DNA of 32,088 nucleotides from an uncultured Roseibacillus sp. (GTDB lineage: Bacteria; Verrucomicrobiota; Verrucomicrobiia; Verrucomicrobiales; Akkermansiaceae), in the NCBI GenBank assembly GCA_937949965.1, contig CALFBF010000041.1, positions 1 to 32,088 on the forward strand, in the 5' to 3' direction. Below the pieces are notes generated by a model, which made no database searches, was not told where the DNA came from, and saw only the letters and a list, made by a program, of their open reading frames with translations. The position numbers were made by a program, and so were the translations under genes. Positions 1 through 32,088 of the stretch are shown here, piece after piece (the stretch's first letter is position 1; each line of letters begins with the position of its first letter).

Positions 1-7
1 AATGACT

Positions 8-838
8 CTAACGGACAACATTGGCGAGGGCGTTGGCGGCATCATGAAGAAGGCTGAGACGACCGCCGTAGGTCTTCTCGAGATTCTCTTGCGTGAAAGT
101 CGTCTCCACCGGACCAGCGGCTACCACTCGCATATTGAGAAGCACCACCCAGTCAAAATAACGAGCCACGGTCGCAAGATCGTGATGGACTACCAAACAC
201 GTTTTGCCAGCCTCGTTGAGTTCTTTGAGAATACCTACAATAGCCTCTTCGGTAGCAGCATCGACGGCGGCAAAAGGCTCATCCATAAAGTAGATCTGAG
301 CCTCCTGTGCGAGGGCGCGAGCTAAGAAAGCTCGCTGCTGTTGTCCCCCAGATAATTGCGCAATCTGTCGCTGTGCAAGGTGTGCGATGCCTACTTTTTC
401 AAGAGCATCCATGGCCTGCTTTTTCTGCTTCTTACCCACGCGGCGAAACCAGCCGAGGCTGCGATAAGTCCCCATCGTAACGAGATCGAGCACACTTACC
501 GGAAAATCCCAATCGACCGTTTCACGTTGGGGAACGTAACCAATGAGGTGACGCTGCTCCTTATATGGCTTGCCATAAATACCGACCTCCCCTGAAGCAC
601 GCGGAATCAAATCCAGACACGCCTTTAATAAAGTGCTCTTACCGGCCCCATTCGGCCCCACTATCCCCACGAGCTTCCCCGCAGGAATATCGAGATCAAT
701 ATCCCAAATAACGGGCTTCTGTTGATAAGCTACGGTCAGATCATGTACCGCCAATGGCACATCCTCGGGATGGGCAGAAAGGCTCTCATCGCTGGCATCA
801 CCCGGAGGAGAGAGATTCTTGAGAAGGCTTTGGTCCAT
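8..838 (-). CDS. Metal (Mn/Zn-type) ABC transporter ATP-binding protein
   Basis: This 276-residue protein is the ATPase of an ABC importer that powers uptake of a divalent metal across the inner membrane. Visible motifs in order are Walker [10 protein letters not shown] (61-69), the Q-loop in YVPQ (101-104), the signature LSGGQQQR (162-169), Walker B ending in MDEP (185-188) and the H-loop in VVHHD (216-220). The stretch [13 protein letters not shown] after the Q-loop is typical of the manganese/zinc/iron(II) subfamily (MntB, ZnuC, SitB, TroB). It is the third gene of a minus-strand set behind a TroA-like binding lipoprotein and a porin, with only about 25 bases between the porin stop and this start. 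It ends with TAG close to the window edge, so the permease gene expected next is outside the window. The metal cannot be decided from the ATPase; the DtxR-type regulator nearby favours manganese or iron over zinc. Confidence 0.9.
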
Positions 839-862
839 AGTTTTTTCTTTCCGTAGGAGATA

Positions 863-2014
863 TCACAATTTCGCCTGTAAGCGGATACCGGCGACAATAG
901 CATGTTCATCCGAATTCTGAGGGTCAAAAATGAATTGCAGATCTGGCTGGATACTCAGGTGCTCGCCGAGAGGGAACAAAGTGGTGAGTTCCAGAATCGT
1001 CTCTCGATCCGTGAGAGTGGGATTTTGTGCAACGAAAGAATCTCCAAACTTCGTATACGAAACTGCCAACCCTAATGCGGTGCCCTCATACCAGAGATTC
1101 TCTAAAACGACTCCGTCATCAAGGGTAGCAGAAGCAGCGGAGCGGTCCTCATTAGTCGTCACACTTCCTCTTAAAAAACCTGTTAGAGGACAATCTCCAT
1201 TACCAAAACGATGGTTCACGGTCGCATAGACAAGCCCCAAACCAGAGTCCTCTCCCCCGCGAGCGAAGTTCTCGAAATCACCACTATGATAATGTCCTCC
1301 TACTGTCACTGCGCTCCCCTCAGCATAGGCGTAAGCAACCTTGGCAAAGTAGGCCAAACCAGCACTTCCTCCAAAACGCCAATCGAACCCTCGGTTGCTC
1401 AAATCCTCTCCCCCCGCGTCGCCCGCAAAGACGCCAGCCTTGAAAGTCAGCTGCTCATTGACGCCGTATTGCACGAACAATCCCGGAGCACCTAATGGAA
1501 AAATAGGTGTAGGAGTATTAGTCGATTGGGTATTAAAAACTCCGAATGAAGAATTGATAAAAAGTGATGCTGCCTCGGTGGTCATAAAGTCATCATCGGC
1601 AGCGAACTGACCCAGCTTCAGGAAACTCTCGTGCCCGAAGTCAAAGTCATGTTGCAAGTAGAGAGAAAAAACATTAAACTCGAAGGGGGAAAAAGCGTTA
1701 CTCACCACGCTGACATCTCCCACGAATCGCTCAGAAACATCGGTCCCTAGGCCATTATAGGTCACCAGATGCAAGTAGGTATCGCGAAGCCCGAAGAGGC
1801 GTTCGAGATCGAAGTCCAGTGACAATTCTACTAGACCCGAAGTAGCATCGCCGCGTTCAAAACCACCATTCACATTGGCAAAATAATCACCAAGGAAAGA
1901 GGCTCCAAACTGGACTGAAGAATCCTCCTGAAACACCAGAGAAGATTCTTCACTCCGAGCCGAACTGAGTGAAAACACACTTAACAAAACACCACCTAAC
2001 AGACTCTTACTCAC
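863..2014 (-). CDS. OprB-like outer-membrane porin in the metal-uptake operon
   Basis: A 383-residue protein with an N-terminal signal peptide (hydrophobic to about residue 18, probable cleavage near SSA-RSE) followed by alternating beta-strand sequence rich in aromatic and glycine residues (for example GFDWRFGGSAGLAYFAK). Length, strand pattern and phrases such as LYLQHDFDFG and FVQYGVNEQLTFKAGVFAG resemble the carbohydrate-selective porin OprB family, so it should form a beta-barrel in the outer membrane. The gene sits between the metal-binding lipoprotein (90 bases upstream) and the ABC ATPase (24 bases downstream) on the same strand, which suggests co-transcription. The context argues that it passes metal ions or a metal complex rather than sugar; that is inference. 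Family assignment is by overall pattern, with no single diagnostic motif. Confidence 0.75.
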   Translation of the reverse strand: MSKSLLGGVLLSVFSLSSARSEESSLVFQEDSSVQFGASFLGDYFANVNGGFERGDATSGLVELSLDFDLERLFGLRDTYLHLVTYNGLGTDVSERFVGDVSVVSNAFSPFEFNVFSLYLQHDFDFGHESFLKLGQFAADDDFMTTEAASLFINSSFGVFNTQSTNTPTPIFPLGAPGLFVQYGVNEQLTFKAGVFAGDAGGEDLSNRGFDWRFGGSAGLAYFAKVAYAYAEGSAVTVGGHYHSGDFENFARGGEDSGLGLVYATVNHRFGNGDCPLTGFLRGSVTTNEDRSAASATLDDGVVLENLWYEGTALGLAVSYTKFGDSFVAQNPTLTDRETILELTTLFPLGEHLSIQPDLQFIFDPQNSDEHAIVAGIRLQAKL

Positions 2015-2104
2015 TGCAGAAAAGGAACTTATATTCTCTCATCACTTCCACGCGTCCACACCCCGTGAGGCACGAAATTTGAAAATCGGATTCGGTTGAG
2101 TTCC

Positions 2105-3112
2105 TTAATGGCTCATCTTCCCGTGTAGCCCCTTAGCAGGAGCTTTGCCACCGAGGGCCCGGGCTAGCGTCGTCACATTGTGATCGATCATACCCAGATA
2201 AGTCCCTTCATAGGAACCTGACTTCCCCATGGCATCAGAGTATAGCTCACCCCCGATAACCACGGTATGACCCTTGCGAGCAGCGCCTTCAACGAGAGCG
2301 CGAATATTTTTATCCGAGATTGTCGATTCCACAAAGATGGCAGGAATACGATTCTCTACGATAAAGGAAACCAACTCTTCGATATCGCGCAGACCGGCTT
2401 CGGACTCGGTGCTGAGCCCCTGCACTCCCCGAACCTCAATGCCGTAAGCTCGGCTGAGATAACCAAAGGCATCGTGAGCGGTGACCAGATAGCGACTCGC
2501 TTCTGGGATACTCGCTATTGTTTTGCGAGCATAGCGATCGAGCTCTGCTAACTCACGCAAATAAGCTTCCGCATTAGTCGAATAAATTTCTGCGCCCGCA
2601 GGATCATACTCGGCCATGGCCTTTTCCATCACCCTAGCCGCTTGCATCCAGAGCTGAACATCCATCCAGAGATGGGGGTCGAAATGATCCTCTTCATCAA
2701 GGAGGAGAGCATTCGCCTGCTGCTCCTGAACCTCTTCGGTAACTGCGTAGACGGGCTTTCCTTTCCGGGCGATTTTGACCAAAATGTCCGACATCTTTCC
2801 TTCTAACAAGAGGCCATTGTAGAAGATGAGATCAGCACTCTGGAGAGTCTTTACGTCAGAGGCTGTTGGTTTATAGAGGTGGGGATCCACTCCTGGGCCA
2901 ACCAAAGTCGCAACTTGCACCCGCTCGCCGCCAATCTTAGCCGCCACATCGGCGATCATCCCGATAGTAGCACTCACCTGATAGGGAATCTCCTGCGATT
3001 CATTCGTGGCCTGAGAACCCGAATCACAAGAGTTCAAACTCAACAAGATCGCGAAAAGAAAACCAACACGACAAAGAATCGGCATCCGGTTTAGAAAGAG
3101 TAAACGCTTCAT
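2105..3112 (-). CDS. TroA/ZnuA-type metal-binding lipoprotein of the ABC importer
   Basis: A 335-residue periplasmic binding protein of cluster A-I (TroA, ZnuA, PsaA, MntC). It begins with a lipoprotein signal peptide with lipobox LNSC, placing the lipidated Cys at residue 29. The four metal ligands expected for TroA are visible: H78 in GVDPHLY, H147 in FDPHLWMD, H213 in VTAHDAFGY and D293 in LYSDAMG. The third ligand is His, as in TroA and ZnuA, whereas PsaA/MntC-type Mn proteins usually have Glu there. The His-rich loop typical of dedicated zinc ZnuA proteins is absent; only EEDHFDPH is seen. It delivers the metal to the permease. It is first in the minus-strand operon and divergent from the DtxR-family gene, 110 bases apart, so it is probably repressed by that regulator. 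Mn, Zn or both remain possible. Confidence 0.9.
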   Translation of the reverse strand: MKRLLFLNRMPILCRVGFLFAILLSLNSCDSGSQATNESQEIPYQVSATIGMIADVAAKIGGERVQVATLVGPGVDPHLYKPTASDVKTLQSADLIFYNGLLLEGKMSDILVKIARKGKPVYAVTEEVQEQQANALLLDEEDHFDPHLWMDVQLWMQAARVMEKAMAEYDPAGAEIYSTNAEAYLRELAELDRYARKTIASIPEASRYLVTAHDAFGYLSRAYGIEVRGVQGLSTESEAGLRDIEELVSFIVENRIPAIFVESTISDKNIRALVEGAARKGHTVVIGGELYSDAMGKSGSYEGTYLGMIDHNVTTLARALGGKAPAKGLHGKMSH

Positions 3113-3137
3113 TTCGTGGATGACCTAAGCCCTACAT

Positions 3138-3214
3138 CTTGATGACTCAAGTAAAAACAATTGATTTTAATTAGAGAAATTCTTTTTCGACAAAAAGAGG
3201 CTTTCTTGAGTAAG
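3138..3214. promoter_or_regulatory. Divergent promoter region with candidate DtxR-type operators
   Basis: The 110-base gap between the binding lipoprotein and the DtxR-family regulator is AT-rich. It holds a perfect short inverted repeat CTTGA-TGAC-TCAAG at 3138-3151, and the core ACTCAAG (3145-3151) reappears as its reverse complement CTTGAGT at 3205-3211, just before the GTG start of the regulator. One copy therefore lies about 35 bases upstream of each start. For the minus strand a box TTGTCG followed 18 bases later by TAAAAT could serve as promoter. The arrangement fits auto-regulation plus repression of the operon, but the sites do not match a consensus I can name. Confidence 0.35.
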
Positions 3215-3222
3215 TTAATCAC

Positions 3223-3891
3223 GTGGCAACGAGCACGGTTGAAAATTATCTCAAAACGATTCTGCAACTCGAAGAAGCTGCTGATCAAAAAGCGACGGTG
3301 GGTGCTATCGCAGAGGAATTAAAAGTCACCCCTGGCACGGTCTCGGTCATGCTGAAGCAACTCTCCGAACAAGGCTTGGTTAAGTACGTGCCGCGTCGCC
3401 ACATCTCTCTGCTCAAAAAAGGACGTCAGCAAGCGCTCGCGGTGGTGCGTCGTCACCGACTCATTGAGAGCTTCCTAGTAAAGGTTATGGATCTCGATTG
3501 GTCTGAGGTCCACGAGGAAGCTGAAGAGCTGGAACACGTCGTCTCCGATCGCCTCCTGAATCGAATGGACGAAATGTTAGGCCACCCGAGTCACGATCCG
3601 CACGGGGATCCCATCCCCTCCATTGACGGGGCCCTCCCGACGGAAGAACCGAACCAGTCTCTCTCAAAAGCCCCCGCCGGGCGCTATCGTCTCGTGCGGG
3701 TGAACGACTCTGATCCCGAATTGCTCAACTGGCTGAGCGAACACGACCTGCAACCGGGAGCGGAATTCACCCTAAATGACGAGCAGCGGGTAGTCGGGCT
3801 TTTAGAACTGCAACCTACCAGTGCAAAAAGCGCGCCCGTCCCGCTCAGCTTAGCGACAGCAGAACATCTCTACGGAGAGCAAATCCACTAA
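3223..3891 (+). CDS. DtxR/MntR-family metal-dependent transcriptional regulator
   Basis: A 222-residue regulator with the three-part build of the larger DtxR-family proteins. Residues 1-65 form the winged helix (VENYLKTILQLEE, AIAEELKVTPGTVSVMLKQL). Residues 66-140 form the metal-binding and dimerisation domain, including HEEAEELEHVVSD and the family-typical LGHPSHDPHGDPIP. Residues about 150-220 form an SH3-like FeoA-type domain. With metal bound such proteins repress uptake genes. The start is GTG at 3223, chosen because the protein aligns from its first residues with the family. It is divergent from the metal-uptake operon, so a MntR/TroR-like role controlling that operon is the simplest reading; iron (IdeR-like) control is not excluded. 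Confidence 0.88.
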   Translation: MATSTVENYLKTILQLEEAADQKATVGAIAEELKVTPGTVSVMLKQLSEQGLVKYVPRRHISLLKKGRQQALAVVRRHRLIESFLVKVMDLDWSEVHEEAEELEHVVSDRLLNRMDEMLGHPSHDPHGDPIPSIDGALPTEEPNQSLSKAPAGRYRLVRVNDSDPELLNWLSEHDLQPGAEFTLNDEQRVVGLLELQPTSAKSAPVPLSLATAEHLYGEQIH

Positions 3892-3971
3892 AGGCACGCA
3901 GGAGTCGTTTGCTTATTTGCAACAGGGCTGGCACTTGCAAATCGCGAGCGACCTCGTCAAGGTGGAGTCTT

Positions 3972-5156
3972 ATGCAAGTTGTTAAGCCAAAGATTCGCGG
4001 TTTTATTTGCACTACCTCTCATCCCGAAGGTTGTGCAGCCCACGTCCAGGAGCAGATTGATTACGTCGAGAGCCAAACCCCTCTAACAGGCACTCCCAAG
4101 AAAGTGCTCGTGATTGGTTCTTCCACTGGTTACGGCCTCGCCTCTCGGATAGTGCCTGCCTTTGGCGGCGGAGCAGCCACCATGGGAGTCTTTTTCGAAA
4201 AAGAAGGAACCGAGCGCAAACCCGGCTCAGCGGGTTGGTACAACAGCGTCGCCTTCGAGGAAAAAGCGAAAGCCAAGGGCCTCTACGCGCGGAGCTTTAA
4301 TGGCGACGCCTTCGCCACCGAGATGAAGGAACAGGTCATCGCTGCCATCAAAGAGGATCTCGGGCAAGTCGATATGGTGATCTACTCCCTCGCCTCTCCT
4401 CGGAGAACAGACCCGAGTAATGGCGAAACCTATCGCTCAGTTCTCAAACCAACTGGAGATACCTACACCCAACATACCCTCGATACCGACAAAGGCATCG
4501 TCGAAGAGGTCTCAATCGAATCCGCAACGGAACAAGAAATCGCGGACACCGTGAAGGTCATGGGTGGTGAAGACTGGCAACTCTGGATCGACGCCATGCA
4601 AGAAGCGGGCGTGCTTGCAGAGGGCTTCCGCACCGTGGCCTACTCCTATATCGGACCAGAAATCACTTGGGCCGTCTACACCGACGGCACCATTGGGCGG
4701 GCCAAAGAACACCTCGAACAAACGGCAACGGCAATGAACGAACGCTTCGGTGCGCAGACCGCGCTAGTCTCGGTGAACAAAGCGCTCGTAACCCAAGCCA
4801 GCTCGGCCATCCCAGTTGTCCCCCTCTACATCTCTATTCTTTATAAAGTGATGAAGGAAAAGGGAAATCACGAGGGCACGATCGAGCAGATTCAGCGCCT
4901 CTTCTCAGAACACTACTGTGGACCTAACGGACCGCAACTCGATGAGAAAGGCCGCATCCGGATCGACGACTGGGAAATGCAAGCCGATGTGCAAGCCGCG
5001 GTCTTGGAAGTCTGGAATACAATCTCTACCGAGAAGCTTGCTAGCGACACTGACTTCGTAGGTTACCAGAGCGAATTTCTCAAACTCTTCGGATTCGGAT
5101 TACCCGGAGTTGACTACGATGCCGAGGTCGAGACCTTGCGCCCTCTCCCCTGCTAG
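3972..5156 (+). CDS. fabV: Trans-2-enoyl-ACP/CoA reductase (NADH), FabV type
   Basis: This enzyme reduces the trans-2 double bond of enoyl-ACP (or enoyl-CoA) with NADH, the last step of each fatty-acid elongation round. From the ATG at 3972 it is 394 residues, matching the roughly 400 residues of FabV. An open frame extends upstream to 3909, but the start MQVVKPKIRGFICTT matches the FabV N-terminus and has a good ribosome-binding site (AAGGTGGAG, 3959-3967). The nucleotide-binding segment is VLVIGSSTGYGLASRI (45-60). The catalytic pair in the FabV spacing Y-X8-K is Y236 and K245 within TWAVYTDGTIGRAK. FabV is the large member of the short-chain dehydrogenase superfamily and is generally insensitive to triclosan. 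It stands alone between the metal regulator and the glycosidase, with no obvious functional link to either. Confidence 0.95.
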   Translation: MQVVKPKIRGFICTTSHPEGCAAHVQEQIDYVESQTPLTGTPKKVLVIGSSTGYGLASRIVPAFGGGAATMGVFFEKEGTERKPGSAGWYNSVAFEEKAKAKGLYARSFNGDAFATEMKEQVIAAIKEDLGQVDMVIYSLASPRRTDPSNGETYRSVLKPTGDTYTQHTLDTDKGIVEEVSIESATEQEIADTVKVMGGEDWQLWIDAMQEAGVLAEGFRTVAYSYIGPEITWAVYTDGTIGRAKEHLEQTATAMNERFGAQTALVSVNKALVTQASSAIPVVPLYISILYKVMKEKGNHEGTIEQIQRLFSEHYCGPNGPQLDEKGRIRIDDWEMQADVQAAVLEVWNTISTEKLASDTDFVGYQSEFLKLFGFGLPGVDYDAEVETLRPLPC

Positions 5157-5196
5157 CGACTTAGCAGATTCAGGTCATAAAGAGCCCATTCTTTAA

Positions 5197-8394
<3,198 letters not shown>

Positions 8395-8411
8395 ACTAGA
8401 GATGACGAAGG

Positions 8412-8440
8412 TGCATTCGTTTCTACGAATGACGAATGCA
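8412..8440. repeat. Overlapping inverted repeats after the galactosidase gene
   Basis: Eighteen bases after the galactosidase stop, TGCATTCGT (8412-8420) faces its exact complement ACGAATGCA (8432-8440). A second, competing 7-bp stem CATTCGT/ACGAATG (8414-8420 and 8425-8431) with loop TTCT uses the same left arm. ACGAATG is thus present twice in tandem. No T-run follows, so this is a weak candidate for an intrinsic terminator; it could stabilise the transcript end. Confidence 0.5.
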
Positions 8441-8483
8441 TCTCCAAATGCCTATTATATCTGAGGAGTTGAGAGCATCCTGC

Positions 8484-8563
8484 GGTCTTTCAGACCTCTT
8501 GATTGACGCTCATTATTCAATAGCCCTGCGGGCTATTCTGGTATCACTTCGCTCTTTCGGAGC
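8484..8563. repeat. Array of three triloop mini-hairpins (REP-like)
   Basis: Three short hairpins follow each other in 80 bases: GGTCT-TTC-AGACC (8484-8496), AATAGCCC-TGC-GGGCTATT (8519-8537) and GCTCT-TTC-GGAGC (8551-8563, with one T-G wobble). Read on the minus strand the loops are GAA, GCA and GAA, that is GNA triloops, which are known to make unusually stable single-stranded DNA hairpins. The gap between the convergent galactosidase and hydrolase genes (8395-8708) holds no gene, only this array and the inverted repeat before it. It may be a REP-type element or remnant of one. Confidence 0.5.
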
Positions 8564-8708
8564 TTTTGGGCAGACACTTTGCTAAAAATTTTCACCAAAT
8601 ACCCATTACAGGCATAAGACGCCTAGGCGGAATAACTGCAATTACTTTTGGCAAAGGATTTAGCCGAATCGACACAAGCTAGTAGTGGCAGTAAAACCCT
8701 TTCGGCAC

Positions 8709-9410
8709 TTATGAGAGAACCTCTAACAGCTCCTCATTCGCCTCTTTAAGAACGCGGTGACCACAAGGGAAAATCTGATGACGTCCCTGCCGAAGCTGAG
8801 GAACAAGCTCTTGCGCCAAGGCAGTGAACTTCTCATCCCGTTCTCCGGTAACCCACGTGATCGGAGTAGTGAGTTCCTTGAGCTTGGACGAGAGATCGGC
8901 CTGCTTTCCCAGAGACCATTCCATAAACGAACGTGCAATCGCGCGACGCCGATTCACCAACTTGAGCCGAGAATCCTTTTCTAGCTTCGCTCCTCCGGCG
9001 AGCACTCCTTGCGCATCCCACTTCTCTAACAACTGGGACCACTCTCCCGTGAGAGCCAACGCCGCCCACTCGGCATCATCTGCCATCCGCCTAAATTGTT
9101 CGTCCGCATCGACAAGACCCGGATGAGCAGAAATAATGACCGCCTCATCCCATAACGCAGGCTCCTCTAACAGAGCGTGCAACGCAAGCCGTCCTCCCAT
9201 GGAATAGCCAACGAGCACATTCCGCTCCCCCGTTGCAGCCTTGACCTCCGCATTAAAGACCTTGGCCCATTGCGATAAACTTAAACCCTCACAATCGAGA
9301 AAACGCCATAAATCAACTGCGCGACAGATCTCTCCCTGAGCCGACACTTTCTCGGCCAAGAAATCCCAGTCCGAAGTCTGCCCAAGAGCACCATGGAGAC
9401 ACCAAATCAT
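8709..9410 (-). CDS. Alpha/beta hydrolase, MenH-like
   Basis: A 233-residue cytoplasmic alpha/beta hydrolase with no signal peptide. It starts directly with the first strand and oxyanion region (MIWCLHGALG). The nucleophile is S70 in the elbow GYSMGGR, the acid is D192 in VTGERDEKF and the base is H218 in CGHRVLKEANEEL, so the triad is complete. The elbow GYSMGGRLALHALL and the early LHGALGQTSDW strongly resemble MenH (SHCHC synthase of menaquinone synthesis), but no other men gene is in the window and small hydrolases of this type are often over-called. It lies 52 bases downstream of the long coiled-coil gene on the same strand and may be read with it. Confidence 0.75.
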   Translation of the reverse strand: MIWCLHGALGQTSDWDFLAEKVSAQGEICRAVDLWRFLDCEGLSLSQWAKVFNAEVKAATGERNVLVGYSMGGRLALHALLEEPALWDEAVIISAHPGLVDADEQFRRMADDAEWAALALTGEWSQLLEKWDAQGVLAGGAKLEKDSRLKLVNRRRAIARSFMEWSLGKQADLSSKLKELTTPITWVTGERDEKFTALAQELVPQLRQGRHQIFPCGHRVLKEANEELLEVLS

Positions 9411-9462
9411 TCTCTTACTCTCAAGGTGCGATTACTCCGAACGGTCTAACAGCATTGAAATT

Positions 9463-12400
9463 CTACTGTTCTTCACGAGTCACCTTGATCTCAACACGAC
9501 GGTTTTGACGTCGTCCTTCGTCCGTCTCATTGCTCGCCTGTGGCAGAGTATGTCCGCATCCCTCAACAAGGGTGAAACGCTCGGCAGGAACCTCATTTTT
9601 GACCAAGAAATCGCGCAATAAAAGAGCACGATCTTCGCTCAGCTTCAAATTCGCACCTTCACTCCCGATGTTACAGGTGTGCCCGTGAATCGTGAATCGT
9701 GCATCAGGATAGACTTCGAGAACTTGTTTCACTTCCGCTAATACTCGCTGCTGCTGGGCAACGACATTCGCCGAGGCGAGTTGGTAACGGACAGGCTCGA
9801 TGCTAACAAAGCGCTTACGAAGTTCTTCTACTTCTTCAACGAGAGTCTTTTGTCCGAGCTGCAGAGCACTCATCTCACGACGAGCTTCTTGCAACTCAGC
9901 TTCACGCTTTCCCAAGGCCGCCTTTCCGGCTGCGGCTTCGTTCTCTACTGCCTCTTTTTGTTTTTTCGCTTCTAACAGACGTTTTCGAGCCTGCTCTAAC
10001 ATCGTTTCCTGCCCCTCGATTTTTTGCTGCAATTTCGCTAATTCTTCTTCGGCAGCCTTACGCGCGGCAATCGCTTCTTGAGCAAGTTCACCGCCACCAG
10101 CGAGCTCTTGCTTCAACTGTCCAAGAGACACCTCTAATTCTCCACGAGAAGTCGTCAACTCACGATGTGAAATCTGGAGCTGTCCGTAAGTGCCTTCTAA
10201 TTTCTGATAGGAATCTTGCAGTTCTCCATGAGAGGTTTCTAGGGCACTACGTGTTCCTTCCAGTTCACTATAATTGCTTTCGAGCTGCGTGTGAGATTCT
10301 TGAAGACTTTGATGCTTATTCTGTAACTCATCGTGGGCACCTTGCAGCTCTTGGTAAGAAGTCTCCAACTCTCCGTGACTACCCTGAAGGGTTTCATAAG
10401 AAGTTTTTAGCTCCGTCTGGGTGCCTTCCAGATCGCGATAAGTGCCTTGTAACTCACCATGAGCGCCCTGCAAATCCTGATAGGAAACTTGTAGTCCCTG
10501 ATGATTGCTCTCCAGATTTTGGTAAGAAGTCTGCAACTCGCTGTGAGTTTTCCCCAAGGTTTCCAATGACGCCTGAAGTTCCGTCTGCTCCCCCTTGAGC
10601 ATCTCGTAGGACTTCGTCAACTCCCCGTGAGAGTTCTGTAGGCCACCGTGATTTCCTTGTAGATTTCCAAAAGAATTCTGAAGGCTCTTATAATCGCCTA
10701 GAGTGGTAATCAGAGTCCCTTCTAACTCTTCCTGAGCTACCGCCAAACGACCCAACTGGACTTGCAGTTTTTTGACCTGAGCTGCTTTTTGAGCGGCATC
10801 GCCCTGAGCCTTCTTGTTCTCAGCGGCGGCTTGTTTGCGAGCGATTTTCAGTTCTTCCTGAGTCTCTGCAAGTTGCTTACTGAGCTCCGCAGATTGAATT
10901 TCTAACTCCTTCACTTCGAGCCGACTTGCCTTGAGCTGGCGTGAGACTTTTGCTAAATCACGTTCGGCGATCGCATGATGCTCCTTGGCTTGCTTCAACT
11001 CCGCTTGGAGAGCTGTCAGCTTCTTGGCATCTGTTTCTTTCTCACTTTGAAAAATCGCAATATCGTCTTTGCGTTGATCCAATTCGGTTCGGAGAGAGGC
11101 TAGACCTTTCTTCAGAGTATCTTCTTGCTCCTTTGCCTTTGTGAACTTTGTTCTCAAGTCCGCAACGAGCGCAATTTGTTGCGAGAGTTTCACGTTATTG
11201 GGATTCTCTTTTTTCTGAGAAGCTTCCGCTAACTTATCTTCACAAGCTACGAGCTTTTTCTCAAGGGTAACAATCTGCTTCTGAAGCCCACCTCTCTGTT
11301 CGGTCCAACTCGCCGAGAGCTTATCAGCCTCGATAGCTAACATCTCCAGCACGTTATCTTTTTCGGCAAGAGCCTTTTCCAACTGAGCAACGCGTTGGTC
11401 TTGATTCGTCTTCCCCTCTTTACTTGTTTGATAGAGGGATTGGAGCTTGGCGAGTTCCCGTCTTGTATCTCTTCGTTCCTTTCTCCACGCCGCAGCTAAC
11501 CTCTCCGCATCTGTGCCCAAATCTTGCAGTGCTTTCGACTTTTTAGCGAGGCCCAGTCGCAATACTTCGGCCTGTTTGCCATCTGCATTCTGAACTCCCA
11601 GTTGCTCTTCGAGCTTAACTAACTGGGAGGTCACCTCTTTCACTTGAGATTGCAATTGAGCACGCTCGTCTTGCCAAGCTTCAGCAAGACGAGCCGTATT
11701 CGCGACGGCCTCTTGAGCCTGTTTAACATTCGCAGTCCGAACTGCCTTGCGTGCCTTTTCTTGCCATTCTGCCACAGATTGTTCCCAAGCTGCTAGTTCT
11801 TGAGCATGCTGGGCCTCCATTTCTAACAACTGAGCTTTTAGTCCCTTACGCTCCTCAGCCCAATCAGTGGCAAGACGTGCGGTATTGGCGACGGCTTCTT
11901 GGGCGTCGTTGAGCATCGCTTTGCGAACGGTAGTCTCGACATCACGTCGCCATGACTCGACTGCTTCGGTCCACGCGGTTTGTTCCTGCTTCCTCTGGTC
12001 AGCGAGTTCCTTAAGTTGTCGGCGAGCTTCGTCTCTCTCCCCTTCCACAAAGAGAAGCTTTCGCTGCCATTCTCCTTCTTGACGACCGAAGTTGAGTTGA
12101 AGATCTTCGAGACGTTTTTGAAACTTTGCAGAAGCCTGAGCGCGCTCACTCTCCAAGGCATTCACCCGAGCGACCATTGCTTTTTCTCGCGTAGCGAAAT
12201 CTTTGCCACCATCCTGCAGAAGCCCTGCCTCCTGCCTTTGTGCTTGGCGCAACTCATTACGCAGAGTCTGCACCACTTTTTTCTGCTCAGCGACCACGGC
12301 ACCTACGGCCTCTACCTGAACCTTCTTCTTAAGAGCTTGGTCTAACTCCTTGCGCAAGCGTTCAATCTCAGCAGTCGCCTTTTGGTAATCAGCAATGGGG

Positions 12401-12513
12401 ATAATGCCAATTGCTGGTAGCCCACCGGAGTGCTTCTCGTCAAAGCACGTCACCACGGTAGATTGCCCGAATGCGAGATGAGCACTCGCTAACAGGGGAA
12501 AGACTCTTTTCAT
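9463..12513 (-). CDS. Very long coiled-coil envelope protein with OmpA-like C-terminal domain
   Basis: From the ATG at 12513 this is 1016 residues. An open frame extends to 12561, but MKRVFPLLASAHLAFG reads as a signal peptide, so the internal start is preferred (ATG 12522 is another option). After a short Gly/Ile-rich segment almost all of residues 40-880 are predicted coiled coil, rich in K, E, Q, A and L. Residues 611-799 are 27 consecutive heptads that each begin with Leu (pattern like LQGSHGE, LETSYQE). Residues about 895-1016 form an OmpA/MotB-type peptidoglycan-binding domain (IHGHTC, LSEDRALLLRDFL, EGRRQNRRVEIKV). In the usual GHTD signature the Asp is Cys (C947). The likely role is a long periplasmic rod tied to peptidoglycan, spacing or linking envelope layers; the partner at the other end is unknown. 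The MenH-like gene follows. Confidence 0.85.
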   Translation of the reverse strand: MKRVFPLLASAHLAFGQSTVVTCFDEKHSGGLPAIGIIPIADYQKATAEIERLRKELDQALKKKVQVEAVGAVVAEQKKVVQTLRNELRQAQRQEAGLLQDGGKDFATREKAMVARVNALESERAQASAKFQKRLEDLQLNFGRQEGEWQRKLLFVEGERDEARRQLKELADQRKQEQTAWTEAVESWRRDVETTVRKAMLNDAQEAVANTARLATDWAEERKGLKAQLLEMEAQHAQELAAWEQSVAEWQEKARKAVRTANVKQAQEAVANTARLAEAWQDERAQLQSQVKEVTSQLVKLEEQLGVQNADGKQAEVLRLGLAKKSKALQDLGTDAERLAAAWRKERRDTRRELAKLQSLYQTSKEGKTNQDQRVAQLEKALAEKDNVLEMLAIEADKLSASWTEQRGGLQKQIVTLEKKLVACEDKLAEASQKKENPNNVKLSQQIALVADLRTKFTKAKEQEDTLKKGLASLRTELDQRKDDIAIFQSEKETDAKKLTALQAELKQAKEHHAIAERDLAKVSRQLKASRLEVKELEIQSAELSKQLAETQEELKIARKQAAAENKKAQGDAAQKAAQVKKLQVQLGRLAVAQEELEGTLITTLGDYKSLQNSFGNLQGNHGGLQNSHGELTKSYEMLKGEQTELQASLETLGKTHSELQTSYQNLESNHQGLQVSYQDLQGAHGELQGTYRDLEGTQTELKTSYETLQGSHGELETSYQELQGAHDELQNKHQSLQESHTQLESNYSELEGTRSALETSHGELQDSYQKLEGTYGQLQISHRELTTSRGELEVSLGQLKQELAGGGELAQEAIAARKAAEEELAKLQQKIEGQETMLEQARKRLLEAKKQKEAVENEAAAGKAALGKREAELQEARREMSALQLGQKTLVEEVEELRKRFVSIEPVRYQLASANVVAQQQRVLAEVKQVLEVYPDARFTIHGHTCNIGSEGANLKLSEDRALLLRDFLVKNEVPAERFTLVEGCGHTLPQASNETDEGRRQNRRVEIKVTREEQ
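10117..10683 (-). repeat. 27 tandem 21-base (heptad) coding repeats
   Basis: Within the coiled-coil gene the code repeats with a 21-base period for 27 units without interruption. Each unit codes a heptad starting with Leu; position 4 is mostly Ser, Thr or Asn and position 5 mostly His or Tyr (LQGSHGE, LETSYQE, LQGAHDE, LESNYSE). Alternating units are more alike than neighbours, suggesting growth by duplication of a 42-base double unit. Unit number may vary between strains. Confidence 0.8.
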
Positions 12514-12835
12514 GCTCCCCATAATATGCCCAAAGACAAGGTCAGGGTGAAGACAAACCACTGAGAATGACTGAAATAAAGCTTTAGATTTCTTAACAAG
12601 TTAGAACTGCCCGTCAACAAAAGAAAATTTAACTCGAACCAACTCACTTCAAACCAAGCTTTTACTTCCCACTAAAGACTCCCTACTATGAGAATCTTTC
12701 TTAACAACATTCAAAAGAACTAACAGACCTCTTCTAACAGAGCCACCACCACCTTACCACCCGAACGGGAACTATTTGCCAAGGCTTTTTCAACTGGACG
12801 AAAGGGGCTGCCAGGCCGAGTCTCCCCGCCCTCTC
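12514..12835. other. Divergent intergenic region between coiled-coil gene and tgt
   Basis: No gene is supported here. The middle (about 12560-12720) is AT-rich and should carry the promoters of both neighbours. A tandem direct repeat CTAACAGA occurs at 12720-12727 and 12734-12741, spaced 14 bases start to start; it is part of a wider over-represented TCTAACAG motif. Upstream extensions of both flanking reading frames enter this gap, but neither looks coding. Confidence 0.5.
12590..12617 (-). promoter_or_regulatory. Candidate sigma-70-type promoter of the coiled-coil gene
   Basis: On the minus strand TTGACG (12617-12612) is followed after 16 bases by TAAGAA (12595-12590), about 80 bases upstream of the chosen start. 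The -35 box is good, the -10 box poor. No experimental support. Confidence 0.3.
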
Positions 12836-13990
12836 ATGTTTCGACTTGCTGCCACCGACCCCGAATCCAAAGCTCGCGCCGGAACCTTGACCACTGCTCA
12901 TGCAGAGGTGGAGACTCCCATCTTCATGCCTGTGGGCACGCAGGGCACGGTGAAGACGCTGCATCCACGAGAACTCAATGAGGAACTCGGGGCCAAGATC
13001 ATTCTCGGAAACACCTATCACCTCTGGCTACGCCCTGGGACTGAGATTATTGAGAAAATGGGGGGCCTCCACGGCTTTGCAGACTGGCCCAATGCTCTTC
13101 TAACCGATTCCGGTGGCTTTCAAGTGTGGTCCCTCGCTAAGTTGCGCAAAATTTCGGAAAAAGGAGTCACCTTTCGTTCTCACCTCGATGGGTCGAAACT
13201 GGAACTAACTCCCGAGACCTCGATGGAAATTCAATCCATTCTTGGATCCGACATCGCGATGCTCTTCGACGAATGCCCGCCCTATCCTTGCGAACGAACT
13301 TATGCCGAAGAGTCCACCGCGCTCACCAGCCGTTGGGCCGAGCGCTGCAAGCAGTGGGTAGAACAGAATAGTGCCGGCACTGTGGCAGCGAAGACAGACG
13401 GTTCGATTGTTAAAAAACAACATCACTTCGGGATCGTGCAGGGTTCGGTCTATCCTGACCTCCGCGAACGCTCCGCCAAAGACCTCGTGAATCTCGACTT
13501 CGACGGCTACGCGATCGGCGGCGTCTCGGTGGGAGAACCGGAGAAGGAGATGTTTGCGGCTATTAATAATGCCGAGCCTTTTCTCCCCCAAGACAAACCA
13601 CGCTATGCAATGGGTCTGGGCACTCCGACCCAGATCTTGGAGATGATCGCGCGTGGGGTGGATATGTTTGACTGCGTGCATCCCACCCGCTCGGCCCGTC
13701 ATGGCCTCGCCTTCACCGCAGACGGGCCCATTCATATTAAGAACGCTTGCTATGCCGATGACCCCCGCCCGCTGACGCAAGATTGTCATCCTCATCTTGC
13801 CGGATTTTCCCGTGCTTACTTGCGTCATCTCTTCAAAGCTGGCGAAATGCTCGCTTTAAGATTGCTTTCGTTCCACAATCTTGATTTCTACCTTCGCCTC
13901 ACTCGCGATGCGCGCCAAGCGATCGTGGCTGGCGACTACACCGCCTTCCGCGAAGACTTTACCGCTCGTTATACTGCCAAAGCCAAATGA
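12836..13990 (+). CDS. tgt: Queuine/preQ1 tRNA-guanine transglycosylase with altered zinc site
   Basis: Tgt exchanges guanine 34 of tRNAs with GUN anticodons for preQ1, the committed step of queuosine formation. The start at 12836 (MFRLAATDPESKARAG) gives 384 residues, the family length; a longer frame begins at 12776 but its first 20 residues do not resemble Tgt. Catalytic parts are intact: D91 in TDSGGFQ, D145 in FDECPPYP, Q202 in IVQGSVYPDLR, GGVSVGE (228-234) and the nucleophile D279 in MFDCVHPTR. The structural zinc motif C-x-C-x2-C-x25-H is not: C317 and H347 remain, but the second and third Cys are P319 and A322 (DCHPHLAGFSRAYLRHL). The H318 or H320 next to C317 may take over a ligand role. 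The stop overlaps the yajC start (ATGA), so tgt, yajC and secDF form one operon. Confidence 0.95.
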   Translation: MFRLAATDPESKARAGTLTTAHAEVETPIFMPVGTQGTVKTLHPRELNEELGAKIILGNTYHLWLRPGTEIIEKMGGLHGFADWPNALLTDSGGFQVWSLAKLRKISEKGVTFRSHLDGSKLELTPETSMEIQSILGSDIAMLFDECPPYPCERTYAEESTALTSRWAERCKQWVEQNSAGTVAAKTDGSIVKKQHHFGIVQGSVYPDLRERSAKDLVNLDFDGYAIGGVSVGEPEKEMFAAINNAEPFLPQDKPRYAMGLGTPTQILEMIARGVDMFDCVHPTRSARHGLAFTADGPIHIKNACYADDPRPLTQDCHPHLAGFSRAYLRHLFKAGEMLALRLLSFHNLDFYLRLTRDARQAIVAGDYTAFREDFTARYTAKAK

Positions 13991-14352
13991 TCTCTACATT
14001 CGCTTCTATTTTCATTCTCGCCGAAGGGGGAAACCCTCTCGCTAGTCAGTTCCTCCCCATCATCTTGATGGTTGCTATGTTCTGGTTGCTCCTCATTCGT
14101 CCTCAGCAGAAACAGCGCAAAGAGCTCCAAGCACGAATCGACTCCTTAGAAAAAGGAGATAAGGTAGTCACCACTGGTGGTTTACATGGAGCAGTTCATC
14201 AAATTTCTGACAAAACCGTTACTCTCAAGGCTGGCGGCGACAACGTCTTCCTCACCTTTGACAAGCCCTCCATCGCGGTGGTCAACAAGCTGAAAACTGA
14301 GAAATCTGACTCCAGTAAGGATGAAAAATCCGATAAGGACGTTAAGAAATAA
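13987..14352 (+). CDS. yajC: Preprotein translocase accessory subunit YajC
   Basis: A 121-residue membrane protein with one transmembrane helix (about 21-36, ILMVAMFWLLLIRP) followed by the YajC signature RPQQKQRKE and a small beta domain (LEKGDKVVTTGGLHG). The tail is charged (DSSKDEKSDKDVKK). YajC associates with SecDF and SecYEG in the inner membrane. It overlaps the tgt stop by four bases and is followed after 41 bases by secDF, the classical tgt-yajC-secDF order. Confidence 0.95.
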   Translation: MISTFASIFILAEGGNPLASQFLPIILMVAMFWLLLIRPQQKQRKELQARIDSLEKGDKVVTTGGLHGAVHQISDKTVTLKAGGDNVFLTFDKPSIAVVNKLKTEKSDSSKDEKSDKDVKK

Positions 14353-14393
14353 TCTCCGGCATCCCTTTTCTTTCTAACACGCATCTTTCCTCA

Positions 14394-16799
14394 ATGAATC
14401 CCTTCATCATCTTCTTCGTTGGCCTTCTCATTCTCGGCCTCCTTTTTGCTTACTTCGCCGCCGAAAAGGATAGAAACAGACGTAATATTGGCACCATCAC
14501 GACCCTCATCGTAGCAGGGCTCTGTGGCACCGCTATTTTTACGGAAGGGCTCCAATCTGGCATCGACTTGGCAGGAGGATCTGCCTTCACCGTTCGCATT
14601 GATCCCAAGAAGGATGAAATCACCGGTGCTCCCCTGCCCGTCCGCCCTGAGGACCAGCAGACTGCGATTACCGTTATCGAAAAACGTCTCAACCCTGACG
14701 GCAGCAAAGACCTCACCATCCAAGGACAAGGCACCGATCGTATCGCGATTGAGATGCCCGGCACCACGGAGGAAGAAGCCTCCGAGATTCGCGAAATTCT
14801 CCAGAAGCAAGCGGTCCTCAACTTCCGAGCCGTTCACCCTGAGAATAATTTCCTCGCTGCGCAAGTGGCCGCAGGCGCACAGACTCGCCCTCCCGGGTTC
14901 GAGCTTCTGCAAGAACCCGTCCGCGACGAAGACGGTGAACCTGAGATCGGCGAAGACGGAGTGGCCATCACTGAACCAATTTTGATCAAGCGGCGGGTTG
15001 AGGTGAAAGGTTCCCAGATTAAGGAAGCCTACCCTGATTACTCCCGTCCTGGCGTCATGAACATTGTGCTCACCAATGTCGGAGGCGAGGCGATGCGTAA
15101 ATATACTGCTGATATCGTCCCCGGTCGCGACCGCATGGCACACGTCCTTGATGGCAAGGTGCTCAGCGCACCGGGCTTTCAGACCAAGAACCTCGGCAAA
15201 CAGTTCATCATCACTGGTATCTCAGGAGGAACTGCTGAGGTCGAGCGACTCTCTCAGCAGTTGATGAACCCCTTGGAGAATCCCCTCATCGTAGAAGAGC
15301 AGCGCCAAGTCTCTGCTCGTCTCGGAGAAGCAACTATCAAGCAAGGAATCTACGCCGGAATTGCTGGTCTCGCTCTCACCTTGGTATTCGTCACCCTCTA
15401 CTACCGCTTCGCGGGTATCATCGCTCTGCTCGGGTTGACCGTGAATATCCTCATCCTCTTTGGAGCGATGGCCATGTTCGGCTTCACCTTTACCCTCCCA
15501 GGTATTGCAGGTATCATCCTCACCATCGGGGTTTCAGTCGATGCCAACGTTCTCATCTTCGAACGATTACGAGAAGAACTCGCCGCTGGTAAGTCTATCG
15601 GAGCAGCCATCAAATCTGCATACGACAAAGCCTTCTCGGCCATCTTTGATGCCAACATCACGACCCTGATTACCGCACTGATTCTCTTCTGGCGCGCTTC
15701 TGGCACCGTGAAAGGCTTCGCCATCACACTCACGATCGGAATCCTCGCTTCCATGTTCGCTGCCTTGCTCGTGACGCGCATTCTCTTCTGGTGGTTCCAA
15801 GATGCGGGTGCAGTCAAGAAGCTCTCCTTCATGAATCTCCTCCCGAATCGCACCATCGATTTCCTTTCCAAGGGCAAGATTGCGTTCGTGGTCTCTTCCA
15901 TCCTTCTCATCGGAGCCCTTCTAATGGGTGGTATCAAGCAAGAGAAAGCGCTCGGGATCGACTTCCTTGGTGGCGCTCTCACTCGCTTCGAACTCGGTGA
16001 TGACGAAATCCCCGTTCCTGAAGTGCAGGCTTCCGTTGCCAAAATCGACGACCTCTTAAAAGCAGCTCAGGTGCAGGAAGAGCAGTCGGCTTCCGGTTTC
16101 TCCCTCGTCGTGCGCACCTCTAACGAGGCAGATGAATCCGGAAAAACGGATGTCGATAAAGTAGTCACTCAGCTTCGCAGCGACTTCCCGCAATTGGCTG
16201 AAATCGAATACTCGACCGAAAATGTCTCCTCTTCTCTCGGAGGTGATTTCTTGAAGAACTCCCTCATCGCACTGGGGATCGGATTGGTAGGCATCCTGTT
16301 CTACATCACGATCCGCTTCGAGTTCTCGTTCGCGATTGGAGCCTTCGTGGCCCTCGCTCACGACGTCATCATCTGTCTTGGACTCCTGATGTTGTTTGGA
16401 ACGGAATTCTCCCTCATCCATGTCGGTGCCATTCTCACGATTGCGGGTTACTCCATCAACGACACCATCGTCGTCTTTGACCGCATTCGAGAGCAGCTCC
16501 AGCTGCGCAGTGGTGACATCAAGGACATCATGAACGAAGCCATCAATGCCACTCTCTCGCGGACGATCCTGACCTCGGTCACTACTTTTGTAGCGGTCCT
16601 CGTTCTCTTCATCTTCGGTGGTGCTGCCATGCGCGACTTTGCCCTCGCGATGATGATTGGCGTCATTGTCGGAACCTACTCCTCCATCTTCGTTGCTGCT
16701 CCTGTGGTCGCGTGGTGGTCCAAGAAGCGCGGAACAAACCTCCGTGCCGAAGTCATCGACGCTCAACTCGAAGCTCAGGTGATGCCGGGTAAGGGGTAA
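14394..16799 (+). CDS. secDF: Fused SecD-SecF protein translocase subunit
   Basis: An 801-residue fusion of SecD and SecF, the proton-driven motor that helps pull exported proteins across the inner membrane. The SecD half (about 1-480) has an N-terminal helix pair, the D1 signature SGIDLAGGSAF, periplasmic P1 region and a five-helix bundle containing GVSVDANVLIFERLREEL. The SecF half (about 485-790) repeats the plan with LGIDFLGGALTRFEL, then GYSINDTIVVFDRIREQL. Twelve membrane helices fit this layout. Separate secD and secF genes are usual in proteobacteria; the fusion is known from Bacillus, Bacteroidota and Verrucomicrobiota. It is the last clear member of the tgt-yajC-secDF operon; the next gene, 28 bases on, looks unrelated. 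Confidence 0.96.
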   Translation: MNPFIIFFVGLLILGLLFAYFAAEKDRNRRNIGTITTLIVAGLCGTAIFTEGLQSGIDLAGGSAFTVRIDPKKDEITGAPLPVRPEDQQTAITVIEKRLNPDGSKDLTIQGQGTDRIAIEMPGTTEEEASEIREILQKQAVLNFRAVHPENNFLAAQVAAGAQTRPPGFELLQEPVRDEDGEPEIGEDGVAITEPILIKRRVEVKGSQIKEAYPDYSRPGVMNIVLTNVGGEAMRKYTADIVPGRDRMAHVLDGKVLSAPGFQTKNLGKQFIITGISGGTAEVERLSQQLMNPLENPLIVEEQRQVSARLGEATIKQGIYAGIAGLALTLVFVTLYYRFAGIIALLGLTVNILILFGAMAMFGFTFTLPGIAGIILTIGVSVDANVLIFERLREELAAGKSIGAAIKSAYDKAFSAIFDANITTLITALILFWRASGTVKGFAITLTIGILASMFAALLVTRILFWWFQDAGAVKKLSFMNLLPNRTIDFLSKGKIAFVVSSILLIGALLMGGIKQEKALGIDFLGGALTRFELGDDEIPVPEVQASVAKIDDLLKAAQVQEEQSASGFSLVVRTSNEADESGKTDVDKVVTQLRSDFPQLAEIEYSTENVSSSLGGDFLKNSLIALGIGLVGILFYITIRFEFSFAIGAFVALAHDVIICLGLLMLFGTEFSLIHVGAILTIAGYSINDTIVVFDRIREQLQLRSGDIKDIMNEAINATLSRTILTSVTTFVAVLVLFIFGGAAMRDFALAMMIGVIVGTYSSIFVAAPVVAWWSKKRGTNLRAEVIDAQLEAQVMPGKG

Positions 16800-16827
16800 T
16801 GCTACCCACCTCTATGGCAGAGTAGAG

Positions 16828-17175
16828 ATGCCAACTTACACTGTCAGATCAGTCATTCAGTGGCTTCCATTTGATGATCCCGAAAGAAAATTCTTATACG
16901 AAGAGCGCATCACAGCGTGGAATACTGATTCGTTAGATAACGCGATTAATTTAGCGGAAACTGAAGCAAAAGCGTATGCGGAAAAGAACGGCTTTCACGC
17001 CCTTAATCTTTTCCAAGGTTATTGGCTGTTCGATGAAGTTGATCGAATCCCGCAAGGGAACGAAATGTTTTCCCTGCTTCGTGAGAGTGACTTGGAACCT
17101 GAAGTCTATTTAGACACCTTCTTCGATACCGGTTCGGAGAAAGGAAGAGACTATGGCACAGACCAAACAGGGTAA
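16828..17175 (+). CDS. Small protein of unknown function, DUF4288-like
   Basis: A 115-residue soluble acidic protein without signal peptide or membrane helix. The pattern YEERITAWNTDSLDNAINLAETEAKAYA resembles the DUF4288 family, in which a conserved YEER segment is followed by an amphipathic helix; the match is by eye and weak. It lies 28 bases downstream of secDF and 39 bases upstream of the next small gene, all on the plus strand. Base composition is lower in G+C than in secDF. It is the first of four small genes of unknown function (16.8-18.6 kb). No Shine-Dalgarno site is clear. Confidence 0.6.
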   Translation: MPTYTVRSVIQWLPFDDPERKFLYEERITAWNTDSLDNAINLAETEAKAYAEKNGFHALNLFQGYWLFDEVDRIPQGNEMFSLLRESDLEPEVYLDTFFDTGSEKGRDYGTDQTG

Positions 17176-17214
17176 GAAACCCATTAGAATCGATTCCGAC
17201 ATCTCCCCTCTTCC

Positions 17215-17436
17215 ATGGCACGATTCATAAGATTCATTGTCCGCACCGACCATGCAAGTCGGACCCGCTGCACAGGTGTCGTGGCTAGTTTACGTATTCT
17301 TGGAGAAGAAGGCCGTCTCCCGGACTACCATCTCGAATACGCTGATCTCGAAGTCGGAACCCTAACGACCGAAAAACCGGGAATGATTGTTTACGAAGAC
17401 GAATTCCAAATCGTTGCTAAATCGAGAAGCTTCTAG
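17215..17436 (+). CDS. Small protein of unknown function
   Basis: A 73-residue protein beginning MARFIRFIVRTDHASRTRCTG. The start looks like a beta strand followed by a short Arg-rich segment, then a possible helix (VVASLRILGEEGRLPDYHLEY). Similar short proteins with a RxRTGV-type segment exist in several phyla without known function; I do not recognise a named family. It follows the DUF4288-like gene on the same strand and is followed by a terminator-like hairpin at 17456-17480. Confidence 0.5.
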   Translation: MARFIRFIVRTDHASRTRCTGVVASLRILGEEGRLPDYHLEYADLEVGTLTTEKPGMIVYEDEFQIVAKSRSF

Positions 17437-17455
17437 AAACGCAAAGCGCTTGCCT

Positions 17456-17480
17456 AAACTAACAACGAGCCGTTAGTTTT
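17456..17480 (+). terminator. Terminator-like hairpin
   Basis: AAACTAAC (17456-17463) pairs perfectly with GTTAGTTT (17472-17479) around an 8-base loop and the right arm ends in TTTT. The stem is AT-rich, so termination would be weak. It sits 20 bases after the stop of the 73-residue gene, the right place to end that transcript. Confidence 0.4.
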
Positions 17481-17561
17481 ATCAACTTCAGGGATATCCC
17501 CACATTTCCCTTTGGTTGGCTTATCATTGAAAAATCTAGCCCATGAATTAAAAACTCTTCA

Positions 17562-18110
17562 ATGAGAGCCATTACATCACACTTTAAATTACTTTGGTAC
17601 GGTCTTCTCGCAACCCTACTTTTACTTTCGGTTGTGCTTTCAATGCTGAACAGTGCTTCCCTCTCAACAGTGAGCATCAAACTCAAGGACGGTATCGAAG
17701 AACACCAGGACAAGACCATCCCATTAGTCTCTGATCCTCAAGAGAAGCTACCTGACTATACACTCTCTTACCTTTACGACGAACGCTGGCAAACCATCGG
17801 AACAGCAGTGAATACTTCGGCCAAGGATTGGATCGATTTTGAAATCTCGGACGTCCCTAACATGACTCTCGTTCAAGCAATCCGAATAGTTGATAAAGAC
17901 ACTGTTGAAAACGATTTGTTAGAAGAGATTCAACTCGTCGATAAAACTCCAAACGGGAAAAAATTCGATTACCAAATTGAAACGAAAAACAGTTTCAAAT
18001 CCGGGATGGCTTGGTTTGCAACTACCGCGCTTGGCAAAGCGATCTTTGGAGCCATTGCACTGGCTATTATTCTCGTAATCTTGTCATATGTAGGTGCTCC
18101 CGCCGTATGA
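17562..18110 (+). CDS. Membrane protein of unknown function with two terminal helices
   Basis: A 182-residue protein with a hydrophobic helix near the N-terminus (about 10-32, LLWYGLLATLLLLSVVLSML) and one at the C-terminus (about 155-179, ALGKAIFGAIALAIILVIL). The acidic middle part (35-145) would sit in one compartment, probably the periplasm, as a small beta-rich domain. No family is recognised. It lies 13 bases upstream of the next small gene, so the two are probably co-transcribed. The sequence is AT-richer than the housekeeping genes around it. Confidence 0.6.
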   Translation: MRAITSHFKLLWYGLLATLLLLSVVLSMLNSASLSTVSIKLKDGIEEHQDKTIPLVSDPQEKLPDYTLSYLYDERWQTIGTAVNTSAKDWIDFEISDVPNMTLVQAIRIVDKDTVENDLLEEIQLVDKTPNGKKFDYQIETKNSFKSGMAWFATTALGKAIFGAIALAIILVILSYVGAPAV

Positions 18111-18123
18111 AGCCTTCTAAAAA

Positions 18124-18588
18124 ATGATCATTTATGGCACTTACAATAGGTTTCAATTCCACACAATACTCAGCGACGTCTTACCCACACTCGATAAATA
18201 CCATCTCTCTTTAACATGGATGTTAAGCGATCTCGAATGCACCAGCTGTCCCGAATTTTTGCAAGCAGACGAGCCTATTATTATCACAGGGTCAGAACTT
18301 GATAAAGTTATGAAAATCCACCCTAAGTTACAAATTATTTGGGGTGTTCTTTCTGGATTTCGGCTCTCTCCCGAGGAAATTGATCAGACTATTATTCCAT
18401 TCGCTGAGGGCTCGAAAGTATGGGAAAACGAATACGAGATACAGCACCCACAAGCCGAATGTGAACTGGTTGCATGGGATAGCTCCGCCACCTTTTTTCG
18501 ATCGAAAAATAAAAAAGTGATGCGTATTTTTTCACGCACATTTCCTGAAGCCAAAACCTTAGAGACCTTCAATTTCGGAGATGTCTAA
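18124..18588 (+). CDS. Small protein of unknown function, possibly DUF2691-like
   Basis: A 154-residue soluble protein. The closing pattern ECELVAWDSSATFFRSKNKKV followed by a helix recalls DUF2691-type proteins of Bacillus, where a similar D-S-x-x-x-x-x-x-K segment precedes a C-terminal helix; this is a weak visual match. Two Cys are close together in the N-terminal part (ECTSCPE, 40-46), which could bind metal or form a disulfide. It follows the two-helix membrane protein by 13 bases and is convergent with the rhodanese gene, whose stop is only 9 bases away, leaving no room for a separate terminator. Confidence 0.55.
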   Translation: MIIYGTYNRFQFHTILSDVLPTLDKYHLSLTWMLSDLECTSCPEFLQADEPIIITGSELDKVMKIHPKLQIIWGVLSGFRLSPEEIDQTIIPFAEGSKVWENEYEIQHPQAECELVAWDSSATFFRSKNKKVMRIFSRTFPEAKTLETFNFGDV

Positions 18589-18597
18589 AAACCCGAA

Positions 18598-19011
18598 TCA
18601 CTCCCCCCTACTCAATGAAAGCCCTGCTTTCTTCCAGCCTTTGAAGCCGGAGTTGAGGTGGTAGACTTTGGTGAACCCTAGCTCTTTCCAGACTTCGAGA
18701 GACTGGGTACTGCGACCTCCGCTGAGGCAATGCATGAGATAAGTCTGGTCACGGTCGAGTTTGGCGAGCTCTTCTTTGAAGGTGTCGCTCCTGAAGTCGA
18801 TATTCTTGGCCTCAGCGATGTGCCCTTCCGCAAATTCCTTCGGAGTGCGAATATCGATCACAACCGCTTTTGGATCTTTCTCGATCAACTTCGCCGCCTT
18901 TTCTGCGGTGATGTCCGTGACGACGAGTTCTTGCATCTTTTTCTCATCGGCAGAGGCAAAGAGAATAAAGACTAAGAGCGAGCTTAGGAGAGTTGTGATT
19001 TTCGTTTTCAT
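18598..19011 (-). CDS. Exported single-domain rhodanese-like protein
   Basis: From the ATG at 19011 the protein has 137 residues: a signal peptide (MKTKITTLLSSLLVFILFAS) and one rhodanese domain. The open frame begins further upstream (19128), but those residues do not resemble a protein start. The active loop is HCLSGGRS with catalytic C95, and VVIDIRTPKEFAEGHI (50-65) and GFKGWKKAGL are family signatures. Exported rhodaneses are thought to handle persulfide or cyanide sulfur in the periplasm, but the substrate here is unknown. It is divergent from the TerC-type gene, 161 bases apart. Confidence 0.88.
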   Translation of the reverse strand: MKTKITTLLSSLLVFILFASADEKKMQELVVTDITAEKAAKLIEKDPKAVVIDIRTPKEFAEGHIAEAKNIDFRSDTFKEELAKLDRDQTYLMHCLSGGRSTQSLEVWKELGFTKVYHLNSGFKGWKKAGLSLSRGE

Positions 19012-19172
19012 CGCAGTGGAGGTTTTAATTCGATTCTGCTGAGAAGCACCAGCGTTCCTCAAAAGTCGGTTAAGAACAGGAGAACGGCAAGTGTTCTTCT
19101 GGTGGGAAAAGTAAGACGAGACAGTCATTTCCTTCGCTTGCCTCGCTTGGTCCGTTCTCTAGCATTGGCACT

Positions 19173-20054
19173 ATGGAATACGTCATCACCCTCTTCATGT
19201 TGATTCTTCTGCAGGCGGTCTTGGGCTTCGACAATTTGCTCTACATCTCGCTAGAGTCGAAACGCGTTGCCCCCGAGAAGCAGGCTTTTGTGCGTCGCCT
19301 CGGGATTGGACTCGCGGTGGGCTTCCGGATTTGCCTCCTCTTCGTGGTCGTTTCTCTTGTGAGCAAATTCCAAGATCCTCTCTTCGGGATTCATCTTGGC
19401 TCCGAAATCACTCCCGAAAATATTCACGGTGAAGACAAAGGAGGAACCATCAGTGGAATTATCGATGGCACCTTCAACCTCCACGCCATCATTGTCCTCA
19501 TTGGGGGAGCCTTCATCCTCTACACCGCAGTGAAGGAAATCTTCCACATGATTGGCAGCCACGACCTCGGGCATGGCGATCAAAAGCCGGCATCAGTCGC
19601 GAAGACAGTTTCCCTGATCGTGACCATGAACGTCATTTTCTCCTTCGACTCCATTCTCTCGGCGATGGCTTTGGCCAAGAATGAGGAAACGGGTGACCAG
19701 CGCATCGAGCTCATGATCATCGCCATTATCGTGAGTGGTATTCTCATGATTTGGCTCGCTGATAGAGTGGCGTCCTTTCTTCAGAAGAACCGGATGTATG
19801 AGGTGCTTGGTCTCTTCATTCTCTTCATCGTCGGAGTGATGTTAGTCACAGAAGGTGGTCACCTCGCCCACCTTCATATCGGTGGAAACGAGATTGTCCC
19901 GATGACCAAGACCACCTTCTACTTCGTGATCGCAGTGCTCGTCCTCACCGACATCGTGCAAGGGCGCTACCAGAAGAAGATTTTGGCGAAGCAGGAAGCA
20001 GCTGCTCGGCACGGTGGTCACGACGACCACAGTGACAAGCATGAATCGGCCTAA
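19173..20054 (+). CDS. TerC-family integral membrane protein, probable metal exporter
   Basis: A 293-residue membrane protein with seven or more hydrophobic segments and the two TerC signatures: LGFDNLLYISLESKR near residue 18 and FSFDSILSAMALAK near residue 157, each with the conserved Asp in the membrane. TerC proteins have been linked to tellurite resistance and, in Bacillus, to manganese efflux that loads exported enzymes. The C-terminal tail is rich in His and Asp (HGGHDDHSDKHES), a plausible metal-binding segment. The loop at 90-100 also carries Glu and Asp. No other ter genes are nearby. It might counterbalance the metal importer at the left end of the window; that is inference. Confidence 0.88.
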   Translation: MEYVITLFMLILLQAVLGFDNLLYISLESKRVAPEKQAFVRRLGIGLAVGFRICLLFVVVSLVSKFQDPLFGIHLGSEITPENIHGEDKGGTISGIIDGTFNLHAIIVLIGGAFILYTAVKEIFHMIGSHDLGHGDQKPASVAKTVSLIVTMNVIFSFDSILSAMALAKNEETGDQRIELMIIAIIVSGILMIWLADRVASFLQKNRMYEVLGLFILFIVGVMLVTEGGHLAHLHIGGNEIVPMTKTTFYFVIAVLVLTDIVQGRYQKKILAKQEAAARHGGHDDHSDKHESA

Positions 20055-20101
20055 CGGCCCCACAAGAGTGGCGAGGTGAATCCCCCGCCCGCTCTCGTTC
20101 T

Positions 20102-21193
20102 CTACTCTGCTAAAAAACTGCCAATCACGGCCATGGCTTCCACCTTGGCCGTTTTTTGATCTTCCGATTCGGCGAGGGAGAAGAGGGACATGAACATTGA
20201 TTGGCCATCGACCTTCTTCTGAAGAGAGAAAGGAGCATCGCTCGCCTCGACCGCGTTCCAAGTCGTCCGCACGGCCTTCCAGAAGTCCCCGGTCTTGGTC
20301 CAGTAGTCCTCGGCCTTAGCCAAGGAAGGAGTAGTGATGCGTTCATAACGCACCGCTCCTAACTCGGTCGCCAGTCTCTTCTGCACCCGGCCGTCGGTGA
20401 CGAGTAGTTTCTGATTAAGCTGCGAGTGAAGCCAACCGGTCGGAGTAACGGTGATTTCGTGCACTCCTCCGAGAACATTGTAGTCATCACGCACAGAGAA
20501 CTCACGGCGCGGAAGAGGTCGCCAAAAGTTTTGACTACGGAAAATAGAGAGACCTCCAAAGTGGGTCCATCGTCCCACGGTCTCGTAACGAGGAGAATCA
20601 TCGACCTGATAGACCGCTTGGGTCCAAGTTCCCTTCTGCTCGGGGAGCTCACGCTTGGCCCAATTGCGATCTCCTTGGAACTCGACCAGATTGCGGTCCT
20701 GAAACTTCCAATCCTGTCGCCAATGCTTCATCACGAAGGGATCGGAAACAGTGCCGTCTTCTTCAACAAATTCCATCACTAACACGTGTTGCAACGAAAT
20801 GAAGTCCGCTGACTCCTCAATCACAAAAGCGCGCTCGGTGGCCCAAGAAAAGTAAGGAGGACGCGGCTGATAGTTGTCGGCGCTGGAAGCAGTTTCGATG
20901 AAATCGAAACTGACACGATGGTCACCAGCAAGTGCCAAAATCGCGCGGCGATCTCGCTCTTTTTTATCCAATCCTGTCTCGTAGATAGCCTTGAACTCGG
21001 GCTTGGTCTCGGTTGCCAATTCCGTGCGGGAGGCCTTGGTGGTGCCACCGTAAGGCTTCATCGCTTCCCAACCCACAAAGGGCCATGAGAAAGGATGACC
21101 GATTCTTTCGGGGGTAGCTTCGGAGGCGGATTCCTCAGCGGCGACGAGCCAGGGAGTCGTCGCAAAGGTCAGTAAAAGGGCAACAGTCTTCAT
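20102..21193 (-). CDS. Exported DUF6607-like protein
   Basis: A 363-residue protein with signal peptide (MKTVALLLTFATTPWLVAA). The body carries a set of motifs I associate with DUF6607: ISLQHVLVMEFV, VMKHWRQDWKFQ, GTWTQAVYQVDDSPRYE, PLPRREFSVRDDYNVL and HEITVTPTGWLHSQLNQK. Function is unknown; the family is found in secreted or lipoprotein form in Bacteroidota and related marine bacteria. It is 70 bases downstream of the LolA-like gene on the same strand, which may indicate a joint envelope function. It converges with the TerC gene with 47 bases between the stops. Confidence 0.8.
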   Translation of the reverse strand: MKTVALLLTFATTPWLVAAEESASEATPERIGHPFSWPFVGWEAMKPYGGTTKASRTELATETKPEFKAIYETGLDKKERDRRAILALAGDHRVSFDFIETASSADNYQPRPPYFSWATERAFVIEESADFISLQHVLVMEFVEEDGTVSDPFVMKHWRQDWKFQDRNLVEFQGDRNWAKRELPEQKGTWTQAVYQVDDSPRYETVGRWTHFGGLSIFRSQNFWRPLPRREFSVRDDYNVLGGVHEITVTPTGWLHSQLNQKLLVTDGRVQKRLATELGAVRYERITTPSLAKAEDYWTKTGDFWKAVRTTWNAVEASDAPFSLQKKVDGQSMFMSLFSLAESEDQKTAKVEAMAVIGSFLAE

Positions 21194-21263
21194 GAGGTGA
21201 GCAATTTGCCACGCCCTCGGTCAGGTGCCACTCAGAATTTACCTGAAGGAGAAATTTTTCGCG

Positions 21264-21977
21264 CTAGCGGAGTCCTTGTGGTTTCTCCGCCTGAGGTTTC
21301 TCGAACTCCAAACTTGTGATTCCGATCGTGCGCCCGTCCTCACCATAGGACTGCACTTTCATGGTTTTGAGAGAATACTCTCCCCCACCCACACGCATGA
21401 TTTCGGTGACTTTGAAAATTTTGATACACTTACCGTCCGCCTGATAGCCATAGATTTGCATCAGCGCACCGGACTTCTTGTGCACCCAGACCTCGACGGT
21501 CTTATAGCGACCAACAGCCTTGGGATTAACGAGTTGGACCTTCCAAGCATCACGACCGATGCCGAGACTTTCTTCGCCGACGACAGTGCCGTTAGGCCAG
21601 TAGAGGAAGGACATCGCCAAGTCCTCATAAGTGAGGTCGGTGTCCATAATGGGAGCGGTGATTTTCTGATTATCGAAGCGCTTGATTTTCGTACCCACTC
21701 CCTCGAAAAGTTCATACTTATCATCGTCCAATTTGAGCTGAAACTTCTTCCACTGCTCTTTTTCAAAGACCTGAAACTCGATTCCTTGGTTCTCAATCAA
21801 AAAGAGCGCAATCGGAGTCTTCTGCTGCTCTTTCCGTAAAGTTCCCTTCAGGCTCGTGCTGTTCAAGGTGGTGACATAACGCGCGGTGCGCAGGATATCA
21901 TCTGCGTCTGGCAACTGCGCGGGAAGAGTGATCCAACTTGTGAGCAAGATCAGGGAAGCAAGGAAAGAGGTTTTCAT
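21264..21977 (-). CDS. LolA-like outer-membrane lipoprotein-sorting family protein
   Basis: A 237-residue exported protein (signal peptide MKTSFLASLILLTSWITLPA). After a short helix with DADDILRTARYV come beta strands forming the half-open barrel of LolA/LppX-like proteins; ITAPIMDTDLTYEDLAMSFLYW, WKVQLVNPK and VWVHKKSGALMQ are typical of the outer membrane lipoprotein-sorting (LolA-like, PF17131) group. Such proteins bind lipid or a lipoprotein acyl chain in the periplasm. The true LolA of the cell may be another gene, as this variant is often a paralogue next to an RND-type exporter, which is not present here. The DUF6607-like gene follows. Confidence 0.75.
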   Translation of the reverse strand: MKTSFLASLILLTSWITLPAQLPDADDILRTARYVTTLNSTSLKGTLRKEQQKTPIALFLIENQGIEFQVFEKEQWKKFQLKLDDDKYELFEGVGTKIKRFDNQKITAPIMDTDLTYEDLAMSFLYWPNGTVVGEESLGIGRDAWKVQLVNPKAVGRYKTVEVWVHKKSGALMQIYGYQADGKCIKIFKVTEIMRVGGGEYSLKTMKVQSYGEDGRTIGITSLEFEKPQAEKPQGLR

Positions 21978-22092
21978 AAAAGTAAATTGAGTCGTTCTCA
22001 GATGAGACCGCTGAGGGGAGGAGCCTATTCAGGCCAAGGAGCGAGAGACAGCGGGGACTTTGTCTTGGTGGACGCAGTTTTTTGCCTTCAGA

Positions 22093-22848
22093 CTACTTCT
22101 TCTCCCGCCTCACAAGGCTCTCAAAGTAAGGAGGAATGACGGTATCGAAGGTCATTTCTTTCTTCGAAAAAGGATGAATCAAGGTCAAGGAAGCTGAGTG
22201 AAGGGCAAGGCGAGGACGCTTGCGACTGGTGCCTTGTTTCGGTTCGGGGAGAGCTTTTTTGGATTCTTCACTGCGATACTTGCGATCGCCAAAGACCGGA
22301 CAACCGGAGTCTGAGAGGTGAACTCGGATTTGGTTCTTACGACCGGTGAGAAGCTCGATTTGGAGAAGGGAATTCCCCTGCCCTTGCTTGAGAACCTGAT
22401 AGGCAGTGCGCGATAATTTGCCCTTCTTTTTATCGGTCGTTGAGAAGACTTTCTGGGCCTTATTCTCTGCTAGATAGGAGCTGATGACTCCTTCTTTTTC
22501 CGGGGGTTCACCTTCGACAACGGCATAGTAGAGTTTGCGGAAATCGGGCCAGTTCTTTTGGAGAAAGTGCTTCGCCTTCTCGCTCTTCGCAAAGACAAGC
22601 ACGCCAGAGGTATCGCGATCAAGACGGTGAACGATGTAGACGCGGTGCGGAGACTTTGGGTTCCCCTTCCGCACGTATTCATTGAGCAAATAGTAGGCCG
22701 TATTTTCACGCACCTTTTCGCTGCTCACCGAGAGCAGTCCACTCACCTTTTCCACCACGAGGATATCCCGATCTTCGTAGAGGAAAGTGATGCCCTTGGG
22801 GTGATACTTCTTGGGCGGAAGCTTAAAGTTCTTGTCGTTATCAGACAT
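22093..22848 (-). CDS. RluA-family RNA pseudouridine synthase
   Basis: A 251-residue enzyme converting uridine to pseudouridine in rRNA or tRNA. The start at 22848 (MSDNDKNFKLPP) is preferred; an open frame runs to 22986 but would overlap the divergent helicase gene. Catalytic motif HRLDRDTSG is at 74-82 with the catalytic Asp at 77. Also present are VVEKVSGLLSV (31-41), LLTGRKNQIRVHL and GDRKY. No S4 domain precedes it, so it belongs with RluA/RluC-like or TruC-like enzymes lacking S4; the target site cannot be told. It is divergent from the DEAD-box helicase gene, suggesting a joint link to RNA metabolism. Confidence 0.93.
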   Translation of the reverse strand: MSDNDKNFKLPPKKYHPKGITFLYEDRDILVVEKVSGLLSVSSEKVRENTAYYLLNEYVRKGNPKSPHRVYIVHRLDRDTSGVLVFAKSEKAKHFLQKNWPDFRKLYYAVVEGEPPEKEGVISSYLAENKAQKVFSTTDKKKGKLSRTAYQVLKQGQGNSLLQIELLTGRKNQIRVHLSDSGCPVFGDRKYRSEESKKALPEPKQGTSRKRPRLALHSASLTLIHPFSKKEMTFDTVIPPYFESLVRREKK

Positions 22849-22977
22849 GGGTCGCCCGCTTGTAACGCAGGGAACGAGTCGGCGCAATGGGTTCTCGGGA
22901 GAAGATAAGCAACCAACGAAAGCGAAGAGACAATAAACTCGCTTTCCGTTCCAGAATTCCCGATAGCGGACTGCGAT

Positions 22978-24099
22978 ATGGCTCATCCTTTTCTCACCCT
23001 TGGCATCTCTGAAGACTTCGTGAAAGGTCTCGCAGAACTCGGTATCGAAAAGCCGACTCAGATCCAGAACAATGCCATCCCCCGTCTGCTAAAGGATGGC
23101 CGCGACTTCATCGCACAAGCACAGACGGGCACCGGTAAAACGGCTGCCTTTGGACTGCCTCTACTGGCAAAAATCGATCCCAAGAAACCCGAGATTCAAG
23201 GTTTAGTCATCGCCCCGACTCGTGAGCTAGCGAAGCAGATTGAGAAACAACTTTTCTGCTACACCAAATACACCGTTCGCATCTTTACCGAAATTCTGGC
23301 CGGAGGAGATTCCATCGACCGCCAGATTGCGGCCTTAAAGCGTCCTACCCACATCGTAGTGGCCACCCCAGGACGGCTGCTGGATCTGCTAGAAAGAGAA
23401 GCCCTCGACTTGAGCACGGTGCAGCACGTAGTGCTCGACGAAGCAGATGAGATGTTGAGCATGGGTTTCCAGAAACAGCTCAATCAGATCCTCAAGCTCA
23501 CTACGCAGCGGAGAGGGACCTGGCTCTTCTCGGCGACCTTCCCGGATAAGGTGGAACTGCTGATCCAAGATCACCTCTCCTCCAAAGCTCCTTTCCTGAA
23601 AGTCGATCAAACCCAAGTTGTAAATCGGAATATCGATCACCGCTACACCGTGCTGGAACATGCAGAGAAGGATGACTTCATCGCGGACTTTCTCGAAGAA
23701 CACGAAGGCGAACGCGGCCTTCTCTTCTGCCGGACTAAAGCAGGTGCGGTGGCATTGGGAAATCAGCTACGCAAGCGCGGCTTCCAAATCGAGGTTCTGC
23801 AAGGTGACCTCACCCAGAAAGAACGCGACAAGGTAATGCGCGCCTTCAAGAAAGAGCGAGTCCCCTTCCTCATTGCGACCGATGTCGCAGCGCGAGGAAT
23901 TGATGTCGCCGACCTTGCCTTTGTGCTGCATCATCAGTTACCCGATCAGGTGGAATACTACACTCATCGTAGTGGTCGCACCGCACGAGCGGGCAAGACC
24001 GGGCTTTCCCTCGTTCTTTTGGAGCCGAAGCAACGACCACGTCTCAAGAAATTGGCTTCAACGCTTAACATCGATTTCACCCAATACCACGGGCATTGA
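22978..24099 (+). CDS. DEAD-box ATP-dependent RNA helicase
   Basis: A 373-residue helicase with both RecA-like domains and almost no C-terminal extension. Motifs: Q motif around GIEKPTQIQ (22-30), I AQTGTGKT (48-55), Ia PTRELA (80-85), Ib TPGR (130-133), II DEAD (154-157), III SAT (185-187), then LIATDVAARGIDVAD and HRSGRTARAGKTG in domain 2. It unwinds short RNA duplexes in ribosome assembly or RNA decay; resemblance is to the RhlE/DeaD core, but the missing tail prevents a firm name. At 373 residues it is close to the minimum for the family. Confidence 0.94.
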   Translation: MAHPFLTLGISEDFVKGLAELGIEKPTQIQNNAIPRLLKDGRDFIAQAQTGTGKTAAFGLPLLAKIDPKKPEIQGLVIAPTRELAKQIEKQLFCYTKYTVRIFTEILAGGDSIDRQIAALKRPTHIVVATPGRLLDLLEREALDLSTVQHVVLDEADEMLSMGFQKQLNQILKLTTQRRGTWLFSATFPDKVELLIQDHLSSKAPFLKVDQTQVVNRNIDHRYTVLEHAEKDDFIADFLEEHEGERGLLFCRTKAGAVALGNQLRKRGFQIEVLQGDLTQKERDKVMRAFKKERVPFLIATDVAARGIDVADLAFVLHHQLPDQVEYYTHRSGRTARAGKTGLSLVLLEPKQRPRLKKLASTLNIDFTQYHGH

Positions 24100-24103
24100 G
24101 ACT

Positions 24104-24146
24104 CGGGAAGGAGCGCTGACTGACGACCTCAAGCTTCGTCTTCCCG
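24104..24146. other. Two-part inverted repeat between helicase and protease genes
   Basis: CGGGAA (24104-24109) pairs with TTCCCG (24141-24146), and inside it GACGA (24122-24126) pairs with TCGTC (24136-24140) with a 9-base loop and a 12-base bulge on the left side. It begins right after the helicase stop. No T-run follows. It might end or protect the convergent transcripts. Confidence 0.3.
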
Positions 24147-24268
24147 CGTCCCGGCAAGACGCATATTTACTACGGTCCTCGTATATCCAGACTAAAATCT
24201 GGGACTTTGCTCCTTTGCCCCTGCAGGACATTGACTCAGTTTGTTATCTTTTCCCAAACGGAAGGACT

Positions 24269-26164
24269 TTACTCACCGTCCACCAAGTCTGCGATGGTAG
24301 CCACGGGGAGCAGGTAGGTGCTTACGCGCCCGGCTCGCGCAATCACGACTCCGATCAAGCGACCCTCTATATCAACGACGGGGAGCCCCGACTCTTCAGG
24401 CGCAATGGTCATGTCCGTCTGCAAGACACTGGGGAAGCCATCACGAACCGTGCTCAATCCACGCTCATCCACCTGGTCCATCATTCGTTCCCGCCGACTC
24501 GAAAGTTGAGGAAGATCCTCCTTTCCCTTCAATCGGGCTACGAGTTCGATAGGGCCCGTTCGCCGTCGCACAGATAAATTCACAATCTGATCCGCTCCCG
24601 CACGACTGAGAACCGTCCGCAGTTCCTCGAAAGAATCAATCTGGCGTCCATTCACCGCCCAGATGACATCGGCTTCGCGCAAGCCCGCTTCTGCAGCGGC
24701 ACTTCCTGCGGTCACCCCTCTGATGAGAGCGCCTCCATTCTTATAACTATCATCCACGACTACTCCTAAAAAGCCTCGTGAGCTTTCTAACAGACTGCGT
24801 TCTGATACTGAAATCACGCCCACTCCTTCAGGAACTCCGTCTTGGCGTACTGCTGCGATCAAGGTCCCCGCTCGGGCAGAGACATTACTCGCAGTAATAG
24901 TTCGAAGACTCATTCCCGGTGGAAGTCGTAGTAGTACCAAATCGTGAGCAGCGAAAATCTCCATCACCTCCAAACCCAGTTCTCGCTGATCAGAATCCTG
25001 TGCCACTAATACTTCGGCCCCTTTCAGTTCGCTCCACTTTGCCAAAACTCGATTCCCATTCCAAACCGTCCCAAAGGCAACTGCTGTGCCATCCGCAAAA
25101 AGACGAACAACTCCATTACCTAATTCATCAGTAACTTCTCCAAAAGCCTTAAAAAAACGAAGAGCTTGAGCCTTTAGCTGATTCTGACCACGCTCGGTCA
25201 CGAAAGGAAGTGAGCCAACCCGGTCCAACTTCACTCGCGTGATGAGCTGTTCCTGACCTCGAAGAATATCAAGCACTACTTCGTCGCCTGCTTTCAAATT
25301 TTGTAAATAAGTCCGAAACCTTACGGGATTGGTGGGCTGTCCATCTACTCTCTGAACGATATCACCTGCTCGCAAACCCGCCACCTCAGCTGCAGACTCC
25401 GCCAGCACGGCATCTAACTTCACCCCTCGTTGACCAAGCTCGTTATGAAAAATCACACCTAAAGCTGGCTTCCCCTCGCGCTGACCAGGAGGCGGACGGA
25501 GTTCTTCCCAGCGCACGCCCGCCTTCAATTGCTCCCAATCCTCTAAAAAACCACTGATTCCAGCATGAGTATTGGTCTGCACGTCAGTTCCAATCCAAGA
25601 GTGAATCCCAACTACCTGCCCTTCGAGATCAAAAAGTGGTCCCCCAGAGTCTCCTCCAAAAAGCACGCAATCGCTCCCAAAAAAGTAATCTGTCATCTTA
25701 GAAATCACACGACCAAAACGAACGGGTGAAGCGCGCAAAGCGTCGTAACCTGACGGGTGACCAGTCGCGACTACCCAATCCCCCGGGCGAATAGCAGCAG
25801 AGTTCCCCAAAGGAGAAAAAACCCACGGCCCTTCCCCCTGCAACTGTAGCATTGCGGCATCGCGACGCCGATTCATCCCTAACACTTTCGCGGTAACCTC
25901 TTCGCCATCTTCAAAGAGAATCGAGGCCACATCAGCAACTGCTCCCGTGTCTAGATCGGTGACGACATGACCTGCTGTTAGAACCAAGCCGCTGGCCGAG
26001 ACCACGACTCCACTTCCAGTCGAGCCAAGCGCATTGACCGCAACGGTAGTTTTGCGAGCCTGTTGTACGAGTGGGTAAATCGAGCGCTGCAAATCAGTTA
26101 GATTCACCTCATCAGCCAGAACAGCCCCGAGTAACAAAAAGGTAAAAAAGACAACGCGTCTCAT
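24269..26164 (-). CDS. HtrA/DegP-like serine protease with PDZ and a second degenerate protease module
   Basis: A 631-residue exported protein (signal peptide MRRVVFFTFLLLGAVLA). Residues about 25-215 are a trypsin-like HtrA domain with H66 (LTAGHVV), D102 (RRDAAMLQL) and S173 (GGDSGGPL). A PDZ domain follows (about 230-312, LAESAAEVAGLRAGDIVQ). Residues 345-460 look like the first half of another trypsin fold (GTAVAFGTVWNG, FAAHDLVLLRL) without a catalytic His. Then comes a second PDZ (about 464-546, SAAAEAGLREADVIWAVNG), and residues 565-628 look like the second half of that fold, with PEESGLPVVD where GNSGGPLV would be. So a PDZ appears to be inserted into a pseudo-protease. It is probably a periplasmic quality-control protease. 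Confidence 0.88.
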   Translation of the reverse strand: MRRVVFFTFLLLGAVLADEVNLTDLQRSIYPLVQQARKTTVAVNALGSTGSGVVVSASGLVLTAGHVVTDLDTGAVADVASILFEDGEEVTAKVLGMNRRRDAAMLQLQGEGPWVFSPLGNSAAIRPGDWVVATGHPSGYDALRASPVRFGRVISKMTDYFFGSDCVLFGGDSGGPLFDLEGQVVGIHSWIGTDVQTNTHAGISGFLEDWEQLKAGVRWEELRPPPGQREGKPALGVIFHNELGQRGVKLDAVLAESAAEVAGLRAGDIVQRVDGQPTNPVRFRTYLQNLKAGDEVVLDILRGQEQLITRVKLDRVGSLPFVTERGQNQLKAQALRFFKAFGEVTDELGNGVVRLFADGTAVAFGTVWNGNRVLAKWSELKGAEVLVAQDSDQRELGLEVMEIFAAHDLVLLRLPPGMSLRTITASNVSARAGTLIAAVRQDGVPEGVGVISVSERSLLESSRGFLGVVVDDSYKNGGALIRGVTAGSAAAEAGLREADVIWAVNGRQIDSFEELRTVLSRAGADQIVNLSVRRRTGPIELVARLKGKEDLPQLSSRRERMMDQVDERGLSTVRDGFPSVLQTDMTIAPEESGLPVVDIEGRLIGVVIARAGRVSTYLLPVATIADLVDGE

Positions 26165-26221
26165 GACCTCAAAAACTCGCCCCAGTCGGTAAATCCGTCA
26201 ATATCGCAAATCGAACACATA

Positions 26222-27112
26222 CTAGCGAAGCTGAGAAGCGACTGCCTGATCCAAGGTAAAGGTGCCACTACCACTGCCGTTCACCTTCCCCCCCTCAGGC
26301 ACGAGATATTCAAAGACTGCAGGCACACGTACTCCTGGCTTTTGCGACATGAGGTAGACCCGAATAGCTAGGGGCTCCTTCCCCTCTGCTCCTGGGAGGC
26401 TCTTAACGGTATATTCCACCTGATTCACCCCAGGATTCGCGCCACCGATCACAACCTCGGCACGCTTGTTGTTAGCAATGGTGTGACGGCTACGACGGTT
26501 GACTTGCACCGTGACCTCACGACCAGGACAAAAGCAGTAAACCTTAGCAATATATGGGACGGGGCCCTTCAACTGAATGGCAGGAATCTGAGGTTGGCTC
26601 CCACTCGGAAGGAACTCAGCATCATCTAGGCTGGAGTAATCTCCTTTTGCCAATTGAGCGCGCACCTCAGGAAGGGCGATGAGATTAATAAACTCCGCCC
26701 CATCATACTTCCAGCCCTTCTCCTGCACAAAAGAGAGCACCAAAATGTTGTCTGTAGGAGTCCCTCCGACCCCAAAGTTGATCTTGCCAAAGTAAACGGC
26801 CTTCGCGGTCGAACCCCGCACCCGCAGGCGCGCGGGCGTCAATCCCCGTAAATCAGGCGGCGCGGCGGGAAGCTGAAAAACACTGGCTGGGAACGGAAGA
26901 CGCTCTGAAAAGATACGATTGCGAACCTCGACCTGGCGGCGAGCAGAAGTCGTCTGGCTCCAACGATGAGGATTCTTGGTAATCATCGCCTGTCGCCACT
27001 GATTATAGACGCCCTCCAGAACAGGTTGCATCTGACCTTGGCCAAAAAGAGAGGAAGAAGTCAGCGCGAAACCGAGCACAAAAAGCGTGGGAAACGGGGA
27101 AAGTGTCTTCAT
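26222..27112 (-). CDS. Exported protein of unknown function
   Basis: A 296-residue protein from the ATG at 27112; the frame is open to 27196 but MKTLSPFPTLFVLGFAL followed by TSSSLFG is a clear signal peptide. The first third has a helical region with NQWRQAMITKNPHRW, perhaps related to proteins that measure periplasmic substrates; the last third (IAKVYCFCPGREVTVQVN onward) is beta-rich. A CFC motif near residue 200 may bind metal or form a disulfide. No family is recognised. It is divergent from the esterase gene with 53 bases between starts and lies 57 bases upstream of the HtrA-like gene on the same strand, so co-transcription with the protease is possible. Confidence 0.7.
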   Translation of the reverse strand: MKTLSPFPTLFVLGFALTSSSLFGQGQMQPVLEGVYNQWRQAMITKNPHRWSQTTSARRQVEVRNRIFSERLPFPASVFQLPAAPPDLRGLTPARLRVRGSTAKAVYFGKINFGVGGTPTDNILVLSFVQEKGWKYDGAEFINLIALPEVRAQLAKGDYSSLDDAEFLPSGSQPQIPAIQLKGPVPYIAKVYCFCPGREVTVQVNRRSRHTIANNKRAEVVIGGANPGVNQVEYTVKSLPGAEGKEPLAIRVYLMSQKPGVRVPAVFEYLVPEGGKVNGSGSGTFTLDQAVASQLR

Positions 27113-27165
27113 GATGCGAGAAACTATCGACAAACCCCCGGCTCTGCGACCACCTTTTTCTTTAT

Positions 27166-28020
27166 ATGTCGTCTTTGCCGCAACTGACAGAAGCACCGGC
27201 CATCGGAGAGGCTCGCGACCGCGAGCTCCTCAAGGACGCGCACTCGTATGTCTATTACGAATCCCCCCAAGGTCCGCTCTCGGCGCACTTCTTTCTCCCC
27301 CCCGGACATAATCCCGAAGCCGCGCACCTGAATTGCATCCTCTTTCTCCACGGCGGGCTCTGGGATGCCTCCATGCCCACTCAGTTCGTCCCGCAATGTC
27401 ATCACTTTGTCTCCCGTGGTTGCATGGCGGTCACGGTGGAGTATCGCGTCTTTAACAAACACCGTACCAATCCCATGGAGGCGATCGAGGACGTGCGGAT
27501 GGCAATCGGTTTTTTAAAACAGAACGCCCAACTCATTGGAGTCGATCCCGAGCGCATCATCGTTGTCGGTGCTGGTTCTGGTGGTCACTTAGCACTCTCT
27601 TCTGCTGTACTCAGTCACACTGAGAATGCACAAGGGCTCGACCTCAAGCCCGCCGCAGTAGCCGCCTATTCAGCCATCGTAGATACTTCACCCAAGGGTG
27701 TCGGACATGATCGCTTCCCTTCTCCTAAGGAAGCGAAGCTCCACAGCCCACTCAATCAGCTCCCCAGCAAAGGCCTCCCGCCCTGCCTTCTTTTACACGG
27801 TTGCAATGACCGGGTGGCCCCTTACGAACAAGCTGTTAAATTCGCCAAAAACTACAAACGAAAAGGAAATCAGTGCGAGTTGGTCGACTTTGAAGGAGCG
27901 GGCCACACCTTCTTCAACTACAACACCAACGAACAGCTCTACAATCTCTCTCTCAATGCCCTTGATCGCTTTTTAGTGGACCTCAATTTCCTCTCCCCGG
28001 AAGAACCACTCGTGTTTTAG
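27166..28020 (+). CDS. Alpha/beta hydrolase, carboxylesterase/acetyl-esterase-like
   Basis: A 284-residue cytoplasmic hydrolase of the esterase/prolyl-oligopeptidase-like type. It shows the oxyanion motif HGG (62-64), nucleophile S138 in VGAGSGGH, acid D215 in HGCNDRVAPYEQ and base H247 in GAGHTFF. The segment VEYRVFNKHRTNPMEAIEDV is typical of the BD-FAE/acetyl-esterase group, in which a Glu/Asp-containing helix follows the YR. No signal peptide is seen. Natural substrate unknown. It is convergent with smpB; the stops are about 20 bases apart with a 6-bp inverted repeat TTAGGA/TCCTAA (28017-28038) between them. Confidence 0.88.
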   Translation: MSSLPQLTEAPAIGEARDRELLKDAHSYVYYESPQGPLSAHFFLPPGHNPEAAHLNCILFLHGGLWDASMPTQFVPQCHHFVSRGCMAVTVEYRVFNKHRTNPMEAIEDVRMAIGFLKQNAQLIGVDPERIIVVGAGSGGHLALSSAVLSHTENAQGLDLKPAAVAAYSAIVDTSPKGVGHDRFPSPKEAKLHSPLNQLPSKGLPPCLLLHGCNDRVAPYEQAVKFAKNYKRKGNQCELVDFEGAGHTFFNYNTNEQLYNLSLNALDRFLVDLNFLSPEEPLVF

Positions 28021-28039
28021 GAATAATTCAGGTCCTAAG

Positions 28040-28501
28040 CTAACGACCACGATTAAAACGAGCCATCTCCCGTTGTGCTTCTCGTAGCTCAACCTGCTTT
28101 TTAAGGTGATGACGCTGATCGCCGTGGGTCTTACCCTTGGCCTGGCCGACTTCCACCTTCACACGACGCCCTTTGAAATACATACGCAGCGCCACGAGAG
28201 TTTCGCCTTTGACCTGTGTCGCTTCTTGCAACTTCAGGATCTCGCTCTTGTGTAGTAACAATCGGCGTGGACGTTTGCTCTCGTGCTGGAACCACGCTCC
28301 CGCCGTCTGCCAGGGCTGGATATCGCAACCATAGAGAAAAACCTGTCCTCGCTCCACGCGTGCATAACCGTCGCGAATATTCACCTTCCCTTCGCGAATC
28401 GATTTCACCTCCGTGCCACGAAGTTCAATGCCACACTCGATCCGACTCAAGATATGAAAGTCGTGAAGCGCTTTTTTATTTTTCGCAATCTCAGTGATCA
28501 T
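28040..28501 (-). CDS. smpB: SsrA-binding protein SmpB
   Basis: SmpB brings tmRNA to stalled ribosomes for trans-translation. From the ATG at 28501 (MITEIAKNKKALHDFHIL) it has 153 residues, the family size; the frame is open upstream to 28588 but those residues are not SmpB-like. Family motifs are GIELRGTEVKSIREGKVNIRD, the GCDIQPW region and the basic tail KGKTHGDQRHHLKKQVELR, which helps position tmRNA in the A site. No tmRNA (ssrA) gene was found in the window. rpoZ lies 147 bases upstream on the same strand. Confidence 0.96.
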   Translation of the reverse strand: MITEIAKNKKALHDFHILSRIECGIELRGTEVKSIREGKVNIRDGYARVERGQVFLYGCDIQPWQTAGAWFQHESKRPRRLLLHKSEILKLQEATQVKGETLVALRMYFKGRRVKVEVGQAKGKTHGDQRHHLKKQVELREAQREMARFNRGR

Positions 28502-28648
28502 GAGGTGAGTGAGAGTAAGAGGATCTGGTCTGAAAAACAACCGATCTGCACAAAATGAAATCAGACTCTGAAAAGAGTCCACTGACAAAACCGATCGCTA
28601 AAGAACGAAGCGAACGGTTTCTTTCCCCCGAGAGAACTTCCGCGCAGC

Positions 28649-28855
28649 TTATTCAGCAGCAGGAGTCTCAGCGAGTTTGATCTTACCTTCGATGATTTCC
28701 ACCAAGGCAATATCAGCAGCGCCCATGCTGGGAACAGTATCAATGAGAGGAGCACGCCCATCATTCAGCTGCTTGACCCGGCGGGACACCATGTTAATCA
28801 GGACTTGGGGGTCAGGCATGACCTCGGACGCTTTCTCGACAAGCTCGCTTTTCAT
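28649..28855 (-). CDS. rpoZ: RNA polymerase omega subunit
   Basis: A small protein with the omega fold: MKSELVEKASEV, then QVLINMVSRRVKQLNDGRAPLI and ADIALVEIIEGKI, matching the omega pattern of a conserved xxxNxVSRRVxQL helix and a later ALxEIxxGKI helix. Omega helps assemble and stabilise RNA polymerase. The start chosen is the internal ATG (28855), giving 68 residues and the typical N-terminus; the frame is open further, with ATG 28921 and GTG 28927 giving up to 92 residues. The preceding extension (ENIVPFNQPKPVSRF) is not omega-like. Located upstream of smpB on the same strand. Confidence 0.8.
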   Translation of the reverse strand: MKSELVEKASEVMPDPQVLINMVSRRVKQLNDGRAPLIDTVPSMGAADIALVEIIEGKIKLAETPAAE

Positions 28856-29056
28856 AGGTGTTCCAGAAAACCGTGACACTGGTTTCGGTTGGTTGAATGG
28901 GACAATATTCTCCGCCTCCATCGTCACGTAATCAAAAAGTTAAATCCCTCACCAATTGAGGAGGCGAAGTGCTTTGCACGAAATCTACCCATTGACAAGA
29001 CATTTCCGTCCTAGTTCATGTTTCTAATTCCAAAGTGCTTCGCTCTGCAAAACAAA

Positions 29057-29070
29057 ATCGCGTGAGCGAT
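29057..29070. terminator. Bidirectional terminator-like hairpin
   Basis: ATCGC-GTGA-GCGAT forms a 5-bp stem with a 4-base loop. On the plus strand it is followed by ATTTT, on the minus strand by TTTGTTTTG. It could end transcription from either side of this gene-free stretch. The stem is short. Confidence 0.35.
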
Positions 29071-29105
29071 ATTTTCATCCCGGCTACGGCATAATTCTTA
29101 TGTGA

Positions 29106-29182
29106 GTCGAGTCACCTGGGAGTTTCCCCCACCCTGGGGGCTCCCTCAGAATGGGACGTAACGGTCCCTCGTCATCCAGCTC
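29106..29182 (-). mobile_element. Probable group II intron 3' remnant (domains V and VI)
   Basis: On the minus strand positions 29182-29149 form a 34-base hairpin with the exact layout of group II intron domain V: start GAGC with the AGC triad, a 10-position lower helix, GGGA (a GNRA tetraloop) at positions 15-18, a two-base bulge TA at 23-24, and end ATTC with the expected G-U pair at 3-32. Three mismatches (4-31, 5-30, 14-19) suggest decay. A linker TGA is followed by a domain VI-like hairpin (GGGAG/CTCCC and CCCCCA/TGGGGG with an unpaired AAA on the 3' side) and GACTCGAC, resembling an intron 3' end. No reverse transcriptase is present; a GTGCG as in intron 5' ends occurs only 23 bases upstream. 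Confidence 0.5.
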
Positions 29183-29221
29183 ATTGTCACGTATTTGTCA
29201 TCGCACGAAGCAGACACTAGG

Positions 29222-29247
29222 AATCTGTTGGGCTCATTCAACAGATT
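29222..29247. repeat. Perfect 9-bp inverted repeat
   Basis: AATCTGTTG (29222-29230) and CAACAGATT (29239-29247) form a perfect stem with an 8-base loop, followed on the plus strand by TTC. It lies 75 bases beyond the stop of the minus-strand membrane protein and close to the intron-like remnant. It could be a terminator, an operator or part of the decayed element. Confidence 0.4.
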
Positions 29248-29321
29248 TTCAAGCCGCCTCGACTTGAGAAAATTCGAAATCATTTTTTCTCGAAAGCAGG
29301 GTACCAGAGATGCCTTTATAG

Positions 29322-29936
29322 CTACTCCCAGATCGACCCAGATCGAGCATGCTCATTGTCAAAGCTAAGAAGTAGAGCTGCTAACAGAACAGCGAATCCT
29401 CCCGTCATTTCGGCTATCTCTTCTACTACTAACCACTCAAACATCTCTACCAAAGCCCCCAGACCAAAACAGAAGAGTCCGAACAGGGCTGAGAAAAAAG
29501 CGGGAGTCTTGAGCTCTTTCCTCACCAAAGAGAAGTCTCTACGATACTTCACTAAATACCAAACCAAGATCCCTAAGAAGCCAAAGGAGATCATGACGTT
29601 CCTTGGCTCCCCTACCCCCAAATAGTGTAGCAAAAAAGGGACATGATAATCCTCGACATCTACTTCGCGGAGAAAAAAGAGAAGACATCCGATTGCAAAA
29701 AACGTCGTCACTAACTTCTTAAAGCCGGACACACAAATCGCGCTAAACAGAAGAACAAAAAAGGAAGCAAGCGCACAAAAGGCCGTGGTAGTTTCCACAA
29801 AACCACCCTCATCTACGTAAGCCATCTTCCCCAATACAACAACGTCGTAAATCACGAGCACGTTAAAGCTAACAGCCAAAAAAGCCATCAACACAACTCG
29901 TTGAAAAATAGGATTGGAACGTAACATAGCTGACAA
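29322..29936 (-). CDS. Six-helix membrane protein of unknown function
   Basis: A 204-residue protein with about six hydrophobic helices and short loops. Notable is a charged stretch FFLREVDVEDYHVPFLLHYL (about 84-103) just after a helix, and EMFEWLVVEEIAEMTGGFAVLL near the end, with acidic residues at the helix border that might be functional. No family is firmly recognised. It is divergent from selA with 143 bases between starts. There is no signal peptide apart from the first helix. The start ATG 29936 could also be the ATG three codons later. Confidence 0.7.
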   Translation of the reverse strand: MSAMLRSNPIFQRVVLMAFLAVSFNVLVIYDVVVLGKMAYVDEGGFVETTTAFCALASFFVLLFSAICVSGFKKLVTTFFAIGCLLFFLREVDVEDYHVPFLLHYLGVGEPRNVMISFGFLGILVWYLVKYRRDFSLVRKELKTPAFFSALFGLFCFGLGALVEMFEWLVVEEIAEMTGGFAVLLAALLLSFDNEHARSGSIWE

Positions 29937-30079
29937 CCAAACCCAAACGTTGGAAGAAATTGAGTCTCACCTGATAGAAGACCCCCTGCAACTCTCCAGA
30001 GAGTCACCTCGCGAAACAAGAATTCACCATTTCAGGAACAAAGGTGGATCTTCGCGCCTCTTAGGCCATTATTTCTCTT

Positions 30080-31372
30080 ATGAATCTATCTGCCCTCCCC
30101 TCCGTGGAAAAACTCGCACAGCAACTCGTCAAGGAGTCGCAACTGCCCAAATCACTCGTGACCGGGTTCATCAAACGCCAAGTGGGCAGCTATCGTGAGA
30201 GGCTGATGGGCGGCGAGGAACTGACTCGCGAGGACATCACTGCCGAGATTACTACCTCCCTCGATACCTTCGAAAGTTCACGTTTGCAACCCGTCCTCAA
30301 TGGCACAGGTATTCTCATTCACACCAATCTCGGGCGCTCCCCTCTGGGCCACCGCGCGGCTCAGGCAGTCTACGATGTTGCGACAAACTACTGTAATCTC
30401 GAAATCGACCTCACGACAGGAAAACGAGGCAAACGTGGCGGTTTTCTTGAAGAATCTCTCGCCATCCTAGTTGAAGCCGAAGCTGCGACTGTGGTGAACA
30501 ACTGTGCCGCTTCGCTCGTACTCACTCTGCGCGCGCTCATTGCGGAAGGAAAGAATGAGGTCATCGTTTCGCGGGGCGAACTCGTTGAGATTGGTGGCGG
30601 CTTCCGTATTCCCGATATTCTCGAAACCTCTGGTGCGAAGCTTGTCGAAGTTGGAGCTACTAATAAGACTCATCTCCACGATTACGAAAAAGCGATCACT
30701 GAACGAACTGCGCTCATCCTCAAAGTCCATCGTTCGAACTTTTATCTCGGCGGTTTCACGGGAGAACCCGAGTTAGAGAACCTCTTCCAACTCGCGAAAG
30801 ACCACGACATTCCTCTCGTGGAAGATCTCGGTTCGGGAGCGCTCATGCACACCGATCATCTCGCCCCTATCGAACACGAACCTCGACCACAAGAACAGCT
30901 TGGACGCGGGATTGAGCTCGTCCTTTTCTCCGGTGACAAACTCCTGGGAGGTCCTCAGGCCGGCATCATCGCAGGGCGGAAAGACTTGGTCGAAAAGATT
31001 AAAAAAGAACCCTTCTATCGCGCTGTGCGACCTGACAAACTGATTCTAACAGCTCTCCAAGAAGTAGTGGTCGATTACCTCACCCTCAAAGATAACCCCG
31101 AGCGACTCGACCTCGTGCCCGTGCTCGAAATGCTCAATCAAACTCCCGAAGACCTCCAAGAAAAAGCTCAAGCTCTGCAGGAGAAAATTTCAGACGAAAG
31201 CCAGATTGTTCCCACTACAGGAGCCACTGGTGGCGGGACAATGCCTCAGGCGCAATTCCCTTCCATCGCGGTGCAAACGGCAAAAAAACCAGAACTGCCG
31301 CATCTCTTTACCCGAGTCGAGGATGATAAGCATCACACCGATCCTCGCACTCTGCGTAACCTTCCCGAGTAA
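30080..31372 (+). CDS. selA: L-seryl-tRNA(Sec) selenium transferase
   Basis: SelA is a PLP enzyme that turns seryl-tRNA(Sec) into selenocysteyl-tRNA(Sec) using selenophosphate. The 430-residue protein shows the family core: PVLNGTGILIHTNLGRSPL (71-89), VNNCAASLVLTL (139-150), VSRGELVEIGGGFRIPDI (163-180), KVHRSNFYLGGFTG (215-228), VEDLGSGAL and the PLP-lysine motif FSGDKLLGGPQAG with K287. It is about 30 residues shorter than E. coli SelA; the end VEDDKHHTDPRTLRNLPE lacks the usual hydrophobic strand after the EDD motif. Its presence means the organism makes selenocysteine, and the next gene, 81 bases on, contains an in-frame TGA. selB, selC and selD are not in the window. Confidence 0.95.
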   Translation: MNLSALPSVEKLAQQLVKESQLPKSLVTGFIKRQVGSYRERLMGGEELTREDITAEITTSLDTFESSRLQPVLNGTGILIHTNLGRSPLGHRAAQAVYDVATNYCNLEIDLTTGKRGKRGGFLEESLAILVEAEAATVVNNCAASLVLTLRALIAEGKNEVIVSRGELVEIGGGFRIPDILETSGAKLVEVGATNKTHLHDYEKAITERTALILKVHRSNFYLGGFTGEPELENLFQLAKDHDIPLVEDLGSGALMHTDHLAPIEHEPRPQEQLGRGIELVLFSGDKLLGGPQAGIIAGRKDLVEKIKKEPFYRAVRPDKLILTALQEVVVDYLTLKDNPERLDLVPVLEMLNQTPEDLQEKAQALQEKISDESQIVPTTGATGGGTMPQAQFPSIAVQTAKKPELPHLFTRVEDDKHHTDPRTLRNLPE

Positions 31373-31453
31373 ACCTCATCTTTTTCCTTAAAACTAATCC
31401 AAGTCGCGAAATTTTATCGGAATAAAACAAGTCTATCATCTCTCTCAATCGCG

Positions 31454-32088
31454 ATGAAACTTCTTTTCTCCCTGCTATTCCTCTCACTGATGGCGTGCAG
31501 CTCCCAAGAAAAACAGGCCCCTGAACTGGGTCAGGTGAAATGGCAAACTGACCACGACAAGGCGCTCGCCCTCTCTGCCGAAACAGGCAAACCCGTCTTC
31601 TTGCTCTTCCAAGAAGTCCCCGGATGAGGACCGTGCAAAGACTTCGGGTCCGAAGTCCTCAGCCATCCCCTCCTTGTCGAAGCGATTGAGACTGATTTCA
31701 TCCCTCTCCTCATCCGCAATAACAAACCTGGACGCGAAGCAGCTCTCCTCAAGAAATACAAAGAGCCTTCTTGGAACTTCCCCGTCGTTCGTTTCGTCGA
31801 CGGCAAAGGCACTGACATCGTGCCTCGCCGCGATCAGCAGTTCCACATTTCACAGCTCTTGCCTCGTATCAAAAGCGCGCTTGCGAAAACCAAACGTGAA
31901 TCCGAGATTGTCCCTCTCATCGAACCAGAAACGGTGAGAACCTCGAAAATCGCTCTCTCACAGCACTGCTTCTGGACCGGAGAACTCGCAATTGGCAGTG
32001 TTCCAGGTGTTATCAAAACAGAAGCAGGTTGGTTAGATGGCCGCGAAGTGACTCTTGCTCACTTCGATCCCAAGCAAGTGACTGCCGA
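31454..32088 (+). CDS. Selenoprotein: lipid-anchored thioredoxin (UGPC) fused to MsrA-like domain, cut by window end
   Basis: Translation from ATG 31454 gives a lipoprotein signal peptide (lipobox LMAC, lipidated C15), then a thioredoxin-like domain. Codon 58 is TGA (31625-31627) within VPG-TGA-GPCKDF, so read as selenocysteine the redox motif is U58-G-P-C61, the counterpart of CGPC. The fold continues with SEVLSHPLLVEAIE and a cis-Pro candidate P110 (NFPVVRF). From about residue 165 an MsrA-like domain starts: HCFWTGE with C172, then GVIKTEAGW and EVTLAHFDP. The frame stays open for 211 codons to the edge. A SECIS-type hairpin follows the TGA, and selA is immediately upstream. From memory it resembles a family NCBI calls VPGUxxT thioredoxin-like (seleno)proteins, but with Cys at the last position. 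Probable role: periplasmic repair or sensing of oxidised protein. A plain nonsense mutation is the alternative. Confidence 0.88.
31625..31661 (+). promoter_or_regulatory. Bacterial SECIS element
   Basis: Beginning at the in-frame TGA, GACTTCG (31640-31646) pairs perfectly with CGAAGTC (31651-31657) around the tetraloop GGTC (31647-31650). Below it TGAG (31625-31628) can pair with CTCA (31658-31661), leaving an 11-base bulge on the left. The apical loop starts 19 bases after the TGA and contains GGU, as in the E. coli fdhF SECIS; both features are what SelB needs to bind and to deliver Sec-tRNA. The hairpin is inside the coding sequence (codons 58-70), as usual in bacteria. Confidence 0.85.

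Follow-up and report, generated by a model that had tools for sequence, protein, structure and literature searches.

An in-frame TGA at the redox site of a Roseibacillus thioredoxin-like gene: a probable selenocysteine codon in a member of the VPGUxxT type 2 family

NCBIfam family NF041383 (VPGUxxT family thioredoxin-like (seleno)protein, type 2; curated cut-off 275 bits) is the described family to which the gene analyzed here belongs. It is already listed among the known prokaryotic selenoproteins in a 2026 review, as OS_HP5, for which a 2007 paper on the Olavius algarvensis symbiont is cited (PMC13188914). The gene lies at the end of a stretch of 32,088 nt (the window, G000:C41:1-32088), which is the whole of contig C41 in a 2.73-Mb Roseibacillus assembly of 166 contigs. 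When its TGA is read as a residue, the encoded fragment matches NF041383 with an E-value of 1.4e-78. The score of 264.5 bits, slightly under the cut-off, covers profile positions 1-192 of 287, with the fragment ending at the contig end; the complete homolog from Roseibacillus persicicus scores 325.7 bits, above the cut-off. The first-pass annotation had called this an unrecognised selenoprotein gene, a label that has to be dropped, as the family is already catalogued. The gene is a fresh, solid member of that family rather than the first of a new one, and its novelty is therefore modest.

The VPG-U motif is common to the family and the window protein (VPG-TGA in the window; VPG or IPG followed by U or C in the 72 homologs described below). 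The family name specifies UxxT, whereas all 72 homologs read UxxC or CxxC, including those that score above the NF041383 cut-off, and none has Thr three residues after the U. It is the name that disagrees with the members found here and not the model, of which Thr is not a known requirement. The type 1 family (NF041382) has the thioredoxin domain in common with the window protein (119.9 bits). This score is far under its cut-off of 350, and the match covers the thioredoxin part alone. An Rfam search of the window gave no matches, and a PDB search with the protein gave a weak match only, to the putative disulfide isomerase 2kuc (E 0.01). The features of the locus are as follows, all on the forward strand.

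30080..31372, forward: selA, L-seryl-tRNA(Sec) selenium transferase (NCBIfam TIGR00474, 460.7 bits, cut-off 267.9)
31454..32088, forward: gene of the VPGUxxT type 2 selenoprotein family (truncated 3' by the contig end, with 211 of about 290 codons present)
31454..31498, forward: predicted signal peptide with lipobox LMA-C, Cys15 at 31496-31498 (by eye from the translation)
31541..31801, forward: thioredoxin-like domain, Pfam Thioredoxin_7 (PF13899, 40.4 bits, cut-off 27, residues 30-116)
31625..31627, forward: TGA, codon 58, predicted selenocysteine (its U/C state across homologs tracks the presence of selA)
31634..31636, forward: putative resolving Cys61 of the UxxC motif (Cys in 72/72 homologs)
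31640..31657, forward: candidate bacterial SECIS hairpin (stem 31640-31646/31651-31657, apical loop GGUC 31647-31650)
31949..32086, forward: start of the MsrA-like half-domain (hhalign versus MsrA, 97.8%; CFW Cys172 at 31967-31969)

The frame from the ATG at 31454 to the window end contains a single stop, the TGA of codon 58, in the peptide context FQEVPG-U-GPC. The window is an entire contig, so the gene breaks off where the contig stops, and its last quarter falls outside. The R. persicicus homolog (291 codons) is 68% identical over the shared part, and its record (NZ_BMXI01000021.1) has TGA at the equivalent codon. After the TGA, 104 of 153 residues are identical between the two, and nucleotide differences at the first, second and third codon positions number 46, 18 and 94; by these measures, the downstream stretch is coding. 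Plain ORF calling (at least 100 aa) returns no forward ORF at this locus and only an antisense frame at 31484-31846. The first-pass annotation had described this single-TGA frame (VPG-U-GPC), coding-quality sequence beyond the TGA and a gene start missed by standard ORF calling, and all three points were confirmed.

A relative of the gene is present in 71 of 387 genomes of the order. Together with phylum-wide matches, these order-level relatives gave 72 distinct genes that were read. At the TGA site, 34 of them have TGA, 38 have Cys and none has any other residue. A protein search with TGA read as U had been proposed, with U or C expected in homologs, and this is its outcome. Since 33 other, independent genomes have the identical TGA, chance and sequencing error are excluded, and the codon is not a misread TGC or TGT. 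The gene selA is present in 32 of 34 genomes with the TGA form and in 3 of 35 with the Cys form (Fisher p=7e-14, as with the other p-value below an overstatement of the evidence, because the counts treat related genomes as independent). Completeness is 86% and 72% for the two TGA-form genomes that lack selA. Despite the overstated p-values, the association of TGA with selA is close to complete in the genomes compared. The combination of selA with the Cys form occurs in genomes G454, G527 and G580. Two homologs (G506:C122:20797-21393 and G443:C88:92508-92924) have internal TAG/TAA stops and are probably pseudogenes; both genomes are without selA.

In the window, selA ends at 31372, 81 bases upstream of the ATG at 31454, as annotated initially, and the TIGR00474 match supports its identity. 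Linkage of the gene to selA was found in three genomes, all of this genus; for most other relatives, this result is bounded by the 1.5 kb read on each side. Absence of selB, selC and selD had been named as a refutation, and the claim withstood this as well as the other sequence-based tests. The genome has selB (340.9 bits in a profile search, over the cut-off) and a tRNA-Sec with anticodon UCA (TCA in DNA). For selD, the profile search of the genome gave only ThiL and PurM matches. With SelD of G001, from the same genus, as the query, 24 matching residues were found, right up against the terminal base of contig C32:

G000:C32:15564-15647, minus strand, last 84 bases of the contig: putative C-terminal end of selD, 27 residues, matching SelD of G001

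The frame of this fragment reads ILHQAGAPIVQKIGVLTAQGSSAVEVA-stop, versus ILHEAGAPIVVQIGSLQSQQGSNVIVS-stop in the relative, with the stop at the equivalent place. By itself, the 27-residue end has an E-value of 0.2, and no neighbor of the fragment matches the selD neighborhoods of three relatives. We take it to be the end of a selD gene that was cut by the assembly. In three relatives of the genus, selD itself contains one in-frame TGA. It should be noted that a profile search overlooks the end on C32 and would wrongly call selD absent.

The genome codes for a second probable selenoprotein, a methionine sulfoxide reductase homolog (MsrA, G000:C135:183-599) with a TGA replacing the catalytic Cys (G-U-F-W). 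Two further genomes of the genus have the same arrangement (L150 and L151, the window genome being L152). As judged from its sequence, this Sec-MsrA is separate evidence for the use of Sec by this genome. A hairpin is located downstream of this MsrA TGA (L150, L151 and L152, the latter examined as G000:C135:1-3000).

The SECIS of Escherichia coli fdhF carries GGUC at its hairpin tip. The window hairpin shares this tip, but its stem sequence is unrelated and no bulged U was identified. It reads GACUUCG-GGUC-CGAAGUC (7 bp, -8.3 kcal/mol, z -2.67), and the spacing from the UGA to the GGUC loop is 19 nt. Published limits for bacterial SECIS elements are a loop of 3-9 nt, a stem of 4-16 bp, a G in the first two loop positions, a spacing of 16-37 nt and an energy of -7.5 or lower (PMC13188914), and the window hairpin falls inside all of them. 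GGTC occurs within 40 nt after the site in 34/34 TGA genes versus 6/38 Cys genes, and a GGUC-tipped stem of at least 5 bp in 29/34 versus 0/38 (p=2e-15, with the same overstatement). Upon synonymous recoding of the TGA genes, such a hairpin arises at a mean rate of 1.7%. Sixteen genes have the tip at offset 22; their second stem pair is split evenly between C-G (eight) and T-A (eight), and further pairs are Watson-Crick in some genes and G-T in others. For the window by itself, synonymous recoding yields a GGUC hairpin in 3%, and the 40 nt after the TGA are, as a whole, not unusually stable (z -0.74). Thus, the case for a SECIS rests on the cross-genome comparison. The unconstrained minimum-energy fold of these 40 nt differs from the GGUC hairpin.

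The product is predicted to be an exported lipoprotein. The thioredoxin redox site of the initial description is upheld by Thioredoxin_7 and UxxC; the protein is, however, not a plain thioredoxin, as an MsrA-like half-domain is also present at the C-terminal side. This half-domain is not named in the NF041383 description. The C-terminal part of 48 long homologs was aligned to MsrA of the same order by hhalign (97.8% probability, E 7.8e-13), with CFW...E...GV...TEAG...EV...YDP as aligned features. In the window protein, Pfam PMSR (PF01625) reaches 18.1 bits, under its cut-off of 23.7, and on this evidence the homology to MsrA is remote only. In MsrA, including the selenoprotein MsrA with GUFW, the matching region is the N-terminal half, and CFW and the Glu are shared; the CFW residue is Cys in the window protein and Sec in GUFW. 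The half-domain is not a complete MsrA domain: the catalytic Cys is kept, but it lacks the second half of MsrA as well as an internal stretch of 17 columns (NPTY...tGH). Of the active-site residues of E. coli MsrA, it retains the catalytic Cys and Glu94 and lacks Tyr82, Asp129 and Tyr134, which makes true MsrA activity doubtful. A structure prediction from a two-sequence alignment had a mean pLDDT of 32.5, and the model was discarded.

Relatives vary in this part of the protein. A short Sec form, with an exported thioredoxin domain only and about 100 residues after the Sec, occurs in 22 relatives (including L034, L035, L098 and L100-L117) and is devoid of the MsrA-like part. Two short forms scored against NF041383 reached 207 and 216 bits, under the cut-off, so that the current NCBI model would not name them. 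In L118 (G476), a short Sec form is followed by stop codons, and homology to the longer protein continues beyond these, which suggests a long form whose C-terminal domain has been, or is being, lost. L027 (G002, same genus) has retained the Sec thioredoxin but lost both the CFW Cys and the later Cys.

We are highly confident that the window gene encodes a selenoprotein with TGA codon 58 as selenocysteine; sequence evidence could hardly make this reading firmer. The evidence present in the sequence itself consists of the Sec codon, the SECIS, the machinery, the UxxC site and the MsrA homology; insertion of Sec at the TGA, as proposed initially, is what we infer from the U/C-only homologs, the SECIS and the machinery. 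If the TGA were a true stop, due to a nonsense mutation or a sequencing error in an ordinary Cys thioredoxin gene, the gene would end after 57 codons. One base change takes TGC or TGT to TGA and the assembly is fragmented, but the recurrence of this TGA at the equivalent codon in a total of 34 genomes, the coding conservation downstream, the link between TGA state and selA, and the confinement of the SECIS to TGA genes make this highly improbable, and sequencing error or a pseudogene was rejected on these grounds. Even less probable is a TGA that is read as an ordinary sense codon (e.g., for Trp) or a stop that is bypassed without Sec. While read-through of the frame alone is silent on the inserted residue, homologs have Cys and never Trp or another residue, the other window genes have intact frames and normal stops when translated with table 11, and the genome has the Sec machinery. 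Recoding to Trp was rejected for these reasons.

With selenocysteine as the preferred reading, SelB with Sec-tRNA(UCA) would decode UGA codon 58, directed by the GGUC-tipped SECIS hairpin with its loop 19 nt past the UGA. The product would be a thioredoxin-like protein with a Sec-x-x-Cys site, exported and probably lipid-anchored, and its fusion partner would be a shortened MsrA-like domain in which the CFW Cys and the Glu are retained. The selenolate may attack an oxidized sulfur (a disulfide or sulfenic acid), and Cys61 would then resolve the selenenylsulfide. A role as an envelope thiol/selenol reductase, with the reaction presumed to run in this direction, is somewhat favored. Oxidized Cys172 of the MsrA-like domain is a plausible target in cis, but we consider this assignment unlikely to be correct. 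The same applies to the speculation of a self-contained envelope repair unit, in which the Sec thioredoxin domain acts in cis to recycle a minimal domain derived from MsrA and pared down to the catalytic Cys-Phe-Trp and Glu, its substrate differing from, or being simpler than, that of full MsrA. The competing view, which leaves the selenoprotein itself untouched and concerns only the part in cis, is that the half-domain is a non-redox relic and that the thioredoxin acts on unrelated envelope proteins. This is quite possible, if short of an even chance: the half-domain lacks the 17-column MsrA stretch and everything after the first half, the 22 short Sec forms do without it, and the loss of the CFW Cys in L027 means that a target in cis cannot be essential in all members. 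On the other hand, the CFW Cys is kept in 47/48 long homologs and the Glu in 48/48, which points to a retained function; a further Cys is present in 41/48.

The small new points are the MsrA-like half-domain, the existence in relatives of a short Sec form with the thioredoxin part alone, and the selA linkage confined to this genus. The gene adds a well-supported selenoprotein in Verrucomicrobiota, and the literature searched contained little on the selenoproteins of that group. The family offers a clean natural exchange between Sec and Cys, which tracks whether the Sec machinery and the SECIS have been gained or lost. For a family that is named only as thioredoxin-like, the MsrA-like half-domain provides a concrete lead to function.

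Follow-up and report, generated by a model that had tools for sequence, protein, structure and literature searches.

A predicted SECIS element in a VPGUxxT-family thioredoxin-like gene of an uncultured Roseibacillus, compared across 73 homologues

Bacterial SECIS elements and the window hairpin

In the published consensus model, a bacterial SECIS element has an apical loop of 3–9 nt on an upper stem of 4–16 bp, a G within the first two loop positions followed mostly by G or U, a distance of 16–37 nt between the Sec-UGA and the apical loop, and a minimum free energy (MFE) of −7.5 kcal/mol or lower (PMC13188914). The fdhF element of E. coli, whose reference sequence is matched exactly in E. coli genomes, lies inside the coding region and presents the loop GGUCUG 18 nt after its UGA. 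The protein family of the locus described here is also on record. NCBIfam NF041383, ‘VPGUxxT family thioredoxin-like (seleno)protein, type 2’, is filed as a (seleno)protein, and the same family stands in the 2026 prokaryotic selenoprotein catalogue as ‘hypothetical protein OS_HP5’, first taken from the Olavius algarvensis delta-1 symbiont in a 2007 study (PMC13188914).

The window is the whole 32,088-nt stretch analyzed here, contig CALFBF010000041.1 from an uncultured Roseibacillus sp. (GenBank assembly GCA_937949965.1). The features discussed below are:

30080–31372, + strand: selA, selenocysteine synthase acting on tRNA-Sec (PF03841, E 3.9e-114), directly upstream of the selenoprotein gene
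31454–32088, + strand: predicted selenoprotein gene, partial, for a putative lipoprotein with a thioredoxin and then an MsrA-like domain, NF041383 family (TGA=U translation, domain matches, homologue readthrough)
31625–31627, + strand: in-frame TGA, first residue of UGPC in VPGUGPC; TGA in 33 and Cys in 40 homologues
31640–31657, + strand: predicted SECIS apical hairpin, 7-bp stem and GGUC loop (sequence, folding, covariation)
31647–31650, + strand: apical loop GGUC, the expected SelB contact; (A)GGU in 31/33 TGA genes and 0/40 Cys genes
31625–31661, + strand: proposed lower stem TGAG/CTCA, in the window sequence, its pairing not conserved by relatives

The minus strand of the window also holds a 324-aa ORF without a Pfam match at 1e-5 (26222–27196) and a 363-aa DUF6607 protein (20102–21193).

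The arms GACTTCG (31640–31646) and CGAAGTC (31651–31657) close the loop GGTC 19 nt after the TGA and encode DFGSEV in the gene frame, exactly as the original prediction had read them. With a 4-nt loop, a 7-bp stem, GGUC at the apex, a UGA-to-loop distance of 19 nt and an energy of −8.3 kcal/mol for the 18-nt hairpin folded alone, the structure lies within all four published constraints on bacterial SECIS elements (PMC13188914), and its predicted spacing in the accepted range is borne out. The predicted likeness to fdhF also holds, as GGUC opens the apical loop and the element sits inside the coding region in both cases. By contrast, the fdhF stem is bulged, whereas the window stem is uninterrupted, differs in sequence and belongs to another gene family. 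Several relatives with 5-bp uninterrupted stems have hairpins that are weaker in energy.

The apical hairpin dominates in wider folding contexts, with pair probabilities of 0.78–0.97; when the fold is restricted to 31625–31665, a TGAGGAC/GTCCTCA pairing outcompetes it. A lower stem that includes the TGA itself had also been proposed, and its arms (TGAG, 31625–31628; CTCA, 31658–31661) are indeed present in the window, but we reject it as a conserved element, with 66% of its cells paired and no compensatory change.

Taken by itself, the window sequence could be read as a premature stop in a decaying pseudogene, followed by a hairpin that is a chance product of the DFGSEV codons. Loosely SECIS-like hairpins follow 47 of the 1209 TGAs on the two strands of the window (3.9%), and under synonymous-codon shuffling of the window gene the hairpin energy alone is ordinary (p = 0.36). 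The original prediction was that such a structure would not be expected after a random stop. A GGT-starting loop at comparable energy follows three of the 1209 TGAs, the one at 31625 included, and the remaining two have loops 6–9 nt long at 33–35 nt. Folding 111 nt around the TGA gave no excess stability (z −0.26), but the signal is local, so the folding energy of the whole region is uninformative; an Rfam scan of 31400–32088 returned chance matches only. Because of these chance hairpins and the shuffling result, the single sequence is only suggestive, and in our comparisons it is the homologues that decide SECIS identity. They refute the pseudogene explanation, to which we give very little credence: 33 genomes have TGA at the same catalytic position with the frame open beyond it, Cys stands there mostly where genomes are without Sec machinery, and the stem shows compensatory changes.

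Selenocysteine and cysteine among the homologues

Searches among relatives, the order and the phylum yielded 73 readable homologues, with Roseibacillus persicicus (Verrucomicrobiales; 67% identity) as the closest named relative. The site is TGA in 33 of them and TGC or TGT (Cys) in 40. selB or tRNA-Sec was found in 32/33 TGA genomes versus 4/40 Cys genomes (Fisher 3.6e-15, kinship-uncorrected); the lone TGA genome with neither (G685) is an 88% complete assembly. Moreover, the best local hairpin carries an (A)GGU loop in 31 TGA genes versus none of the Cys genes (Fisher 1.4e-18, likewise uncorrected for kinship). The original prediction had named TGA homologues without a hairpin or loop G/U as the observation that would count against it, and this outcome did not appear. 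In two TGA genes the best uninterrupted hairpin lacks (A)GGU, although L037 aligns with GGGC at the loop position and L097 contains GTTC-GGTC-GAAC.

Synonymous shuffling, gene by gene, gave p < 0.05 in 10/33 TGA and 1/40 Cys genes, and is thus informative only for the set. The best tree requires 10 Sec/Cys changes, and none of the testable contrasts runs opposite to expectation. Kinship-corrected sign tests did not reach significance, which is out of reach here because well-supported branches carry only two Sec/Cys contrasts.

An alignment of homologues had been suggested as a check on the hairpin, and it reveals both compensatory stem changes and a conserved GGU. Among the 17 genes in the 19-nt register (UGA-to-loop distance), 91% of the stem cells are paired and three pairs are altered on both sides; none of 500 shuffles and none of the slid-register controls reaches the covariation score. 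The clearest case is the second pair from the loop. Genes with TTC (Phe) have GAA there on the other arm (Glu; in one gene GGA), and those with TTT (Phe) have AAA or AAG (Lys), so that a silent third-base change in the Phe codon accompanies a Glu/Lys replacement two codons on. The sixth pair from the loop is A-U in 8 genes and U-U in 9, which often leaves the stem with five pairs and a mismatch. The 18-nt register (10 genes) shows its fifth pair in three versions, A-T, G-C and C-G.

These data bear on two further explanations. First, the hairpin might be kept solely through conservation of the peptide FG[SQR]EV, in line with an FG dipeptide common to TGA and Cys homologues. Cys homologues with the same or a similar peptide are nevertheless without the hairpin, and the synonymous Phe wobble change travels with the Glu/Lys replacement; an equally paired stem with a GGU loop occurs in 0/40 Cys homologues, which refutes this explanation and leaves it with a minimal probability. 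Second, downstream hairpins can also promote generic readthrough, and the TGA could be read by another route, such as near-cognate suppression with Trp or Cys, with the hairpin as a general stimulator only. We consider this highly improbable, as the site is Cys or TGA and never Trp in all homologues read, the trait tracks selB and tRNA-Sec, and the loop is not that of just any stable hairpin but of the (A)GGU type that SelB would be expected to bind.

Several Cys homologues come from genomes with Sec-decoding genes. One of them (L069, TGC, in the Sec-decoding genome G606) has TTCG-GTTC-CGAA at the 19-nt position, which may be what is left of a SECIS following a Sec-to-Cys exchange; the same genome has two tRNA-Sec matches on a single contig (C328). 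Three others (L029 in G137, L057 in G193 and L100 in G560) have Cys despite selB, and two of these genomes have tRNA-Sec as well.

Sec-decoding machinery and the encoded protein

The neighboring selA is present in all three genus members with the selenoprotein gene, two other species among them, and did not turn up in the sequence flanking the remaining homologues. Elsewhere in the source genome are a tRNA-Sec outside the selenoprotein locus (63.9 bits; ARAGORN anticodon tca) and selB (340.9 bits). No selD over the cut-off was found in this 90.6% complete assembly (G000), most likely reflecting a gap in it; selD passes the cut-off in the two genus relatives and, apart from the incomplete G606, in every other Sec-decoding relative searched. 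Of the genes expected in a Sec-decoding genome (SelA, SelB, tRNA-Sec and SelD), the first three are present here and selD in both genus relatives; the first three, together with the distribution of (A)GGU loops, support the original identification of the hairpin as a SECIS element. In most Sec-decoding relatives searched selD itself carries a TGA. The SelD proteins L110–L119 of Sec-decoding relatives are selenoproteins (SC[GA]GUASKL), and the ten SelD loci examined by eye have an (A/G)GU-type hairpin ~31–32 nt after the TGA.

The window gene opens at 31454 with a putative lipoprotein signal (MKLLFSLLFLSLMACSS...), and its frame is still open at the contig end, 32088; gene callers that take TGA only as a stop would cut the protein off at residue 57. 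Translated with TGA as U, the protein matches Thioredoxin_7 and PMSR, the latter at E 0.0033 with only the start of the MsrA-like domain in the window copy. Against NF041383 it scores 264.5 bits versus a cut-off of 275 and ends at profile position 192/287, falling short because the contig end truncates the gene; the full-length Roseibacillus persicicus orthologue scores 325.7 bits. As in NF041383, the sequence family, the VPGU motif and a single Sec are shared, and the VPG(U/C) motif lies in a thioredoxin fold (VPGUGPC in the window protein). In the NF041383 name, however, the fourth motif position is Thr, where the relatives here have Cys (UxxC).

We predicted a structure for L010 (pLDDT 88.7), the orthologue in the genus relative whose genome matches R. 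persicicus. Residues 28–150 form a thioredoxin fold (3f9u, Z 14.7; DsbH 2ju5, Z 13.6), and residues 163–291 form an MsrA-like one (4lwj, Z 14.2, rmsd 2.0 over 127). The latter is the fold of MsrA (PF01625), including the selenoprotein MsrA of Clostridium oremlandii (4lwj), and the relatives combine it with a CFW motif whose Cys aligns with residue 16 of 4lwj. The residue at this site is Cys here, not Sec. In the profile alignment to 2j89, the active-site loop that follows GY.GG in MsrA is short of ~12 residues, which are absent between the two aligned pieces. This is the loop to which we assign the catalytic Glu of MsrA (from general knowledge and the title of entry 4lwl), and the gap makes methionine sulfoxide reductase activity doubtful; despite its Cys-Phe-Trp motif, the MsrA-like part may not be a working enzyme of this kind. 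Loci L030–L038 are single-domain Sec thioredoxins (~150–175 aa) without the MsrA-like domain, and the fused form occurs in other genera.

At the level of sequence, what we see is the hairpin, its covariation, Sec/Cys exchange, the Sec-decoding genes and two domain folds. We infer from them, with a probability of about 97%, that the hairpin is a bacterial SECIS element directing Sec at UGA 31625 in a thioredoxin-like redox protein. A ribosome arriving at this UGA would meet SelB, which, with GTP and Sec-tRNA(Sec), would bind the hairpin with the GGUC loop, 19 nt further along the coding sequence, and deliver selenocysteine, allowing the chain to continue. The product would be exported and probably lipid-anchored, a reductase of thioredoxin fold whose active site is Sec-x-x-Cys; the MsrA-like domain fused to it retains Cys-Phe-Trp.

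SECIS position within the family

By the best-hairpin criterion, which left two TGA genes unscored, the UGA-to-loop distance is 19 nt for 16 genes, 18 nt for 9, 25 nt for 5 and 22 nt for a single gene. Different codons supply the GGU: GGG-TCC (Gly-Ser) in the 19-nt form, GGT-CAA/CGA and similar (Gly-Gln/Arg) in the 18-nt form, and GAG-GTC or CAG-GTG (Glu/Gln-Val) in the 25-nt form. The tree requires at least four register changes, and Cys homologues are interspersed on the best tree. We lean toward the view that the SECIS hairpin was relocated within one family, so that distinct codons give rise to one and the same (A)GGU loop at 18, 19, 22 or 25 nt, depending on the lineage. If so, either Cys and Sec were interconverted repeatedly, with independently built SECIS elements, or one element slid stepwise. 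That bacterial SECIS elements are plastic and easily acquired de novo has already been noted (PMC13188914); movement within one gene family is the less ordinary point, and worth following.

More broadly, as judged from the comparisons above, the window gene is one additional case in a known selenoprotein family, and the predicted mechanism is ordinary SelB-dependent Sec insertion. For the Verrucomicrobiales, sequence comparison supports both Sec decoding and the Sec-thioredoxin/MsrA-like fusion, and the ~70 related genes let Sec/Cys exchange and SECIS repositioning be traced within one coding region.
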